Below, one piece after another: positions 1 to 64,000 of a stretch of 64,000 bases of DNA. Source of the stretch: Halegenticoccus soli (GTDB taxonomy: Archaea > Halobacteriota > Halobacteria > Halobacteriales > Haloferacaceae). The stretch's first letter is position 1. Every line of letters begins with the position of its first letter. A program made the position numbers and the translations under genes. The notes beneath the pieces were generated by a model, which saw only the letters and a program-made list of their open reading frames with translations, did not search any database and was not told where the DNA came from. The stretch spans positions 248,001 to 312,000 of the forward strand of contig NZ_PEND01000004.1 in the NCBI RefSeq assembly GCF_002844195.1, written 5' to 3'.

Positions 1-180
1 GGGCGGCCGCCGCGCTCGTTTTCGGACGCATGCCGTCGTATCCCGCGGGACCGGGATAACGGCTCGCTAATGTCAAAGAGCGATTTGAGCCTTCTCGGGG
101 CACCCGCGGAAATGCTCAGGCCGACCGCCGGGAGCGGTCCGGGCAACAGCGGAAAGTGCGTCCCGCGCGTACCGGGGCGT

Positions 181-882
181 ATGCTCGACCGCCCCCTGCT
201 GTCCGTGACCTGGCGGGACAACCTCTTCGCCCACTGGCGGGTCGATCCGGAGCGAGTCCGGCAGCGCCTCCCGGCCGGCCTCGACGCGGCGACGCACGAC
301 GGGAGCGCCTGGCTCAGCGTCGTGGCCCTCGTCATGGCCGACCTGCGCCCGTACGGCCTCCCGGCGTCCGTCGGCCGGTCGTTCGCGCAGGTCAACCTCC
401 GGACGTACGTCGAACCGCGCGCCGGCGGCGAGCGGGGGCTGTACTTCTTCAGCCTCGACGCGAGCGATCCGATCGGCGTCCCCGCCGCCCGGGCGCTGCT
501 CTCCCTCCCGTACCGCCGCGCGAAAACCCGCGCGGTCCGGCGCGGACAAACGGTTCGGTTCGAGAGCCGACGGACTCGGTCCGACCCGCCGCCGGCGCGC
601 TTCGCCGCCGCCTACCGGCCGACGGGCGAGGCGTTCGAGGCCGACGCCGACCCGGACGAGGCGTTCCTCGCGGAGAACTACGCGTCGTACGTCGACCGCG
701 GGGACCGACTGTACCGGTTTTCGGTCCGCCACGACCCCTGGCGGCTTCGGCCGGTGGAGCTCGACGTGCGCGCGAACACCCTCTTCGAGGCGAGCGGGTT
801 CGAACCGCCGTCCGACGAACCGATCGCCCACTACGGCACTCGGAGAAGCGTGGACGCCGGATGGTTCGCCCGAGTCGACTGA
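181..882 (+). CDS. DUF2071 (YqjF-like) family protein
   Basis: About 233 residues. The protein opens with MLDRPLLSVTWRDNLFAHW, followed by a VDPERVRQRLPAGL stretch, which is the usual start of the DUF2071/YqjF family of uncharacterised soluble proteins (acetoacetate-decarboxylase-like fold). The frame is open upstream to position 70, but that segment is Ser/Pro/Arg-rich and does not look like the family, so the ATG at 181 is preferred. No membrane segment or signal peptide is visible. The biochemical role is unknown. It stands alone on the plus strand, followed by a promoter-like AT-rich patch and a tiny open frame. Confidence 0.8.
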   Translation: MLDRPLLSVTWRDNLFAHWRVDPERVRQRLPAGLDAATHDGSAWLSVVALVMADLRPYGLPASVGRSFAQVNLRTYVEPRAGGERGLYFFSLDASDPIGVPAARALLSLPYRRAKTRAVRRGQTVRFESRRTRSDPPPARFAAAYRPTGEAFEADADPDEAFLAENYASYVDRGDRLYRFSVRHDPWRLRPVELDVRANTLFEASGFEPPSDEPIAHYGTRRSVDAGWFARVD

Positions 883-997
883 CCCGAGACTGACTTCGAC
901 CGACTCGGTACCGCTCCCGAGAGTACGGAGCGTTCCCCCCGCGGAACGTATATTACATCGGATATTTTTATCCGTGAACCCGTCGTACCGACGCCCG

Positions 998-1150
998 ATG
1001 ACAGCCGACGACCGCCCCGCCGACCGTCGACGCGGTGACGGATCGCGGCGGGACGCGCCGCTGACGATCGAACTCGGATTGGAATCCGGCCGCATCAGGA
1101 TCCGCCGGACGACGCCGCTCGGGGCGTACACCGAATCGATCGATCGCTGA
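998..1150 (+). CDS. Possible 50-residue hypothetical protein
   Basis: An open frame of 50 codons (MTADDRPADRRRGDGSRR at the start, GAYTESIDR at the end). A TATA-like stretch (GATATTTTTATCC, 961-973) lies about 30 bases before the ATG, the spacing expected of a leaderless haloarchaeal gene. The first half is Asp/Arg-rich; the second half (LTIELGLESGRIRIRRTTPLG) looks like a beta hairpin. No family is recognised. It is short, so chance is possible; the promoter spacing is the main support. Confidence 0.4.
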   Translation: MTADDRPADRRRGDGSRRDAPLTIELGLESGRIRIRRTTPLGAYTESIDR

Positions 1151-1244
1151 TCGGATCGCGCCGCTCACCGGAGGGTTTCTTCCGCCGCAATCGCCCCAAC
1201 CGACCGCGCTCCCCGCCCCCGATTTCGGGCGACCGCGGTTGCGG

Positions 1245-1337
1245 GATACTTATACCGCCGCGCGGAAACGGACACGTATGAATCGGTATCGGCGCGGGGC
1301 CGACGGTCGGCCGCGGCGGTTCCAGAGGGGCCGATGA
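1245..1337 (+). promoter_or_regulatory. TATA element and possible 19-codon leader ORF before the PH-domain pair
   Basis: ATACTTATA (about 1245-1253) is a good archaeal TATA box. The first ATG at the expected start distance is at 1278. It opens a 19-codon frame (MNRYRRGADGRPRRFQRGR) whose TGA (1335-1337) overlaps the ATG of the next gene (1334) as ATGA. A purine stretch AGAGGGG (1324-1330) sits just before that ATG and could act as a ribosome binding site. This suggests a leaderless leader peptide coupled to the downstream gene, or an untranslated leader of about 55 bases. Confidence 0.4.
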
Positions 1338-1795
1338 ACCGATTGCACCCGCGCATTCGGGTGCTCTGGGCGCTCAGGGCGGTTCTCACGGCGGCGATAC
1401 TCGGCGGGGCCTCCTGGCTCGGCAGCCGGTTCGCCGTCGACGCGCCCCGGTGGATCCCCGCCGCGGTCTTCGCCGTCGCCCTCCTCGCGGGCGTCGCCCT
1501 GGCCCTCCTCCGGTACCGGCTGTGGGGGTACGAGGTGCGCGAAGACTCGCTCTACCTCGAACGGGGCGTGTTCACGCGCGTCCGGACCGTCGTCCCGTTC
1601 GTCCGCATCCAGCACGTCGACTCCGCCCGCGGCCCGGTCGAACGGCTCGTCGGCCTCGCGAGCACGGTCGTCTACACGGCCGGCTCCCGCGGCGCCGACG
1701 TGAAGATCCCGGGGCTGACCCCCGAGGGATCCGACGAGCTACAGGAGCGGCTGAAGCGACTGGCCATCCGAGCCGAGGGCGACGACGCCGTATGA
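1334..1795 (+). CDS. PH domain-containing membrane protein (YdbS-like)
   Basis: 153 residues. Two hydrophobic segments (about residues 14-32 and 39-57) are followed by a single bacterial-type PH domain (bPH2, formerly DUF304), recognisable from the run YEVREDSLYLERGVFTRVRT and the RIQHVDSARGPVERLVGL segment. This is the layout of YdbS-type membrane proteins. The gene overlaps the next one by four bases (ATGA), and the partner has three such domains, so the two probably form one membrane complex. The function is not established; bacterial homologues have been linked to resistance to antimicrobial peptides. A separate short leader frame precedes it. Confidence 0.85.
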   Translation: MNRLHPRIRVLWALRAVLTAAILGGASWLGSRFAVDAPRWIPAAVFAVALLAGVALALLRYRLWGYEVREDSLYLERGVFTRVRTVVPFVRIQHVDSARGPVERLVGLASTVVYTAGSRGADVKIPGLTPEGSDELQERLKRLAIRAEGDDAV

Positions 1796-3288
1796 GGCTC
1801 TCGCCGCTGTCGGTCCCGTACCGGGTCGTCGAGAAGGGCGCGAGCGTCGTCTTCACCGCCGCGTTCCTCCTCTTTTCCGGCGCGGCGTCGTTCACCGGGG
1901 GAATCGTCGGGCCGCTCGTCGTGGCCGGACTCCTCGGGGCGTTCCTGCTCGCGCTCGTCGGCTACGAGGTCGCCTACTACCGGCGGTACGAGTACGAACT
2001 CACGGCGGACAGCCTCGACATCCGCTCGGGCGTCCTCTCCCGTCGGAACCGCGAGATCCCGCTCCGGCGGATCCAGAACGTGGACATCGAGCGCAACGTC
2101 GTCCAGCGGGTCCTCGGGATCGCGGCCGTCAGCCTCGAAACGGCCGGGGGGAGCGAGACCGAGGCGGTCATCCGGTTCGTGCCGTTCGCCGAGGCGAAGC
2201 GACTCCAGCGGGAGATCAGCCGGCTGAAGCGGGGCGTCTCGGCGGAGGACGCGGACGAAGGGGGGCCGCCGGCGGAGGAGCTCTTCGCGCTCTCCCCCCG
2301 CGAACTCGCGCTGGTCGGGCTGCTGTCGTTCGACCTCCGGATCCCCGGGGCCCTGTTCTTCCTCGCGTCGGGGTCCGTTCCGGTCGTCTCGTCGTTCGTC
2401 GAGTTCGGCTCGCAGCTGGCGCTCGTCGCCGTCGGCGGGGTCGCGTTCCTCCTCGCCGTCGCCCTCGTCTCGTGGTTCGTCGGCGCGGCGGTCGCGGTCG
2501 CCAACTACTACGACTTCCGGCTGACGCGGACGTCCGACGAGCTGCAGTACGAGCGCGGCCTCCTCCGGCGGTACGACGGATCGATCCCGCTGGACAAGCT
2601 GCAGACGCTCGCGATCGAGGACAACCCGCTCAAGCGCCGGTTCGACTACGCGACGCTCGCGATCGAGACCGCGGGCTACGGGCCGGGGCAGGGCGGCGAG
2701 TACGGCTCGCAGGCGGCGGTTCCGCTCGCCCGGCGCGGGCGGGTCGTCCGCCTCGCGAACGCGCTCGAACCGTTCGGCGAGCCGTCGTTCGAGCGCCCGC
2801 CGAAGCGCGTCCGCCGGCGGTACGCCGTCCGCTACCTCATCGTTCTCGGAGTCGCGACCGGGGCGTTCTACGCGATCGACGCCGCGCTCGGCGCCGGCTT
2901 CCCCTGGTACCTCGTCGCGGTCGCCCTCCCGCTCGTCCCCGTCGCCGCCCACTACAAGTGGAAACACCGCGGCTACTGGCTCGGCGAGAACCACCTCGTC
3001 ACGCGTAACGGCTTCTGGAGGCGCGAGACGAAGATCGTCCCGTACTACCGGATCCAGACGGTGATCGACGCCCGGACGCTCTTCCAGCGCCGCTGGCGCG
3101 TGGCGACCGTCACCGCTGACACGGCGGGGTCGCTCTCCCTCGGGGACAAAGACGCCGCGGCGGTCGACGTCGACGAGGCGCTGGCCGACGAACTGCGCGC
3201 GGAACTGGAACGGCGGCTGCACGCCGCGCTCGCCCGGAAGCGGCGCGGGGGTTTCGCCTTCGGGAACGTCGAGTCGGTCGAAAAATAG
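1792..3288 (+). CDS. Triple PH domain membrane protein (YdbT-like)
   Basis: 498 residues, starting at an ATG that overlaps the stop of the YdbS-like gene. Three bPH2 repeats are visible, each with a YxLxxxxLxxRxGxxxRR-type beginning and an I..xRIQ or LDKLQT strand: about residues 60-140, 235-320 and 400-470. Pairs of hydrophobic segments precede each repeat (about 20-55, 165-235, 345-385). This matches YdbT, the usual partner of YdbS. It is presumably an integral membrane protein with the PH domains in the cytoplasm. The substrate or ligand is unknown. Confidence 0.85.
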   Translation: MRLSPLSVPYRVVEKGASVVFTAAFLLFSGAASFTGGIVGPLVVAGLLGAFLLALVGYEVAYYRRYEYELTADSLDIRSGVLSRRNREIPLRRIQNVDIERNVVQRVLGIAAVSLETAGGSETEAVIRFVPFAEAKRLQREISRLKRGVSAEDADEGGPPAEELFALSPRELALVGLLSFDLRIPGALFFLASGSVPVVSSFVEFGSQLALVAVGGVAFLLAVALVSWFVGAAVAVANYYDFRLTRTSDELQYERGLLRRYDGSIPLDKLQTLAIEDNPLKRRFDYATLAIETAGYGPGQGGEYGSQAAVPLARRGRVVRLANALEPFGEPSFERPPKRVRRRYAVRYLIVLGVATGAFYAIDAALGAGFPWYLVAVALPLVPVAAHYKWKHRGYWLGENHLVTRNGFWRRETKIVPYYRIQTVIDARTLFQRRWRVATVTADTAGSLSLGDKDAAAVDVDEALADELRAELERRLHAALARKRRGGFAFGNVESVEK

Positions 3289-3343
3289 CGGTCGCCGCGG
3301 TCCTCGTTCGACGGTCGTCGGGCCGAGGACCCGCGATCCGCCA

Positions 3344-3997
3344 CTACTCCCGCGCGCCCTCGACCGCTTCGGTGAACCGCCGCGCCGTCTCGGTGATCTC
3401 GTCGAACGCGCCGGACTCGGCCGCCTCGTCGTCGACGAGCGCGCTGCCCGCGCCGACGACGTCCGCGCCGGCCTCGATGAAGTCGGCGGCGTTGTCGAGG
3501 CCCACGCCGCCGGTCGGCATGATCGGCACCTGCGGGAGCGGCCCCTTGATGCTCTTGACGTGGCCCGGCCCGCCGGTCGACGCCGGGAACACTTTCACCA
3601 TGTCCGCGCCGGCCTCGTACCCGCGGAGCGCCTCCGTCGGCGTGAACACGCCGGGGGCGACGACCGTCCCGTACCGGTTACACGTCTCGACGACGCCCTC
3701 GTCCAGCGTGGGCGAGACGACGAACTCGGCCCCGGCGAGGAGCGCGCTCCGCGCGGTCGCGCCGTCGAGGACGGTCCCCGCGCCGACGATCACCTCCTCG
3801 CCGAACGACCCCGCCACCTCCCCGATCATGTCCATCGCGCCCGGCGTGTCGGCGGTGATCTCGATGGCGGTGACGCCGCCGTCCCGCAGGGCCTCCGCGA
3901 CCTCGATGACGAGGTCCGCGTCCGCGCCGCGGAGCACGGCGACGACGCCGCTGTCGACGATTCGCTGCACGTCCCGGTGTCTGTCTACCGCCGGCAT
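3344..3997 (-). CDS. KDPG/KHG-type aldolase (bifunctional 4-hydroxy-2-oxoglutarate / 2-dehydro-3-deoxy-6-phosphogluconate aldolase)
   Basis: 217 residues, class I TIM-barrel aldolase of the Eda family. The Schiff-base lysine lies in GADMVKVFPAS, the catalytic glutamate in TAIEITADTPG, and the phosphate-binding end in PIMPTGGVGLDN. It cleaves KDPG (or KDPGal) to pyruvate and glyceraldehyde 3-phosphate, the last step of the phosphorylated Entner-Doudoroff branch. The frame is open far upstream to 4291, but that stretch overlaps the next promoter and looks unlike the family. The ATG at 3997 begins MPAVDRHRDVQRIVDSGVVA, a normal N-terminus. It is divergent from the HtrA-like gene. Confidence 0.9.
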   Translation of the reverse strand: MPAVDRHRDVQRIVDSGVVAVLRGADADLVIEVAEALRDGGVTAIEITADTPGAMDMIGEVAGSFGEEVIVGAGTVLDGATARSALLAGAEFVVSPTLDEGVVETCNRYGTVVAPGVFTPTEALRGYEAGADMVKVFPASTGGPGHVKSIKGPLPQVPIMPTGGVGLDNAADFIEAGADVVGAGSALVDDEAAESGAFDEITETARRFTEAVEGARE

Positions 3998-4217
3998 TCT
4001 ACCCGAACGTGCACGCGGGACGCTAATAAATGCCCGCGACCCGCCGCTCGAATCCGGCCGCGGCCGACGCGCGAGTCGCGCATCGGGTCGTGTGAACGTC
4101 CCGTACCGCACGGCGGCGTGCGCTTCGCACGGCGGCGCGCCGTGCGAACTGGGCCCGTGGTTCGGTGCGACAGGGTCAAATACGGTCCGGAACCTAACCT
4201 CGGGTAAGCGACCCTGG

Positions 4218-4254
4218 TAGCTATCCGGAAATCTATCTGGATATCTCTCTAGAT
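4218..4254 (+). promoter_or_regulatory. AT-rich promoter block between aldolase and HtrA-like protease
   Basis: A short run rich in A+T with repeated ATCT/TATC words (CTATCTGGATATCTCT within it) in otherwise GC-rich DNA, 36-72 bases before the HtrA start. It is the most likely promoter region for the plus-strand protease. No clear single TATA box can be chosen. Confidence 0.4.
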
Positions 4255-4289
4255 GTCCGAGGGGTCCCGGAAGCGAGGGGCCGCGTGCC

Positions 4290-5432
4290 ATGAACTCCGA
4301 ACTCGATTACGAACGACTGTACGAAGACGTGAGCCCGTCCGTCGTCTCGATCTACGTCGGTCAGCGGGGCCCCGGCGTCGGCTCGGGGTCCGGGTTCGTC
4401 TACGACGCCGAGCACGTCGTGACGAACAGCCACGTGGTCGGTCCCGCGACGGAGGTGGAGATCCGCTTCAGCGACGGCCAGTGGCGGCTCGGAACCGTCG
4501 TCGGCACCGACGTGTACACGGACCTCGCGGCCGTCCGCGTCGACGACCTGCCGGCGGACGCGGCCCCGCTCCCCGTCGCGAGCGAGAGCCCGCGGCCCGG
4601 TCGCCGGGTCGCCGCGCTCGGCAACCCGCTCGGCCTCGACGGCTCTATCACCGCCGGCATCGTCTCCGGGTCGAACCGCTCGATGCCGACCTCGAACGGC
4701 TTCGCCATCCCGGACGTGGTCCAGACGGACGCGCCGATCAACCCGGGCAACAGCGGCGGGCCGCTCGTCGCGCTCCGAGAGCCGCCGGCGGCCCACGAGG
4801 CCCCGGAGACCCCGGAGGACGCGGACGGTGAACGACGGACCGACGAACGCCGGGACGGCGAGCGGGCTCCCGATCCGGACCCGGAGCACCCGGTTTACGA
4901 GGTCGTGGGCGTCAACCGCGCCCGCCAGGGCGACAACATCGGCTTCGCCGTCTCGCCGGCGATCGTCTCGCGGGTCGTCCCGGCGCTGATCTCCGAGGGT
5001 CGGTACCGCCACTCGTACCTCCGGGCGCGCACGCTCGACGTGACCCCCACGATCGCCGAAGCCAACGGTCTCGACGAGCCGCGGGGCGTGCTCGTCGTCG
5101 ACGTGCGAGCGGGCCCGGCGGGGGGCGACGTCCTCCGCGGGTCGACCCACGCGCGGACGGTCCGCGGCCGGGAGATCCCGGTCGGCGGCGACGTGATCGT
5201 CGGCATCAACGGCCAGGAGCTGCACTCCCACGAGGAGCTGATGGGCTTTCTGATCACCGAGACGCGGCCCGGCGAGCCCGTCGAGATCGACGTGATCCGC
5301 GACTCGCGACCGCGGACGCTCCGGGTCGTCCTCGGCGAGCGGCCCGCCCCGGACGGTCAGCGCCCCGCCCCGGACGGTCGCGGCCGTCAGCCCGGCGGCC
5401 GGGGCGGCGGCGACCGCATCCCCATCGACTGA
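4290..5432 (+). CDS. HtrA/DegP-like serine protease with PDZ domain (S1C family)
   Basis: 380 residues. The trypsin-like catalytic triad is visible: His48 in VVTNSHVVG, Asp78 in VYTDLAAV and Ser155 in NPGNSGGPL. A PDZ domain occupies about residues 245-350 (GVLVVDVRAGPAGG, then VIVGINGQEL). The protein ends in a Gly/Pro/Arg-rich tail with two copies of RPAPDGQ/RPAPDGR. An acidic, low-complexity insertion (about 160-205, APETPEDADGERR) interrupts the protease domain after the catalytic serine. No signal peptide or membrane segment is seen, so it may act in the cytoplasm or be exported by an unseen route. The expected role is protein quality control. Confidence 0.9.
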   Translation: MNSELDYERLYEDVSPSVVSIYVGQRGPGVGSGSGFVYDAEHVVTNSHVVGPATEVEIRFSDGQWRLGTVVGTDVYTDLAAVRVDDLPADAAPLPVASESPRPGRRVAALGNPLGLDGSITAGIVSGSNRSMPTSNGFAIPDVVQTDAPINPGNSGGPLVALREPPAAHEAPETPEDADGERRTDERRDGERAPDPDPEHPVYEVVGVNRARQGDNIGFAVSPAIVSRVVPALISEGRYRHSYLRARTLDVTPTIAEANGLDEPRGVLVVDVRAGPAGGDVLRGSTHARTVRGREIPVGGDVIVGINGQELHSHEELMGFLITETRPGEPVEIDVIRDSRPRTLRVVLGERPAPDGQRPAPDGRGRQPGGRGGGDRIPID

Positions 5433-5825
5433 GCGGCGGCCGCGACGCCGGACGGCGAGGGCATCGATACCGTCTGAGCGTCACCGTCGGCAGCGTTCGG
5501 ATGAGCGTGATTCGGTTGCGCGAGCCGCTGAGACGGTCTCGAAAGTCCTTCCCGCGGCTGGGCCGCTTGCAACCGCGTATCCGAACACTGCCGCCACCGT
5601 CGGGGCGAACGTTTTTAACCGAAGACGGGACCATCGCGTTCCGTGCCCGTCGCTCCCCCCGCGCTCCGGTTTGACCCACCCGCAGTCGTTCCGCTCGCCG
5701 TCGCCGCCGCTCTCTGCGCGGTCGCTCTCCTCGCCGTCGCTCGCGGAGTGCGGTTCGCGTTCGAACCGCGCCACCGGGGTCCCGCGGGGCGATGGGCCGC
5801 CGGCGGACGGCGTCGCCGGAAGCGG
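5433..5825. other. 393-base gap with a promoter-like element and an uncertain small membrane ORF
   Basis: The stretch between the protease and the ABC permease holds GTTTTTAACC (5611-5620), a good TATA-like element, 23-32 bases before a GTG at 5643. From that GTG a plus-strand frame encodes a credible membrane segment (VVPLAVAAALCAVALLAVA), but it has no stop before it runs antisense through the permease gene. It may be a small membrane protein truncated by a frameshift: a TAG in the next frame sits at 5827. It may also be chance. Nothing else is seen. Confidence 0.3.
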
Positions 5826-6593
5826 CTAGTCCGTCCGCGGGATCGCGAACGCCCCGGCGAGGAAGAGCAGCGCGGCGAGGGCGGCGAGGACGGCCAGGTT
5901 GAACGCGGCGGCATCGCCCCCGGCCGCCGGCGGGTACGTCACCGCCCGGACGCCCCGCGCGAAGTAAGTCAGGGGCGAGAGCGAAAGCGCCGGCCGGAAC
6001 CACGCCGGCAGCAGGTCGGGCGTGACGAACGTCTCCGAGAGGAAGAGCAGCGGCAGCGCGATCGCGTTGCTCGCGGCGATCACCCCGTCCTGGGAGTCGG
6101 CGACGCGGCCGATCACCGCGCCGAGGCCGCAGAACAGCGCCACGGCCAGCGCGACGAAGGGGACGAGCAGCAGCAGGTCTGGGGACGCCGGTACCGACGC
6201 GCCGGTGACGAGGACGATGAGCCCGAGCAGCAGCAGGCCGGCCAGGCCGATGACGACCGCGTTGACGAGCGTCTGTCCGAGGAGCCACTCCCAGCGCCGC
6301 AGCGGCGTCGTCGCCAGCTTCTCGAAGCGGTTTCCGTCGCGGTGGCGGGCGATCTCGCTGCCCACGCGCGACAGCGGGGTGAAGAGCACCACGACCGCGA
6401 GGTAGCCGGCGATGTAGTACCCCGGCGGCTCGGCGAACAGCCCGCCGCCGGTCGGCTGTGTCTCGACGAGCACGCCGAAGATGACGACGAGAATCGCCGG
6501 GAAGAAGAACGTGAAGAAGACCGCGGTCCGCCGCCGGAGGAAGGAGAACCACGCGGCGCGGAACTCGGCCGCGATTCGGCGCGTCGCGGTCAT
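5826..6593 (-). CDS. ABC-2 type transporter permease
   Basis: 255 residues with six predicted membrane segments. It starts MTATRRIAAEFRAAWFSFLR and contains the ABC-2 hallmark region EIARHRDGNRFEKLATTPLRRWEWLLGQ between helices 2 and 3, and LSLSPLTYFARGVR before the last helix. It forms the membrane part of an exporter with the ATPase encoded immediately upstream. The two genes overlap by four bases (ATGA), so they are translationally coupled. The substrate is not evident; such haloarchaeal pairs are usually annotated as drug, lipid or polysaccharide exporters. Confidence 0.9.
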   Translation of the reverse strand: MTATRRIAAEFRAAWFSFLRRRTAVFFTFFFPAILVVIFGVLVETQPTGGGLFAEPPGYYIAGYLAVVVLFTPLSRVGSEIARHRDGNRFEKLATTPLRRWEWLLGQTLVNAVVIGLAGLLLLGLIVLVTGASVPASPDLLLLVPFVALAVALFCGLGAVIGRVADSQDGVIAASNAIALPLLFLSETFVTPDLLPAWFRPALSLSPLTYFARGVRAVTYPPAAGGDAAAFNLAVLAALAALLFLAGAFAIPRTD

Positions 6594-7585
6594 CGGGCGC
6601 CCCCCGCCGGCGCGGCCCGGCGACGCGGCCCGTCTTCGAACGTTTCGCCCGTCAGGGAGAGGTAGACGTCCTCCAGGCTCGGCTGGGTCCACGCGAGCGA
6701 GTCGTACCCGACGCCCGCCGCGTCGAGCGCGGCCACCGCCTCGCCGATGTCGGTCGGGCTGACCCCGCGGAGCACGAGTTCGTCCGCGCTCGCTTCGGCC
6801 GCGAAGCCGGCGTCGACGGCCGCCCGGGCCGCCTCCTCCCCGGCCGGGGTCCGGACGACGAGCCTGCTCTTCCCGCCGTGCTCTGCGATCAATCCGTTCG
6901 GCGTCCCGACGGCGACGAGGCGGCCGTCGGCGAGGAGGCCGACCCGGTCGGAGAGCCGCTCGACCTCGTCCATCGAGTGGCTCGTCAGGAAGACGGTCGT
7001 CCCGCCCGCCGCGAGGTCGGAGAGCAGCGACCAGAGCGACCGCCGCCCCGCCGGGTCGATGCCGGTCGTCGGCTCGTCGAGGAAGAGCACCTCCGGGTCG
7101 TTCACGAGCGCGATCCCGACGCAGGTGCGGCGCTGTTGCCCGCCCGAGAGCTTCTCGTACCACGTGTCCGCCGCCCCCGCGAGGCCGACGTCGGCGAGCA
7201 CCTCGTCGGGGTCGCGCGCCTCGTCGTACAATCCGGCGTAGTAGGAGACGAGTTCGCGGGCGGTGAGTCGCCCGGGCGGCGAAAACGACTGCGGGAGCAG
7301 CCCGATCCGCGCCGGGTCGACCGCGGTCGGCTCGCTCCCGAGCACGCGGACCGACCCCCCGTCGATCGTCGTCGTCCCGGTGAGCGCGCGGACGAGCGTC
7401 GTCTTGCCCGCGCCGTTCGGACCGATGAGCCCGAACACCTCCCCCGCGGCGACGGACAGCGAGACGCCGTCGAGCGCGACCGTGCCGCCGGAACGGGACG
7501 CGTCGTCCCCGGTGCGAGCGGCGCGCCGCGCCTTGCGACCCCCGTACGTCTTGCGGACCTCGTCGGCGACGAGTGCCTCGTCCAT
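6590..7585 (-). CDS. ABC transporter ATP-binding protein
   Basis: 331 residues. The Walker A motif GPNGAGKTT, the signature LSGGQQRR, Walker B VLFLDEPTTGID and the switch histidine in LTSHSMDEVE are all present, so the ATPase should be active. The C-terminal hundred residues (about 225-320) form the accessory domain seen in DrrA/CcmA-type exporters, ending in AWTQPSLEDVYLSLTG. A charged insertion (GRKARRAARTGDDASRSGG) follows the first strand. It is first gene of a two-gene exporter operon with the ABC-2 permease. Confidence 0.92.
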   Translation of the reverse strand: MDEALVADEVRKTYGGRKARRAARTGDDASRSGGTVALDGVSLSVAAGEVFGLIGPNGAGKTTLVRALTGTTTIDGGSVRVLGSEPTAVDPARIGLLPQSFSPPGRLTARELVSYYAGLYDEARDPDEVLADVGLAGAADTWYEKLSGGQQRRTCVGIALVNDPEVLFLDEPTTGIDPAGRRSLWSLLSDLAAGGTTVFLTSHSMDEVERLSDRVGLLADGRLVAVGTPNGLIAEHGGKSRLVVRTPAGEEAARAAVDAGFAAEASADELVLRGVSPTDIGEAVAALDAAGVGYDSLAWTQPSLEDVYLSLTGETFEDGPRRRAAPAGGAR

Positions 7586-7700
7586 ACTCGACCCTCGCCG
7601 CGTTCGGGAGGTAAGACTTCCCTTCCGCGCCGGCGATCGACGCCCGTCTCGCCTCGCATCCGCCGCCGCGGCGGCGACGTCCGGCGACGGCTCGAAAACC

Positions 7701-8732
7701 CTACGTCGGGGTCAAAAGCTCCCGCACGTTCACCGTGACGCCGCGCTCCGCGGCCTCGTAAGCCGCCTCGGTCAACGCCGTCACGCGGAGGCCGTCCTCC
7801 GCCGAGATTTCGAGTTCGGCCTCGCCCCGGACCGCGTCGACGAAGTTCGCGAGCTTCCGGCGGGTCAGCGCCTCGAAGCTGGGGATCTCGGGCGTCGAGG
7901 TGTAGGTGATCCCGTCCGACGCGACCTCGATCGTCTCGCCGTCGAAGCTCACGCTCCCTTCCGTTCCCCATATCTGGAAGCCCTCGCCCGGCTCGGGCGT
8001 GCTCTGCCCGTCGCCGCTCACGCCGACGCTCGCGGTGATTTTCGCCCCGCCGCCGGGGCCGCGCCCGTCGCCCTCGCGTTCGAGCGTCACGGCGAGCGCG
8101 CTGTTCACGTCCACCGCGTTCCCGAGGCGGTCGACGGTCGCCGCCACCGAGACCGGGACGCTCCGCGTCGTCCAGAGGAGCGAGTCGAGGAGGTGCGAGC
8201 CGGAGTCGTACAGCTGGCCGCCGCCGGAGAGGGCGGGGTCGGTGCGCCACCGCCCCCTCGTCACCTCGATCCAGGCCTGTTCGAGGAAACACGAGACCAT
8301 GTGCGGCTCGCCGATGCGGCCCTCGTCCACGACGCGGCGTATCTCGCGGAACCGGGGGTCGAGGTGGCGCTGGTACCCCACGGCGAGAACGAGTTCGCGC
8401 GAGTCGGCCCGGTCGATCAGATCGTGCGCGTGATCGACGTCCGTCACCATCGGCTTTTCGAGGTGGACGTGTACCCCGCGGTCGAGACACTCGCGCGCCT
8501 GTTCGTAGTGGCGGGTGTGGGGCGTGACGACGCAGGCCGCGTCGACGGGCTCCGAGTCGAGGAGATCGCGGTAGTTCTCGTACGCGGGCACGTCGAGTTC
8601 GGCGGTGACGGCCTCGCGCGCCTCCGGGGAGGGATCCGCGGCGCCCACGACGTCGACGCCGTCCATCTCCGAGAGGAGCCGGAGTTCGAACCGCCCGAGG
8701 GCGCCGACGCCGACGCCCGCTACGTTGAGCAT
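7701..8732 (-). CDS. Gfo/Idh/MocA family NAD(P)-dependent oxidoreductase
   Basis: 343 residues. The N-terminal Rossmann fold begins MLNVAGVGVGALGRFELRLL, and the family's EKP motif appears as VHLEKPMVTDVDHA. The GGGQLYDSGSHLLD run carries the conserved aspartate and histidine of the substrate site. The C-terminal half is the usual open beta sheet. It probably oxidises a sugar or cyclitol, but the substrate cannot be read from sequence. It is transcribed divergently from an aldo/keto reductase with 117 bases between, so the two may share control and a carbohydrate pathway. Confidence 0.88.
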   Translation of the reverse strand: MLNVAGVGVGALGRFELRLLSEMDGVDVVGAADPSPEAREAVTAELDVPAYENYRDLLDSEPVDAACVVTPHTRHYEQARECLDRGVHVHLEKPMVTDVDHAHDLIDRADSRELVLAVGYQRHLDPRFREIRRVVDEGRIGEPHMVSCFLEQAWIEVTRGRWRTDPALSGGGQLYDSGSHLLDSLLWTTRSVPVSVAATVDRLGNAVDVNSALAVTLEREGDGRGPGGGAKITASVGVSGDGQSTPEPGEGFQIWGTEGSVSFDGETIEVASDGITYTSTPEIPSFEALTRRKLANFVDAVRGEAELEISAEDGLRVTALTEAAYEAAERGVTVNVRELLTPT

Positions 8733-8849
8733 GAGAAACGACAGGGCGGGGAGAGTATAAGATCTGCGAACCTGTCCCACGATCCGGGATCGGGGGGCTC
8801 GGTTTCCGCGACTGCCACGCTTTTGCCCCGGGCGCCCGAGAGAGCGGAC

Positions 8850-9869
8850 ATGGACTACAGACGACTCGGTTCCACGGGCACGAAGGTCTCGGAGCTGTGT
8901 TTCGGAACGTGGCGGTTCGGGCGGAAGACGGCGGGAGACGAGTACGAGACGACCCGAGGCGAGGCCCACGATCTCCTCGACGCGTTCGCTGAGCGCGGCG
9001 GCAACTTCGTCGACACGGCGAACGTCTACGGCGACCCCAACGGCACGAGCGAGGAGTGGATCGGCGACTGGCTCGCGGGGCGCGACCGCGAGGACTTCGT
9101 GCTCGCCTCGAAGGTGTACTTCCCGTTCGACGAGGACAACCCGAACGGGCGCGGCCTCTCGCGAACGCACATCCGGAATCAGATCGACGGCACCCTCGAA
9201 CGCCTCGGCACGGACTACCTCGACCTCTACTACATCCACCGCTGGGACGAGGAAACCCCGATCGAGGAGACGCTGTCGGCGCTGAACGGGCTGGTCGAGG
9301 AGGGGAAGGTGAACTACCTCGGCGCGAGCACGATGGCCGCCTGGCAGCTGACGAAGGCGCTCTGGAAGAGCGAGGTTCACGACTGGGCCCGGTTCGACGT
9401 GACCCAGCCGCTGTTTCACGCCGGCTACTACGAGGACGTGAGAGACTACCTCGACGTGTGCGCCGACCAGGAGCTCGCGGTCTGCCCGTACTCGCCGCTC
9501 GCGGGCGGGTTCCTGACGGGTAAGTACGAGCGCGCCGACCCGGACGATCCACAGAAGGTGGAAGCGCCGGACGGCTCGCGGGCGAGCTTCGACGAGCGCT
9601 TCGGCGACTACTACGTCTCCGAGCGCGGCTGGCGCGTCCTCGACGCGATCCGCGAGGTGGCGGACGAGGTCGACGCCTCGCCGGCGCAGGTCGCGCTCCG
9701 CTGGCTCGTGGACCAGCCGGAGTTCACCTGCGTCCCCATCGTCGGCGCGCGGACGGTCGACCAGCTCGACGAGAACGTCGCCGCCTGCGACGTGGACCTC
9801 TCCGGGGAGCAGTTCGAGCGCATCCTGAACGCGCGGTACGACGAGGAGGGGAACGTCGTCGGTCACTGA
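8850..9869 (+). CDS. Aldo/keto reductase
   Basis: 339 residues, a full-length AKR TIM barrel. The catalytic tetrad can be placed: Asp and Tyr in FVDTANVYGD, Lys in FVLASKVY, and His in LYYIHRWD. The NADPH-binding end is seen in CVPIVGARTVDQLDENV. It resembles the potassium-channel beta-subunit/YajO-type branch that reduces aldehydes and ketones. The ATG follows GAGAGCGGAC. It is divergent from the Gfo/Idh oxidoreductase, which suggests a shared promoter region and linked substrates. Confidence 0.9.
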   Translation: MDYRRLGSTGTKVSELCFGTWRFGRKTAGDEYETTRGEAHDLLDAFAERGGNFVDTANVYGDPNGTSEEWIGDWLAGRDREDFVLASKVYFPFDEDNPNGRGLSRTHIRNQIDGTLERLGTDYLDLYYIHRWDEETPIEETLSALNGLVEEGKVNYLGASTMAAWQLTKALWKSEVHDWARFDVTQPLFHAGYYEDVRDYLDVCADQELAVCPYSPLAGGFLTGKYERADPDDPQKVEAPDGSRASFDERFGDYYVSERGWRVLDAIREVADEVDASPAQVALRWLVDQPEFTCVPIVGARTVDQLDENVAACDVDLSGEQFERILNARYDEEGNVVGH

Positions 9870-9936
9870 CCGCCCGAGCGACCGCAGCGCGTGACCGCCG
9901 CGGGATTTTACCGTCCGGGCGCGGTAGTGATACGCG

Positions 9937-10179
9937 ATGGCCCGCTCCGCTCCCGAAGACGACCCGTGTCCCGTCTGCGGCGAACCCTACGACCGACGCG
10001 TCCGCATCGAACGCGGCGCCCGGTGGAACGACCTGTACCCCGGCTCGCCGCTCGACTACTTCGAGGAGTACCCGCGTCGGTGCGCGGCCGACTACGACGT
10101 CGAAGCCGACGCGGAACTCCCCGGCCGGGAGCGCGCGATCTACCTCCACGCCGGTCGGCGGGGCGCGTCCTTCTTCTGA
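9937..10179 (+). CDS. Small CxxC protein, haloarchaeal
   Basis: 80 residues starting MARSAPEDDPCPVCGEPYDR. There is one CPVC pair and a further cysteine near residue 49 (RRCAADYD), so it could bind a metal as part of a dimer, though a full zinc ribbon is not present. The rest is acidic and aromatic-rich (WNDLYPGSPLDYFEEYP). Small zinc-finger-like proteins of this size are common in haloarchaea and mostly uncharacterised. It lies 67 bases after the aldo/keto reductase. Confidence 0.7.
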   Translation: MARSAPEDDPCPVCGEPYDRRVRIERGARWNDLYPGSPLDYFEEYPRRCAADYDVEADAELPGRERAIYLHAGRRGASFF

Positions 10180-10253
10180 GCCCCCGGCGGTTCCTCGGTA
10201 CCTCGGCCGCACAGGCCCGGAACACGTTTCACGCGGTCGTCCCTCGACCCGGT

Positions 10254-10877
10254 GTGACCCGCCAGCGACGCCGCGTCCGCCGGGCGTACGACTCGATGGC
10301 CGCCCGCTACCGGGACGCCCGCTCGGAGAACTTCCGGGAGGTCGACCTGCTGGACGACCTCGGCGTCCGGCTTCGGCCGGGCGCTCGAATCCTCGACGCG
10401 GGGTGCGGCTCCGGAACCCCCGGTCTGCGCCGAGCCGACGGCGGGCGCGGGGTCGTCGGCCTCGACTTCTCGCGCGAACAGCTTCGGCTCGCGCGGGACG
10501 CCGCGCCCGGGGCGGCGCTCGCGCAGGGCGACGTGACCGCGCTACCCTTCGGTGACGGCGCGTTCGACGCGGTCTGCGCCTTTCACTCGGTCATCCACGT
10601 CCCGACCGACGAGCACCCGGCCGTCCTCCGGGAGTTCGCCCGCGCGCTCCGATCCGGCGGCTGGCTCCTCTTTTCGACCGGCGAGGGCGCGTGGGAGGGG
10701 TCGAACCCCGACTGGCTCGGAGGCGGCGTCGAGATGCGGTGGAGCTTTCCGGGGCTCGACGCGACGCTCGACGCCCTGTCGGAGGCCGGATTCGCGGTCG
10801 AAACGCGGCGGATCGTCGAAGACGAACTCGGGGACGACGGCGGGGCGTTCACGTTCGTGCTCGCGCGACCGGAGTGA
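10254..10877 (+). CDS. Class I SAM-dependent methyltransferase
   Basis: 207 residues from a GTG start. Motif I is ILDAGCGSGTPGL, the acidic end of strand 2 is VVGLDFSREQL, then ALAQGDVTALPFGDGAFDAV (motifs II-III) and LREFARALRSGGWLLFSTG. This matches the Methyltransf_11 (UbiE/Coq5-like) fold. The GTG is favoured over the ATG at 10296 because the segment RRAYDSMAARYRD just before motif I is normally present. Compared with typical members, the loop after motif I (RRADGGRGV) is short. The substrate is unknown. Confidence 0.85.
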   Translation: MTRQRRRVRRAYDSMAARYRDARSENFREVDLLDDLGVRLRPGARILDAGCGSGTPGLRRADGGRGVVGLDFSREQLRLARDAAPGAALAQGDVTALPFGDGAFDAVCAFHSVIHVPTDEHPAVLREFARALRSGGWLLFSTGEGAWEGSNPDWLGGGVEMRWSFPGLDATLDALSEAGFAVETRRIVEDELGDDGGAFTFVLARPE

Positions 10878-10888
10878 CCCGCGCGCCG

Positions 10889-11563
10889 CTATTCCTTCCG
10901 ACCGCGACGGCCGAACCGGAACGGTCGCCAGTACAGCAGCGCGACCGTGAGGAGGAACACCGCGGTCGAGAGGTCGTACGAGAGCGCCGTCGCGGACGCC
11001 GCAAGCGCCGTCCCGCCCCCGAAGACGCCGGTTGCGATCGAGGCGACGATCGGCCACGAACAGGAGACGCAGGAGAGGAGGCCGAGGATCCCCGACACCG
11101 CGGCGCCGGCCGCGTCCACGACCGTCGCGTACACGAGGTACGTCAGCGCGGCGTAGCCGATCACCCGCGCCGGCATGAGCACGACGTTCGCCGCGTCGCC
11201 CGCGTAGACGAGCGCCGGCCCCCAGCCCGGCGGCAGCCACGCGATCCGAAAGCCCGCCGTTCCGGGCGTCGGTCCGGTCACCAGGCCGCCGGCGACCGCG
11301 AGCGCGACGAAGTACAGCGCGGCGACCGCCGCGGCCTTCCGCCGGGTCGACCGACCGGCGGGCGCGACCTCCGTGCGAACGACCGCCCAGATCCCGACCA
11401 CGATCCACAGCAGGCCGTAGACGGAGTACCGTATCGGGAGCAGCGTCCCCGCCGTGAACAGCACGTACGCGAGCGCGGAGAGGAGCACGGAGTTCAAGAG
11501 CAGCCCCCCGTAGAGGAGCGTTTCGCGCGCGGGTCGGAGCCGGCTGGAACTGACGGTACTCAT
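10889..11563 (-). CDS. Multi-pass membrane protein next to heme o synthase (haloarchaeal)
   Basis: 224 residues with about six hydrophobic helices and basic ends. The motif CVSCSWP sits in a helix near residue 165 and could bind a metal or form a disulfide; it recalls the CxxC of some copper or mercury membrane proteins, but no family is certain. It lies 20 bases after ctaB on the same strand, so it is probably co-transcribed and may help cytochrome oxidase or heme biogenesis. The start MSTVSSSRLRPARETLLYGG is the only reasonable one. Confidence 0.7.
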   Translation of the reverse strand: MSTVSSSRLRPARETLLYGGLLLNSVLLSALAYVLFTAGTLLPIRYSVYGLLWIVVGIWAVVRTEVAPAGRSTRRKAAAVAALYFVALAVAGGLVTGPTPGTAGFRIAWLPPGWGPALVYAGDAANVVLMPARVIGYAALTYLVYATVVDAAGAAVSGILGLLSCVSCSWPIVASIATGVFGGGTALAASATALSYDLSTAVFLLTVALLYWRPFRFGRRGRKE

Positions 11564-11583
11564 GGTTTCGGATTCCGCGTCGG

Positions 11584-12984
11584 TCAGATCGCGAGCGCGT
11601 CGACGACGATGGCGAGCAGCAGGAAGCCGAGGTAGGCGTTCGAGGCGTGGAACGACCGGAACGCCGCGGCCTCCGTCTGCTCGTAGTGGAGCCGGATGAC
11701 GGTCCAGAGGAAGACGCCGCCGAACGCGACGCCCGTGACGACGTACAGCGGGCCGAGCGATTCGGCGGCCGCGAGCGCGCCCGCGGCGACGAGCGTCGCG
11801 CCGAGGTACCAGAGGATGTGCCGCCTGGTCGCCGTCTCGCCGCGGACGACCGGCATCATGGGGAAGCCGCCGCGCGCGTAGTCGTCCTTGTACGCCAGCG
11901 CGAGGTTGTAGAAGTGGGCCGGCGTCCACAGGAAGATGACGACCGCGAGCGCGATCCCCCCGAGGCCGATCTCGCCCGTCACCGCAGCCCAGCCGATCAC
12001 GGCCGGGAGCGCCCCCGCCAACCCGCCGATGACGGTGTTCTGGACGGTGTTCGGCTTCAGGATCAGCGTGTAGACGACGCTGTAGAACAGGATCGCCGCG
12101 AGCCCCAGCGCCGCCGTGAGCGCGTTCACGCTGGCGAACAGCGCGAGCGAGGCTGCCGTCAGCGCCAGGCCGAACGCGACCGCGTTCCGCACCGGCACCA
12201 GGTCCGTCGCCAGCGGGCGGTCGCTCGTCCGCGCCATCCGGCGGTCCACGTCGCGTTCGAGAACGTGGTTGAACGTCCCGCTCGCGCCGATGGCGAGCGC
12301 CCCGCCCCCGAGCGTCGCGAGGACGGTGGCCGGCGAGAGCCCCGGGCCGCCCGCGAGCGCCATGCCCGCCGAGGCGACGAGACAGAGCAGCCACATCAGC
12401 CGGGGCTTCGTCAGCCTGACGTACGCCGCGGCGGTCGCCTTCGCCCGGGCGACCGGGTCGGTCGGGAGGTCCGGGGAGCGATTCGACGCCGGCGGGAGGT
12501 CCCGCGCGGGCGGCCGCCCCGGCGCGTCGTCCGGATCGCCCGTCTGCGCTTCCAGGGTCCACGCGAGCGCGGCGACGAGGCCGCCGAAGATTATCATCGC
12601 GACGACCAGGTGCACCGCCGACAGGGCGACGCCGCCGCCGGTCGTCGCCACGAGCGCGCCGAGGCCGGCCTGGACGGGGTACAGCGCGAGCGACACGCCG
12701 AGGGCGGCGCGGACGCGCGTCGAGGCGCCGCGCCGCCAGCCGGCGACCGTCGTCGCGAGCACGAGCAGGCCGACGAGCGCCGCGACGACTCGGTGTCCGA
12801 GCGCGACGTAGCCGTCGGCCGTCGAGGGAAGGGACCAGCCGTCGCCGCACGCCGGCCACGCGGTGCAGGCCGCGCTCGCATCGGTGATGGCCGTCGCCGC
12901 CCCGACGGCGAGCAGGAGATAGACGCCCATCGCCGCGGCGCCGAGGAGGCCGGGGAATCGATCTCGTCTCTCTGTTGCTACCAC
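11584..12984 (-). CDS. ctaB: Heme o synthase (protoheme IX farnesyltransferase) with N-terminal CtaA/Cox15-like domain
   Basis: About 466 residues from a GTG at 12984. The C-terminal 280 residues are a UbiA-type prenyltransferase with both Asp-rich motifs (NHVLERDVDRRMARTSDRP and YKDDYARGGFPMMP), which adds farnesyl to heme b to give heme o. The N-terminal 165 residues hold four helices resembling half of heme A synthase, with histidines in YVALGHRVVAAL and SAVHLVVAM. The frame is open to 13086, but an extra 34 basic residues would be odd and TAAGTA (about 13018-13023) suggests transcription starts close to the GTG. It is divergent from coxB. Confidence 0.88.
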   Translation of the reverse strand: MVATERRDRFPGLLGAAAMGVYLLLAVGAATAITDASAACTAWPACGDGWSLPSTADGYVALGHRVVAALVGLLVLATTVAGWRRGASTRVRAALGVSLALYPVQAGLGALVATTGGGVALSAVHLVVAMIIFGGLVAALAWTLEAQTGDPDDAPGRPPARDLPPASNRSPDLPTDPVARAKATAAAYVRLTKPRLMWLLCLVASAGMALAGGPGLSPATVLATLGGGALAIGASGTFNHVLERDVDRRMARTSDRPLATDLVPVRNAVAFGLALTAASLALFASVNALTAALGLAAILFYSVVYTLILKPNTVQNTVIGGLAGALPAVIGWAAVTGEIGLGGIALAVVIFLWTPAHFYNLALAYKDDYARGGFPMMPVVRGETATRRHILWYLGATLVAAGALAAAESLGPLYVVTGVAFGGVFLWTVIRLHYEQTEAAAFRSFHASNAYLGFLLLAIVVDALAI

Positions 12985-13140
12985 GACTGGGTCACTTGTC
13001 GTCGGTTGGAAACGGCGGTACTTAGGCGCGCCGTTTTCCTCGACGGCGTTCGAGAATCGCTCGCGGGGAGGGGTCCGAAACCGCACGCGAGCGGGAAAGT
13101 CAGCAGCTATTTACGTCGGGTATCCTAACCCCCGAGTAGC

Positions 13141-13986
13141 ATGAAGCGTACGCGTTTCGCGCTCGTCTCGTTGCTCTCGGCGGTGGCGCTGGCGCTCGCC
13201 GTCGAGTCGGTGGCGGCGCAGCCATCGACCACGGCGGAGCTCATAAACGAGCTGAATCTGAAGCTCCTGTACGTCGCGGTGCCGATCACGCTCCTGGTCG
13301 AGGTCATCCTTCTCTACACGGTACTGAAGTTCAGAAACAACGACTCCCCGAAGCCGACGCGGGAGAACCGGCGGCTGGAGATCACGTGGACGATCGCGAC
13401 GGCCATCATCCTCCTCTTCGTCGGCGTCGCCTCCTACGGCGTGCTGGCTAACCCCGACGTCACGTACCTGGAAGAGCCCGGCGCCGAGGCCGGCCCGAGC
13501 GAGGGCGACGTGGTCGTCCGGGCGGAGGCGTTCCAGTGGGGCTGGGAGATGAGCTACCCCCGGGAGAACGTGACCAGCGGCACCAACATCGTGCTGCCGC
13601 AGGGACAGGACGTGTACATTCAGGTCACCTCCAGGGACGTGATCCACGCGTTCCACGTCCCCGAGATGGGGTTGAAGATGGACGCGTTCCCGGGTAAGGT
13701 CCAGACGATCAAGACCACGCCGCTCGAAACCGGCGAGTACCAGGGCTACTGCGCCGAGTACTGCGGCGTCGCCCACTCGCAGATGTACTTCACGGTCGAG
13801 GTGGTCCCGCAGGACCAGTACCAGCAGTGGCTGCAGGAGCAGCGACAGTCCCAGCAGGGCGGCGGTGACGGCGGCAACGAGTCCGCCGGCGGCAATGGCA
13901 ACCAGAGCGCGGACGGCAACGAGTCGGGCGGTAACGCCTCGGCCAGCGTGAACGCGCCGCCCGCGCTGCTCGCGCTCGCGAACTGA
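13141..13986 (+). CDS. coxB: Cytochrome c oxidase subunit II
   Basis: 281 residues. A signal peptide (residues 1-26, ending VAAQ) is followed by two membrane helices (about 41-62 and 81-102), then the cupredoxin domain. The CuA site is complete: His169 in VIHAFHV, Cys204, Cys208, His212 and Met215 in GYCAEYCGVAHSQM. A Gly/Asn/Ser-rich tail (about 238-270) ends in a hydrophobic stretch. It accepts electrons from a blue copper protein or cytochrome and passes them to subunit I, which is not in this window. It is divergent from ctaB, giving one respiratory locus. Confidence 0.95.
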   Translation: MKRTRFALVSLLSAVALALAVESVAAQPSTTAELINELNLKLLYVAVPITLLVEVILLYTVLKFRNNDSPKPTRENRRLEITWTIATAIILLFVGVASYGVLANPDVTYLEEPGAEAGPSEGDVVVRAEAFQWGWEMSYPRENVTSGTNIVLPQGQDVYIQVTSRDVIHAFHVPEMGLKMDAFPGKVQTIKTTPLETGEYQGYCAEYCGVAHSQMYFTVEVVPQDQYQQWLQEQRQSQQGGGDGGNESAGGNGNQSADGNESGGNASASVNAPPALLALAN

Positions 13987-14149
13987 TCGCCGGTCGCGCT
14001 TCTTCTACTCGATCCGACCGACGGTAGACGATACGCCGCCGAGGGCCACGGCTCCGATCCGTTTCTCTCAGTCGCGGTCCTCGCACTCGCGAGACGACGG
14101 CCGCGCTCCGCTCCGGGCGTTCCGCCGCCGTCGGCCGACTGGGCCGACC

Positions 14150-14578
14150 TCAGCCGCGCTCTTCGAGGATGCGCCGGATGATCCGTCCGGTGGACAGCAG
14201 CTCGCCGTCGTACCGCGGTTCGCGCGCGGACGCCCGGCGGACCTCGCAGGCGATGCCGCGCTCTTCGAGCGCCGCCTCGATGGCCGCCTCGTCGTGGTGC
14301 TGATCGTACCCGAGCGCGATGACGTCGGGGTCGATCCGCTCGATGGGGACGAAGATGTCCTCGGGGTGGCCGAGGTGCGCCTCGTCGACGACTTCGAGCG
14401 CGGCGACCATGTCCCGACGCTGGCGGTCGGGGAGGATCGGCTTCCGCTTGTGCGTGACGTTCGAGCGGCGGGCGATGATGACGTGGAGTTCGTCGCCCAT
14501 CGCCGCCGCGTCTTCGAGGTAGTGGAGATGTCCGGGGTGGAGGATGTCGAACGTCCCCTGTGCGATAACGGTCGTCAT
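14150..14578 (-). CDS. ribL: FAD synthase (archaeal RibL-type nucleotidyltransferase)
   Basis: 142 residues. The cytidylyltransferase-type motif HPGH is in [17 protein letters not shown], and the second signature region appears at [18 protein letters not shown]. The [11 protein letters not shown] segment is typical of archaeal RibL. These enzymes transfer AMP (or CMP) to FMN to make FAD. It overlaps the upstream JAMM gene by four bases (ATGA), so they form one operon. Length and motif order fit the family closely. The alternative, a glycerol-3-phosphate cytidylyltransferase, is less likely in a haloarchaeon. Confidence 0.88.
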
Positions 14579-15066
14579 AGGTCGTCTGCGAGTTCCTCGT
14601 CGATGTCCGCCTGGTCGAAGTCGAAGAACGATTCGGCGTCCGGGAGCTCTACGTCGAGCACGTCGAGCGTTCGCGGCTCGCCCTCCCGGTCGAACGCGCG
14701 CCAGTCGGACCGCCGGTAGGGCGCGCCGATGATGACGTGAACCTGCCCCCGCGTGAACGTCGCCAGGTCGGCGTCGCTCGGCCGCAAGACGCCGTTCGGG
14801 TGCGAGTGGACGGACCCGACGGCGCGCACGTCGTTCGGGACGAGGCTCGTCCGAACGGTCGCGCTCACCGGGTTGGATTCCGTCGCCGGGATGACCAGCA
14901 CGTCGGTGATCACCGTCCCGTCGCGGTCCAGGCCCAACCGCCGGGCGTCCTCGCCGCGCAGGAGCCCCATGTACTCGTTCGGGTGAGACTCCTCCGACGC
15001 TTCGAGCGCGAACTCGAGCGTCTCCTCGGCGATGCCGAGGAGATCGCCCGACCGGAAGAGGCGCAT
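14575..15066 (-). CDS. JAMM/MPN+ domain metalloprotease (possible desampylase paralogue)
   Basis: 163 residues. The zinc-site signature is intact: Glu31, then His87 and His89 in VHSHP, Ser97 and Asp100 (H-x-H-x7-S-x2-D). Such archaeal JAMM proteins remove ubiquitin-like SAMP modifiers from proteins or process SAMPs for sulfur transfer; two paralogues are known in Haloferax. The C-terminal tail is very acidic ([17 protein letters not shown]). It is the first gene of an operon with ribL and is divergent from the DHH phosphoesterase. The specific substrate is inferred, not shown. Confidence 0.85.
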
Positions 15067-15158
15067 GTCCTATCTCGGGTGCGTCGCCTTCTAAGGGTTC
15101 CGAAAGGTCGCGCGGCGATGATGTAAAGCTTAACTCCCGGCCCCCACTTACCTCGCCC

Positions 15159-17060
15159 ATGACCGATGTGACCGCCGGGGATTCCGGCACCGGGTCGAAT
15201 TCGCGGCCCGTCGTTTACGATCTCGCACCCGCCTGCACGGTCTCCGACGTGGAGATCGGCGCCTTCTATCACGCCGTGGTCAACGGCGTCGTCGACTACG
15301 GCGTCTTCGTCGACGTTTCGGACGCGGTCTCCGGGCTCGTCCACGAGTCGAACCTCGACCGGAAGTACGGCGTCGGCGACCGGCTCATCGTCGAACTGAC
15401 GGAGATCAAGGAGAACGGCGACATCGCGTTCGACGTCGCCGACCCCGAGAACTACCGCACCGTCGCCGTCGACTGCGCGCCCGAGACGACCGCCGTCGAC
15501 TCGCTCGTCGCGGGCGAGGAGGCGATCGTCGAGGGGACGGTCGTGCAGATCAAACAGACGGGCGGCCCCACGATCTTCCACGTCAACGACGGAACGGGTA
15601 TCGTCGCGTGCGCCGCCTTCGAGGAGGCGGGCGTCCGCGCGCACCCGGACGTCGAGGTCGACGACGCGGTTCGGGTCCGAGGGGACGTCGAGCGGCACGA
15701 CGGAGCGAAGCAGGTCGAGGCCGAGTCGCTCGAACGGCTCGACGGCGAGACGGCCGAGTCCGTCCGGGAGGACATCGACGCCGCGCTGACAGAGCGGGCT
15801 GAGCCGCACGACGTCGACCCGCTCGTGGAGTGGCCCGAGTTCGAGAAGCTGCGCGACGATCTCGAAGGGGTCGCGCGCCTGCTCCGGCGCACGGTGCTCG
15901 AAGGCCGGCCGATCCGCGTCCGACACCACGCCGACGGCGACGGGATGTGCGCGTCGATCCCCGTCCAGCTCGCGCTGGAGCGGTTCATCGCCGAGGTCCA
16001 CGAGGACCCCTCGGCCCCCCAGCACCTCTTCAAGCGGCTGCCGAGCAAGGCCCCCTTCTACGAGATGGAGGACGTGACCCGCGACCTGAACTTCGCGCTC
16101 GAAGGGCGGGCCCGCCACGGGCAGAAGCTCCCGTTCCTCCTGATGCTCGACAACGGGAGCACCGAGGAGGACGTCCCGGCTTACGAGAACCTCGCGCACT
16201 ACGACATCCCGATCGCGGTCATCGACCACCACCACCCGGACCCGGATGCGGTGAACCCGCTCCTGAGCGCGCACGTGAATCCCTACCTCTACGACGAGGA
16301 CTACCGCATCACGACGGGGATGATGTGCGTCGAACTCGCGCGGATGATCGACCCCGATCTGACGGCCGGCCTCCGGCACGTGCCCGCCGTCGCCGGGCTC
16401 TCGGACCGCTCGAAGGCCGAGGCCATGGGCGAGTACGTCGCCCTCGCCGAGTCGGAGGGGTACAGCCGCGAGGACCTCGAAAACATCGGCGAGGCGCTCG
16501 ACTACGCGGCTCACTGGCTCCGCTACGACGCCGGCGAGACGCTCGTCAACGACGTGCTCAACGTCGGCTGCGAGGACGAGGCGCGCCACCGCGAGCTCGT
16601 CGCGTTCCTCTCCGAGCGCGCGGAGCGCGACGTCGAGCGCCAGCTCGAAGCCGTCGAACCGCACGTCGACCACGAGCGGCTTTCGAGCGGCGCGCACCTC
16701 TACACCGTCGACCTCGACCGCTTCGCCCACCGCTTCACGTACCCCGCGCCCGGCAAGACGACGGGGCAGCTCCACGACCGGAAGGTGACAGAGACGGGCG
16801 AGTCGGTCATCACGGTCGGCTACGGCCCCGACTTCGCCGTCCTCCGATCCGACGGCGTCCGGCTCGACATCCCGCAGATGGTCGCCGAACTGAACGAGGA
16901 GGTCACCGGGGGCGGCGTCAACGGCGGCGGCCACCTCGTCGTCGGCTCCATCAAGTTCGTCAAGGGCATGCGGGAGGCGGTCATCGACAGCCTGGTCGAC
17001 AAGATGGCCGACGCCGACCTCGACGAGAACCTCTCGAGCACCGCGACGATCGACACCTGA
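15159..17060 (+). CDS. S1-OB-DHH family phosphoesterase (archaeal RecJ-like nuclease)
   Basis: 633 residues. An S1 RNA-binding domain (about 28-90, with [16 protein letters not shown]) is followed by an OB-fold domain (about 118-195). The DHH domain has motif [12 protein letters not shown], the aspartate motif [10 protein letters not shown] and the hallmark [15 protein letters not shown]1-like C-terminus has GGGVNGGGH. Catalytic residues look complete, so it should be an active Mn-dependent exonuclease or phosphodiesterase on single-stranded nucleic acid. The S1 and OB parts suggest RNA or ssDNA binding. It is divergent from the JAMM-ribL operon. Confidence 0.9.
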
Positions 17061-17073
17061 GCGCCGCCCGCGG

Positions 17074-18699
17074 TCAGCTTCTTCCCTCCCGTGTCCGACC
17101 GACGTCGACCGTGAGCCTCCGGCGGGCGAACGCGAGCGCGACCGCCGCCGCGACGGCGACGGCGGCGAGGAGACCGACGGGCAGCCGGGGCGTCCCGGCG
17201 TTCCAGTCCGACTCGAACACGCCCCGGTAGTACGCCGCCGCGTCCCGGCTTTCGAGCACCAGCGCGACCTCGCGGTTCTCGCGCACCGAGTGGTTGTTCC
17301 AGTTCGCGCTGCCGACCACGACCGTCCGGTCGTCGACGACGACGCCCTTCGCGTGGATCTTCTCGTACCGCCCCCGGGGCTCGGCGACGCGCGCGGACAG
17401 CGGCAGGTCGCGCCGCTCCGCGTGGGCGTTCAGGCCGTCGACGAGCGCGCGGTTCTCCTCGGCGACGTACCACGCCCCCGAGAGGAGGATCCGAACGCGG
17501 ACGCCCCGCTCAGCGGCCCGAACGCACGCCCGGAGGAAGGGGTGCGTGGGACTTCCGACGGTCGGCTGGATCACGTCGATCCGGTCGGTCGCCCCGTCGA
17601 GTTCGCGGACGATCCCCGCCTCCGCGTTTCCGGGCGCCGTCAGGATTCGCACGCGATCCACGCCCACGGGCTCGGGGTCGACCCGCGCGGGGTAACTCCC
17701 GTCGGCCGGCTCCGACGGGTGAAACGTTCGCCCCCGCCTGAACCCCTCCCACGGCGTCGAATCCCGCCACCCGGTGTCGGTTTCGAACACGCGAGCGAGT
17801 TCGGCGGCGACCTCGGGCGATCGGACGACTACGCCCCACCCGCGACTGCCGTTGCCGCCGGTGCCGGACGGCTTCCAGTTCTCGGTCAGCACGATCGCCC
17901 GGTCGTCGACGACCGCGTACTTCGCGTGGTGGAAGGCGTACCGCGCCCGCTCGCCCCCGACGACCTCGACCTCGACGCCAGCCGCGACGAGCCGGTCGAG
18001 CGCCGCCGCTTCCCGATCCGTCATCCCGCCGACGGGGGCGTCGTCGACGAGCACCCGGACGGCGACGCCGCGCCCCGCGGCCGCGGCGAGCTCGTCGGCG
18101 ATCCGACGCGAGGTGAAGGTGTAGCCCGCGAGCAGGATCCGCCGGTCGGCGCGCCGAAGCGCCGTCGCCGGGACCGAAGGGGCGTCCGGGAGGACGAACG
18201 CGCGGGCGGTCGCGGGGCCGGCGTCGAACACCGGCCGCGGACGGTACCCCAGCGGCCGCCACCGCGGCTCGCCGCCCCTGATCCATCGTTCGCCCTCCGG
18301 CGCGCGGGCGTAGGACACCGCGTCGACGACCTCCCCGTCGCGCAGGAGGCGCAGGTCGTCCCCGTCGTTCGCGAGGGCGACGCCGCCCGAAACTTCCACG
18401 ACGCGGTGCGGCCCGGTGGCCGACGCCGCGTCCGGGTCCGGGCTGAGCGCGACGCGGCCCGCGGTCCCGTTCGGGATCCGCGCGGTCGTCCCGTCGTCGA
18501 CGAGCGACCAGTTTCCGGCCGTCGGAAGGTCGACGACGACGAACTCGCCGCGGTCGCCGTCCGCGACGGGATTCGGGTAGAGCGCGACGATACGTCCCCC
18601 CCGCGGATCGGCCGGATCGGTCTCGTTTCCGACGGGATCGGCCGAAACCGTCGCCGTCAGCACGAGCAGGCAGGCGACGCAGGCGACGATGCGGGACAC
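17074..18699 (-). CDS. Secreted, membrane-anchored phospholipase D-like nuclease
   Basis: 541 residues from a GTG. A signal peptide (VSRIVACVACLLVLTATVSA) is followed by a lamin-tail-like beta domain (about 30-145) and two PLDc domains. HKD motif 1 is HHAKYAVVDDRAIVLTENW and motif 2 is IHAKGVVVDDRTVVVGSANW. A C-terminal helix (LPVGLLAAVAVAAAVALAF) and Arg-rich end would anchor it in the membrane with the catalytic part outside. CGTTTATCC (about 18726-18734) lies at TATA distance from this GTG, which decides the start; the open frame extends further but looks unlike protein. It may act on extracellular DNA or lipids. Confidence 0.85.
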   Translation of the reverse strand: MSRIVACVACLLVLTATVSADPVGNETDPADPRGGRIVALYPNPVADGDRGEFVVVDLPTAGNWSLVDDGTTARIPNGTAGRVALSPDPDAASATGPHRVVEVSGGVALANDGDDLRLLRDGEVVDAVSYARAPEGERWIRGGEPRWRPLGYRPRPVFDAGPATARAFVLPDAPSVPATALRRADRRILLAGYTFTSRRIADELAAAAGRGVAVRVLVDDAPVGGMTDREAAALDRLVAAGVEVEVVGGERARYAFHHAKYAVVDDRAIVLTENWKPSGTGGNGSRGWGVVVRSPEVAAELARVFETDTGWRDSTPWEGFRRGRTFHPSEPADGSYPARVDPEPVGVDRVRILTAPGNAEAGIVRELDGATDRIDVIQPTVGSPTHPFLRACVRAAERGVRVRILLSGAWYVAEENRALVDGLNAHAERRDLPLSARVAEPRGRYEKIHAKGVVVDDRTVVVGSANWNNHSVRENREVALVLESRDAAAYYRGVFESDWNAGTPRLPVGLLAAVAVAAAVALAFARRRLTVDVGRTREGRS

Positions 18700-18813
18700 G
18701 GGACGCGTTGGTCCCCTTCTCGGGGATAAACGTTCGGCTCGAAAATCACAACGATACGCCAACTCTCGAACAGGTGCGGTAAGTATAGGAGTGTCCGGGT
18801 GCCAGTGAGGTTG

Positions 18814-19437
18814 ATGAACGTTGCCCTCTTCGGTCCGTGCGGTCGGACGGGCCGCCGGGTTCTCTCGGAGCTCCTCGACGGCGGCCACGAGGTCACGGCG
18901 CTCACCCGGTCCCCGTCCGACTTGCCGGATCGCTCGCGCCTTCGAACGGTGCGCGGAGACGTTCGCGACGCGGCGCTGGTACGGGAGGCGGTTCGGGGTA
19001 ATCAGGCCGTCGTGAGTGCCCTCGACGACTCGCAGGCGGAATCCGACGGCGTTTCGGTTCTCTCGACCGGGACGGCGAACGTCGTCGACGGGATGCGGGC
19101 GACCGCCGTCGGCCGGCTCGTCGTCGTCGCCGGCGCGGAGATCCTCCAGTCGACCCCGGACGCCCTCCGAATCGACGATCCATACGCGCGGAGCTTTCAC
19201 CCGGAGCTCGCGGACGAGTACCGCGCCATCTACCACACGCTCCGCCAGTCGGGGCTCGCCTGGACCGCGGTCTGCGTCCCGTCGGTCACCGACGAGGACG
19301 CGAGAGGCGGCTACAGAACGGCGGTCGAGACGCTCCCCGCCGACGGGGCGCGCATCTCGACGGGCGATCTCGCGGCGTTCGTCGCCGACATCCTGGACGA
19401 CGGGTACGTCGGAAAACGGGTCGGAATTTCGTACTGA
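18814..19437 (+). CDS. NAD(P)H-binding atypical SDR family protein
   Basis: 207 residues. The nucleotide-binding motif is GPCGRTGRRVLSELL, a GxxGxxG variant of the NmrA/BVR-B-type atypical short-chain dehydrogenases, followed by LTRSPSDL and the VRGDVRDAALV strand. The C-terminal region (ISTGDLAAFVADIL) also fits. An ATG at 18814 is chosen because AAGTATA (18781-18787) sits at TATA distance; a GTG at 18799 would add five residues. It could be a flavin-reductase-like or redox-sensing protein. It is divergent from the phospholipase D-like gene. Confidence 0.82.
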   Translation: MNVALFGPCGRTGRRVLSELLDGGHEVTALTRSPSDLPDRSRLRTVRGDVRDAALVREAVRGNQAVVSALDDSQAESDGVSVLSTGTANVVDGMRATAVGRLVVVAGAEILQSTPDALRIDDPYARSFHPELADEYRAIYHTLRQSGLAWTAVCVPSVTDEDARGGYRTAVETLPADGARISTGDLAAFVADILDDGYVGKRVGISY

Positions 19438-19491
19438 ACGGGCGCTTCGGGCGCTCCGTGGCGGATCCGTCGCTTTTCCCCGCCTCTCCCG

Positions 19492-20859
19492 TCACGCGGT
19501 CTGTTCGACGCGCAGCGCCTCGGCGGCCTTCTCCGCCTCGGTCTGCACGAGGAACGTCCGGTCGTCGGCGTGCTCTGCGGCGGCCTCCAGCGCCTCCCTC
19601 GTGCCGATCTGCCGGAGCGCCCACGCAGCGCTGGCGCGGACGTTGGCGTTCTCGTCGTCCGAGAGCGCGTCCGAGAGGGGTTCGATCGCCCGCGTGTCGC
19701 CGATGAGTCCGAGCGCGCGGGCCGCGTGCGGGCGGACGTTGTCGTTCTCCATCACCAGCTTGTTCGCGAGCGCCTGGGTCGCCTCCTCGCTGCCGATCTC
19801 GCCGAGCGCCTTGAACGTCACCTTCTGGAGCGCGGGGTCCTTGTCGGTGTCCACGTATCCGAGGAGCGTTTCGACGGCGTCCTCGGCGGCCATCTTGCCG
19901 AGCGCCGTGATGGCAGCCTTGTCGCGCTTCTGCGCGCGCTGGTGCATCGCGTCGAACGCCCGCTGGTCGTTCATCCGGGTGATCGCTTCGAGGCAGTGTT
20001 CCTCCATGAACTCGGAGCCGAGCAGGTCGAGCGCGAGGAGGATCATCTCCACGTTCCCGCGCTTTTCGTGCTCCTTGAGCGCGCTCCACTCCGGCGGGAA
20101 GTCCTTGTAGTGGCCGAGCACGTCGTAGAAGCCCTCCGCCGCCAGCTTCTCCCGCACTTCGAGGTCGTCCCACTCCTGGGCGTCTTCGAGGTCGGCTTCG
20201 AGCCCCTCCGCGGCTTCGAGCAGTTCGGCGATCGTCTCGTCGTCCTCGTCGGGGTCGAGCGAGCTGTTCTCGACGGCCGCGGCGGCGTCGTCGAGAGTGT
20301 CCGTCAGCTCCTCTTCGTCGCGACCGTCGACGGAGAGGCTCGACCCGAGAATCCCGTTGACCGAGTCGGCGAACGCCTCGACGGCTTCGGCGATCTCCGT
20401 TTCGCCCCGCTCGGTCCAGCGCGTGTCTTCGATCTTCGACCGCGCGCCCTCGATCTTCTCGACCACGTCCGACGCGTACGGGCCGCGCTGTTCCTCCAGT
20501 CGGTCGCGGAGGTCCGAGAGCCGCGATTCGAGCTCCTCGCGCGGGTCCTCGGCGTCCTCCTCCTCGTCCTCGTCCGGTTCGGGGAGGTCGGCGGCTTCGA
20601 GGTCAGCCTCGACGAGATCCAGGCCCGCTTCGACCTCGTCGAGGTCGGCCTCGGTCTCGGCGGCTTCGAGGTCGGACTCGGCCTCGTCGAGCCGTTCGTC
20701 GAGGCTCTCGGCCGTGATCTCGGTCTCCGCTTCGGCCTCGGACTCAGACTCGGACTCCTCCGCCTCGGCGGCCGACTCCTCGCTCTCGCCTTCGACGTCC
20801 GACTCCTCTGTCGTCTCCTCGGGCTCCCCCGCGGGCGCGTCGTCGTCCCCGTTGCTCAT
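19492..20859 (-). CDS. HEAT-repeat protein with long acidic coiled-coil N-terminus
   Basis: 455 residues. The first 125 residues are extremely acidic (SEESAAEAEESESESEAEAE and similar) and strongly coiled-coil prone (DERLDEAESDLEAAE). A middle helical domain (about 125-265) leads into four or five HEAT/PBS-lyase-type repeats (about 300-440), such as VTFKALGEIGSEEATQALAN and HAARALGLIGDTRAIEPLSD. Proteins of this design are common haloarchaeal scaffolds whose partners are unknown. The ATG at 20859 begins the acidic region. No enzyme motif is visible. Confidence 0.85.
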   Translation of the reverse strand: MSNGDDDAPAGEPEETTEESDVEGESEESAAEAEESESESEAEAETEITAESLDERLDEAESDLEAAETEADLDEVEAGLDLVEADLEAADLPEPDEDEEEDAEDPREELESRLSDLRDRLEEQRGPYASDVVEKIEGARSKIEDTRWTERGETEIAEAVEAFADSVNGILGSSLSVDGRDEEELTDTLDDAAAAVENSSLDPDEDDETIAELLEAAEGLEADLEDAQEWDDLEVREKLAAEGFYDVLGHYKDFPPEWSALKEHEKRGNVEMILLALDLLGSEFMEEHCLEAITRMNDQRAFDAMHQRAQKRDKAAITALGKMAAEDAVETLLGYVDTDKDPALQKVTFKALGEIGSEEATQALANKLVMENDNVRPHAARALGLIGDTRAIEPLSDALSDDENANVRASAAWALRQIGTREALEAAAEHADDRTFLVQTEAEKAAEALRVEQTA

Positions 20860-21083
20860 GTGGCGGAACTCCGTCCGTGAGCGAAAAGAGCGTTTCCATT
20901 CACCCTCTCGGGGCGAGCAACGCGCGCGGGGCTCCGCGGTCCTCCGGCGACCCCGCCGCGCACCGACTCGACGCGCCCGGACGGGCGTTCGTCGACGCCT
21001 CCGGCGCGTCCGCCACCGGGCGTCGCTCCCCGTTGTAGCACCGTCCGCGTACACTCCGGGCCGTCCCCAGTTCGTCCCGCAGG

Positions 21084-21302
21084 TTAGTCGTGCTGGACCC
21101 GCCGCTGGCGGGTTTCGGACCCGCACGCGAGACAGACGGTGATCCGACTCGGCGAGCGGGCGTACTTCTCGTTCTGCGGGGCGACGTCCTCCCCGTCGGT
21201 CGTTCGCTCTATCGAGATCCGAACCTCGTGTCTGGTCTCCGTTTCGCACCTCTCACAGCGGCGCACTACCTCGTTCCTGCTCAGATCACGCTCCGACGTC
21301 AT
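21084..21302 (-). CDS. Small zinc beta-ribbon protein
   Basis: 72 residues with two CxxC pairs, VRRCERCETET and TVCLACGSETR, separated by about 40 residues of basic and acidic strands. This is a typical treble-strand zinc ribbon. Haloarchaea carry many such proteins, thought to act in nucleic-acid binding or protein contacts; the role here is unknown. The start MTSERDLSRNEVVRRC is the natural one. Confidence 0.75.
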   Translation of the reverse strand: MTSERDLSRNEVVRRCERCETETRHEVRISIERTTDGEDVAPQNEKYARSPSRITVCLACGSETRQRRVQHD

Positions 21303-21627
21303 GGTGGATCGTTCTGCGTGGTCGCTTCCCGTTGTCGGCTCGGCCCCGGCGGATCGCCGAAGAAACCCGCTCCGGCGTCCCTCGGGGGCCGTGCGTTACG
21401 CATTCGAAGGTCCCTTCGGCGGATGAAGATACGGACTTGATGGGACAAGCTATTCATGTGCGATCCAGCTCGTTTCCAGAGAGACTAACGCCGCCGATCG
21501 CGATAAGCGCGCTACGAGTGCGGGAGGAACACCACGCGTTTTCGGCGGGTTTTCGTCACCGACCGGACCGCCCGTCGCCGCACGGCGGAAGGTGAACACT
21601 TTTGCCGGCGCCGTGAAAGTTCAGCCC
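21303..21627. other. 325-base gap without recognised gene
   Basis: This stretch separates the zinc-ribbon gene and the plus-strand carbon-nitrogen hydrolase, so it must hold both promoters. Open frames across it have no protein-like character. An AT-richer patch (about 21425-21470) is the likeliest promoter area. Nothing else is seen. Confidence 0.5.
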
Positions 21628-22392
21628 ATGACGACGGTCGCCGTTCCGCAGCTTTCGGTCCGAGACCTGGAGCCGGAGGCGAACCTCGCGGCCATCGCCG
21701 ACCGGACGAACGCCCTCCCCGGCCGGGTCGACGTCGCCCTGTTTCCCGAGTACGCCTTCACGGGATTCGTCGCCGACGAGCGCGTCGAGAACGCGGCGCT
21801 GGACCGCGACGGTCCGGAGGTGGAGCGGCTGCGGGAGATCGCGGCGAGGAACGGCCTGGACGTGCTCGCCGGGTACGTCGAGCGGGGACGGGACGGCCTC
21901 TACAACGCCGCCGCGTACGTCCGCTCCGACGGGGCCGCGACGGTGTACCGGAAGCGCCACCTCTGGGGCGGCGAGCGCGAGGTGCTCCAACCGGGCGACG
22001 AGCGGGTGACGATCGAGACGCCGGTCGGCCGGACGGGGCTTCTCACCTGTTACGATCTGAACTTCGTCGGCGACAGCGCGTCGTTCGCCCGCGAGCGGAT
22101 CGACGCGCTGTTCGTCCTCGGCGCGTGGCCCGCGACCCACGCGGAGAACTGGCGGCTGTTGCTCCGCGCGCGGGCCCTCGACGGCGTGCGCTGGGTCGTC
22201 GGCGCGGGTCGAACCGGACGGCGGACCGTTCCCGACGCGCCCCGGACGGAGTACGCTGGTCGCTCGGCGGTCGTCCGGCCCGACGGGACGGTGTACGCGG
22301 CGCTGAACCGCGGCGAGCGGGACCTCGTCGTCGACGTCGATCGCGCGACGCTCGCCGAACACCGGTCCTTCATTCCCGTTCTCGACGGCTGA
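21628..22392 (+). CDS. Carbon-nitrogen hydrolase (nitrilase superfamily)
   Basis: 254 residues. The Glu-Lys-Cys triad is complete: Glu41 in LFPEYAFTG, Lys109 in YRKRHLWGG and Cys141 in LLTCYDLNF. The fold matches amidase/nitrilase-family enzymes that hydrolyse amides or carbamoyl groups. The ATG at 21628 (MTTVAVPQLSV) is preferred over an upstream ATG that would add twelve unlikely residues. The exact substrate (omega-amidase, N-carbamoyl or other) cannot be fixed. It stands as a single gene. Confidence 0.87.
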   Translation: MTTVAVPQLSVRDLEPEANLAAIADRTNALPGRVDVALFPEYAFTGFVADERVENAALDRDGPEVERLREIAARNGLDVLAGYVERGRDGLYNAAAYVRSDGAATVYRKRHLWGGEREVLQPGDERVTIETPVGRTGLLTCYDLNFVGDSASFARERIDALFVLGAWPATHAENWRLLLRARALDGVRWVVGAGRTGRRTVPDAPRTEYAGRSAVVRPDGTVYAALNRGERDLVVDVDRATLAEHRSFIPVLDG

Positions 22393-22572
22393 CTCCCCGT
22401 CGGCGGTTCGCGACCGCGCTCTCCGCACCGATCCGCTTCCCGCACGCACCGACCGCGGCCCCTCGTCCGACGGTCCGGATAAACTTCGGCTGGGGTTATT
22501 ATTCTCTGCGCGGTGTGTTAACACCCCGTAACCGGCCGAACGGATCCGGGCGGCCGATGAGGAAAGAAATTT

Positions 22573-22586
22573 TTAGGAAAACCAAA
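22573..22586 (+). promoter_or_regulatory. Candidate iron-regulator (DtxR/Idr-like) box upstream of dpsA
   Basis: TTAGGAAAACCAAA fits TTAGG-N4-CC-x-AA, a degenerate form of the DtxR-family palindrome. It lies in an AT-rich block about 22 bases upstream of the likely dpsA TATA element (CTTTAAG, about 22609-22615). A site upstream of the TATA box is more consistent with activation than repression. Two related sites occur 1 kb downstream (23555-23568 and 23581-23594). Confidence 0.5.
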
Positions 22587-22642
22587 AAAGGGTTTTTGTC
22601 GTGTGAATCTTTAAGTGGGTGGCGCGCGTACGTGTAGCCGTC

Positions 22643-23188
22643 ATGAGCACGCAGAAGACCGTCCGGCAGCCGGCCGACGAGATCGAAGAGAACTCCCTCC
22701 GGATCGGCAAGGACAAGGCGGAGCAGATCATCGACGCGCTGAACACGGACCTGGCGAACTCGTACGTCCTGTACCACCAGCTCAAGAAGCACCACTGGAC
22801 CGTCGAGGGCTCCGAGTTCCTCGACCTCCACGAGTTCCTCGAGGAGGCGTACGAGCACGCCGAGGAGGGCGCCGACGTGATCGCCGAGCGCGCTCAGGCG
22901 CTCGGCGGCGTCCCGGTTTCGGGCCCGTCGAACCTCGAAGAGCGCGCCACGGTCGAGTTCGAGGGCGAGGACGTCTACGACATCCGCACGGCGTTCGAGA
23001 ACGACCTCGAGATGTACGGCGAGATCATCGAGGGGATGCGCGAGCACATCCAGCTCGCCAACAACCTCGGCGACTACGCCACCGAGGAGATCCTGCGCGA
23101 GATCCTCGTTCACGTCGAAGAGGACGCCCACCACATCGAGCACTACCTCGAGGACGACACCCTCGTGCTCGAATCGGCGACGAAGTAA
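22643..23188 (+). CDS. dpsA: DNA-protecting ferritin-like protein DpsA
   Basis: 181 residues, a full-length haloarchaeal Dps. The ferroxidase region is visible in HQLKKHHWTVEG and LHEFLEEAYEHAEEGADVIAERAQALGG, and the C-terminal helix pair in LGDYATEEILREILVHVEEDAHHIEHYLEDD. Dps dodecamers oxidise and store iron with peroxide as oxidant and protect DNA. CTTTAAG about 30 bases before the ATG makes a nearly leaderless transcript. An iron-box-like sequence lies upstream, in line with the iron-dependent control known for haloarchaeal DpsA. Confidence 0.95.
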   Translation: MSTQKTVRQPADEIEENSLRIGKDKAEQIIDALNTDLANSYVLYHQLKKHHWTVEGSEFLDLHEFLEEAYEHAEEGADVIAERAQALGGVPVSGPSNLEERATVEFEGEDVYDIRTAFENDLEMYGEIIEGMREHIQLANNLGDYATEEILREILVHVEEDAHHIEHYLEDDTLVLESATK

Positions 23189-23381
23189 GCCGGACCCGCT
23201 CCGCTTTTCGCTTTTTTCGGACGCGCCCGCGCCGCGATACCCCGGGGAGCCGACGCCGTTCCGCGAGCGACCGGGGCGAGAAACTGATCGGCAACGGGGC
23301 CCCGTGAGACCCCTCTCGACGACGGCGGACCGGCCGGTCGCGCGTCCTCGGCGGAAGGGGGAGAGCGCGGAGAACTGTCCG

Positions 23382-23546
23382 TTACTGCACGAGGTCTACC
23401 GTGAGGTCGGTCGCGATCCACCCGTCGCTGTTCCCTTCTTCGGTGAAAACGGTCCGGTTCGGAGAGGTGCGACACGCTGAAACGCAGAATTCGGGTTCTC
23501 CCGGTTCGTCCGCGGAGTCCGCGTCGCGGGCGTCGGTGACTGCCAT
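23382..23546 (-). CDS. 54-residue cysteine-pair protein, probably iron-regulated
   Basis: A small gene of 54 codons: MAVTDARDADSADEPGEPE, then FCVSACRTSPNRTVF, and an end rich in strands (GWIATDLTVDLVQ). The CxxxC pair could bind metal. No family is recognised with confidence. Support comes from its promoter: CATATTTACC (about 23570-23579, read on this strand) is a good TATA element just upstream, flanked on both sides by DtxR-like palindromes. It lies between dpsA and a RecA-like gene. Confidence 0.65.
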   Translation of the reverse strand: MAVTDARDADSADEPGEPEFCVSACRTSPNRTVFTEEGNSDGWIATDLTVDLVQ

Positions 23547-23554
23547 GGACGGAG

Positions 23555-23568
23555 TTAGGCGAGCCTAA
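23555..23568 (-). promoter_or_regulatory. Perfect DtxR/Idr-like palindrome over the start of the 54-residue gene
   Basis: TTAGGCGAGCCTAA is a perfect inverted repeat (TTAGGC/GCCTAA) matching the core of DtxR-family iron boxes. It lies 9-22 bases upstream of the start codon, between the TATA element and the probable transcription start, where a bound regulator would block transcription. Confidence 0.7.
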
Positions 23569-23580
23569 AGGTAAATATGT

Positions 23581-23594
23581 TTTGGTTGGCCTAA
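23581..23594 (-). promoter_or_regulatory. Second iron-box-like site upstream of the same promoter
   Basis: Read on the minus strand it is TTAGGCCAACCAAA, sharing TTAGG-N4-CC-x-AA with the dpsA site and the perfect palindrome. It begins 26 bases from the first box, so the two sites bracket the TATA element on nearly the same helix face. Confidence 0.5.
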
Positions 23595-23631
23595 ATCTCC
23601 GATCGCCGAACGGTTCGATCCGGGGGCGCCG

Positions 23632-24306
23632 TCACAGCGGCAGCCACCCGCTGCCGCAGTCGCGCTCCGGCAGGTACCACCGCTGCACCGGCGCGCCGTC
23701 CCGGACGCGGAGCTCGATGAGGGCGTCGAACGCCCGGCCGAGTCGGACGACGGCGGGATCGTCCGCCCTCGCGGGGAGGTGGTAGTGCGCCATGCCCGAG
23801 ACGGCCTTGACGCGGTTCGTCACGGCGGCGACGAGCCGGCGAACCGCCGGCTCCTCGTAGGTCGAAAGCAGCGGCGAGAGCGAGTCCAGACAGAGGCGGA
23901 GTTCGCCGGGACGCAGCGCTCCGGCTTCGGACTCGAAGCTCCCTATCTCGTCGGAGACGATCGAGGCGAGGCGGCTGAGGCGCTCCGAGCGGACGGTTCG
24001 TCGGGGAACGGGTTCCGGGGCGCTCGGCGCGCTCGCGGCGTCCGGTCGGCGGGTCGCGGTCGCTCTCGACACCACGCGGACGGTCGAGGGCCCGATCGGT
24101 CCGTTACCGAGCCGCTCGTCGGTGGCCGCGTCGCCGGTGAACACGAACAGCCGCCGCCGCGGTCCGACCGTCGCGTCGCCGAGCAGCCGTCGCGCCGCCG
24201 CGCGCCGCGCCTCCGACGACGGCGTGCCCACGACCAGGATGCCGCAGCCCCGGCGCTTCAGTTCGGCGAGCGACCGGGCGAACTCGTCCTCTTCGCTGCG
24301 CCTCAT
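23632..24306 (-). CDS. RecA/KaiC-like fold protein (haloarchaeal DUF7504-type)
   Basis: 224 residues. The order of strands resembles the KaiC/RecA-fold proteins that haloarchaea encode near sensor proteins: GCGILVVGTPSSEARRAAARRLLG at the nucleotide-site position, LRLCLDSLSPLLSTYEEPAVRRLV in the Walker B region, and GMAHYHLPARADDPAVVRLGRAFD after it. The usual GxxxxGKT is missing (GTPSSEARRA), so ATP binding is doubtful. AT-rich DNA upstream (ACTTATTATGTAA, about 24338-24350) gives a clear promoter. The role may be signalling, but this is inference. Confidence 0.7.
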   Translation of the reverse strand: MRRSEEDEFARSLAELKRRGCGILVVGTPSSEARRAAARRLLGDATVGPRRRLFVFTGDAATDERLGNGPIGPSTVRVVSRATATRRPDAASAPSAPEPVPRRTVRSERLSRLASIVSDEIGSFESEAGALRPGELRLCLDSLSPLLSTYEEPAVRRLVAAVTNRVKAVSGMAHYHLPARADDPAVVRLGRAFDALIELRVRDGAPVQRWYLPERDCGSGWLPL

Positions 24307-24430
24307 TTCCCTTCGTTCAAAGTATTCGAAGCATTACATAATAAGTTTACCGGGCGGAATTCAGGGTGGGTAGAGGCAAGGGACGGCCCGAGTCAACAGC
24401 GGTTTCACGGGCGCTTTCGTATCGACGCCG

Positions 24431-25513
24431 ATGACAGACTCGCTGTTCAGTCGCTTCTCGCTCCGCGGAACGACGATCGCGAACCGGGTGATGGTCTCGC
24501 CGATGTGTCAGTACTCGGCGCCCGACGGCGTCGCCACCGACTGGCACCTGGTCCACCTCGGGAGCCGCGCGGTCGGGGGCGCGGGGATCGTCATGACCGA
24601 GGCGACGGCGGTCGAACCCCGCGGACGGATTTCGCCGCAGGACCTCGGGATCTGGAACCACGAGCTGGCCGACGCGCTCGCGCCGATCGCGGCGTTCATC
24701 CGTTCGCAGGGGAGCGTCCCGGCGATCCAACTCGCCCACGCCGGTCGAAAGGCCAGCAAGTCGCGGCCCTGGGAGGGGAGCCGTCCGGTGTCCCCCGACG
24801 ACGGCGGCTGGGACGTGATCGCCCCGAGCGACGATCCCTGGCCCTACGAGGGCGAGCCGCCCCGAACGAGCGCGATGACGGCGGACGACGTCGACGACGT
24901 GATCGACGCGTTCGCGCGGGCGGCGGAGCGGGCGCTCGAAGCCGGATTCGAGATCGCGGAGGTCCACGCCGCCCACGGCTACCTCCTGCACGAGTTCCTC
25001 TCCCCGGTCACGAACCGCCGGGATGACGCGTACGGCGGGAGCTTCGAGAACCGGACGCGCCTCACGCGCGAGGTGACGGCCGCGGTCCGCGCCGTCTGGC
25101 CGGACGACAGGCCCGTGTTCGTCCGCATCTCCGCGACCGACTGGCTGCCAGACCGCGACTCGTGGGACCTCGACCAGTCGATCCGCCTCGCGCCGCTGCT
25201 CGCGGAAGCGGGCGCAGACCTGATCGACGTGAGCGCGGGCGGCGTTCACCCCGATCAGCGGGTCCCCGACCCCGGACCCGGCTATCAGATCCCCTACGCC
25301 GAGGCGATCAGGGAGGAGACGGACCTCGCCGTCGGCGCGGTCGGCGGCATCACGACGCCCCGGCAGGCGGATCAGCTGATCCGGAACGGCCGGGCCGACC
25401 TCGCGATCGTCGGCCGCGAGCACCTCCGCGACCCGTACTTCGCGCTGCACGCCGCCGGGGAACTCGGCGCGGACGCCGAGTGGCCGGTGCAGTACCGGCG
25501 CGCGGTCGACTGA
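24431..25513 (+). CDS. NADH:flavin oxidoreductase, Old Yellow Enzyme family (YqjM-like)
   Basis: 360 residues. The YqjM-type active-site cysteine and tyrosine are in MVSPMCQYSAPDG, the substrate-binding pair in EVHAAHGYLLHEFLSP, and FMN-binding segments in QLAHAGRKAS, VGGITTPRQAD and IVGREHLRDPYFA. These enzymes reduce activated C=C bonds with FMN and NAD(P)H. Full length, with no signal peptide. It is a single gene, with unknown physiological substrate. Confidence 0.92.
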   Translation: MTDSLFSRFSLRGTTIANRVMVSPMCQYSAPDGVATDWHLVHLGSRAVGGAGIVMTEATAVEPRGRISPQDLGIWNHELADALAPIAAFIRSQGSVPAIQLAHAGRKASKSRPWEGSRPVSPDDGGWDVIAPSDDPWPYEGEPPRTSAMTADDVDDVIDAFARAAERALEAGFEIAEVHAAHGYLLHEFLSPVTNRRDDAYGGSFENRTRLTREVTAAVRAVWPDDRPVFVRISATDWLPDRDSWDLDQSIRLAPLLAEAGADLIDVSAGGVHPDQRVPDPGPGYQIPYAEAIREETDLAVGAVGGITTPRQADQLIRNGRADLAIVGREHLRDPYFALHAAGELGADAEWPVQYRRAVD

Positions 25514-25638
25514 TCGGGTCAGCGCCGGTCCGTGCGGAGCCGCGCCCGTCCGCGCCACGCCCGTCCGCGCCACGCCCGTCGCGCCACGCCCATCCGCGCC
25601 GGTCCAACGCTTAAGCGGCGGCGACGCCAACGGCACGT

Positions 25639-26472
25639 ATGAGCAGCCGCCGCGACGACCGGGACATGGGGGACCGAAACCGGGACGAGGAGCTCGCGGA
25701 CCTCCTCGACGAGCTCGGGACGACGCTCGACCGCCTCCGGGAATCGCCGGAGTACCGCAGCCGCCGGTTCAGGCCGCCGACGCCCCGCGAGATCCTCCGG
25801 TTCACCGAGGAGTACACCATCCCGACGGTCATCGCCGTCCTGGAGGCGAACATCCGGGCGCTCGAACTCCTCGGGCGGCTCCTCCGCCTCGCCGACCCGG
25901 AGCGCGCGCTCCGGGAGGAGTCCGACGCCGCCCGCGGCCGGATGGATTCGGTCCGGCGGGACGCGGTCGACGGGCTCGAACGGGCGATGTCGGACCTCCG
26001 GACCGCGCTCTCGGAGGCGGACCTCCCGGAGAATCCGGAGTCGCGCTCGATCATCGAGGACGCGCGCGAGCTGACCGCCGAGATCGAATCGCGGATCGGC
26101 GAGAGCCGCCGCGCGGCCGAATCACGGGACGGGGACCGACGACGCGGATCGACGGGGGAGCGCGGCGTCTCCATCGCCGTCGACGACGAGGTCGGCGCGG
26201 ACGACGGCGACGAGGAACGCGGCGCGAGCGGCGGAGACGGCGACGGTGGCGCGAACGGGAACAGAAGAGGCTCGACGGACGACGGAGACGGAGCGTTCGC
26301 GACGGGCGACGATCCGGGGGAGGCGGAGGAGCGATCGCGGGTCGACATCGACGCGGAGCTCCGATCGATCAAGGACGAGATGCGGGGAGTCGACGAAGGG
26401 GAGGGCCAGCGGTCGGACGAAGACGCCGCCGGTGAGGACGGCGACGGCGGCGACGGGACGGATCGATCGTAG
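25639..26472 (+). CDS. Haloarchaeal conserved protein (DUF7547-like) with acidic low-complexity tail
   Basis: 277 residues. The N-terminal 150 residues are helical, with a conserved-looking core RPPTPREILRFTEEYTIPTVIA and ANIRALELLGRLLRLADPERA. The C-terminal 120 residues are low-complexity Gly/Asp/Glu/Arg. It resembles a haloarchaea-only family that I recall as DUF7547, without known function. The helical core includes a mildly hydrophobic stretch (TIPTVIAVLEANIRALELLG) that might touch membranes. ACGCTTAAGCGG (about 25608-25619) sits at TATA distance from the ATG. Confidence 0.72.
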   Translation: MSSRRDDRDMGDRNRDEELADLLDELGTTLDRLRESPEYRSRRFRPPTPREILRFTEEYTIPTVIAVLEANIRALELLGRLLRLADPERALREESDAARGRMDSVRRDAVDGLERAMSDLRTALSEADLPENPESRSIIEDARELTAEIESRIGESRRAAESRDGDRRRGSTGERGVSIAVDDEVGADDGDEERGASGGDGDGGANGNRRGSTDDGDGAFATGDDPGEAEERSRVDIDAELRSIKDEMRGVDEGEGQRSDEDAAGEDGDGGDGTDRS

Positions 26473-26547
26473 ACAGGCCGCGGAGGGCCGTCGGGTCGTC
26501 CGCACGCGGAACGCTCAAGACGCAGGCCGGCGACGTCCAGGCGACGA

Positions 26548-26949
26548 TCAGACCGGCTCGAACCGGAACCCGTCCCACTCCTGGCTCGCCGGCTCTCTGA
26601 TCCCCGCGCCCGGCTCTCGCAGCTCCTCGGCGTACACCGGCCGAACCTCGTCGCCGATCTCCACGTCGATTTCCTCCGGGTTATCGTCGGTCGCCAGCTG
26701 GCCGATCGCTCGCACCGGCTCGCCGTCCACGTCGAACTCGACGACCGCGAGGGCGTTCGGCTCCCGGACGCCCGGCGGGGTCGCGGTGCTCGTCGTCCAG
26801 GTGACGATCTCCGCGGTGTGCTCGCTCAGGTCGACCGTCCCGACCGGCTCTTCGCCGTCGGGGCCGATCGGGTGACCGGGGTAGGTGATGCTCCCGTCGG
26901 GGTAGCGGTACGCCTCCATGGTCGGTTCTCCGCCGTCGCTGTCGCTCAT
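26548..26949 (-). CDS. DUF35 OB-fold acyl-CoA-associated protein (thiolase partner)
   Basis: 133 residues. The OB-fold core is seen in GTVDLSEHTAEIVTWTTSTATPP and NALAVVEFDVDGEPVRAIGQL. The sequence before it (YRYPDGSITYPGHPIGPDG) corresponds to the DUF35 leader, but the zinc-binding cysteines usual in this family are absent. DUF35 proteins bridge thiolase and HMG-CoA synthase in archaea or serve as partners of thiolase-like enzymes. Its start overlaps the stop of the thiolase gene by four bases (ATGA), so the two are coupled. Confidence 0.85.
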   Translation of the reverse strand: MSDSDGGEPTMEAYRYPDGSITYPGHPIGPDGEEPVGTVDLSEHTAEIVTWTTSTATPPGVREPNALAVVEFDVDGEPVRAIGQLATDDNPEEIDVEIGDEVRPVYAEELREPGAGIREPASQEWDGFRFEPV

Positions 26950-28103
26950 TCGCTCGCCTCCATGATCGTGGTGGTGACGCAGTTGCCGAACCCGCCGACG
27001 TTGCACGCGAGGCCGACGTCGGCCTCGACCTGCCGCGCCCCCGCGTCGCCGGTCAGCTGCTCGTAGATCTCGTACACCTGCGCGACGCCGCTCGCCCCGA
27101 GGGGGTGGCCCTTCGACTTCAGCCCCCCGGAGGTGTTGATGGGGAGCTCGCCGTCGCGGTCGGTGATCCCCTCTTCGACGGCCTTCCAGCCCTCGCCCTT
27201 CTCGAAGAAGCCGAGGTCCTCGCTCTGGAGGAATTCGAGGATGGTGAACATGTCGTGCAGCTCCGCGACGTCGACGTCCTCCGGCTCCAGGTCGGCCATC
27301 TCGTAGGCGATCTCGCTCGATTCGACCACGCCCCGCATCGTCGTCGGGTCGGCGCGCTCGTGGACGACGTGGGTGTCCGTCGCGCCGCCGATGCCGGCGA
27401 TCACGGCGTACTCGTCGGCGTACTCGCGGGCGACCGACTCCGGGCAGAGCATGAGCGCCGCGCTCCCGTCCGTGATCGGACAGAAGTCGTAGAGCCGGAG
27501 CGGGTCGGCGATGATCGGCGATTCGAGGACGGTCTCCAGGTCGACCTCCTTGCGGAACTGGGCGTGGGGGTTGTCGACGCCGTTTCTGTGGTTCTTCACG
27601 GCGACCTTTCCGAGGCTCTCCCGCGGCGCGTCGTACTCGTGGAGGTACAGCCGCGCGGTGAGCCCGGCGAAGCTCGGGAGCGTGACGCCGTGTTTGTACT
27701 CGACCGGGTGCGTCAGCGAGGCGATCACGTCCGTCGCCTCCGCGGTCGACCGGTGGGTCATCTTCTCGCCGCCGACGAGCAGCGTCATGTCGCTCGCCCC
27801 GGAGGCGACCGACTGCCAGGCGGCGTACACGCCCGCGCCGCCGCTCGAACTCGTCTGGTCGATCCGGGCCGTGTAGGCGGGCACCGCGGCGAGGTCGTGG
27901 GCCAGGGCGTTCGGCACCCCGGTCTGCCCCTCGAACTCCCCGCTCGCCATGTTCGAGACGTAGAGGTGCTCGACTTCGTCGGGCGTGACGCCGGCGTCGT
28001 CGAGACACGCCCGCCCGGCCTCCGCGAGGAGGTCGCGGATCCACTCCCCCTCGCGCTTGCCGAACCGGGTCATCGACGCGCCGACGATGGCTACGCGCTC
28101 CAT
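26946..28103 (-). CDS. Thiolase-family protein lacking the usual nucleophilic cysteine
   Basis: 385 residues in the SCP2-type thiolase family. The second half has GGLKSKGHPLGASG with the conserved histidine and CNVGGFGNCVTTTI near the end. At the position of the acyl-accepting cysteine the sequence reads ARIDQTSSSGGAGVYAAW, placing Ser85 where Cys is normal. The start MERVAIVGASMTRFGKREGE is standard; upstream residues are not family-like. It forms an operon with the DUF35 protein. A role in acyl-CoA condensation or cleavage is expected from the family, but activity is uncertain without the cysteine. Confidence 0.88.
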   Translation of the reverse strand: MERVAIVGASMTRFGKREGEWIRDLLAEAGRACLDDAGVTPDEVEHLYVSNMASGEFEGQTGVPNALAHDLAAVPAYTARIDQTSSSGGAGVYAAWQSVASGASDMTLLVGGEKMTHRSTAEATDVIASLTHPVEYKHGVTLPSFAGLTARLYLHEYDAPRESLGKVAVKNHRNGVDNPHAQFRKEVDLETVLESPIIADPLRLYDFCPITDGSAALMLCPESVAREYADEYAVIAGIGGATDTHVVHERADPTTMRGVVESSEIAYEMADLEPEDVDVAELHDMFTILEFLQSEDLGFFEKGEGWKAVEEGITDRDGELPINTSGGLKSKGHPLGASGVAQVYEIYEQLTGDAGARQVEADVGLACNVGGFGNCVTTTIMEASE

Positions 28104-28269
28104 AGCCGCATGGGTGCGGGCCATCTGCTTACCGTTTTTCCTTCTCGGCAGGACACTCGCTCCCGAAACCAACTCGGCGAGCGCCCGACAGACCGCTCGA
28201 CGCGGCCCCGAGAGACGCCCCGAGACGACGCGACACAGCCCCGGGGTATCCCGATTCGAACGCGATAGC

Positions 28270-30354
28270 TCAACGCAGCACCCGGTAGACGAGTTCGCAG
28301 GCGGCCCCCCGGGAGATCGGTTCGTCCCCGTCGACGCCGTCCGGCAGGGAGACGGTCACGCCGTCGGAGCCGTCGACGCCGTCGAAGACGACTCCGCCGG
28401 CGGCTCCGTCCACCTCGACCCCGTCCGCGAGCGCCGCCTCGAGTTCGTCGCGGAACGCCGCCGCCGCGATCGTCGTCCCGTTCGGCTCCGGGAGCCGCCG
28501 CGCCCGATCGCTCGGGTCCCCGCCGCGCTCGGCGAGTACTTCGGCCGCGAACCCGGCCCACGCCCGAGCGACGGGCTTCGAGAGCGGATCGCCGGGGCGG
28601 GCGTCGTACGAGTCGAAGAACCCCTTCGCGCCGAGGAACTGTACCGCGGGGACCCAGTCGGCGTCCGTCCCCATGTCGCACTCGTTGAAGAACGAGCACA
28701 TGACGCCCCCCTCGACCAGGGCCTGCTGGAGGTTCGAGACGGGGAGGTTCGCCGGGACTGCGTCCTCCTCGTCGGCCAGCGCCGCGGCGACCCCCGCGGC
28801 CTCGCCGACGTGCATCCACGTCGGTTCGAGCCGGATCGTCCCGTACCCGACGTGGGTGGCGGACAGGGCGACCGGCACGAGGAGGTTGTTCACGCCCTTC
28901 GGCAGGAGCGCGCCGTACGGGATCTGCGACGGGCGAGTCACCTGCGAGGCGTAGAAGAACCCCTCGGGACGGCACCCCGCTCGCCGCTCGTCGCGGCACG
29001 CGTGGGAGTCGAGCGGGTACTCCGCGATCGCCACCGCGTCGTCGTGGACGGGCGTTCGATCGAGGTCGGGGGCGTGACGGGCGTCGTTCTCCGTGAACGT
29101 CTTTCGACCCTCCAGCCGCCGGGCCTCCCGGACGTACAGCTGCCACGGGAAGTTGTCGTCGTCCTCGAACTCGTCGGCCGCGAGACCCCACTCGCGGGCC
29201 TCCTCGCGCACCCCTGCCGGCACCGCGTCGTCGTTCTGCAGGAAGTACAACAGCCCGAGCGCGTGTTCGCGGTGCCGGTCGGCGATCTCGCGGCGGCGCT
29301 CCCAGTCGGCCTCCGGGTAGTCGTGGTTCTCGCCGGGCAGGTCCGCGGCGTTCATGTCCGCCTTGTCGTTCGGCAGGTACCGCAGGAGCAGGTACGACCG
29401 GAGCCCCGACTCCTCGATCTCGGGCAGTTCGCCGAGGTACGCCTCCCGGTCGTAGTTCGGCGGTCGCTCCGGGCGGCGGCGGTTCCCCGGCTCGCGGCTG
29501 AGACAGAGCCGGTAGTTGTACGCCTGGATCGCGTCGTCGCCGACGCCGGTGCTCCCGGGGAAGATCTCGGTGAGCCCCGCCGGGTGCGGGACGAGATCCA
29601 GGTCGCCCCGGCACTTCTCGGGCGGAACGTCCAGCGGTCCGCGCCGGTCCGGCGGCGCGCTGTCGTCGCCGTCGCCGACCGCCTCCCGCGGGTAGTAGCG
29701 GTCGCCGCGGACGTCCGTGAACAGGCGGCCGGCGAACTGCTCGCCGAACTCGGAGCGCGACTCACGGCCGACCCGGTAGGGGACGCCGACGGTCGCGTAG
29801 AGGTCGCCCTCGTAGGTGGCGTCGACGAACGTCTCGGCCGCGACGCGCAGCCGCGCTCCGTCCTCGTCACCCGCGCCTCTTTCGTCATCCTCGACGCTGT
29901 CGCTCCCCTCGTCACCTTCGTCTTCCTCACCCGCCCCGAACGGCTCGAACGCGACGCTCCGGACGAGCGAGTTCGAACGCTCGGCTGCGACCGGGCGGTA
30001 CCCGCGGACCACGTCGAGGTTCGGTTCGGCGTCGACGAGGCGCTCGAACGCCCCCTCCGCCACGTGCGGTTCGAAGACGTAGCCGCCCTCGCAGTACTCG
30101 TACTGCTCGGAGCCGCCCCCGTTCGCCGACTCGTAGTGATCGCGGACGGCGGCGACGAACTCCTCTACGATCGGCGCTCGCTCCTTCGTGGTCAGCGTGT
30201 CGGTGTAGCTCAGCCCCCCCGCCATCATCCCGCCGAGGCGGTCGTTGTACGTCACGAGCAGCGCGTCGCACCCCTCGCGCGCGGCGCGGACCGCGGCGGC
30301 GACCCCGCCCGGCGTGCCGCCGAGGACGGCGACGGTGTAGCGTTCTGACTCCAT
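28270..30354 (-). CDS. FAD-dependent oxidoreductase (FAD_oxidored family)
   Basis: About 694 residues. The dinucleotide-binding motif is VAVLGGTPGGVAAAVRAAREG, then DRLGGMMAGGLSYTD and VDATYEGDLYATVGVPYRVGRES, all typical of the FAD-dependent oxidoreductases once called xanthan-lyase-like. The region SATHVGYGTIRLEPTWMHVGEAAGVAAALA is the conserved C-terminal FAD contact. A very acidic insertion (about 145-170) is haloarchaeal in style. A GTG at 30375 is an alternative start; the TATA-like TTTGAAATA (about 30391-30399) fits the ATG at 30354 better. The substrate is unknown. Confidence 0.85.
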   Translation of the reverse strand: MESERYTVAVLGGTPGGVAAAVRAAREGCDALLVTYNDRLGGMMAGGLSYTDTLTTKERAPIVEEFVAAVRDHYESANGGGSEQYEYCEGGYVFEPHVAEGAFERLVDAEPNLDVVRGYRPVAAERSNSLVRSVAFEPFGAGEEDEGDEGSDSVEDDERGAGDEDGARLRVAAETFVDATYEGDLYATVGVPYRVGRESRSEFGEQFAGRLFTDVRGDRYYPREAVGDGDDSAPPDRRGPLDVPPEKCRGDLDLVPHPAGLTEIFPGSTGVGDDAIQAYNYRLCLSREPGNRRRPERPPNYDREAYLGELPEIEESGLRSYLLLRYLPNDKADMNAADLPGENHDYPEADWERRREIADRHREHALGLLYFLQNDDAVPAGVREEAREWGLAADEFEDDDNFPWQLYVREARRLEGRKTFTENDARHAPDLDRTPVHDDAVAIAEYPLDSHACRDERRAGCRPEGFFYASQVTRPSQIPYGALLPKGVNNLLVPVALSATHVGYGTIRLEPTWMHVGEAAGVAAALADEEDAVPANLPVSNLQQALVEGGVMCSFFNECDMGTDADWVPAVQFLGAKGFFDSYDARPGDPLSKPVARAWAGFAAEVLAERGGDPSDRARRLPEPNGTTIAAAAFRDELEAALADGVEVDGAAGGVVFDGVDGSDGVTVSLPDGVDGDEPISRGAACELVYRVLR

Positions 30355-30470
30355 GATTCGGGCGTCCGTTTTCACGGCGTCCCGCTATTTCAAATCGCGG
30401 TCGGGGGCGGCGACGGGGCGTCCGGATCGATCTCAAACCATTTATCCCCCGACGCTCCCGAAATCCGCGC

Positions 30471-30890
30471 ATGGACACGGAGGACGTCGCCCCGGCCGTC
30501 GGCGCAGTCGCCTGTCTCGTCCTGCTCGCCGCGCTCGCCGCCCCGTACGCGTTCCTCAGCGCCCCGGAGGTCGGGCTCGCGGAGTACTACGCCTCCGGAC
30601 CGATCGGCGCGGCCGCCCTGGCGTTCTTCGCGCTCGTCGGCGTCGTCGTGTTCCTCGCCGGCCGGAACGGGAGCGCGGACCCGGACGTCGCGGCGGGCAT
30701 CGCGCTCGTGCTCGGCGTCTCCGCGCTCGGTCTCTCGCTCCTGTGGGCGCTCTCGATCAACCAGACGCTCCTCTTCAGTTTCCCGCCCGAGGACGCCTGG
30801 CTCGAGTACCACCGCTGGGCGGTCGTCGCCGCGGCGGGGCTCGTCGCGCTCAGCGCGGTCGCCTACACCCGGGCGGCGCTGGGCGTCTGA
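30471..30890 (+). CDS. Four-helix haloarchaeal membrane protein
   Basis: 139 residues with four hydrophobic helices (about 8-28, 43-63, 76-98 and 115-135). The loop between helices 3 and 4 is SINQTLLFSFPPEDAWLEYHRW. CCATTTATCC (30438-30447) lies at TATA distance from the ATG, giving a leaderless transcript. The family looks haloarchaea-specific, and no function is known. It is divergent from the FAD-dependent oxidoreductase. Confidence 0.75.
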   Translation: MDTEDVAPAVGAVACLVLLAALAAPYAFLSAPEVGLAEYYASGPIGAAALAFFALVGVVVFLAGRNGSADPDVAAGIALVLGVSALGLSLLWALSINQTLLFSFPPEDAWLEYHRWAVVAAAGLVALSAVAYTRAALGV

Positions 30891-30921
30891 GACGCGACGA
30901 CGGTCTGCGGCGACGGCGGCC

Positions 30922-30966
30922 GAGGCTATCGAGGCCATCAAGGCCATCGAGGCTATCGAGGCTTCG
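30922..30966. repeat. Short tandem repeat, about five units of 9 bases
   Basis: Consecutive 9-base units GAGGCTATC, GAGGCCATC, AAGGCCATC, GAGGCTATC and GAGGCTTCG. It lies between the membrane-protein gene and the 7S RNA promoter. It is not a CRISPR: units are too short and there are no spacers. Confidence 0.7.
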
Positions 30967-31120
30967 GGACGAGGCTGTCGGGCGGTCGTCGAACGCCCGT
31001 CGCTTCGCGTCAAGGTCGGCGGTCGTGGACGTTCGGGGAGTTCGATCGAACGTCCCCGCGGCGTCGGGGGCTTTCCGGAACGAGTCGAAAGGCCCTTAAG
31101 AGGCAAGCGGGTATGAAGTG

Positions 31121-31434
31121 ATGGACTAGGTCGGGCAGTTAGGCCCTGCTCCCTCGCCCGCAATAGAGTCTTCAGCGGGGACCGAACGCCGGGCGCGTCC
31201 GGTCAGACCGGCGCGGGCCCCGGGAGCCAACGTAGAAACCTCGTCCTACGGGGACAGCGGTCCGCGGCATCCGTCCGCAGGGACGGTGCGCCGCGGTTCG
31301 CCGGCGGCACCCCGTCAGGCGCGGAAGCGAGCAGCGGATCGTCGGACGTGCGTCGCTCGTAGGGTCGCGGGGTGGAGGAGGCAACCGGGATTACCCGCGC
31401 CGGAACGCCGGGCAACCCCGGTCAGTCCGTCCAT
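31121..31434 (+). ncRNA. ffs: Signal recognition particle 7S RNA
   Basis: The SRP54-binding helix 8 is clear at 31314-31335: GTCAGG, a stem closed by a GGAA tetraloop, then AGCAGC. The 5' part GGTCGGGCAGTTAGGCC (about 31129-31145) is the archaeal Alu-domain start with the two interacting loops. The 5' end (ATGGAC, 31121-31126) can pair with the 3' end (GTCCAT, 31429-31434), forming archaeal helix 1. Length is about 314 bases, near the usual size. CTTAAG (31095-31100) is a TATA-like element about 25 bases upstream. Ends are approximate. Confidence 0.9.
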
Positions 31435-31629
31435 TCATACTCGATTCTCACTGTTCGACAGCCACGGCGATCCTTCGGAATCGCAGCGCCGGACACGAAC
31501 TGTCGCGGCGAATCGCTCGAAATCCTCGGCGAGGCCCTCGACGTCGCCGCTCTCACTCGAACCGGAACCGTGCTCGATCCGCCGGTCGCAACCGGTAGCT
31601 TCGACTGACCCCCGTTCGAACGGTCGGCC

Positions 31630-31899
31630 ATGAGCGAAGCCACGGCGGGCGGCGTCACCGCCAGGTACTACGAGACGGACGCGGAGCGCGTTCTGACGTT
31701 CTCCCGCGACGGGCGGACCGCAGCGATCGCGCAGAACAGAGAGGGGTACGCGATGCTCAAGGTCCGACCGACCCCCGACGGCAACGAGCTGGAGCGGTAC
31801 TACGGGTTCGACATGGCGCTCGACCACGCGGCCGAACTGCTCGGCGTCTCCCCGCGCGACCTGCCGATCCCCGACGGGGCGTCGGACATGGGGATGTGA
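31630..31899 (+). CDS. Conserved small haloarchaeal protein (DUF7111-like)
   Basis: 89 residues: strands GVTARYYETDAERVLTFSRDG and TAAIAQNREGYAMLKVRP, then a helix YGFDMALDHAAELLGVSP, ending PDGASDMGM. It resembles a haloarchaea-only family I recall as DUF7111. No catalytic or metal-binding motif is present. It follows the 7S RNA and faces the pssA gene. Function unknown. Confidence 0.8.
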   Translation: MSEATAGGVTARYYETDAERVLTFSRDGRTAAIAQNREGYAMLKVRPTPDGNELERYYGFDMALDHAAELLGVSPRDLPIPDGASDMGM

Positions 31900-31935
31900 C
31901 CGCCGCGGCGGCGCTCATCGACCGCCGGAGACCGC

Positions 31936-32628
31936 TCACTTTCGCCAGTAAAACCGCGGCCCGAGGAACAGGTACGCGAGGGCCACGAACAGCAGGCCGA
32001 AGGCGAACACCTCGCCGGGAAAGCCCGTGAGGAGGACGGCGAGCGCCTGCACGACGCCCATCACCAGCGCGTCCTGCCAGTGGAGGTCCGGGTAGTTCAC
32101 CGTCGTCACCATCAGCGCCGCGAGGAGCGCGGTCAGCCCGACGAGCGCCGCCGGCCCCACGAACCACCCGGCGAGCACGCCCGCGGCGAGGATGGTCGCC
32201 GCGAGCGTGGTCTGGACGCCCTCGGTCGACTCGGCGTCGCCGTCGTAGGCGGTGTAGAGGCCGAGCCGCACGACCGCCATCGCCACGAACAGGGCGGGAC
32301 AGGCGATGCCGGCGGCGAAGAGCAGCGGTTCCGACTCGAGCGACCACGCCCCCCTGACGACGGACGCGACGAGGATCGCGGGGGCGACGCCGAAGGAGGC
32401 CACGTCCGCGAGCGAGTCGAGGTACTCGCCGGCGGGCGTCCCTCCGACCTTCCGGGCGATGACGCCGTCCAGCCCGTCCGCCATCGCCGCGAGGAGGATG
32501 AGCCGGGCCGCCAGGTTCGGCTCGACCGTGGCCGCGACGGCCGCGAGAAAGCCGAGCGCGGCGTTGCTCACCGTCACGGCGTCAGCGAGCCCCAACCGGC
32601 CGGCGAACCGGACGAACCGCGGCTGCAT
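31936..32628 (-). CDS. pssA: Archaetidylserine synthase, CDP-alcohol phosphatidyltransferase family
   Basis: 230 residues with about seven membrane helices. The CDP-alcohol transferase signature is complete: DGLDGVIARKVGGTPAGEYLDSLADVASFG contains DG-x2-AR-x8-G-x3-D-x3-D, given here in two parts (DGLDGVIAR and GEYLDSLAD). It makes archaetidylserine from CDP-archaeol and serine. In haloarchaea PssA and PssD are needed for archaeosortase (ArtA)-dependent lipid anchoring of PGF-CTERM proteins; one such protein is encoded at 54782-56392. Confidence 0.9.
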   Translation of the reverse strand: MQPRFVRFAGRLGLADAVTVSNAALGFLAAVAATVEPNLAARLILLAAMADGLDGVIARKVGGTPAGEYLDSLADVASFGVAPAILVASVVRGAWSLESEPLLFAAGIACPALFVAMAVVRLGLYTAYDGDAESTEGVQTTLAATILAAGVLAGWFVGPAALVGLTALLAALMVTTVNYPDLHWQDALVMGVVQALAVLLTGFPGEVFAFGLLFVALAYLFLGPRFYWRK

Positions 32629-32741
32629 ACGACGGGAGTTGCGGACCGGGGGTTTACGTTTTTACATCTCCGGCGTTCGCGCGGTCGAGATTCGGCGCGA
32701 AAACCACGCCGCCTTTATCGGCTGGGCTCCGAGGATCCGGC

Positions 32742-33158
32742 ATGAACAGGCGGACGTTCCTCGCGAGCGTCGGGGCCGCGGGGCTCGCCGGGGTCGCGGG
32801 CTGCACGGCGCTCCAGTTCGGGCCGAAGAACTACGACGTCGGCATGCGGGCCGTCGCGTTCGATCCGTCCGAGTACACGGTCTCCGTCGGCGACGAGGTA
32901 GTCTGGACGAACACCAGCTCCCGCGCCCACACCGTGACCGCGTACGAGAACTCGATCCCCGAGGGGGCCGACTACTTCGCCAGCGGCGGGTACGACGGCG
33001 AGGCCGCCGCCCGCGAAGCGTGGCGGGAGGACATGGGCGGCGCGCTCACGAGCGGCCAGAGCTACCGGCACACCTTCGACGTGCCCGGCCGGTACGACTA
33101 CGTCTGCATCCCGCACGAACAGGGCGGGATGATCGGCACGATCGTCGTCGAAAAGTAG
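32742..33158 (+). CDS. Halocyanin-like blue copper lipoprotein
   Basis: 138 residues. The N-terminus MNRRTFLASVGAAGLAGVAGC has a twin-arginine motif and a lipobox ending at Cys21, so it should be exported folded by Tat and lipid-anchored outside. The cupredoxin ligands are His in SRAHTVTA, and Cys, His and Met in YVCIPHEQGGM. It most likely carries electrons between respiratory complexes, for instance towards a cytochrome oxidase. CTTTATC (about 32712-32718) is a good TATA box for a leaderless mRNA. Confidence 0.92.
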   Translation: MNRRTFLASVGAAGLAGVAGCTALQFGPKNYDVGMRAVAFDPSEYTVSVGDEVVWTNTSSRAHTVTAYENSIPEGADYFASGGYDGEAAAREAWREDMGGALTSGQSYRHTFDVPGRYDYVCIPHEQGGMIGTIVVEK

Positions 33159-33215
33159 CGGGTTCGCGGCGCGGACCGACGTCGACGAACGCTCGCCCGC
33201 GAGCGTCGCCGCGCG

Positions 33216-33869
33216 TTACTCCTGCTCGACTTCTTCGACCGCCACGTCCGACTCGTCGACTTCGACGGCCGTCTCCGCCTCCTCTTCGACCTCGTCGGGG
33301 CGCGCTTCGAGCGTCAGCTTCTGGATCTCCACCCGGCGCAGCGGGTAGATCGTCTTTGCCTCGCCGTAGATGGCCGACGAGAGCCGGCCGTTGACGACGC
33401 TGTCGACGAGCTGCTCGAACGTCCGGTCCTCGGCCGCGTTCTCGACGATATCGACCATGACCCGTCGGATGGCCATCTCCTGGCTCCTGTCGGCCTTCTT
33501 CGTCGTGAAGGCGACCGGCTGGATCTGCACCCGGTAGTCGTCCTTCGTCAGGAGCGTGACGTTCGCCCCGATCTTCGACGCGCCGCGGCGCACGAGGCTG
33601 CGCAGGTAATCGCGCGTCAGCTCGTGCTTCACGAACTCGGTGTACGCGGCGTCGCTGCCGACGTCGGTCACCTTGAACGTGAGCTTGGTGTTGTTCGACC
33701 CGGCGTCGTCGTTGAGTTCGCCGAGCGTGACCTCGATGGTCCTGTCCTGTACCTTCTCCGGTTCGTCGGCGACGGTCTCGCCGAGCTCGGCCCGGTCGAA
33801 CTGCTCGGGCGCGAGCACGGTGTACCATCGCTTACCTCGCTTCTGCTTGGATACTGATCGTTCGCTCAT
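33216..33869 (-). CDS. rps3ae: 30S ribosomal protein S3Ae (eS1)
   Basis: 217 residues. The start SERSVSKQKRGKRWYTVLAP is characteristic, as are DRTIEVTLGELNDD, KLTFKVTDV and RIQPVAFTTKKADRSQ-type segments (here VQIQPVAFTTKKADRSQE). The acidic tail (EVEEEAETAVEVDESD) is a haloarchaeal adaptation. It is a small-subunit protein of archaea and eukaryotes. Its ATG overlaps the pcc1 stop (ATGA), making it the last gene of the rps15 operon. Confidence 0.96.
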   Translation of the reverse strand: MSERSVSKQKRGKRWYTVLAPEQFDRAELGETVADEPEKVQDRTIEVTLGELNDDAGSNNTKLTFKVTDVGSDAAYTEFVKHELTRDYLRSLVRRGASKIGANVTLLTKDDYRVQIQPVAFTTKKADRSQEMAIRRVMVDIVENAAEDRTFEQLVDSVVNGRLSSAIYGEAKTIYPLRRVEIQKLTLEARPDEVEEEAETAVEVDESDVAVEEVEQE

Positions 33870-34099
33870 GGTTGATTTCGGTGTGTGTTCGCTGTCTGTG
33901 CGACGGTCTCCGCGACCGTCAGGTTCACCACGTAATCGTCGACTGTCGACTGCAGGCCGCCGGTCGTCTCCCGTTCGATCTCGGTGACGACCGCGTCGCC
34001 GTCGACCGTCGTCCGCATCGAGTCCGTGTTGTCCGGGGACACGGCCGCGGCGACGAGGACCGCGTTCTCGTGCCGCGTTTCGATCCGCGCGCGCCTCAC
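33866..34099 (-). CDS. pcc1: KEOPS complex subunit Pcc1
   Basis: 77 residues from a GTG that overlaps the stop of the upstream DHH gene (GTGA). The sequence matches Pcc1: an N-terminal strand ARIETRHENAVLVAAAVSPDN, the MRTTVDGDAVVTEIERE strand pair and the dimerisation helix GLQSTVDDYVVNLTVAETVAQ. Pcc1 dimerises KEOPS, which with Kae1, Bud32 and Cgi121 makes the t6A modification of tRNA. Its place between a DHH-family gene and S3Ae is a conserved haloarchaeal arrangement as I recall it. Confidence 0.88.
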   Translation of the reverse strand: MRRARIETRHENAVLVAAAVSPDNTDSMRTTVDGDAVVTEIERETTGGLQSTVDDYVVNLTVAETVAQTANTHRNQP

Positions 34100-35391
34100 G
34101 GCAGCGCCCCCCGGAACGCCGAGACGAACGCCTCCGCCGTTCCGTCGAATCGGGCCCCGCCGCGCGTCGCCGTTCCGTACCCCGCGCCCGCACCGCCGCG
34201 GGGCGGTCCGTCGGTCGCGTCGGCCTCGCCGCCCGATCCGTCGAGGGCCGCGACCGCCGCCGTCATAACCGAGCCGAGATCGATCGGCTCGACGCTCGCG
34301 GCGGCGGCGAACCCGTCGGCGACGACGAGCGCGACCGGCTCCGGCGATCGGAAGTCGCGGAGGAGTCGCGCGACCGTCGGGAGCGCGCCGGGGGGCGTCT
34401 CGGACCCGGGGCGGGCGACGAACACGCCGTCGTACCGGCCGGTCGTCGCCTCGGCGAGCGCCGCGTGGGCGTTCCGGGCGTGCTCGCGCCACGCGTCCAG
34501 CGCGGCGGTCCGCAGGCGCGTCCTCGCGTCGACGGCGGCCGCGCCGCTGGGAGCGCCGCAGTCACCGTGGCCGAGCGCCAGCGCGACTCCCGTTCCGGGT
34601 CGCTCGCGCGCGACCGCGTCGAGGACGTCGGCGTAGCCGCCGACGGTCTCGAACGGCCCGCCGGGGGTCGCGTACGGGCGCAGCGCGCGGCCGACCGCCT
34701 CGGCGGCGCGCGGCGTCGCGTCCTCCACGGCCGTCGCCTCGATGGCGACGAGCGAGGCGACCCGTCGGTGCGCGGCTTCGCCGAGGTCCGCGGGCAGCTC
34801 CAGCTCGGCCAGCGCCGCGCGGACTCGCTCCACGTCGCCCGACAGGGGCGTGTGGACGAGGGTCGTGTGGGCGACGCCGTCGGCGAGATCCGCCGTCGGC
34901 ACGGCGACGCCGGGCCTGCGCGAGACGCGGTCGCGGACCTCGGCGGCGTCGAGGAGCGGCGCGCTCCCGTCGGCCTCGACGGTCGACTCGGCCGCGACGA
35001 CGCCGGCCAGGCCGAGCACCGGATCCGGATCGTCGCCGAGTTCCCGCGCGATCTCGAACCCGGCGAGCGTCGCCGGGCCGGACGCGGCGGAGACGACGAA
35101 GTCCGCGTCGCCGCCGGGAACGGCTCCCCCGTCGGGCGCGACGAGCCCGCCGTGGCCGACTCGCACGTCGATCCCGTCGCCGTCGGGGGCGACGGGGATC
35201 GAGGCGAGGTCCGGCGACGCCCGGACGTGGAACGGGACGCCGACCGAGCGGAGCGCCCGCGCGAGGATGCCGCTCGCCGCGAGCGAGTCGCCGTCGGCGC
35301 GGGCGACGATCCGAACGAACGGGGCGTCGCGGAGCGCCGCGGCGACCTCGGCGGCGGTGGCGTTCTCGTCGGCGGAGCGCGCGGTCGACAT
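34096..35391 (-). CDS. Degenerate DHH/RecJ-family protein in the ribosomal-KEOPS operon
   Basis: 431 residues, Ala-rich. The DHH motif I region appears as IVARADGDSLAASGILARAL and a strand VALALGHGDCG follows later, but the family's defining DHH triplet is not visible and the second aspartate motif reads ADFVVSAASGPATLAG. It therefore looks like a catalytically weakened paralogue, compared with the complete enzyme at 15159-17060. It overlaps pcc1 and follows rps15 closely. It may serve as a structural partner of replication or repair proteins, as seen for inactive archaeal RecJ homologues. Confidence 0.75.
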   Translation of the reverse strand: MSTARSADENATAAEVAAALRDAPFVRIVARADGDSLAASGILARALRSVGVPFHVRASPDLASIPVAPDGDGIDVRVGHGGLVAPDGGAVPGGDADFVVSAASGPATLAGFEIARELGDDPDPVLGLAGVVAAESTVEADGSAPLLDAAEVRDRVSRRPGVAVPTADLADGVAHTTLVHTPLSGDVERVRAALAELELPADLGEAAHRRVASLVAIEATAVEDATPRAAEAVGRALRPYATPGGPFETVGGYADVLDAVARERPGTGVALALGHGDCGAPSGAAAVDARTRLRTAALDAWREHARNAHAALAEATTGRYDGVFVARPGSETPPGALPTVARLLRDFRSPEPVALVVADGFAAAASVEPIDLGSVMTAAVAALDGSGGEADATDGPPRGGAGAGYGTATRGGARFDGTAEAFVSAFRGALP

Positions 35392-35403
35392 CGGGGTACG
35401 CGG

Positions 35404-35868
35404 TTATTCGAGGAGGTCCCTCGCCGTCCGGTAGTTGTAGGTGAAGTCCGCGTCGAGCTTGTCGCCGCGGTAGTAGTTGACGAGGCGGCGGATCTTCGAC
35501 TCGGTGTTCTGCAGGGCGCGTCGGTTCTGGTGGTCCTGGGGGTTGCGCTCGACGTGCTCGCGCAGGCGGACGGCGCGCTCCATCAGCTTCCGGAGGTCCT
35601 CGGGAAGCCCGGGCGCGGCGTCGTTGTCCTCCAGGATCTCAGTGATCTTCTTGCCGGTCGCCAGCTTGACGTTCGGGACCGGCGTGCCCTTCACGCCCTC
35701 GTCGCGGAGCTTCAGGCCGATGACGCTCGGGTCGTGGCCCTGCTCCGCGAGCTCGACGACGCGCTCTTCGATCTCCGCCGCGTCTACGTCGCTCCACTCC
35801 GGTGGTTCGTCTGCCGCCGGGCGGTCCGAGCCGGACTGCCCGCGACGGCGGGTGTGCATTCGTGCCAT
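35404..35868 (-). CDS. rps15: 30S ribosomal protein S15
   Basis: 154 residues, the longer archaeal/eukaryotic S15 with an N-terminal extension (MARMHTRRRGQSGSDRP). Conserved segments are WSDVDAAEIEERVVELAEQG, PSVIGLKLRDEG and the rRNA-binding C-terminus RRALQNTESKIRRLVNYYR. It is the first gene of the rps15-DHH-pcc1-rps3ae operon. The ATG at 35868 is chosen because the MARMHTRRRG start is invariant in relatives. Confidence 0.96.
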   Translation of the reverse strand: MARMHTRRRGQSGSDRPAADEPPEWSDVDAAEIEERVVELAEQGHDPSVIGLKLRDEGVKGTPVPNVKLATGKKITEILEDNDAAPGLPEDLRKLMERAVRLREHVERNPQDHQNRRALQNTESKIRRLVNYYRGDKLDADFTYNYRTARDLLE

Positions 35869-36025
35869 AGTTGCGGATTGGAACGCACTGACCGCAGGAT
35901 AGCGTACCCGACGGCGACGGCTGTCGCCCCGGGGCACTATCGCAATCCCGAGCCCGGTCGAAGCCGACCGGACGAGTCAGATTTGCGATCGTGCTGTTCC
36001 CGCGTGAGTATCCCCCCGTGGCGGA

Positions 36026-36454
36026 CTAAACCGTTTCGACTTCGTCGGCTCCGATCCGGAGGTACATCCCCTTCGAGGCCGGCGCGGTGGGCTCGAAGCC
36101 GAACCGCTCGTAGAAGCCGTCCACGTCGGCCATCAGGTTCACGTACGCCGATTCCGGGGCACTCTCCCGGAGGTACCTCACCAGCGCGGCGACGATCTCC
36201 GTCCCGAGTCCGCGCCCCTGGTGGTCGGGATGCACCGCGACGTCGACGAGCTGGTAGACGGTGCCCCCGTCGCCGACGATCCGCCCCATGCCGACCACCT
36301 CGTCTTCGCCCTCGGGGACGACGGCCACGCCGTAGACGCTGTTCGGCAGGCCGCGCTCCGCCGCTTCGAGGGTCCGCGGGGCCATCCCCGCCGCCTCGCG
36401 GAGGGCGACGAACTCCTCCGGTGTCGGGAGTTCCTCGCGGAGTTCGTAGCTCAT
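36026..36454 (-). CDS. GNAT family N-acetyltransferase
   Basis: 142 residues. The acetyl-CoA-binding motif A is LVDVAVHPDHQGRGLGTEIVAALV (QGRGLG loop), preceded by the strand EVVGMGRIVGDG and followed by VNLMADVDGFYERFGFEP. The family moves acetyl groups onto amines; the acceptor is unknown. The C-terminal MYLRIGADE strand is typical of YitH/ElaA-like small GNATs. Monocistronic. Confidence 0.88.
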   Translation of the reverse strand: MSYELREELPTPEEFVALREAAGMAPRTLEAAERGLPNSVYGVAVVPEGEDEVVGMGRIVGDGGTVYQLVDVAVHPDHQGRGLGTEIVAALVRYLRESAPESAYVNLMADVDGFYERFGFEPTAPASKGMYLRIGADEVETV

Positions 36455-36587
36455 GTTGCTGCGGTGGCGTTCCGGTCTGATAGGCGTATCTACTCGCGAC
36501 GGAGCGCGCTTTTCGCGCCCGATTCGGCCCGCCCCCGAAAGTCGAAGGCCTTATTAGCTATACCGGGGTACGATGAGGTGCGTTCGA

Positions 36588-36659
36588 GGGCTCGTAGATC
36601 AGAGGTAGATCACTCCCTTGGCATGGGAGAGGCCCCGGGTTCAAATCCCGGCGAGTCCA
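36588..36659 (+). tRNA. tRNA-Ala (anticodon GGC)
   Basis: A 72-base cloverleaf. The acceptor stem GGGCTCG pairs with CGAGTCC (one G-U), the anticodon arm is CTCCC-TTGGCAT-GGGAG giving anticodon GGC, and the T arm is CCGGG-TTCAAAT-CCCGG. The D arm contains GATCAGAGGTAGATC. No intron and no encoded CCA. A TATA-like TTATTAGCTATA (36551-36562) lies upstream. Its 3' end is repeated in part twice just downstream, marking it as an integration site. Confidence 0.96.
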
Positions 36660-36786
36660 TCGGAGCGACCGAGGTTTTCCGAGGGAGCGAGAATGGGCGA
36701 GCTGAGCGTGAGCGAAGCGAACGCGTGGATTTGAAGCCCTGGAAGTCGCAGCCCGCGCAGCGAAGCGAGCAGGACCGTCTTCCTCT

Positions 36787-36809
36787 GGGTTCAAATCCCG
36801 GCGAGGCCA
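36787..36809 (+). repeat. Partial copy of the tRNA-Ala 3' end (candidate att remnant)
   Basis: Twenty-three bases equal to tRNA positions 36637-36659 except for one change (GAGGCCA for GAGTCCA). This is the T-arm plus acceptor 3' half, the part normally duplicated when an element integrates into a tRNA gene. It lies 128 bases after the intact gene. Confidence 0.75.
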
Positions 36810-36879
36810 CTTTCTACCCTCACTTCGTTCGGTCAGTCGTAGCCTCGCCGACCTTCGCGAACGCTCCGCGTTCGCTCAG

Positions 36880-36894
36880 TCCCGGCGAGTCCAT
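36880..36894 (+). repeat. Second partial copy of the tRNA-Ala 3' end (candidate att remnant)
   Basis: TCCCGGCGAGTCCAT repeats tRNA positions 36646-36660 exactly. A stem-loop (GCGAACGC-TCC-GCGTTCGC, 36857-36875) precedes it. DNA downstream of this copy becomes AT-richer, so it may mark the edge of an inserted island. Confidence 0.7.
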
Positions 36895-37055
36895 ACGGCT
36901 TCTGCTTTCGTTCCGATCGAACAGACGGAGTCGAGGCCTATTTAAGATGGCACCGTATGATCACGGAAGCAGGCAACTCAAGATGGCGGTCTGGCGAACT
37001 CTCCTGCGACTCTCCGCTGATCTTCACGATACCGGAGACGTGCAGGCTATCGATG

Positions 37056-37481
37056 CTATCGAGTGATTAAGACGATACTGAGACCTGCGAACGCGATTCC
37101 AATAAATTTCGTTATCGTAACCTCGTCTCCGAGAACGACCATACCGATGATGGCCGCTACGACGAAGTACATCGCACCGAGAGTAGAGACCGTTGTCGTT
37201 GACCCTTGGGAGAATCCGATGTACATCGAAATGAGGCCGGTTCCAGTGAACAATCCAGCCGCGCCAGCAAGCAGCCCTCCTCTCGCAGTAACGGCGAGCG
37301 ATGCATCTGAAACGACGATAAATCCAAGTGCGAGAAGACCCGCTACGAGATACGAGATCGCGGCGGCAGTCCTCGGATCGATGGACTCCGACGCAGCGTT
37401 GCCCAAGATTATCCAAATCCCCCACGACGTCATTGTAATCAAGCCGAACAAAATTCCTGAATCCATTTCAGCAAATCCCAT
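37056..37481 (-). CDS. Half-size EamA/DMT family transporter
   Basis: 141 residues with five hydrophobic helices, equal to a single EamA domain: WGIWIILGNAASESIDPRTAAAI at the start and GEEV-like VVLGDEVTITKFIGIAFAGL at the end. Small multidrug-type exporters of one domain work as dimers; the substrate is unknown. TTTAAATAG (about 37501-37509, minus strand) is a TATA box 20-28 bases upstream of this ATG, which decides it over a longer frame to 37601. It is the first gene after the tRNA-Ala repeats. Confidence 0.8.
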   Translation of the reverse strand: MGFAEMDSGILFGLITMTSWGIWIILGNAASESIDPRTAAAISYLVAGLLALGFIVVSDASLAVTARGGLLAGAAGLFTGTGLISMYIGFSQGSTTTVSTLGAMYFVVAAIIGMVVLGDEVTITKFIGIAFAGLSIVLITR

Positions 37482-38303
37482 CAGTGAGGACCTCGTATCG
37501 CTATTTAAAGAAGATCCGTGCTCATTATAACTGGTGTTCAAATACTCGCTGTCAAAGTATGAGTGTGCTTTGGGTAAGTTATACACCGGGTATGTTGACA
37601 TGTATGCGGAAGCTGAACAACTCTTGTCGGTTAGTTTTCGTCCCGGTCTGACACAGGTTCAGGAATACCGTCGGACCCCGATAGGTGTTGTCTCGCTACA
37701 GTGGCACTTTAACTGAGCAGCTGATTCGCTGCGTCACATTAACGACCCCAGCACTGTCGCCAAGAGCGCCGTCCGGACGCTGCTCACCTGGGTGGGGGGT
37801 GAGCCCAGCGAGGGGTACTGTTCCGGTTCCATCACACTAGAACGAAGAACTGCTTGGATTAATTATTGGGAGAATTGTATTTCTCCACGGCTTCGTATAG
37901 AAGTCGCTCGACTGTATTGCGGGTTCAGTAACGACGCCCGTCAGACGGTTTTCACGAGTTCCGACCTGTTGATCGTCCCCCCACTGATCGGCGGTAACCG
38001 GATAATCCCAAAATCGCACGCGCTCAAATAGCGCGGTCACATGCACGCCTACGTACCAACCCGTTCGCGAGTCACCGTCCACGACGGACGATACGAAACT
38101 ACCGCATGAAATCAGCGTGCTACAACTCGATCAATCGACCTCGCTTCTTCCGGTATCGGTTTCCTACCGGAGCATCGATGACCTCACAGGATCGCGGATC
38201 AGACCCTCACCGTTCCTACGACGCGACGCTCTAACCTTGCTGGTCGTCACTGTCACGGACAGCCAGGTGGACAACTCGTCAGGTGAATCGTGATCGAAGC
38301 GAA
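37482..38303. other. 822-base AT-richer stretch with no convincing gene
   Basis: Open frames on both strands are short, lack protein-like composition and have no clear promoter. The region may hold decayed insertion-element or transposase sequence, but no terminal repeats or transposase motifs could be recognised. The promoter of the EamA gene is at its left edge. Confidence 0.5.
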
Positions 38304-38642
38304 CTATTGATCGAAAAACACGCCATCTTCTGTTACGACGAGGCTCTCTATGACTCGTCTTCCTTGTTCGCTCAACGTGTACTGTCCGTTTTCGTTGACG
38401 ATATACCTATTTAGTTGACGAAGATGATAATTGAGCTTCCCGTTGTCGTCGATCGATGTCGCGGCTCGGAGATCGGTGTACGAAATCGGGCTCTCACGCT
38501 CGTATATGGCGTTGAGAATTTCGAGGCGAATCGGATTCGAAAGGACCCCGAACGCTTCCGAAACGTCCCCAATTTTCGTCTGATCGAACGGCCGTCCTGA
38601 AGCGGTTGCGCTACCGGGCCAGACCCAAGTCGGGATTGCCAT
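38304..38642 (-). CDS. Winged-helix transcriptional regulator (ArsR/DUF7347-like)
   Basis: 112 residues. A winged helix-turn-helix is clear: AFGVLSNPIRLEILNAIYERES, then YTDLRAATSIDDNGKLNYHLRQLNRY (recognition helix) and the wing GQYTLSEQGRRVIESL. It resembles the N-terminal DNA-binding part of larger haloarchaeal regulators that also carry a C-terminal ligand domain; here that part is absent, so the gene may be a short form or truncated. It lies in the accessory region with no adjacent operon partner. Confidence 0.8.
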   Translation of the reverse strand: MAIPTWVWPGSATASGRPFDQTKIGDVSEAFGVLSNPIRLEILNAIYERESPISYTDLRAATSIDDNGKLNYHLRQLNRYIVNENGQYTLSEQGRRVIESLVVTEDGVFFDQ

Positions 38643-38839
38643 CGGTTGTCTCGTATGTCCTTTGTGGACCTCGTCCGTAATTCTATCTCTTCAGGGTTCA
38701 CCCGTCTCCTCAGCGCTTTCTATAGATCTCTGTCGAGTCGAAATTGACGATGGCGTAGCGCAGCTCGATCGGGAGAACTCCGATACCCCCTCTGTAGTTG
38801 GACAGTTCGGGAACTGTCCGTTCTCGGGCATAAAGTCGG

Positions 38840-39370
38840 TCAACGAGAATTTTCGAACTCCTCTCTCAGTAGCCCGAATACGAACGCATCGACGTATTCT
38901 CCGTTAACGTAGTAGTGACTGCGCAATCGGCCTTCTCGCTGAAAGCCGACTTTTTCCAACACGCGCATTGATGCCTTATTCTGTTCAAACACCCGAGCCA
39001 TAAGTTTGTGAAGCCGCCTATCGTCGAAGCCGTACTCGACCGCGAGTTGTAGCGCCTCGGTCGCGTAGCCGCTTCCGCGATGCTCTTCACAGATCCAGTA
39101 GCCGATCTCCCCATAGCCGGAAACGTCGTCGATTTGTGGGAACCAGATGAACCCTACTGGTTCGCCGTTCCGACACGGGATGAAATGTGCTCTCGGATCA
39201 TCGTTTTCCGCTATATACGAGGCGATTTGCCCGTCGGACAGCGGTTTACGCCGATTCGTCATCCGTCGGTTGGAGGGTCGATTCCAATGGTTCCGGATGA
39301 ACTCGTAGTCCTCGGGTTCAACCGTCCATAGCGCGAGGCGGTCACCCGCTAGGAAAACAGACCCTGGCAT
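38840..39370 (-). CDS. GNAT acetyltransferase, RimJ/RimL type
   Basis: 176 residues. Motif A is EIGYWICEEHRGSGYATEALQLAVEYGFDD, motif B is FEQNKASMRVLEKVGFQREGRLR, both standard for the RimJ/RimL group. It probably acetylates an N-terminal amine, amino acid or antibiotic. The ATG at 39370 begins MPGSVFLAGDRLALWTVEPED, the usual start. A second GNAT gene lies just upstream on the same strand. The moderate G+C content fits an acquired region. Confidence 0.88.
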   Translation of the reverse strand: MPGSVFLAGDRLALWTVEPEDYEFIRNHWNRPSNRRMTNRRKPLSDGQIASYIAENDDPRAHFIPCRNGEPVGFIWFPQIDDVSGYGEIGYWICEEHRGSGYATEALQLAVEYGFDDRRLHKLMARVFEQNKASMRVLEKVGFQREGRLRSHYYVNGEYVDAFVFGLLREEFENSR

Positions 39371-39384
39371 CGTCCTACTCTCGA

Positions 39385-39795
39385 TTATAACTTTTTCTCG
39401 ATAACGTAACCCCACTTCTCGAAATCGAGACTACCGTAGAAGTCGTGGACGTTCTCCTTCTCGAGGGGCGTTGCCAGGGCGAGGTACTCGCAGTTTCTTT
39501 CGGAGGCCCACTCCTCGACGTGATTTACTAGTTCTGCTCCATACCCTCGCCCCCGAACGGGCTCGTCAACGACCAGATCGTAGAGCCAGGCGTGTTTCGT
39601 GTGGTGGAGAAACTCACGAACAAGGACACCTGCTACGCCTACCAACTCGTCGTCTGCGAACTTCCCGAAGAGATGATACTCATCAGCCCCTGTCCACCTC
39701 ATTACCTCGTCCGGGGTTGAGTCGCTCCATAACTGCCTGAGGATCGGAACCGCGGATCGTCGTTCCGTCTCGGATCCTAATTTCCGTATTGTCAT
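39385..39795 (-). CDS. GNAT family N-acetyltransferase
   Basis: 136 residues. Motif A is AWLYDLVVDEPVRGRGYGAELVNHVEEWA and the C-terminal end is ENVHDFYGSLDFEKWGYVIEKKL. Its start includes ERRSAVPILRQLWSD, typical of small PhnO-like acetyltransferases. It stops 14 bases before the next GNAT gene begins, so the two may be co-transcribed. It is divergent from azlC, with a 20-base palindrome between them. Confidence 0.86.
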   Translation of the reverse strand: MTIRKLGSETERRSAVPILRQLWSDSTPDEVMRWTGADEYHLFGKFADDELVGVAGVLVREFLHHTKHAWLYDLVVDEPVRGRGYGAELVNHVEEWASERNCEYLALATPLEKENVHDFYGSLDFEKWGYVIEKKL

Positions 39796-39909
39796 GTATT
39801 GCGTATCGGGTGCTTCAAGCGGGCGGAAGGCCTCCTCGATCCCTCACCGAACTGGTCACAAGTATGAATGATATCACTTTCCATTTTTGTAAATACGGAA
39901 CTTATTTGT

Positions 39910-39929
39910 CGGAGAAATAAATTTCTCCG
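39910..39929. promoter_or_regulatory. 20-base palindrome upstream of azlC
   Basis: CGGAGAAATAAATTTCTCCG: 8-base arms around a 4-base centre. It lies in the intergenic region shared by azlC and the divergent acetyltransferase, 62-81 bases before azlC. It is a strong operator candidate, for example for an Lrp- or TrmB-type regulator. Confidence 0.55.
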
Positions 39930-39990
39930 AAAATTCATGCGGCGCACGGACAATAGAGACTGGTGCTGAACGATCTGAGAGAGGGTGCTT

Positions 39991-40734
39991 ATGGAAAAAG
40001 AAGAGAACGCGCTGCCTCGTTTCGAGGAGAGCAGTTCGTCTGAGACGAACGAGGTTGTATTTTCGCTAACCGGTATCCGTGATGGCTATCTGCAATGTCT
40101 CCCGGTCGCCCTCGGTGTCGGGGGCTATGGGATCGTATTCGGAGTACTCGCCCGCCAAGCCGGACTGAGCACGGGAGAGGCGGTTCTGATGAGCGCAACT
40201 GTTCTCGCCGGCGCAGCCCAGCTCATCGCGATGGAGATGTGGACAGATCCGATACCGGCAGTTGCTCTCGTCGGGACAACGTTCGTGGTGAACCTCCGGT
40301 ACCTGCTAATGGGTGCTGCGCTCCGCCCCTGGTTTACGCACCTCACTGCCGCTCAAGCCTACGCGAGTATCTTTTTCACCGCGGACGAAAACTGGGCGCT
40401 CACAATAAGCGAATTCCGGACGGGTAGTCGCCATGGATCGTTCTTGTTAGGGAGCGGCTTGGCAATCTGGTCGTTTTGGGTCACTGCGACCGTCGTCGGA
40501 GCGGTAGTCGGTGGAGCTATCGAGGATCCAGCTCGATTCGGCCTGGATTTCGTTTTAACGGCAATCTTCCTCGCGATCGCTGTCGATCTCTGGGAGGGAC
40601 GATCCGATTTCTTGCCGTGGGCTGGAGCTGCCGGAGTCGCCGTGATCACGGCACAAATCCTCCCTGGATACTGGTACATCGTATCCGGCGGGCTTTGCGG
40701 ATTTTTTGTCGGGGTGGTTCGCTACGATGAGTGA
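39991..40734 (+). CDS. azlC: AzlC family amino-acid exporter subunit
   Basis: 247 residues. The family signature is visible in LQCLPVALGVGGYGIVFGVLARQAGLS, AGAAQLIAME and FVVNLRYLLMGAALRPWF. About seven helices follow. AzlC with AzlD exports branched-chain amino acids and, in some bacteria, related or toxic analogues. The ATG at 39991 is chosen; a GTG at 39985 would add two residues. It overlaps azlD, and the next gene is a Cys/Met-metabolism PLP enzyme, which suggests sulfur amino acids as possible substrates here. Confidence 0.9.
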   Translation: MEKEENALPRFEESSSSETNEVVFSLTGIRDGYLQCLPVALGVGGYGIVFGVLARQAGLSTGEAVLMSATVLAGAAQLIAMEMWTDPIPAVALVGTTFVVNLRYLLMGAALRPWFTHLTAAQAYASIFFTADENWALTISEFRTGSRHGSFLLGSGLAIWSFWVTATVVGAVVGGAIEDPARFGLDFVLTAIFLAIAVDLWEGRSDFLPWAGAAGVAVITAQILPGYWYIVSGGLCGFFVGVVRYDE

Positions 40735-41032
40735 TCTCGATTCGAACGTCGTACTTGTCATTCTTGGCATGAGCGTCGCCACATACGTCACGAAGGCAGG
40801 GGGGTTCTGGGTCCTCGGTCGGGTCGACATTTCATCCCGGATTCAATCCGGGATAGAGAGGCTCCCCGGTGCGATCGTTGTCGCGGTCGTACTTCCATCG
40901 CTCACAAGCGTTGGCCCGCCTGCATGGATTGCGGCCGTTGTTGTGATCGTTGGGGCCTGGCGGACCGATAGCGTAGTGCTGACGTTGATGCTGGGAATCG
41001 GGTGTATCGTCATTCTACGGCAGGTGTTCTGA
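40727..41032 (+). CDS. azlD: AzlD family transporter subunit
   Basis: 101 residues with four helices: VVLVILGMSVATYVTKAGGFWVL, then IERLPGAIVVAVVLPSL (the family's conserved loop-helix), WIAAVVVIVGAW and VLTLMLGIGCIVILRQ. It is the small partner of AzlC. The start overlaps the azlC stop by eight bases, so they are translationally linked. Confidence 0.88.
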   Translation: MSDLDSNVVLVILGMSVATYVTKAGGFWVLGRVDISSRIQSGIERLPGAIVVAVVLPSLTSVGPPAWIAAVVVIVGAWRTDSVVLTLMLGIGCIVILRQVF

Positions 41033-41061
41033 CGTACGGACAACCACAAACGGTGTGCAAA

Positions 41062-42243
41062 ATGGACGAAGACACGAAATACGACGTAGCGACCGAGGCG
41101 ATTCACAGCGGTGAAAACGACGCGGGTACCGAGACGGGTGACGTGGTTTCCCCGATTCACCTCGCAACGCATCACGAGATGCGGTCTCCGGGCAGACCGG
41201 GACACGATTACAAGTACTCTCGGTTCGGAAATCCGACCCGAGACGCTCTCGAAATCCGTCTCGCTCGGCTATCGGGGGCAGAGTACGCGACTGCGTTCAG
41301 TTCAGGCACAGCAGCGATTGCCACCGCGGGACTGACGCTCACAGGACCAAGTGAGCATATCGTCGCATTCGACGGGATTTACGGCGGGACCCGGCTTTTA
41401 TTCGATGATCTCTTCGGAGGGCAACTCGGCGTCGAAATCGATTATGTAGACGCTACCAGCCCGGACAGTGTGGCCGCCGCGATTCGGCCGGAGACGAGTC
41501 TCATCTGGATGGAGACACCGACAAACCCGCTCTTGAAGCTCTGCGATCTCGACGCAATCTCGGAAATAGCTGACGAACGCGAAATACCGCTGGGGGTCGA
41601 TAATACCTTTGCCACGCCGTTTTTCCAGCGACCACTCGAACACGGAGCAGATCTCGTCGTCCACAGCACGACCAAATATCTGAACGGTCACAGCGATTCG
41701 ACGGGGGGCGTCGTCGTGACGAACGACTCCGCCGTCGCAGATCGTGTCTCCGAACTACAACAGTACGATCTCGGCAATCTCCTCGCCCCATTTGACGCGT
41801 ATCTGGTACTTAGGGGGACGAAGACCCTCCCGTTGAGGATGGAGAAACACGCAGCGAACGCCGAACGTGTCGCAGAATTTCTCAGTAACCACCCGGCGGT
41901 ACTCAGCGTGAACTACCCAGGCATGGAGTCCCACCCGCAACATGAGTTAGCTGAGCGCCAGATGGACGGATTCGGAGGCGTCGTCTCGTTCGAATTAGAC
42001 GCTACGGAAGCTGAAACTAGAGCGGTACTGGAAAGATTGGACTTGTTTAAGATCGCGGTGAGTCTCGGTGGCGTAGAATCGCTCATCGACCATCCGTGGT
42101 CGATGTCCGCCTCGTTTATTTCACCGGAAGAACGGCGGGCAGCGGGCATTTCGGAATCGCTCGTCCGTTCTCCGGTCGGCATCGAGTGCAGCGATGATCT
42201 GATTAGCGATCTCGAGCGAGCTCTTTCACACCTCCGACAGTAG
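41062..42243 (+). CDS. Cys/Met metabolism PLP-dependent enzyme (cystathionine gamma-synthase / methionine gamma-lyase type)
   Basis: 393 residues. The PLP lysine is in DLVVHSTTKYLNGHSD, the conserved YSRFGNPTRDALE and FSSGTAAIATA segments bind PLP phosphate, and WMETPTNPLLKLCD and LGVDNTFATPFFQ are standard. The C-terminal VSLGGVESLIDHPWSMSAS is also typical. Members make cystathionine or homocysteine, or cleave methionine or cystathionine; the exact reaction is not settled. It follows azlCD by 29 bases, so one operon is likely. Confidence 0.92.
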   Translation: MDEDTKYDVATEAIHSGENDAGTETGDVVSPIHLATHHEMRSPGRPGHDYKYSRFGNPTRDALEIRLARLSGAEYATAFSSGTAAIATAGLTLTGPSEHIVAFDGIYGGTRLLFDDLFGGQLGVEIDYVDATSPDSVAAAIRPETSLIWMETPTNPLLKLCDLDAISEIADEREIPLGVDNTFATPFFQRPLEHGADLVVHSTTKYLNGHSDSTGGVVVTNDSAVADRVSELQQYDLGNLLAPFDAYLVLRGTKTLPLRMEKHAANAERVAEFLSNHPAVLSVNYPGMESHPQHELAERQMDGFGGVVSFELDATEAETRAVLERLDLFKIAVSLGGVESLIDHPWSMSASFISPEERRAAGISESLVRSPVGIECSDDLISDLERALSHLRQ

Positions 42244-42368
42244 GTGACGACGTTCAAACGGCGCACGGGAATTAAGACCGGGTCGTATTGTAGACCGATC
42301 CCAGTCACGTCTCTGTCGGTGGACGTCCGCGGGACAAAAACCAGGTTCTCCAGTTCGCAAGGCGATCT

Positions 42369-42784
42369 ATGGGTCGCGTAAACGAGGGCGACCTCGAATG
42401 GGCGGAAGCGGATCAAGGAAAGGTGAATTACCGTCCGGCCACGAGTCGTGGACGTACCAGTACCGCACCGCGAACGAAGAGGCGCTCTACGTGCTTGCTG
42501 GAACCGGGACGCTTCGGTTCGCCGGCGACACACGTACGCTCAGCGAAGGAGATTACGTATCTTTCCCCTCTGATGAGACTGGCGGACACAAAGTGATCAA
42601 CGCTCCCGACTCGCCGCTTCGATATCTCGTCGTCTCGACGACGAATGAGCCCGACGTGACGGTGTATCCGGATTCGGACAACCCGGGGATATTCGTCGGC
42701 TCCGCGCCCGGTGGACGTGACGAACGGTCCATCCACGGGTACTATCACCGCGGGGATGACGTCGACTACCGGGAAGACGCTTAA
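42369..42784 (+). pseudogene. Cupin-domain protein, broken by a frameshift
   Basis: The start MGRVNEGDLEWAEADQG and the remainder ESWTYQYRTANEEALYVLAG, then GTLRFAGDTRTLSEGDYVSF, are both familiar parts of a haloarchaeal cupin, but they lie in different frames (first from 42369, second reading through 42398-42784). The join near 42420-42440 also seems to lack about fifteen residues usually found before the ESW segment. So a small deletion with frameshift is likely. The metal-site histidines are partly replaced (YQYRTANEEA). Confidence 0.75.
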
Positions 42785-43137
42785 CCCGTATCCGCGTTCC
42801 AACTACCCTCCGGTGGAAACGCACGCCTACCGAACAGGTATTCCAGCTCCCGTAGTCCAAAGCTTTTCAAAGAGAGATCGTACGACGAAAAATCCACGCC
42901 GCGTTTCACACGCGTCCATCGAGGACAGCGTCCGCACAAACCTCGGTCGCAACTACTGATCCCCCGCGACCGCTCCGATCGGAGCGGTTCCAGACCCTTC
43001 TTTTCGATACGCTAACTGATTGAGCCACGCGAAAAAACGGGGACCTCAGAGGACGCGTACGCGTTCGTGCGCCCCCGAATAACCGACGACCACGCCCATC
43101 GATTCGGGAGTGACTCTCGCGAGTGCCGTCTCGCCAC
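42785..43137. other. 353-base gap with a perfect palindrome, no gene seen
   Basis: Between the broken cupin and the recombinase gene (convergent). It contains a perfect 20-base palindrome ACCGCTCCGATCGGAGCGGT (42969-42988) followed by CTTCTTTT, which could be a terminator for one strand or a protein-binding site. Open frames here do not look coding. Confidence 0.5.
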
Positions 43138-43734
43138 TCACGCGTTACAGTAGCGATAGACCGTGCTCCGATCGACATCCACTCCGTGAACCTCGCGCAG
43201 TAACGTCCGTATCTCGCCGTAACTCAGCCCCTTCTCGCGCCACTCCCGAACGTCTTCGAGCTGATCGTCGTCGACCTTCCTGGGACGACCGACGTGCTTT
43301 CCCTGCCGGCGGCGGCGTTGAACCGTCTCGTACGCTCGCTCCCGGGCGAGATCGGCCCAGAACTGATTCAGCGCGCCGACGACGTCCAAAAACAGCTCTC
43401 CCCGGGCGGTTGTGAGGTCGATGTTCTCTTCGAGGCTGATGAAATCGACGCCGCGCTCGTGGAGACCCTCGATGTCGTAGAGGACACGCTGGAGCGACCG
43501 ACCGAATCGCGAGAGTTCGCGCACGACGACCGCGTCGAACTCTTCGACTCGTTCGAGAAGCCGGGCGTACGCTTCGCGTTCTTCGGCCCCGCCGGAGATC
43601 GAGACGTCTTCGAAGAGCTCGATGTCGTGCCCGTTCCGGTCCGCCCACCGTTCGAGCCGCTGGCGCTGGTTTTCGTGCGAGCCGTCCTCCAGCTGCTGTT
43701 CAGTCGAGACCCGGACGTATCCGGCTACCTTCAT
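43138..43734 (-). CDS. Serine recombinase (resolvase/invertase family)
   Basis: 198 residues. The catalytic Ser10 is in GYVRVSTEQQLEDGS; the arginine-rich part is VVVRELSRFGRSLQRVLYDI, and GVDFISLEENIDLTTARGELFLDVV follows. A C-terminal helix-turn-helix binds DNA (GLSYGEIRTLLREV and DRSTVYRYCNA). It is a small serine recombinase that would resolve or invert DNA at paired sites; full length and apparently intact. Inverted repeats lie directly upstream of its start. It is the only recombinase gene in the window. Confidence 0.92.
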   Translation of the reverse strand: MKVAGYVRVSTEQQLEDGSHENQRQRLERWADRNGHDIELFEDVSISGGAEEREAYARLLERVEEFDAVVVRELSRFGRSLQRVLYDIEGLHERGVDFISLEENIDLTTARGELFLDVVGALNQFWADLARERAYETVQRRRRQGKHVGRPRKVDDDQLEDVREWREKGLSYGEIRTLLREVHGVDVDRSTVYRYCNA

Positions 43735-43737
43735 CTT

Positions 43738-43772
43738 TTGCGGAACGTGCTGCTTTCCGCAACGTATACGTT
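43738..43772. promoter_or_regulatory. Inverted repeats at the recombinase promoter (operator or crossover-site candidate)
   Basis: TTGCGGAA (43738-43745) and TTCCGCAA (43755-43762) form 8-base arms around nine bases, next to the palindrome AACGTATACGTT (43761-43772). They sit four bases upstream of the recombinase start codon, after a likely TATA region (CATAAATAG on the minus strand). Resolvase genes often lie beside their own res sites. Confidence 0.5.
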
Positions 43773-43902
43773 TCGATCTATTTATGTATGCGGTCCCGTT
43801 GTGAATTCATCCCCTTCTACAACGGTCTGACTCGTTTAAGTAATATAATTTTACTATTAATCCCTACGTAATATATACTCCGCACCGGTCCCATGGAAGA
43901 GT

Positions 43903-45048
43903 ATGCGACGACCACTTCTCGCGCTGAGCGTGGCGCTGCTCGTCGTGTTCGCCGGCTGTGGGAGCCTCGGCGGCGAACAGCGATCGCCGACGTCGCCCGA
44001 CGCGTCAGAAACACCGACGCCAGAGCCGCAGTCGCCAACACATACGTCGACGAATACGCCGGTAGAGTCGACAGACCGACCGCCCTCTCGCGGAGAGGCC
44101 GACGGCGCGCTCGAAGTCCACGCGATCAACGTCGGCCAAGCGGATGCGACGCTCATCGTCGGGCCGACCGGCGAGACGATGCTGATCGATTCGGGCGACT
44201 GGCGGAACGACGGCCGAGACGTCATCGCCTACCTCGAAACGTACGGCGTCGAGCGAATCGACTACCTCGTGACGACGCACCCCGACGCCGACCACATCGG
44301 CGGTCACGAGGCGGTGATCGATTACTACGAGGAACAGAAGGGCGGCGTCGGGCAGATTTGGGATCCCGGCGTCACCAGCACGTCGAACGCATACGAGCGG
44401 TATCTCGATGCCGTCGAACGGCACGATGTCGACCTCATTCGAGCCCGGGCGGGCGACGAAATCCCGTTCGAAGGTGCCAGCGTGCGCGTCTACAATCCGC
44501 CGGCGGACAGCGAGTTGGACGAGGCCAACGCCAACAGCATCGTTCTTCGGGTGACGTTCGGCGAGAGTAGCTTCCTGTTCACGGGCGACGCCGAACAGGA
44601 GGCCGAAGAACGGATGGTCGACGGCTACGGAGCCGAACTCCGATCTGACGTCTATCTCGGAGGGCATCACGGGAGCGAGACGAGTTCGAGCGAGCGGTTC
44701 CTCGACGCCGTCGAGCCGAAGGTGGCCGTTATTTCGAGCGCCTACGATTCCCAGTACGGCCATCCCAGCGAGCAGACGCTCGACCGCCTCGCGGAGCGGT
44801 CGATCGCGACGTACTGGACGGCCGTCCACGGCACAACTGTCTTCGTGAGCGACGGCGATACGATAACCGTGCGAACGCAGGCGGATGCGACGACGAATCC
44901 ACTCGAACTCAGGAGTGAACCGGAAGTGACGATGGAACCGACCGCCGACACCGAGGAACGGACGACGTTCGAGGCCGACTCGACAGATCAGAACGCGCTT
45001 ACCGCGTTTCCGCTCCTGGCGGTTGACGCCCAGGCGGGTGTCGCGTGA
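43903..45048 (+). CDS. ComEC/Rec2-like metallo-beta-lactamase lipoprotein
   Basis: 381 residues. A signal peptide with lipobox (LLVVFAGCGS) is followed by a Thr/Pro/Ser linker (about 25-65), so the enzyme is tethered outside the cell. The MBL domain has INVGQADATLIVGPTGETMLID, the metal motif TTHPDADHIGGH, LFTGDAEQEAEE and YLGGHHGSETSS, as in the ComEC C-terminal domain. It may cut extracellular DNA or another phosphodiester. TAATATATAC (43869-43878) is a strong TATA element. The next gene encodes a DUF3006 protein, its usual companion. Confidence 0.9.
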   Translation: MRRPLLALSVALLVVFAGCGSLGGEQRSPTSPDASETPTPEPQSPTHTSTNTPVESTDRPPSRGEADGALEVHAINVGQADATLIVGPTGETMLIDSGDWRNDGRDVIAYLETYGVERIDYLVTTHPDADHIGGHEAVIDYYEEQKGGVGQIWDPGVTSTSNAYERYLDAVERHDVDLIRARAGDEIPFEGASVRVYNPPADSELDEANANSIVLRVTFGESSFLFTGDAEQEAEERMVDGYGAELRSDVYLGGHHGSETSSSERFLDAVEPKVAVISSAYDSQYGHPSEQTLDRLAERSIATYWTAVHGTTVFVSDGDTITVRTQADATTNPLELRSEPEVTMEPTADTEERTTFEADSTDQNALTAFPLLAVDAQAGVA

Positions 45049-45326
45049 TGGTTGACGACGGGGCGTACGTTGCGACCGTCGATCGTCTCGAAGAGGGGCG
45101 CGCCGTCGTGCTCGTCGAAGCGGACGACGGGATCGCCGACGAGTTCCTGCTCGACGAAGACCGGCTTCCGGCGGCCGCTGGCGAGGGCGCTGTCCTCGAG
45201 GTGGTTGTCGAAGGCGGTGAGGTGGTCGACCTGAAATACGATCCGGAGACGACCGCCCAGCGCGAGCAAGCCGCTCGGGAGCGGTTCGACCGCCTCTCCA
45301 GGAGGCCCGACGAACCGAGGGACTGA
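45048..45326 (+). CDS. DUF3006 domain protein
   Basis: 92 residues. The DUF3006 core is seen: YVATVDRLEEGRAVVLVEADDG, then FLLDEDRLPAAAGEGAVLEV and the closing region VVDLKYDPETT. This small beta domain commonly accompanies ComEC-like MBL proteins, but its function is unknown. The ATG shares one base with the MBL stop (TGATG), so translation is coupled. The tail is charged and helical (REQAARERFDRLSRRPDE). Confidence 0.88.
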   Translation: MVDDGAYVATVDRLEEGRAVVLVEADDGIADEFLLDEDRLPAAAGEGAVLEVVVEGGEVVDLKYDPETTAQREQAARERFDRLSRRPDEPRD

Positions 45327-45348
45327 AGCGGAGCGACAGAGGGGCGAG

Positions 45349-45960
45349 CTAGTGATACCGCTGTTCGACCTCGAGCGTCCTGTGCACGGCCTCGTCGAAG
45401 CGTTCCCGCAACGCTCCGCTAAAGTTCTGGACGCTCTCGTCCTGCTGTACCAGTTCTAACGAGTCCCAGTCGCCGGCCTCGGTTGCGGCGTACAGGCTCG
45501 TGAACTTCTCTCCGTTGTTTCCGTACGCGATGGCGATCACGTACGGCTTCACCTCGTCGATCTCTTCGACCGAGTGCCTCTCGCGCCACTCGTCGATCTC
45601 GGTCACACTCACCCGGTCGAACGTCGTTAGTTCGGCGCTGAATTCGCCGGCGCCGAGGCGCTGAACCAGCCAGTCTCTCTCCCATTCCCGCGTCTCACCC
45701 GTGTTGGCGTTCGTTCCCGTGACGGTCTCGGTTGAGATCGACTCGATGCGCCACTTCGTGAGCCGCGGACCGCTCATCTCCGCAGGCGTCCTCGTGCGGA
45801 CGTCACCTTCCTGAATGTGGTCGCCCTCTCGGACGCGAATGTAGCGCGGATTCGACGCCGGTAGGTCGATGAAGACCTCTCCCGGGTCCGTATTGACCAG
45901 CGCGTCGACTCCATCGATCGTCTGAACGACTACCGTCTGATTGAAATTTTCTCGATTCAT
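45349..45960 (-). CDS. Hypothetical protein, 203 residues
   Basis: I do not recognise a family. The N-terminal half is rich in beta strands (TVVVQTIDGVDALVNT, YIRVREGDHIQEGDVR) and the C-terminal half is mixed (VKPYVIAIAYGNNGEKFTSLYA, FSGALRERFDEAVHRTLEVEQ). No signal peptide, membrane segment or metal motif is seen. It converges with the DUF3006 gene, with 22 bases between. Its ATG overlaps the stop of a tiny open frame (ATGA). Confidence 0.7.
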   Translation of the reverse strand: MNRENFNQTVVVQTIDGVDALVNTDPGEVFIDLPASNPRYIRVREGDHIQEGDVRTRTPAEMSGPRLTKWRIESISTETVTGTNANTGETREWERDWLVQRLGAGEFSAELTTFDRVSVTEIDEWRERHSVEEIDEVKPYVIAIAYGNNGEKFTSLYAATEAGDWDSLELVQQDESVQNFSGALRERFDEAVHRTLEVEQRYH

Positions 45961-46106
45961 CGTGATCTCCGTGTGGCATCGGGATCCGAGATCAGCAACG
46001 CGGTGGTTACGCTGTCACCTGCACCTCCGATCGATACAAGTCGACTCACACTTCGGCCACGCGCACTGGTTTCGCCGCTGGTCTCGGCCGTGTTTTTCCG
46101 GGTCAT
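45957..46106 (-). CDS. Possible 49-residue protein coupled to the 203-residue gene
   Basis: A short frame MTRKNTAETSGETSARGRSV, ending LISDPDATRRSR. Its TGA overlaps the ATG of the next gene as ATGA, an arrangement frequent in real haloarchaeal operons. Composition is Ser/Thr/Arg-rich and no family is recognised; a second ATG directly upstream (46109) is also possible. Evidence is weak. Confidence 0.3.
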   Translation of the reverse strand: MTRKNTAETSGETSARGRSVSRLVSIGGAGDSVTTALLISDPDATRRSR

Positions 46107-46109
46107 CAT

Positions 46110-46400
46110 ACGCAGGCCGGACGTTTCCCTCTGTCGTCTAGTCGTACAACGAGGGCGGTTCGCCACCGCAACGATACTGAATTACCGTTCTGTGGGTTGG
46201 AAGCCGGGACGTTCGCGGTGAAACCCGTACACCGGAGATCGCCGGCAGAAGGCTCGTATAGCTGTGAACATCGTTCGCCTCACCCGTCCCGAATTTCTCT
46301 TCGGGATTACCGTAGCCGGTCGGAGAGAGCAAGCCTCTCGACCGGTCGGGGTGTTCGGTTTTCCCGAGAGAGGATCTGTGAACTACTACGATAATCCCTA
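46110..46400. other. Intergenic stretch without recognised gene
   Basis: About 290 bases between the tiny open frame and the coiled-coil zinc-ribbon gene. Frames here do not look coding. AT-richer DNA near 46180-46270 could hold promoters for the minus-strand genes. Confidence 0.4.
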
Positions 46401-46685
46401 TCAGAGGTACCGTCCGTACCCGCAACCGGTACACTGTAACGTATCGCCGGAATGGATGAGAACGCCCGCGTCACAGAGCGCGCAGCGCCCCTCGAACCGC
46501 CCCGTCGACACTATTCTCAGCGTCGCTTCTAAGCGCCTGGTTTGCCCTTCGAGCGCTTCAATGCGCCTCGAATCCTGTTCTCCCCGCGTTTGTAGTTCGC
46601 CGATCCGTTTCAGTAACAGCGCTCGCTCGGACGGAGGTCCCTTTTCAGTGACCTCGTTTGTTCGCGGCGGTTTTTGGACGTTCAT
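46401..46685 (-). CDS. Coiled-coil plus zinc-ribbon small protein
   Basis: 94 residues. A helical region with coiled-coil character (ALLLKRIGELQTRGEQDSRR and RIEALEGQTRRLEATLRIV) leads into two CxxC pairs, GRCALCDAGVLIHSGDTLQCTGCGYGRYL (given as CALC and CTGC). The ribbon likely binds zinc. Such proteins may bind DNA or RNA as oligomers. The function is unknown. AT-rich DNA upstream (46690-46740) fits a promoter. Confidence 0.72.
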   Translation of the reverse strand: MNVQKPPRTNEVTEKGPPSERALLLKRIGELQTRGEQDSRRIEALEGQTRRLEATLRIVSTGRFEGRCALCDAGVLIHSGDTLQCTGCGYGRYL

Positions 46686-46932
46686 GTACTGAATATAAGT
46701 AGGACTCCTGGCTACTTGAACTAGCCATCCTTATTTATTGAGGCGTTTTTAAGCCGCTCGCCGGAGCCGATGGATAAACCCCGTCACCGGCAGGGAACGA
46801 GACGGTGGTCCCTGATCGCTTCTCGGCCTGGTCGCGTTCGGGGTGTGTAGGGGCGTCCGGTCGACGATGAAGCACCGTGGTACCGCGACCCTCGGAACTG
46901 TTATCCGCGGTCGGGGACTACGTTTGTTCGTA

Positions 46933-47127
46933 ATGGCAAACGGTACGGTTGATTTCTTCAATCACACTGGCGGCTACGGTTTCATCTCCACCGAGGATTC
47001 GGACGACGACGTGTTCTTCCACATGGAGGATGTCGGCGGCGCTGACCTCGAAGAAGGGACGGACATCGAATTCGACATCGAACAGGCCCCCAAGGGCCCC
47101 CGCGCGACGAACGTCGTTCGCGCCTAA
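46933..47127 (+). CDS. cspA: Cold-shock domain protein
   Basis: 64 residues, one cold-shock domain. RNP1 is GGYGFIST and RNP2 is DVFFHME; the start MANGTVDFFNHTGGYG and the end FDIEQAPKGPRATNVV are standard. It binds single-stranded RNA or DNA and acts as an RNA chaperone. TGTTATCC (about 46897-46904) is at TATA distance, so the mRNA would be nearly leaderless; the longer frame upstream is rejected. Confidence 0.94.
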   Translation: MANGTVDFFNHTGGYGFISTEDSDDDVFFHMEDVGGADLEEGTDIEFDIEQAPKGPRATNVVRA

Positions 47128-47406
47128 GACGCCCAGAACTACTCCTCACGGAGAGGCGACTCGGGCTCATTTTTCGGAGAAACTCGTTCACGGAGCGACG
47201 TCCACACTTCGAGAGGGGAGCGTCGCCTCAAGCCGTCTCTGTTCCCTGTGACCGCGTCTGGACGGTGAAACTGACTGATCCGCACTTCGCAGCTGAGTGA
47301 GACGAGCTACTCGCTCACGGCGTCGTTCGTGCGGCGAAGGGCTGTTTGCGCCGGTTTCCGATTCACCGCTTGCGCCGCGTTTTTCGTTCGGGACGGGCAG
47401 CCCACG

Positions 47407-49215
47407 TTACGCACGGACGCCCCAGAAGAAGGCGATCCCGAGGACGGTGACGATCGACAGCAGCAACTGCAACGGCGCACCCACGCGGAGGAAATCCGAG
47501 AACGTGTATCCCCCGGGGCCGTAGACGAACAGATTCGTCTGATACCCGACCGGGGTCATGAACGCGGTCGAGGCGGCGAACGTCACGGCGAGGACGAACG
47601 CGAACGCGTTCGCGCCGATCGACTGGGCGGTACTGGCGGCGACCGGGATCATCAACACGACGCTCGCGTTGTTACTGATGACGCTCGTCAACAGGCCAGT
47701 CGCGAGGTAGAACACCCACAGGACGCCGAGTACCGGGAGGACCGTCGCCGTCGAAGCGACGGCGCTTCCGAGGAGCGCGGCGGCCCCGGTCTGCTGGAGG
47801 GAGATGCCGAGCGGGATAACTCCCGCGAGGAGGAAGATCACGTTCCACTCGACGGACTTGTAGAGCTCGTTCGGTTTGAGGACGCCGGTGAGTATCATCG
47901 CCACCACCCCCGCGAGCGCTGAGACGACGATCGGGAGGACGTTCAGTGCCGGAAGCGCGACGACTCCGGCGAGGATGCCGACCGCGAACGGGATTTTCTC
48001 GCCCCGGTAGTCCGCGTCGTCGAACTCGTGGGCGACGATGAAGTCCTCGTTCCGGACGAGACGAGTGAGGCTGTCGGGCGGCGCCTGCACGAGGAGCGTG
48101 TCCCCGACGCGAATTCGGATGTCCTCAAATCGGTCGCGGACGACCTCTCCGCGGGTCCGAAAGGCGAGGACGTTCGCGTCGTAGCGCTGCCGGAACGTCG
48201 AACTGGCGAGCGTTTCTCCGACGAGAAACGACCCCGACGGAACGACCACCTCGACGAGGACCGGCTCGTCTTCCCCCGGATGGAGATCGTCTTCCGTCCG
48301 AGGCCCTCCGACGAACGTGAGCCCTTCGGCGTCCAGAATCTGCTCGAGCGTCCCTCGGTTCGTTCGAAGTCGGAGCGTGTCGCTCTCGTGGATTTCCCTG
48401 TGAGCGAGCGGTTCGGAGAAGCGCTCGCCGTCTCGAATCAGCTGTAACACGTCGATATCGAGCTCATCGTCTCCAAGCGCCTCATCGACAGTCTGGCCGA
48501 CCAACGGCGAGTTCGCCGTAACGACGACGTCTGCGAGGTACTCCTGGAGGGCGTACTCCTCGACGAGGTCCTCCTCGGCCGGGACCCGTTCGGGGAGCAA
48601 TCGAACGCCGACCGTCATGAGATAGACTGCACCCACCGCGAAGACGACGACGCCGAGCTTGGTGAACTCGAACATCTCGAACGCGTGCAGGCCGAGTTCG
48701 GGCGACTCCGCGCCGAGCTGCGCCGCGATATCGCTCGCGAGAATGTTCGTCGACGTTCCGATGAGCGTTAGCGTCCCCCCGAGCATCGAGGCGAACGACA
48801 GCGGGATGAGCAGCTTCGACGGTGACGTCTTGCCGTTGTGCGCGAGGTCGGCGATGACCGGCACCAGAATGGCGACGACTGGCGTGTTGTTGACGAACCC
48901 GGATACCGGCCCGGTGACGCCGATCGTCGCGGCGAGTTGCTTGCGCTTGTCGACGCCGGCGAACGCGGCCATCTTCCGACCGAGCGTCTGTACGATGCCG
49001 GTTCGGTTGATCCCCGTGCTCAGAATGAGCATCGCGAGCACGGTGATGGTGGCGGGGCTGGCAAAGCCCGAGATGCCCTCCTGCGGCGAGATCTGCGTCC
49101 ACGGTTCGAGGACCATCAGCAGGACCATCACGAGGATGGCGGTGACGTCGATCGGCAGCCATTCGGTCGTGAACAGAACGAGCGCGAGGAGAATGATCGC
49201 GAAGGTGACGAGCAT
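47407..49215 (-). CDS. SLC13/DASS-family transporter with two TrkA-C (RCK_C) domains
   Basis: About 602 residues. Two transport halves carry the matching motifs GFVNNTPVVAILVPV and SVISNNASVVLMIPVA, as in Na+/sulfate or dicarboxylate carriers. Between them are two RCK_C regulatory domains (about 220-300 and 315-405). A GTG at 49227 would add four residues. Substrates of this layout are usually sulfate, dicarboxylates or other anions; the domains may bind a nucleotide. It is divergent from the small zinc-ribbon gene at 49503. Confidence 0.9.
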   Translation of the reverse strand: MLVTFAIILLALVLFTTEWLPIDVTAILVMVLLMVLEPWTQISPQEGISGFASPATITVLAMLILSTGINRTGIVQTLGRKMAAFAGVDKRKQLAATIGVTGPVSGFVNNTPVVAILVPVIADLAHNGKTSPSKLLIPLSFASMLGGTLTLIGTSTNILASDIAAQLGAESPELGLHAFEMFEFTKLGVVVFAVGAVYLMTVGVRLLPERVPAEEDLVEEYALQEYLADVVVTANSPLVGQTVDEALGDDELDIDVLQLIRDGERFSEPLAHREIHESDTLRLRTNRGTLEQILDAEGLTFVGGPRTEDDLHPGEDEPVLVEVVVPSGSFLVGETLASSTFRQRYDANVLAFRTRGEVVRDRFEDIRIRVGDTLLVQAPPDSLTRLVRNEDFIVAHEFDDADYRGEKIPFAVGILAGVVALPALNVLPIVVSALAGVVAMILTGVLKPNELYKSVEWNVIFLLAGVIPLGISLQQTGAAALLGSAVASTATVLPVLGVLWVFYLATGLLTSVISNNASVVLMIPVAASTAQSIGANAFAFVLAVTFAASTAFMTPVGYQTNLFVYGPGGYTFSDFLRVGAPLQLLLSIVTVLGIAFFWGVRA

Positions 49216-49502
49216 GTCGCCCGTCACCGGGGCCAGGGCCGTACCCCGGATTAGCGGGGGGACTACAAAGAGAGACACACCGAAAGGAGGCGGTAGCGAG
49301 GGAAAAGGACTGGTATCTCTATCGACCGACCTGCGAGGCCTCGTTCGACGCGCAGGGGCCGGGGTGCGCGAACGACCGACGCCGTCATTCGAGCACCTTC
49401 TCCCGGCGCTCCGAAGCCTCGAGTTGCCCGACTCGTCGGCGCGAAGCGACGCTCGCACACCGCCGAACTCTTATCCGGCTGGCGGACCTTTTCAGACCGG
49501 TA

Positions 49503-49682
49503 ATGAACCTGTTTAGAAAGCTCGGCCGTCAGGTCGAGCAGTTCAAAACGAAAGCGAAGGCTGCGAGCCGGGACCGCGCGAGCTATCGGTGCACAGAGTG
49601 CGGCGCGCGCTTCAGCGAGCAGCGCGAGCGGTGTCCCGAGTGCGGGTCCGGCGACGTCGTCTCGGTCACACAGCAGGAATAA
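49503..49682 (+). CDS. 59-residue zinc-ribbon protein
   Basis: A short gene: MNLFRKLGRQVEQFKTKAKA, then YRCTECGARFSEQRERCPECGSGD, split here as CTEC and CPEC. The first thirty residues are a basic amphipathic helix and the rest a FmdB-like zinc ribbon. It may bind nucleic acid or membranes. A role is unknown. The start is directly at the end of a short AT-rich patch. Confidence 0.75.
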   Translation: MNLFRKLGRQVEQFKTKAKAASRDRASYRCTECGARFSEQRERCPECGSGDVVSVTQQE

Positions 49683-49940
49683 TCGCCGACCGCTGAAAAC
49701 CGGTGCACCGCTTTCGACTCCCGTGCGGTCGTTCCAGTACTGACAGCTGGAAGCGGGTACGATGAGCCCGCGGTTAGCGATCGGATCGGGGTTCGGATCG
49801 CACTCGCGTCGCGAAACGGCACCGCACTCGGCGCGTTCGCGGCCACAAATTCCCTGAGCGCCCCTCCCGAGAAGATAACGGAAGTATCGGAAACCGCCCG
49901 GTCTCGGTTATGGCGGTCGGTCCGCCTACATTCGACCGTG

Positions 49941-50621
49941 ATGTATCAGAAGTCCAGCGCGCAACCGGTCCTCCCGACGCTCGAAGACGGGATGACGCTG
50001 CTCCGGGCGGACCGCGGAGCGACCGGCGCGCTCCACTCGCTCGTTCTCGACCACCTCCTCCTGGAGGGCGGGGACGCCGCCTGGGTCGACGCCAACGGCA
50101 ACGGAACGACGCAGCGACTCTGCCGACTCGCGCCGAACGCGCGAATACTCGACCGCGTCCGCATCGCCCGGGGCTTCACCCCCTGGCAGCACTACGGCAT
50201 CCTCGCCGACCTCCCGGAGCAGGTCACGGACGGGACGTCGCTCGTCGTTTTGCCGGCGTTCGACTGGTTCTACCGGGCGAGCGACCTGCGACGCGGCGAG
50301 GGTGAGCGGATGCTCTCCGAGGCGGTCGAGCGAATCGCGCGGCTGCTCGACGAGGTCGCCGTTCCGGTCCTCGTCACGCTATCGGAAACGGACGGACTCG
50401 CGCGGCCCGTCGTCGACGCCGCGTCGGAGACCCTGGAGTGCGAACTGACCGAGTACGGGCCGCGGTTCTCGGGGGAGTCGTTCGAGACCCTCGTGTACCC
50501 CGCCGGGGACGGCGCGGTTCAGACGACGATCTCCTACTGGAACCGCGTTCTCGCCGCGCGCCACCCGACCCCCGCTTCCGCAGGCCGGTCGCCGGAGGTG
50601 ATCCCCATTGGGACGAACTAA
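49941..50621 (+). CDS. RecA-fold-like protein without P-loop, partner of PolB2
   Basis: 226 residues. The layout resembles RecA/RadA-type ATPases: a helix and strand GALHSLVLDHLLLEGGDAAWVDANGNGT (parts only), a Walker-B-like strand TSLVVLPAFDWFYR and later strands VPVLVTLSETDG and VQTTISYWN. The usual GxxxxGKT is replaced by DANGNGTTQ, so ATP binding is doubtful. A GTG at 49938 is an alternative start; CGGTTATGG (about 49905-49913) is a TATA-like element. It starts a three-gene operon with a small helical protein and polB2, which suggests a role as scaffold or loader for the polymerase. Confidence 0.78.
   Translation: MYQKSSAQPVLPTLEDGMTLLRADRGATGALHSLVLDHLLLEGGDAAWVDANGNGTTQRLCRLAPNARILDRVRIARGFTPWQHYGILADLPEQVTDGTSLVVLPAFDWFYRASDLRRGEGERMLSEAVERIARLLDEVAVPVLVTLSETDGLARPVVDAASETLECELTEYGPRFSGESFETLVYPAGDGAVQTTISYWNRVLAARHPTPASAGRSPEVIPIGTN
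50594..50601 (+). promoter_or_regulatory. Perfect Shine-Dalgarno before a TTG start
   Basis: GGAGGTGA, fully complementary to the archaeal 16S 3' end, six bases before TTG at 50608. It lies inside the end of the upstream gene and decides the start of the next one. Confidence 0.8.
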
Positions 50622-50868
50622 TCCGACGTACCGGGACGCGGTTCGAGCGACGGAGGACCGGTGGGCGGACTACCGACGGGCGCTCAGGCGTCGGGATCGA
50701 CCGCACTTCGACCGCCTCTTCGAACACGCCCGCGCGCACGCCGACGCCGGCGGGTATCTCAATCACCAGTTCGCCGAGATTCTGATTCTCGTCTCCGTCG
50801 CGCTCGAACAGGAACGGCGGATCGCGTCGCTGGAAGAACGGCTCGAAGCCCGCGGAGACGGGGAGTGA
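50608..50868 (+). CDS. Small helical protein of the PolB2 operon (TTG start)
   Basis: 86 residues, almost all helix: RDAVRATEDRWADYRRALRR, then FEHARAHADAGGYLNHQF and ILILVSVALEQERRIASLEERLEA, with a coiled-coil-like end. It begins at TTG, chosen because a perfect GGAGGTGA precedes it, and it overlaps the previous gene by 14 bases. It ends three bases before the polB2 start codon. Small helical partners are usual beside archaeal PolB2 genes; it may bridge the polymerase and the RecA-like protein. Confidence 0.75.
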   Translation: MGRTNPTYRDAVRATEDRWADYRRALRRRDRPHFDRLFEHARAHADAGGYLNHQFAEILILVSVALEQERRIASLEERLEARGDGE

Positions 50869-50871
50869 CCG

Positions 50872-52983
50872 ATGCCGTTCACGTTCGACTACCTCGACGG
50901 CGACGTCCTCGAATGGTCGCTGACGGCCGACGGAGCAGAGTGCTCGCGGAATCCGTCGTACGAGCCGACGATCTACGTCTCGGCCCACGGGGGCGGCGAC
51001 CTCGCCGAAGTCTCGGAAGTACTCCGGGGACACCCGCAGGTCGCCCGCGTCCGCGTCGTCGAAGAGCGAACCGGGTTCAGACGCGACCCGGAACCGGTGC
51101 TCCGCGTCGACGTCGTCGACCTCGACGCCGTCACCGGGGTCGCGCGCGAGATCCGCGGGTGGCGCAAGCCCGGCGAGTACCGGTGTTACAACGTCGACTT
51201 CGACAGGGAGTTCAGGTACTGCCTCGAAGCGGGCGTCTCTCCGGTTCCGGCCGGCGAACTGACGGTCCTTCCGATCTCCGTTCCGGAGCCGCAGCTCGTC
51301 GGCGGCCGGGTCACGACGGTCGAGCTCGGGGGCGAGACGGTGGACGGAACGCGGGAGGACGTCCTCGAAGCGGTCGCCGGCCGCCTCGACGACGACGATC
51401 CGGACGTGCTGCTGTTGAACGCGAGCGAGATCGTCCCGACGCTGTACGAGCAGGCCGAACGGCTCGGCGACCGGGAGTTCCGGCTGGGACGACTTCCGGG
51501 GTGGCAGCAACTCGCCGGGGAGTCGACGTACGCGAACGACGGTCGCGTCGGGCACTCGCCGGCGCGGTACAACCTCCCGGGGCGGGCGATCGTGGACCGC
51601 TCGAACACGTGCATGTGGAACCGGACGAACCTCGACGGTTGTCTCTACCTCGTCGAACGGTCGGGCAAGCCGCTACAGGAGGTAGCCCGGTCGTCCATCG
51701 GAAACGTCCTCACGGCGATACAGATCCGGGAGGCTCGAAGGCGAGGCGTGCTGGTGCCGTGGAACTCGTGGCGACACGAACGGTTCAAGACGATGCGCCA
51801 GCTGCGCGAGGCCGATCGAGGCGGGTTCACGTTCGCGCCGAAGGTCGGCCTCCACGAGGAGGTTCACGAACTCGACTTCGCCTCGCTGTACCCGACCATC
51901 ATCGTCACGCGGAACGTGAGCCCCGAGCGGATCCGCTGCGAGTGCCACGCCGACCGCGAGGACGTCCCCGGAGTCGGGTACAGCATCTGCGACGAGCCGG
52001 GCTACCTCCCCGACGTGCTCGAGCCGCTCATCGAGGACCGCGATCGGATCAAAGCCGAGTTGGCCGAGACGGACGATCCAGAGCGCGGGAAGGCGCTGGA
52101 GGGGCGGTCGAACGCCATCAAGTGGATTCTCGTCTCCTGCTTCGGGTACCAGGGCTTTTCGAACGCGAAGTTCGGACGCATCGAGTGCCACGAGGCGATC
52201 AACGCCTTCGCCCGGGAGATTCTGCTCCGTGCGAAGGAGGCGTTCGAGGCGAACGGGTGGGAGATCGTCCACGGCATCGTCGACAGCGTCTGGGTTCGGC
52301 GGATCGAAGGCGAAGCGCAGACGCCGCTCTGTGATCTCGCGGAACGGATCTCCCGCGAGGTCGGAATCCGCCTCGAATACGAAGCGGCGTACGACTGGAT
52401 CGCGTTCGTCCCGCTGCGCGACAGCGATGCCGGCGCGCTGACGAAGTACTTCGGGAAGGTCGCCGGCGAGGACGAGTACACGTACCGGGGGATCGAGTGC
52501 CGCCAGCGCAGCACGCCGGCGTTCGTCGAGCGGGCGCAGAAGGACCTGATCCGGGTGCTGGATGCGCACCGCGAGCCCGAGCCGGTCTGCGATCGGCTGA
52601 AGCTGTGGGTGGAGCGCCTGCGAGGGGGCACGGTCGATCCGGCGGACCTCCTCATCGACAACCGCGTCTCGAAGCGCGCCGACGAGTACTCCCGGTACAC
52701 GCGGACCGCGGCGGCGCTCGAGCGCGCCGCCGGACGGGGGCTCGATCGGAGCCCGGGCGAGAACGTCTCGTACCTGGTCGTCGACGACGAGAGGCGGTCG
52801 AGAGACCGCGTCGCGTTGGCCCACGAGGCGATCTCCGAGTACGACGTCGACTTCTACGAGACGCTGCTGCTTCGGGCGGCGACGAGCGTCCTCTCGCCGC
52901 TGGGGTGGCGACAGTCCGCGATCGAAATCGCGCTCGCGGGGTCGCGGAACTCGACGTTATCGGCCTTTCGGAACTGGGGTTGA
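50872..52983 (+). CDS. polB2: Family B DNA polymerase, PolB2 type, with altered catalytic motifs
   Basis: 703 residues, shorter than replicative PolB. Polymerase motif A is ELDFASLYPTIIV with Asp335. Motif B reads KWILVSCFGYQG from Lys417, lacking the usual Asn. Motif C reads HGIVDSVWV, so only Asp471 remains of the DTDS pair (Ile469 replaces the first Asp). No exonuclease DxE motif is seen in the N-terminal part. This is the pattern of archaeal PolB2, long thought inactive or specialised. It is last in an operon with the RecA-like and helical genes, pointing to DNA repair or damage tolerance. Confidence 0.88.
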   Translation: MPFTFDYLDGDVLEWSLTADGAECSRNPSYEPTIYVSAHGGGDLAEVSEVLRGHPQVARVRVVEERTGFRRDPEPVLRVDVVDLDAVTGVAREIRGWRKPGEYRCYNVDFDREFRYCLEAGVSPVPAGELTVLPISVPEPQLVGGRVTTVELGGETVDGTREDVLEAVAGRLDDDDPDVLLLNASEIVPTLYEQAERLGDREFRLGRLPGWQQLAGESTYANDGRVGHSPARYNLPGRAIVDRSNTCMWNRTNLDGCLYLVERSGKPLQEVARSSIGNVLTAIQIREARRRGVLVPWNSWRHERFKTMRQLREADRGGFTFAPKVGLHEEVHELDFASLYPTIIVTRNVSPERIRCECHADREDVPGVGYSICDEPGYLPDVLEPLIEDRDRIKAELAETDDPERGKALEGRSNAIKWILVSCFGYQGFSNAKFGRIECHEAINAFAREILLRAKEAFEANGWEIVHGIVDSVWVRRIEGEAQTPLCDLAERISREVGIRLEYEAAYDWIAFVPLRDSDAGALTKYFGKVAGEDEYTYRGIECRQRSTPAFVERAQKDLIRVLDAHREPEPVCDRLKLWVERLRGGTVDPADLLIDNRVSKRADEYSRYTRTAAALERAAGRGLDRSPGENVSYLVVDDERRSRDRVALAHEAISEYDVDFYETLLLRAATSVLSPLGWRQSAIEIALAGSRNSTLSAFRNWG

Positions 52984-53128
52984 GCAGAGTCGTGCCCCCA
53001 CTCCGCTTTGAGAGCGCCTCGAACAGGCAGTTCGACCTGAGCGTCCGCGTTTCGGTGCATACGAGTTTATGCCGTGACAGGTCGTACCGACGAGCCGAGT
53101 CGCTGGCTCAGATTTCGAGGGAGTCGTC

Positions 53129-54766
53129 ATGGGATCATACGAACCGGTAGAGGCGGAAGAGCCGACAGACCGCGAGCAGCCGAGCGCGCCCTCGCGGTGG
53201 CGGACGGCGCGGGGGCTGCGCCGGCGGTCGTGGATCACGGAGGAAAACCGGAGGTGGTGGGTCGTCGCGGCGACGGGCCTGGCGATCGTTCTCATCACCG
53301 TCGATTTCAACGGGATCACGGTCGCCCTGCCGACGATCGGCCGGGATCTCGGCACCTCGACGACGGGCCTGCAGTGGACGGTCAACGCCTACCTGCTCGC
53401 CTTCGCGGCGTCGATGGTCGCCTTCGGGCGTCTGGCCGACATCTTCGGCCGGCGTCGGGTGTTGCTCGTCGGTATCGGCATCTTCGTCGGCGCTTCCGCG
53501 CTGTGCGGCCTCGCACAGACCGATTGGTGGCTCATCTCCGCCCGCGTCGTCCAGGGCGTCGGTGCGGCGGCGTTCTTCGCGGCCTCCCTGCCGATCGTCA
53601 GCGACGCCTTCCCGCCCGAGGAGCGCGGCAAGGGCATCGCGATGTGGGCCGCGGTCAGCGGGACGGGCCTGGCGCTCGGCCCGCTCGTCGGCGGCTTTCT
53701 CACCGAGGCCCTCTCGTGGCGCTGGTTCTTCTACTTCAACATCCCGATCGCCGCGGTCACGGTCGTTCTGACGCTGGCGGCCGTGCGGGAATCGCGTGAC
53801 GAGACCGTGGAGCGCCACGTCGATCTCGTCGGCCTGTTCACCGTCACCGCCGGCCTGGCGGCGCTGGTGTTGGGTATCCAGCAGAGCGATACGGCGGGCT
53901 GGGGATCCCCGCTCGTGATCGGGCTGCTGGTCGGCGCCGCAGTCCTGCTCGCGCTGTTTTTCCTCGTCGAGCCGCGCCTGCGCGATCCGCTGATCGAACT
54001 CGACCTGTTCCGCGACCGCAGCTACCTCGGGGCGAACGCGGTCGGCTTCGCGTCCAATTTCGGCACCGGCGCCCTCCTGTTCTTCCTCACGCTCTACTAC
54101 CAGAACGTGCTCGATTACTCCCCGCTGAACACCGGCATCGTGTTCCTCGCGTTCACCGTCCCGTTAGTGGTCTTCGAGACGAAATCGAGCGAGATCGCGA
54201 ACGAGATCGGAACGCGGTGGTCGATGGCGGGCGGCATGGCGCTGATGGCGGCGGCGTTTCTGCTGTTCGCCCTGGTTTCGCCGACGAGCGGACTGGCCGC
54301 CATGCTCGTCCCGCTCGTCCTCATGGGCGTCGGGCTGGGGGTAGCCTACTCCGTTTCGAGCACGGCGGGCATGGCGGCGGTCCCGGACGCGAAGGCCGGC
54401 GCGGCCTCGGGGATACTGGGGATGCTCCGGATACTGGGCGTCGTCTTCGGCGTCGCGATCGGCGGGGCGCTGTTCAAGGCGCTCGAAAACGAGAGACTGA
54501 CCGCGCTGCTCGCCGCCGCCGGAGCCGATCTCGACGCGGCGGATCGGGCCGAGATCCGCGGGCTGCTGTCGGGGTCAGAAGCCGCCGAGGCGGAGCTGAG
54601 CCGCCTCGCCCCGGAGGTGGCAGGGCAGATCGATCAGGTGGTGCGCGAGGCGTTCGTCTTCGCGTTCGACGGCGCGATGCTGCTGTGCGCGCTCGTGTCG
54701 GTGATCGGCGTTCTGGGGGCGCTGCTGGTGGCCGAAAGCGCCGCCCAGTCGGACCAGACTGACTGA
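53129..54766 (+). CDS. MFS transporter, DHA2 (14-helix) drug exporter type
   Basis: 545 residues. The family start ITVDFNGITVALPTIGRDLG and motif A GRLADIFGRRRVLLVG are clear, and motif C appears in GTGLALGPLVGGFLTE. About fourteen helices can be counted. An N-terminal charged cytoplasmic tail of about 45 residues precedes helix 1. Members export drugs, dyes or metabolites by proton antiport; this one's substrate is unknown. It lies 145 bases after polB2 and converges with the PQQ-propeller gene. Confidence 0.9.
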   Translation: MGSYEPVEAEEPTDREQPSAPSRWRTARGLRRRSWITEENRRWWVVAATGLAIVLITVDFNGITVALPTIGRDLGTSTTGLQWTVNAYLLAFAASMVAFGRLADIFGRRRVLLVGIGIFVGASALCGLAQTDWWLISARVVQGVGAAAFFAASLPIVSDAFPPEERGKGIAMWAAVSGTGLALGPLVGGFLTEALSWRWFFYFNIPIAAVTVVLTLAAVRESRDETVERHVDLVGLFTVTAGLAALVLGIQQSDTAGWGSPLVIGLLVGAAVLLALFFLVEPRLRDPLIELDLFRDRSYLGANAVGFASNFGTGALLFFLTLYYQNVLDYSPLNTGIVFLAFTVPLVVFETKSSEIANEIGTRWSMAGGMALMAAAFLLFALVSPTSGLAAMLVPLVLMGVGLGVAYSVSSTAGMAAVPDAKAGAASGILGMLRILGVVFGVAIGGALFKALENERLTALLAAAGADLDAADRAEIRGLLSGSEAAEAELSRLAPEVAGQIDQVVREAFVFAFDGAMLLCALVSVIGVLGALLVAESAAQSDQTD

Positions 54767-54781
54767 CCCCTGATCCCCGAA

Positions 54782-56392
54782 CTACCTGCGGCGGAGTCGC
54801 GAGAGCGCCGCGCCGACGCCGATCGCACCGATGGCCGAGAGCACGCCGAAGCCCGGTCCGGTCGTCTCGGTTTCTACCTCCGACGTCGAGGGGCTCGCGG
54901 AGGAAGAATCGGTCGAGGACGCCGTCGCGGCGGTGGTGGACGTTCCAGTCGTCGGCGCGGACGTGGACGACGGCGCTCGCGTCGTCGCGGGCGAATCCGT
55001 CGTCGTGGGCGAATCCGTCGCCGTCGTCGTTTCGGGCGCGGGAGTTTCGCTCGTCGGCGACCGCGTCGTCGCGGGCGCGTCTTCCGGCGTCCCCTCCTCG
55101 GGGGTCGCAGTCGGCGTATCGGTTGGCGTGTCGGTCGGCGGCTCGTCGGTTTCGGGCGTCGCGCCGGTCAGCGCGACGACGCTGCCGCTCGTGAGGTAGA
55201 CCCGCCCGCCGACGACGGCGCTGAGTTCCCAGCCGTAGGCGGACACGGGCATCGCGTGCGTCCAGACGATCGACCCGTCGGTCGGATCGAGGGCGGCGGC
55301 TCCGACGTACAGGAGATCGCCGACCAGCGCGAAGCCGTCCGTCGGGACGTCTCGTTCGTCGACGCTCGCGCGCCAGCGCTCGCTCCCGTCGGCGCAGTCC
55401 AGCGCGAGCACGTCCGCGTCCGATTCGTCGACGCGAACGTAGACCCTCTCGGGGCCCACCGCGCCGATCGCCAGCGACGGATACGCGGTCCGCCAGCGTT
55501 CGTCGCCGGTCGCCGCGTCGAGGGCGAAGAGCGTCACGCCCGAGCCGGTCTTCCCGGCGACGAACAGCGTCCCGCCCGCGACAACCGCGGACGGCACGTA
55601 CTCGAACGTTACCTCCGGGAGCGCAGTCCAACCGTCCTCGCCGGTCTCCGCGTCGAGCACCTCCACGCCCGTCTTGGTGGGGAGATAGACGCGCCCGCCG
55701 GCGACGGGCAGGGCGCGGTTGAACGCGGTATCGAGCTGGTTCGTCCAGCGCACCGTCCCGTCGGGTTCGAACGCGTGGATCGTCCGGCCGCCGTCCCCGT
55801 TCGGAATACTCGTGAACGCGGCGCCGTCGTCGACCGTGACCGGCGCGATTCTCTCGCTCGACTCGCCGTCGGTGTCGACCCGCCAGCGGCGCTTCCCGGT
55901 CTCCGCGTCGACCGCCACGAGGGCGGTGTCCTCCGTGCCGCCGTCGTACGGGCCGAACCACACGTTCGCGTACACCGTTCCGTCCGCGACGGCGGGGGTC
56001 CCGACGTCGGGGATGAGTGGACTCTCCGGGTCGTCGATCTCGGGGGCTTCGGGCTCGAACGTCCATCGTTCGCCTCCGTCGGCGGCGTCCACCGCGGCGA
56101 GGGCCTTCCCCCCGACGTAGACGGTTTCGCCGACGACCGCCACCCCGTCGTGGATGCGGTCGTAACTGACGGACCAGCCCTCCTCGACGGCGCCGCTCGG
56201 TCCGACGCCGTCAGGAACGTGGGCGGTGTTGCCCGCGTCGGCTTTGTACTGCGTCCAGTCGGCGCGCGGCGCGTCCTGCCGGTTCGCGGCCGCGCGGGTC
56301 GATGTCGAAGCGTGACCGAGGAGGCCTACCAGCCCGGCCGCCGTACCTGAGAGGACCGTTCGACGCGTCAGCGGGGATATCGATCGGGGCAT
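54782..56392 (-). CDS. Exported PQQ-type beta-propeller protein with PGF-CTERM anchor
   Basis: 536 residues. A Tat signal (LTRRTVLSGTAAGLVGLLG) is followed by PQQ-like repeats (LVAVDAETGKRRWRVDTD, LFALDAATGDERWRT, LALDCADGSERWRASV and others), making a beta propeller of about seven blades. A long Thr/Ser/Pro linker (about 405-505) ends in a PGF-CTERM signal (GPGFGVLSAIGAIGVGAALS, then RLRRR), which archaeosortase ArtA replaces with a lipid. So the propeller is displayed on the cell surface. Cofactor binding is not certain, since many such domains only bind proteins or sugars. Confidence 0.9.
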   Translation of the reverse strand: MPRSISPLTRRTVLSGTAAGLVGLLGHASTSTRAAANRQDAPRADWTQYKADAGNTAHVPDGVGPSGAVEEGWSVSYDRIHDGVAVVGETVYVGGKALAAVDAADGGERWTFEPEAPEIDDPESPLIPDVGTPAVADGTVYANVWFGPYDGGTEDTALVAVDAETGKRRWRVDTDGESSERIAPVTVDDGAAFTSIPNGDGGRTIHAFEPDGTVRWTNQLDTAFNRALPVAGGRVYLPTKTGVEVLDAETGEDGWTALPEVTFEYVPSAVVAGGTLFVAGKTGSGVTLFALDAATGDERWRTAYPSLAIGAVGPERVYVRVDESDADVLALDCADGSERWRASVDERDVPTDGFALVGDLLYVGAAALDPTDGSIVWTHAMPVSAYGWELSAVVGGRVYLTSGSVVALTGATPETDEPPTDTPTDTPTATPEEGTPEDAPATTRSPTSETPAPETTTATDSPTTTDSPATTRAPSSTSAPTTGTSTTAATASSTDSSSASPSTSEVETETTGPGFGVLSAIGAIGVGAALSRLRRR

Positions 56393-56727
56393 TCCGTTTG
56401 CCCCGACCGGTGAGTCCACCAAGTATTTTCTGGTTAAGTGTACACTCAATCTATCTAATCAGTACTGTGAAATGAAATGTCCGAAATCAAACCTGATCGG
56501 ATCGGGGAAGATGGCCGGTCGGAATTCCAAACCGTCGAAAAACGGACAGATAGGGATGGCCGTGAATTAAGCGGTTGGTGGCGCGAAGCGGGAGGATCGT
56601 CGATCGGTTCCGATTTTCCGACGGGACGTCGAAGCGCCCACTCCGACCTCGTTCCGATGTTCGTCGCTTCAGACGAACATATCCGCAGACATATGATTTG
56701 TTATAGGTACGTGTCCTTTCGGGAACA

Positions 56728-58242
56728 ATGACCGATCCGAGGTCGCTCGCGCCGCGTCTCGCGCGGTTCGCGGGGGGAGAGCGGGCGCAGACGGAGACGC
56801 TCGGGGTGGTGCTCATCCTCGCCCTGACGGTGCTCGGAACGACCGCGATCGTCGCTCTCAGCGCGAACGCGTTCGACGCGACGCGGCAGTCGGCGGACGT
56901 CCAGCAGGCGGCCCACGAGATGGCGCTCTTCGACTCGCGCAGCGCGCAGGTCGCGCTCGGGGAGTCGAGCGCCCAGACCGTCACCTTCGGGAGGGGGGAG
57001 GGCGGCACCTACGAGGTGCGGGAGGACGCCGGGTGGATCCGGATCGAACACCTCGACTACGCGGCGTCGGATCCGCCCCGGAACGAGACGGTGTACAACG
57101 CCTCGCTCGGCGCGGTCGCGTACGAAACCGGCGACGAGCGGATCGCGTACCAGGGCGGCGGCGTGTGGCGGCACGCGTCGAACGGGACGACGATGGTCTC
57201 CCCGCCGGAGTTCCACTACCGCGGTTCGACCCTCACGCTCCCGATCATCCGGGTGAAGGGGGCCGACGCGGCCTCGGGGTCGGTCGCGGCAACCCTCGAA
57301 AAGTCGAATCCGACGAGGCGCGTGTATCCCGACGACACCGACACCGGCGCGCCGAACGTCGGAGCCCCGTACGACGAGACCGGCGAGCCGTACTCGAATC
57401 CGATCGAAAACGGGACGGTCCGGATCACCGTGAAGAGCGAGTACTACCGCGGGTGGGCCAGCTACTTCGAGACGCGAACCGAGGGGGTCGTGACCGTCGA
57501 TCACGCCGCGGAGACGGCTTCGGTCGAACTGATTACGTTCGGCGACGGCGGCGACATCGAGGGCTTCCCCTCCCCCGGAGCGGACGGCATCAAGTTTCAG
57601 GGAGTCGCCGACCACAACGTGGAGAACTTCACCGTCACGGTCAGAGAGGAGGGCACCGGGGCCAGTTTCAACTCGATGAAGTGGAAGCTCTACGCGGACA
57701 ACGGCGATCAGTACCTCGAAATCTGGTTCGGGAGCAACGCGCCGCCCGGGAGTTGCGGCGATCCGGTCGACCTCCGCATCCACTACGACGCGGACACGTC
57801 CGACGGGTACCACCAGGCCTGGCGAAACAGCACCGCCTTCGAGATCCGCTGCGACGGAAGCGGCCGGTACTTCACCGCGAACCTCACGGGCGACACGAAC
57901 GTGACCTACACGACCCTCCCGGGCGACAACTACAACCAGGACCCGATCGGCTCGCTGAAGGATCCGGTGACGCACGACCAGCACCCCTCGGCCCCGGAGG
58001 AACCGGCGACGTTCGTCGCCGGCAACCGGACCACCGTCGGACACCTGGTCAACCACTACCTGGCGGAGATGGGACCCAACGTCGAGCTGAAGGTCGCGGA
58101 CAAGAGCGGTCAGGGCGCCGGTGCCTCGAGGAGCGTCGACGAGGGGGCCTCCTTCGGCACTCTCGAATACGACGGCGGCACCGGTCAGTTCGTCAAGTTC
58201 CTGCACGTCACCGAGAACGGGGTCGAGGTCAGGCTCGACTGA
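56728..58242 (+). CDS. Large pilin-like surface protein (DUF7289-type)
   Basis: 504 residues. The N-terminal segment GERAQTETLGVVLILALTVLG is a class-III (prepilin-like) hydrophobic helix common to haloarchaeal pilin-related proteins. The rest is an extracellular beta-rich domain with several possible N-glycosylation sites (NETVYN, NASL, NGTT and others) and two cysteines in the middle (SCGD and IRCDG). It converges with the pilus cluster on the other strand (19 bases between), suggesting it belongs to the same surface structure as a minor subunit. Confidence 0.8.
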   Translation: MTDPRSLAPRLARFAGGERAQTETLGVVLILALTVLGTTAIVALSANAFDATRQSADVQQAAHEMALFDSRSAQVALGESSAQTVTFGRGEGGTYEVREDAGWIRIEHLDYAASDPPRNETVYNASLGAVAYETGDERIAYQGGGVWRHASNGTTMVSPPEFHYRGSTLTLPIIRVKGADAASGSVAATLEKSNPTRRVYPDDTDTGAPNVGAPYDETGEPYSNPIENGTVRITVKSEYYRGWASYFETRTEGVVTVDHAAETASVELITFGDGGDIEGFPSPGADGIKFQGVADHNVENFTVTVREEGTGASFNSMKWKLYADNGDQYLEIWFGSNAPPGSCGDPVDLRIHYDADTSDGYHQAWRNSTAFEIRCDGSGRYFTANLTGDTNVTYTTLPGDNYNQDPIGSLKDPVTHDQHPSAPEEPATFVAGNRTTVGHLVNHYLAEMGPNVELKVADKSGQGAGASRSVDEGASFGTLEYDGGTGQFVKFLHVTENGVEVRLD

Positions 58243-58261
58243 ACTACCTGAGCTGACCGAA

Positions 58262-59041
58262 CTAACTGAACTCGACGTGGATCTCGACCACCGTGAGGTG
58301 CACTTCCTCGGTTTCGAACTCGCAGCGCACCGTCCCCCCGGCGGTGGCGCACGGGTCCGCCTCCCAGGCGAGCTCCGATTCGAGATACCGCTCCCACGCC
58401 TCCGCGCGCGGCGTCGTCACTTCGAGCGTCACGTCGTACGGCCCGGTCGCGTTCGACAGGGGCGAGTACAGGCGCGTTCGCTCCGCCCGGACCAGCGTCG
58501 TTCGGGACCCCCCCACGCCCGCCGGTCCCCGCGGCATCGTCCGAACGTAGAAGAGCACCGTCCGGTCCCGCGAGAAGACGAACGCGGGCTCGACGAGCAT
58601 CCGTTCGCCCGCCCGCTGGTCGCGGACGACGGCCCCGTTCGAGTACACGATTCGCGCGCCCGTCCCCGCGTCGTAGCTGATCGGCGCGATCGCCGAACTG
58701 TTCGAGAACGCGACGGTCGACCCGCTGCTCCCGACGGTCGTGTTCACGTAGATCGGGTCCGCGTGGGTCAACCGCGCGTCGGCGAGCTTGATCTCCGTCG
58801 CTCGGCTCGGAGCCCCGTCCGCGTACACGTCGACCATGTTGTCCGCGAGCACGTCGAACGCCCGCTCGGCGTTGTTCACGCGCTCGCCGTCGCGCGTTTC
58901 CTGCAGGCCGCCGAACCCGACGACGTACACGATCCCCACCGCCGAGACGACGAGCGAGAACGCGAGGACGAATCCGAGAACCTCGCTCACGGCGCGGTCG
59001 TCCCGCCCGTTCGGACGCGGAAGCGAGGGCCGCCGCATCAC
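58262..59041 (-). CDS. Pilin-like protein, last gene of the pilus cluster
   Basis: 259 residues. The prepilin-like start is DDRAVSEVLGFVLAFSLVVS (helix continuing SAVGIVYVVGFG). The exported part is beta-rich with N-glycosylation motifs (NTTVG, NSSA, NATG) and a Cys pair near the end (PCATAGGTVRCEF). The ATG overlaps the stop of the upstream pilin-like gene (ATGA). It is probably a minor pilin or pilus-base component. It looks like the haloarchaeal DUF7266/DUF7289-type proteins, without known individual roles. Confidence 0.78.
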   Translation of the reverse strand: MMRRPSLPRPNGRDDRAVSEVLGFVLAFSLVVSAVGIVYVVGFGGLQETRDGERVNNAERAFDVLADNMVDVYADGAPSRATEIKLADARLTHADPIYVNTTVGSSGSTVAFSNSSAIAPISYDAGTGARIVYSNGAVVRDQRAGERMLVEPAFVFSRDRTVLFYVRTMPRGPAGVGGSRTTLVRAERTRLYSPLSNATGPYDVTLEVTTPRAEAWERYLESELAWEADPCATAGGTVRCEFETEEVHLTVVEIHVEFS

Positions 59042-59514
59042 GCGGCCTCCACCTTGATCCCCCCGCCGTCGTAGCTGATCCTGACGTCGCCGCCGGGGAT
59101 CGATCCGCCGGCGTCGATCGCCGTTCGAGAGCGGAATTCGACGCGGACGGTCACGCCCGAGTCGGCGAGCCGCAGCGCGATCTCGTACGCCGGCGGCGAC
59201 CCCGACACCTCGACGGAGTAGGGCGCTCCGCCCGCCGCGTCGGGGAGCCGGAGGACGCGCTCGAGTTCCGTCGAACTCCCGGATCGGTCGACGAGCCGGT
59301 CGACGCCCGCGAGGTCCGCCGCCATCCGCTGGCCGATCACTTCGAGTTCCGACCGCGCGACGCGATCGCGCTCGTCCTCGACGAACGCTCCCGCGGCCAG
59401 CAACAGCCCCGAGACGAGGATCGCGGAGATCGTGAGCGACAGCACGTACCCGAGGACCGTCGAGACGGCGCGGCGGTCGGACCGGACGGCTCCGGAACCG
59501 ATCGATCGCCTCAT
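59038..59514 (-). CDS. Pilin-like protein
   Basis: 158 residues. The start MRRSIGSGAVRSDRRAVSTV leads into LGYVLSLTISAILVSGLLLA, a typical haloarchaeal pilin helix with basic residues before it. The helix is followed by a coiled segment (DERDRVARSELEVIGQRMAADLAGVD) and a small beta domain. It overlaps both neighbours by four bases, so it is translated as part of the pilus operon. Individual function unknown. Confidence 0.8.
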   Translation of the reverse strand: MRRSIGSGAVRSDRRAVSTVLGYVLSLTISAILVSGLLLAAGAFVEDERDRVARSELEVIGQRMAADLAGVDRLVDRSGSSTELERVLRLPDAAGGAPYSVEVSGSPPAYEIALRLADSGVTVRVEFRSRTAIDAGGSIPGGDVRISYDGGGIKVEAA

Positions 59515-60877
59515 ACGGCGATCCCCCCCGTGGCGGGATCGCTCGCCCCGCCGGCCTTGTCGCGGGCGACGACCTCCACCTCGTAGTTCCCGTCGTCCAG
59601 GTTGCCGAAGGTCGTCTCGACCGCGGCGGACCCGCCGGCGGAGGACAGGTCGACGACTTTCTCGTCGAGCAGCGACGCCGTGTCGGCGTCGTACAGCCGC
59701 ACCGTCGCGTTCCGGAGGCGTCCCTCGGGGTCGTCCGCCGTCCAGTCCGCGGTCACCTGGTGTTTCGACCCCGGCGGCCCCGGACACGCGGGGGGGTTGC
59801 AACTCGACGCCGAGAGGCTCTCGATCGAGGCGCTCGGAGGGGCGTCGCCGCCACCGCCGCCTCCCCCGCCGATCCCGATGCCCCGCGTGCGCCGCGGGAC
59901 GACCTCCATCTCGGTCGCGTACGTCAGATCGACGCTCTCGTACGCGACGCCGACCGTGACCGAGTACACCGCCGTCGTCTTGTACGGGGACGCGCCGGAT
60001 CCGTCGCCGTACACGCCGGTTACCTGGTCGTACTCGTCGCTCACGATCAGTTCGTACGCCCCGTACGCGTTCGCGGTCCCGCTCGGGTCGTCTTGCCCGT
60101 AGGCGATCGTGTACGGTTTCCCCCGTCGAAGAAGGCGAGCGCGCGGCAGTCCTCGCCGCCGACCAGGCCGCCGGTGAAGTCGATCTCCGCCCGCGGCCCC
60201 GGCGCGCTGCAGGTGCTCACCGCCCCGCCCGGGCCGGTCACCGTGACGTTCACGTCGCCCGAACTCTCGTAGAGGGACACCGTCCAGGCGTCCCCCGCCT
60301 CGGAGAACGTCACGTTGAACGCGCCGTTCAGCGACGTCGGCGCGCCGTCCTCCAGGTCCGCGGCGGTGACGTTCGCCCGGAAGCTCCGAACGCGCGTCGC
60401 GTCCGCCACGGTCCAGTTCACGTCGCCGTCTCTGTTCGCGAACTTCCGGTCTTCGTACTGGACGATCCGCGTCCCGTTGTCCGACCCCGCGAACGACACC
60501 GCCGCGCCGTGACCACGCCGGGCTTCCAGGAGCGCGACGTTCGCGCCCCAGTCGCGGACGCCGCCGCGGACGGCGCCGTCGAGTTCCGCGTACGTCGTGG
60601 AGTTGTTGTGGTAGTTCGCGTACTCGACGAGGCCGGCGACGCCGCGGTGCGCCTCGCCGCGGAGTTCCCCGGCGTCGCGCAGCTCGGCCCCGTTGCTCCG
60701 CGTGGCGACGTTCTCGGCGTAGATCGCCGCGTTCAAAAGCAGCGCGAGGGCGACGAACACCACCGCGAGCGTCAGCCCGGCGACGAGGAACAGCTGGCCG
60801 CGGTCCCTCGCGTCCCCCGCGCCACCCCGGCCTCTGGGATCCGCTGCGCGGCTCTTCCCGCCGCTCACATCCGCCAC
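59511..60877 (-). CDS. Large pilus-cluster surface protein, interrupted by a frameshift
   Basis: Two open frames make one protein of about 455 residues. The first (60877 to 60047) has the pilin-like helix RGQLFLVAGLTLAVVFVALA and an extracellular domain; the second (about 60122 to 59511) continues with KPYTIAYGQDDPSGTA, then a Gly-rich stretch, PPSASIESLSASSCNPPACP and an Ig-like end (TADDPEGRLRNATVRLYDAD-type). The break is at a run of five G (minus strand, 60120-60124): one more G would join DGGK. It overlaps both neighbouring genes normally, so the frameshift is recent, programmed or an error. Confidence 0.75.
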
Positions 60878-61458
60878 ACGACCACCTCCACCGCCACCAC
60901 GTTGAACACGGGGCTGTTCGGCGCGGTGTCCGACGCCGCGTAGAACCCGTCCATCGCCGCCAGCGTCGTCGTCGTCGGCCGCTCGCTCTCGTCGTACCGA
61001 ACGTCGTCGTCGTAGAGGGTGACCGTCCGCGTGGCAGAGACCGCGTGGTCGCTCGGCTGTCCGAAGTAGACCATCCGCCGCGTTTCGACCGTCCCGCCGG
61101 CGTCCTCCAGGTAGTGGACGTTCACGTTGAACGCGACGCCCGCGTCGCCGAACGTGCCGTTCAGCGCGCGGCCGAAGTCGGTCGGCGGACCGCCGTGCGT
61201 GTACGCGCCCCGGTAGTTGGTCCCGTGATACGTGCCGGCGCTGGAGCCGTACAGGAGCGTCGGTTTCAGCGTGCCGTTTTCCTCGGCCGCCAGGAGGACC
61301 CCCTCGGCGAGCGCGCCGTGCTGGTTCTCGATGTGCTGGCTCGACGTGCTCGCCGTCAGCGGCGTCACCGCCGTGACCTGCAGCGCGAACACGACGCTCG
61401 CGAGCAGCAGCGCCGCGGCGGTGATCGCCTCCAGCGTGTGCGCCTGCGCCCGGCTCAT
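60865..61458 (-). CDS. Pilin-like protein (DUF7288-type)
   Basis: 197 residues. The start MSRAQAHTLEAITAAALLLA with helix SVVFALQVTAVTPLT is characteristic of a haloarchaeal family always found beside pilus assembly genes, as I recall DUF7288. The exported part includes ENQHGALAEGVLLAAEENGTLK and NVVAVEVVVWRM at the end. The gene begins one base after the stop of the next upstream gene and overlaps the large surface-protein gene by thirteen bases. Confidence 0.82.
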   Translation of the reverse strand: MSRAQAHTLEAITAAALLLASVVFALQVTAVTPLTASTSSQHIENQHGALAEGVLLAAEENGTLKPTLLYGSSAGTYHGTNYRGAYTHGGPPTDFGRALNGTFGDAGVAFNVNVHYLEDAGGTVETRRMVYFGQPSDHAVSATRTVTLYDDDVRYDESERPTTTTLAAMDGFYAASDTAPNSPVFNVVAVEVVVWRM

Positions 61459-61459
61459 C

Positions 61460-62038
61460 TCACCACACCCTCACGTAGAGCCTGACGACCCCCTCGTCGT
61501 ACAGGACCGCCCGCTGGCCGACCGTCACGCGCGCGGAGCCGCCGGGCGCGGGGTCGCCGGCTTCGAGCGACACGCCCCCGGCGGAGACGATCCCGGACGC
61601 GTCCTCTACGGTCACGTTGAGGCGGTACCGCGAGGAGACGCCGAGCGCGTCGTTCAGCGCGGTCGCGTCCCCGTCGAAGCGACACGACGCCGACGCCGGC
61701 GGTCCGGACGGATCCCCGAACCGCTCGAAGAACTCGCCCGTGCACGTGGCGTTCAGCACGTAGGGGGACTCGAACTCGGCGAGGGCGTCCTCCGCGAGTT
61801 GACTCGCCAGCCGATCGGCGACGATCGTCGCCTCCTGTTCTCCGGTGAACGGATCGAACATCCCCGGTACGAAGGCGACGACCGCGGTGACGGTGAGCAG
61901 GAACACGCCCGCGCCGACCGCGAAGTCCAGGGTCGTCTGCGCCTTCGTCCGACCGCGGTCGACCGGGCACCGTTTCGGCGGTCCCCCGCCGCGTCGATTC
62001 GGGGTCGTCGCCCCGTCGTCGATCGAGTTCGGCCTCAT
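61460..62038 (-). CDS. Pilin-like protein (DUF7287-type)
   Basis: 192 residues. A basic N-terminus (PPKRCPVDRGRTKAQTTLDF) leads into the helix AVGAGVFLLTVTAVVAFVPG, followed by MFDPFTGEQEATIVADRLAS, a conserved-looking segment, and a beta domain with two cysteines (NATCTG and SASCRF). Similar proteins follow TadC/PilC homologues in haloarchaea. Its ATG overlaps the stop of the TadC-like gene (ATGA). It is likely a pseudopilin of the same machine. Confidence 0.82.
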   Translation of the reverse strand: MRPNSIDDGATTPNRRGGGPPKRCPVDRGRTKAQTTLDFAVGAGVFLLTVTAVVAFVPGMFDPFTGEQEATIVADRLASQLAEDALAEFESPYVLNATCTGEFFERFGDPSGPPASASCRFDGDATALNDALGVSSRYRLNVTVEDASGIVSAGGVSLEAGDPAPGGSARVTVGQRAVLYDEGVVRLYVRVW

Positions 62039-64000
62039 CCGACCACCACCCAGGTGCCGAGCGCAACCGTCAGCAGCGCGACCGCGAACTTCACCCCGGA
62101 GACGATGTCGGCGTCGCGGATGTACCCGGAGATGAACCCCGACAGGATCGCCTGCAGCGTCACCGCGTGGAAGAAAAGCACCGACAGGAGGTTGGTGTCG
62201 ACGCCGCCGCCGAACTCCGACCCGCCGCCTCCGCCCCCGCCGGAGGACCCCGTCTGCTCCGTCAGCCCGGCCATCACGTCGAGGAACTGCGTCTTCAGGA
62301 TGGCCATCACGGCGAGCAGCGTCAGGTAGGTCATGACGATGATGACGACCTGCATCCGCGTGCGCGACTTGCGCTCGCGGTCGATGTCGTCCTGGTTCTC
62401 GCTGGCCTGCGCCGCCGTCGTCAGCACGTCGGTGATCTGGCTCGACGCCTCCTGCGCCTCGGTGATGAGCTTCACCGTCCGGGCGAGCCGCGGGACGTGG
62501 TACTCGTTGTTGAACTCCACCAGCGCCTCCTTGAGGCCCATCCCGTAGTTCACCTTGCCGTAGATGACCTCGAACTCGTCTGCGAGCTTCCCCGAGGAGG
62601 TGTCGGCGACCGTCCGAATCGACTCCAGGAGCGTGAGCCCGGTGTCGTTCGCGCTGGATAGCTTCCGGAGGTTTTCCGAGAGCTTCCCCACCACGGCCCC
62701 CCTGGAGCGGACGTTCCAGGTGTGGAACGCGGCGAGGGGCACGCCGACGACGTACGCCGGGACGTACACCCAGAGGAACGTCCCCCAGACCGGCTGCGCG
62801 ACCATCCCGGCCCACGAGAGCGGTGCCGATCCGCTCGCCGCCGCGACGGCGAGGAGGGCGACGGCCGCCGGAACCGACAGCGCGAGCGTGTACAGCGGGT
62901 TGTCGCGGAAGAAGACGTGCGGGCGACGGAGGAGCGCCGCGGTCTCGTGGGTCCCCTCCCGGCTCCTGATCCGGTCGAAGACGCGGAACTCGCCGACGAA
63001 GCGCTCGACGAACCCGAGGTGAAACAGCCCCTCCTTTCGCGCCTCGTCGAGTCGGTCGCTCGAACCGGACGGCGAGAGGAACCCGTCGCCGGGCTCGTCC
63101 TGTTTGACGGTCGAGACGAGCACGAGGAAGCCGACGCCCGTGAGCGGGATCAGCCCGTACACCGTCGCGTACAGGAGCAGTTCGTCGGCGTTGCCGAGCA
63201 TGCTCATGATGACGAGGATGATGATGAGAAGCAGCGGGAACAGAGAGAGCGTCATGTACATCTCGCCGAACAGCTCCAGCGTCTCCAGGGTCAGCTCCTG
63301 CTGCTGTTTCGACGTCCGCATGTGCTTTTCCTTCTTGTCGTCGAGAAAGCGCTCCACGTCCCCGCCGGAGTTGACGATCGAGAGCATGTCCGTCAGGAAC
63401 TGCGAGAGCTCGTCGCTGGGCGTCTCCATCGCCTGGTTCCGGATGGCCGTCCGGTAGTCCACCCCGAAGTACTCCGTCTCCTGGACGATGCTCTGAAACT
63501 CCTTTGCCACCTCGCCGTAGGTGTCCTCCGCCTTCGCCATCGCCTCCAGGATCTCGAGCTGGTTCAGCCCGCCGACCGAGAGCGCGTACATGAACGACAC
63601 CGCGTCGGACAGGAGCATGTCGATCTCCCGCTTGCGCGAGGACGCCCGCGAGTAGGGGACGGCGACGACCGCCCCGAACCCGGCGGCGAACCCGACCGTC
63701 CCGAACACGACGCCCGTCAGCCCGATCGCCGCCGGCACCTTCGCCGCCAGGACGAGATCGAGCAGCGCCTCGTTCGGGATGCGCGCGCCCAGGGACAGCG
63801 ACTCGGCCGAGACGAGGCCGAGCGCGAACAGCCCGTACCCGAGGAGCGTCCCGAGCAGCCACAGCGCGACCCCGACGAGCGCGCCGACGGCCAGCGCGCG
63901 AGAGAGGTACAGTTCGACGGTGACGGGCATCCGCGCCTGCGCGAGCTTCTCCTCCACGTCGGCGACGAAGTCGCCGTCCGGATCGAAGAGCCGCCGAAAG
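62035..64000 (-). CDS. Type II/IV secretion system F family protein (TadC/PilC-like), partial
   Basis: The gene reads to the window end in frame, so its start is missing; about 655 residues are visible. Two T2SSF domains are seen (about 100-260 and 415-545 of the visible part), with the motifs LLSDAVSFMYALSVGGLNQLEILEAM (parts) and LRKLSSANDTGLTLLESIR, and eight or nine membrane helices. It forms the inner platform of archaeal type IV pili, driven by a hexameric ATPase that should be encoded just beyond position 64000. The last residues hold a Gly-rich loop (SSGGGGGGGSEF). Pilin-like genes follow. Confidence 0.92.
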   Translation of the reverse strand, partial: FRRLFDPDGDFVADVEEKLAQARMPVTVELYLSRALAVGALVGVALWLLGTLLGYGLFALGLVSAESLSLGARIPNEALLDLVLAAKVPAAIGLTGVVFGTVGFAAGFGAVVAVPYSRASSRKREIDMLLSDAVSFMYALSVGGLNQLEILEAMAKAEDTYGEVAKEFQSIVQETEYFGVDYRTAIRNQAMETPSDELSQFLTDMLSIVNSGGDVERFLDDKKEKHMRTSKQQQELTLETLELFGEMYMTLSLFPLLLIIILVIMSMLGNADELLLYATVYGLIPLTGVGFLVLVSTVKQDEPGDGFLSPSGSSDRLDEARKEGLFHLGFVERFVGEFRVFDRIRSREGTHETAALLRRPHVFFRDNPLYTLALSVPAAVALLAVAAASGSAPLSWAGMVAQPVWGTFLWVYVPAYVVGVPLAAFHTWNVRSRGAVVGKLSENLRKLSSANDTGLTLLESIRTVADTSSGKLADEFEVIYGKVNYGMGLKEALVEFNNEYHVPRLARTVKLITEAQEASSQITDVLTTAAQASENQDDIDRERKSRTRMQVVIIVMTYLTLLAVMAILKTQFLDVMAGLTEQTGSSGGGGGGGSEFGGGVDTNLLSVLFFHAVTLQAILSGFISGYIRDADIVSGVKFAVALLTVALGTWVVVG

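Follow-up and report, generated by a model that had tools for sequence, protein, structure and literature searches.

The PolB2 operon of Halegenticoccus soli is preceded by a promoter element with a CGGAA direct repeat, and sequence comparison shows this element to be common, across haloarchaea, to iRadA operons, to PolB2 genes lying apart from iRadA and to one subfamily of orc1/cdc6 genes. As such, the operon is no novelty: its three genes make up the iRadA-PPB2-PolB2 (PolB2 mutasome) operon already described. The explanation favored here for the whole, i.e., a mutasome operon, the GGAA element and an Orc1/Cdc6 regulator of the damage response, is given a probability of about 0.63. It is proposed that these could make up a small Orc1/Cdc6-linked damage-response regulon in haloarchaea that is apparently undescribed. 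No report of the GGAA element or of an Orc-linked haloarchaeal regulon was found in the literature searched, with subscription journals and preprints outside the scope of that search.

The operon and its three products

In the window, i.e., the whole stretch of 64,000 nucleotides analyzed here, the genes of iRadA, PPB2 and PolB2 are closely packed on the plus strand (Table 1). Rereading of the reading frames gave the same order, strand, spacing and coordinates as the initial annotation, which had described a three-gene PolB2 operon. The start of iRadA was placed at the ATG at 49941, the commoner start among relatives, with an in-frame GTG at 49938, and the gene ends with the TAA at 50619-50621. 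PPB2 starts with the TTG at 50608, inside the end of iRadA, and 3 nt separate its stop from the PolB2 start. The TTG start can be regarded as fixed because the first residues of PPB2, MGRTNPTYR, are invariant or nearly so among homologues. Residues M1, G2, R3, T4, T7 and R9 were invariant in 36 homologues, which had been picked by the GRT motif, so that the invariance of MGRT among them is partly by construction. MGRT was present in 68 of 79 PPB2 matches, and several of the others start with MGRTN followed by a variant residue.

GGAGGTG is kept at the spot equivalent to that of the Shine-Dalgarno-like sequence in many relatives, including those in which PPB2 starts with TTG or GTG. The overlap between iRadA and PPB2 was exactly 14 nt in 27 of the 65 distinct haloarchaeal loci where it was measurable, and a small gap was found in 28 others. 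No bacterial-type promoter or terminator was detected in a scan of positions 49680-49960. The dN/dS values of iRadA, PPB2 and PolB2, calculated against two relatives, were 0.11-0.30; all three genes are under purifying selection and the set is more than a chance arrangement.

Table 1. Positions in the window of the PolB2 operon and its associated features
Feature	Position	Strand	Description
Promoter element CGGAA-n4-CGGAAACGAC...TTAT	49876..49919	+	Model R1, 28.6 bits, E=7e-8 in the window plus locus L271
iRadA	49941..50621	+	226-aa RadA/Rad51-fold protein without P-loop and without N-terminal oligomerisation domain
Shine-Dalgarno-like GGAGGTGA	50594..50601	+	Inside the iRadA 3' end, serves the PPB2 start; direct reading
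iRadA/PPB2 coding overlap, 14 nt	50608..50621	+	iRadA TAA within the PPB2 Thr4-Asn5 codons
PPB2 (arCOG07300-like)	50608..50868	+	86 aa, TTG start, N-terminus MGRTNPTYR
PolB2	50872..52983	+	703-aa B-family DNA polymerase, divergent active site (D335, V421, I469, D471), conserved D242-R243

Upstream of the polymerase, a RecA-fold-like protein lacking a P-loop and an 86-residue helical protein had been claimed, and both descriptions were borne out. The profile of the iRadA family (35 proteins) matched RadA/Rad51 structures with a best E=3e-10, and the AlphaFold2 (AF2) model of iRadA (pLDDT 84) had RadA as its best PDB match (E=1.7e-11, TM ~0.6). The Walker A motif [AG]xxxxGK[ST] was absent from the iRadA of the window and from 70 of 71 homologues. 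As a RadA/Rad51-like protein with an inactivated ATPase and no N-terminal domain, iRadA has the hallmarks of its family; no PCNA-binding (PIP) motif was found in its last 40 residues. PPB2 is the expected small helical protein with an N-terminal MGRT, and its AF2 model was all helical with a pLDDT of 91. A Foldseek search of the PPB2 monomer against the PDB returned no significant match, which fits the published view that PPB2 is stable only as a trimer.

PolB2 matched NF004418 (NCBIfam) with 1043 bits and PF00136 with E=9e-23. Its motif A is DFASLYP, with D335 present, its motif B is KWILVSCFGY, in which V421 replaces the usual Asn, and its motif C is HGIVDS, in which I469 replaces the first Asp and D471 is present. 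This reading of the motifs agrees with the initial annotation, which had reported the two aspartates as kept and the other motif C aspartate and the motif B asparagine as lost. Both the NF004418 score and the HGIVDS sequence place the protein in the PolB2 group, i.e., B-family polymerases with an altered first Asp of DxD. Of 102 haloarchaeal PolB2s, 101 had HGIVDS as motif C and one had HGIIDS, the first Asp being absent in 102 of 102, and motif B was without Asn in all 101 sequences of this survey in which it was readable. The altered motifs B and C are a family trait and not a lesion of the H. soli copy. The D(K/R) motif in the loop before the palm, a mark of membership in the mutasome operon, is present as D242-R243; D242 was invariant in an alignment of 17 PolB2 sequences, and the residue following it varies, with E common in one clade. 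The C-terminus of PolB2 (...LSAF...) is a weak LxxF only and is not claimed as a PIP motif.

The GGAA-repeat element and its distribution

The element was found through comparison of iRadA upstream regions among relatives. Its general layout consists of two CGGAA about 9 nt apart, then (A/G)CGAC.C and then a TATA-like box, and the same layout was found in 34 iRadA promoters, where 49-53 nt usually separate the second GGAA from the ATG. In the window, CGGAA is repeated at 49879-49883 and 49888-49892 and followed by CCGCCC, and the TATA-like TTAT lies at 49908-49911, 30-33 nt upstream of the iRadA ATG. The GGAA repeats start some 20-30 nt ahead of this box, past the usual BRE. For R1, a sequence-only model, the training set was confined to 34 iRadA upstream regions, including the site of the window. 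The training regions were chosen for two GGAA repeats, so that GGAA is conserved by construction; this does not apply to CGAC.C, the TATA-like box and the spacing.

In the 4.6-Mb genome that contains the window, R1 scored highest at an orc1/cdc6 promoter on contig C9 (30.3 bits) and second highest at that of the present operon (28.6 bits). A search of 40 genomes at E<=0.01 gave 39 matches, comprising 15 iRadA operons, 9 orc genes of the same subfamily, 5 split PolB2 genes and 10 others. When 195 genomes of the order were searched at E<=1e-3, a match was obtained in 87, and the 25 best new loci were located before iRadA (19), orc (4), PolB2 (1) and a gene of unknown kind (1). The R1 matches track intact PolB2, being present in 17 of the 23 genomes with it vs. 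2 of the 17 without it (counts made by hand; Fisher p=1.2e-4). A position-matrix scan of 80 named loci yielded 104 matches, whereas twenty column-permuted matrices yielded 1.25 on average. Seventy-seven non-training matches of the matrix reached >=15 bits; 62 were assigned to iRadA, PolB2 or orc, and the other 15 include 3 orc genes, at least 1 PolB2, 4 PPB2 paralogues without MGRT and 2 stand-alone RNase H-like exonucleases.

The element also precedes polB2 of Halobacterium NRC-1 (VNG_RS11805, on pNRC200). On pNG600 of Haloarcula marismortui, the separate units of iRadA (RR_RS02230), PolB2 (RR_RS02215) and orc (RR_RS02255) each have it, and in Haloprofundus salinisoli it is found before both the orc and the iRadA gene. 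Two further candidates were rejected. A second R1 match in the window (39272-39298, minus strand) lies, by reading of the open reading frame, inside the coding sequence of a probable acetyltransferase and was taken as chance, and a site with one mismatch before mutS (C2:470151) was unsupported by the full model.

Some PolB2 operons are without the GGAA element (e.g., locus L110). In three divergent PolB2 operons (L025, L026, and L048), a motif like the UV motif of Halobacterium radA1, TTTCACTTTCA (PMC2556686), is found in its place, in keeping with a general control of PolB2 by damage. No copy of the radA1 UV motif was seen ahead of the operon of the window, and the count of this motif in the genome of the window was hardly above or below that of a reversed-pattern control, owing to a tandem array.

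An Orc1/Cdc6 paralogue as candidate regulator

The element-bearing orc1/cdc6 gene of the H. soli genome is located on contig C9 and not on that of the operon. It encodes 337 aa and matches TIGR02928 with 190.8 bits, above the cut-off, and it is set apart from the other orc paralogues, the next one being 30% identical. In several relatives, the orc gene is directly upstream of iRadA, and each of the two genes has its own copy of the element. Among about 43 orc genes at the same loci that fall outside the C9-type subfamily, none had the element in the usual layout. A few of them have, nearer to the gene, a GGAACGTCGGAAACGTGGGG site that resembles an origin box (ORB). An Orc1/Cdc6 gene and damage-tolerance genes are accordingly found here with one common promoter element.

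In Sulfolobus, Orc1-2 is a regulator of the damage response and binds its own promoter and those of damage genes at ANTTTC (PMC9738581), and polB2 neighborhoods are enriched in orc1/cdc6 genes (PMC11791011). Because of this precedent, these neighborhoods and the element common to both kinds of gene, the haloarchaeal orc is a candidate regulator of the mutasome. In the simplest mechanism, the paralogue would be a transcription regulator that responds to damage and binds to the GGAA repeats via its winged helix, and it would control its own gene and the mutasome genes jointly, taking the role of Sulfolobus Orc1-2 at another site. We infer both the binding of Orc to the element and the induction of the genes by DNA damage. 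The narrower proposal that a dedicated, autoregulated Orc1/Cdc6 paralogue binds the GGAA-repeat element before the PolB2 mutasome genes, forming a compact haloarchaeal damage regulon, is given even odds. The ANTTTC hexamer of the Sulfolobus element (DDRE) is absent from the element of the window, and the closest solved relative of the Orc protein is Sulfolobus Cdc6 homologue 1 (2qby_A), which was counted against an Orc1-2-like reading. In passages from two UV microarray reports on Halobacterium NRC-1 (one of them PMC2556686), radA1 and other genes are named and polB2 is not.

It could be argued that this is an ordinary published PolB2 operon and that the upstream conservation is an inherited core promoter (BRE and TATA). 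In haloarchaea, a TATA-like box some 30 nt ahead of the start codon is the norm, and the iRadA promoters owe part of their similarity to inheritance. However, a model trained on iRadA promoters also finds those of unlinked orc genes, split PolB2 genes, PPB2 paralogues and exonucleases, there are no more than a few sites in each genome of 3-5 Mb, the GGAA repeats lie beyond the usual BRE and the column-permuted matrices find almost nothing, all of which makes a mere core promoter highly improbable. A different damage regulator acting at the element, with the Orc1/Cdc6 paralogue as just another of its targets, would also account for the shared sites, since these show co-regulation and not the identity of the binder. 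Such a regulator is also favored by the location of orc, which can lie away from the operon (in the genome of the window, the two are on different contigs), and by the related sites at PPB2 paralogues and at the RNase H-like exonuclease. It is nevertheless rather unlikely, as Orc1-2, a DNA-binding AAA+/winged-helix protein, is known to regulate its own gene (PMC9738581) and no other DNA-binding protein recurs among the matches, save one small zinc-finger protein, seen in a pair of related genomes.

Doubt may also be raised about the polymerase, which could be a catalytically dead structural or regulatory subunit and not a translesion polymerase, given that one catalytic Asp and the motif B Asn are gone, as was argued in earlier comparative work (PMC4104785). 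Against this stands Dpo2 of S. islandicus, which has the same kind of substitution (401-IID-403), yet is active (PMC11791011, PMC8764526) and is required for targeted mutagenesis (PMC8764526, PMC7390963, PMC11791011); loss of the motif C Asp alone is therefore not equivalent to inactivity. Moreover, D335, D471 and K417 are invariant in the alignment of haloarchaeal PolB2s. A dead PolB2 is considered improbable on these grounds, and the mutasome operon under the GGAA element and an Orc1/Cdc6 regulator is retained as the preferred explanation.

Comparison with known systems

An earlier prediction of the operon had it as PolB2 with an inactivated RadA and arCOG07300 (Makarova 2014; PMC4104785), and polB2 of H. 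volcanii (HVO_A0065) is near a radA-like gene (PMC7776575). The names iRadA and PPB2, the MGRT hallmark and the parallel with Pol V are from Timinskas 2025 (PMC11791011), who modeled an AlphaFold heteropentamer of PolB2, iRadA and three PPB2 for other species. In the published model, a PPB2 trimer would bridge PolB2 and iRadA through the MGRT arm, iRadA, an ATPase-dead Rad51-like subunit, would dock on PolB2, and PolB2 would extend mismatched or damaged primer ends. The sequence hallmarks of the H. soli proteins match this model, and a complex of this kind would be expected to form there. Like the PolB2 mutasome and the Dpo2 operon of S. islandicus, the present operon has the same families in the same order, the MGRT arm, an inactive Rad51-like subunit and a motif C without its first Asp. 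It is unlike the mutasome of the published papers in that PPB2 starts with TTG within a 14-nt overlap and in that the promoter has the GGAA-repeat element, which is unmentioned there.

The initial annotation had suggested a mutasome-like complex mirroring the bacterial ImuA-ImuB-DnaE2 set, with no mention of the promoter element or of a link to Orc1/Cdc6. The first part holds, as a specialized B-family polymerase, an inactive RecA/Rad51-fold protein and a small helical adaptor correspond to the published model (PMC11791011); the kinship with ImuA-ImuB-DnaE2 had to be given up, since no homologue of ImuB or DnaE2 is present. The only meaningful Pfam/NCBIfam matches were to DNA_pol_B/PolB2 and, weakly, to Rad51/RadB. 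What is left is a likeness of style, i.e., a RecA-like protein, an adaptor and a specialized polymerase in one operon, whereas DnaE2 is a C-family polymerase and ImuB is Y-like, and neither is homologous to PolB2 or PPB2. Similarly, Pol V of E. coli (UmuC-UmuD'2-RecA) combines a polymerase with a small oligomeric partner and a RecA-fold subunit, but its polymerase belongs to the Y-family, its RecA is active and its accessory protein is not homologous.

As for the control of the operon, the UV motif of Halobacterium radA1 likewise consists of a direct repeat and lies some 50 nt ahead of the starts of damage genes, but its sequence differs from that of the GGAA element. For euryarchaeal PolB2, neighborhoods rich in orc1/cdc6 are known, but no site or regulon was found in the literature searched. 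Because the element is defined, has target genes of three classes and is found also on replicons of laboratory strains (pNRC200 and pNG600), the nature of the switch for error-prone damage tolerance in halophilic archaea becomes directly testable. The Orc1-2 regulon of Sulfolobus is similar in that a gene of the Orc1/Cdc6 family and damage-tolerance genes are under one promoter element; it differs in that the haloarchaeal element is a CGGAA repeat in another phylum, where binding and induction are predicted. If the proposed regulon is real, then together with Sulfolobus Orc1-2 a regulator derived from a replication initiator would be an equivalent of LexA in archaea of different phyla, acting at recognition sites that differ between them.

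Genes adjoining the GGAA element and PPB2

Various genes other than those of the operon were found at or beside the GGAA element. A gene for a 159-aa zinc-finger protein, orthologous in two genomes of the genus, is also preceded by the element, and on Haloarcula marismortui pNG600 the orc gene bearing it is adjoined by a gene for an SRAP/SOS-response-associated peptidase. In three Haladaptatus loci, the element is followed by a PPB2 paralogue without the MGRT arm and then directly by PolB2, with no iRadA.

In three loci (L011, L015, and L271), an IS200/IS605-type transposase gene lies directly upstream of PolB2, at the expected place of PPB2; its identity comes from the annotation in L271 and from reading of the protein in L011 and L015. 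PolB2 of L271 retains its own GGAA element. In several loci, PPB2 is overlapped or followed by a stand-alone RNase H-like exonuclease-type gene, or this gene has its own GGAA-type site. Its protein (weak PF13482 match) carries, in order, the motifs DIET...NGERFRSGFDLPFL...HNIAD, and might do the work of the proofreading domain that has decayed in PolB2. The gene was looked for in the window's genome and not found.

Remnants and possible remnants in the window's genome

PolB2 also occurs in the window's genome as three degraded fragments, of which two contain in-frame stops; remnants of this kind are common among haloarchaea. Two GGAA elements on contig C5, about 350 nt apart and with no obvious intact gene behind either, may be what is left of an operon copy that has been lost.

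Locations of the features (G000, window's genome; G001, the other genome; C, contig; L, locus; bits, R1 model score)
Feature	Location	Strand	Remark
GGAA element before zinc-finger gene	G000:C3:486667-486709	-	
GGAA element before zinc-finger gene	G001:C7:299344-299385		
SRAP/SOS-response-associated peptidase gene	L272:11238-11927		H. marismortui pNG600
PPB2 paralogue without MGRT arm	L033:3556-3996		Haladaptatus
PPB2 paralogue without MGRT arm	L035:3652-3996		Haladaptatus
PPB2 paralogue without MGRT arm	L045:3610-3996		Haladaptatus
IS200/IS605-type transposase	L271:6505-7845		annotated as such
RNase H-like exonuclease-type gene	L042:289-1044	-	
RNase H-like exonuclease-type gene	L084:122-883	-	
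RNase H-like exonuclease-type gene	L059:1916-2641		
RNase H-like exonuclease-type gene	L067:1926-2639		
RNase H-like exonuclease-type gene	L093:2881-3729		
Degraded PolB2 fragment	G000:C3:315999-316976		
Degraded PolB2 fragment	G000:C3:341756-342052		
Degraded PolB2 fragment	G000:C3:451794-451982		
GGAA element without obvious intact gene	G000:C5:464472-464507	-	25.4 bits
GGAA element without obvious intact gene	G000:C5:464819-464860	-	19.7 bits

Repeats before divergent operons and known UV motifs

TTTCA-n-TTTCA repeats occur upstream of iRadA in the divergent PolB2 operons L025, L026, and L048. The repeats resemble the UV motif of Halobacterium radA1, within which ACTTTC matches the ANTTTC element of Sulfolobus.
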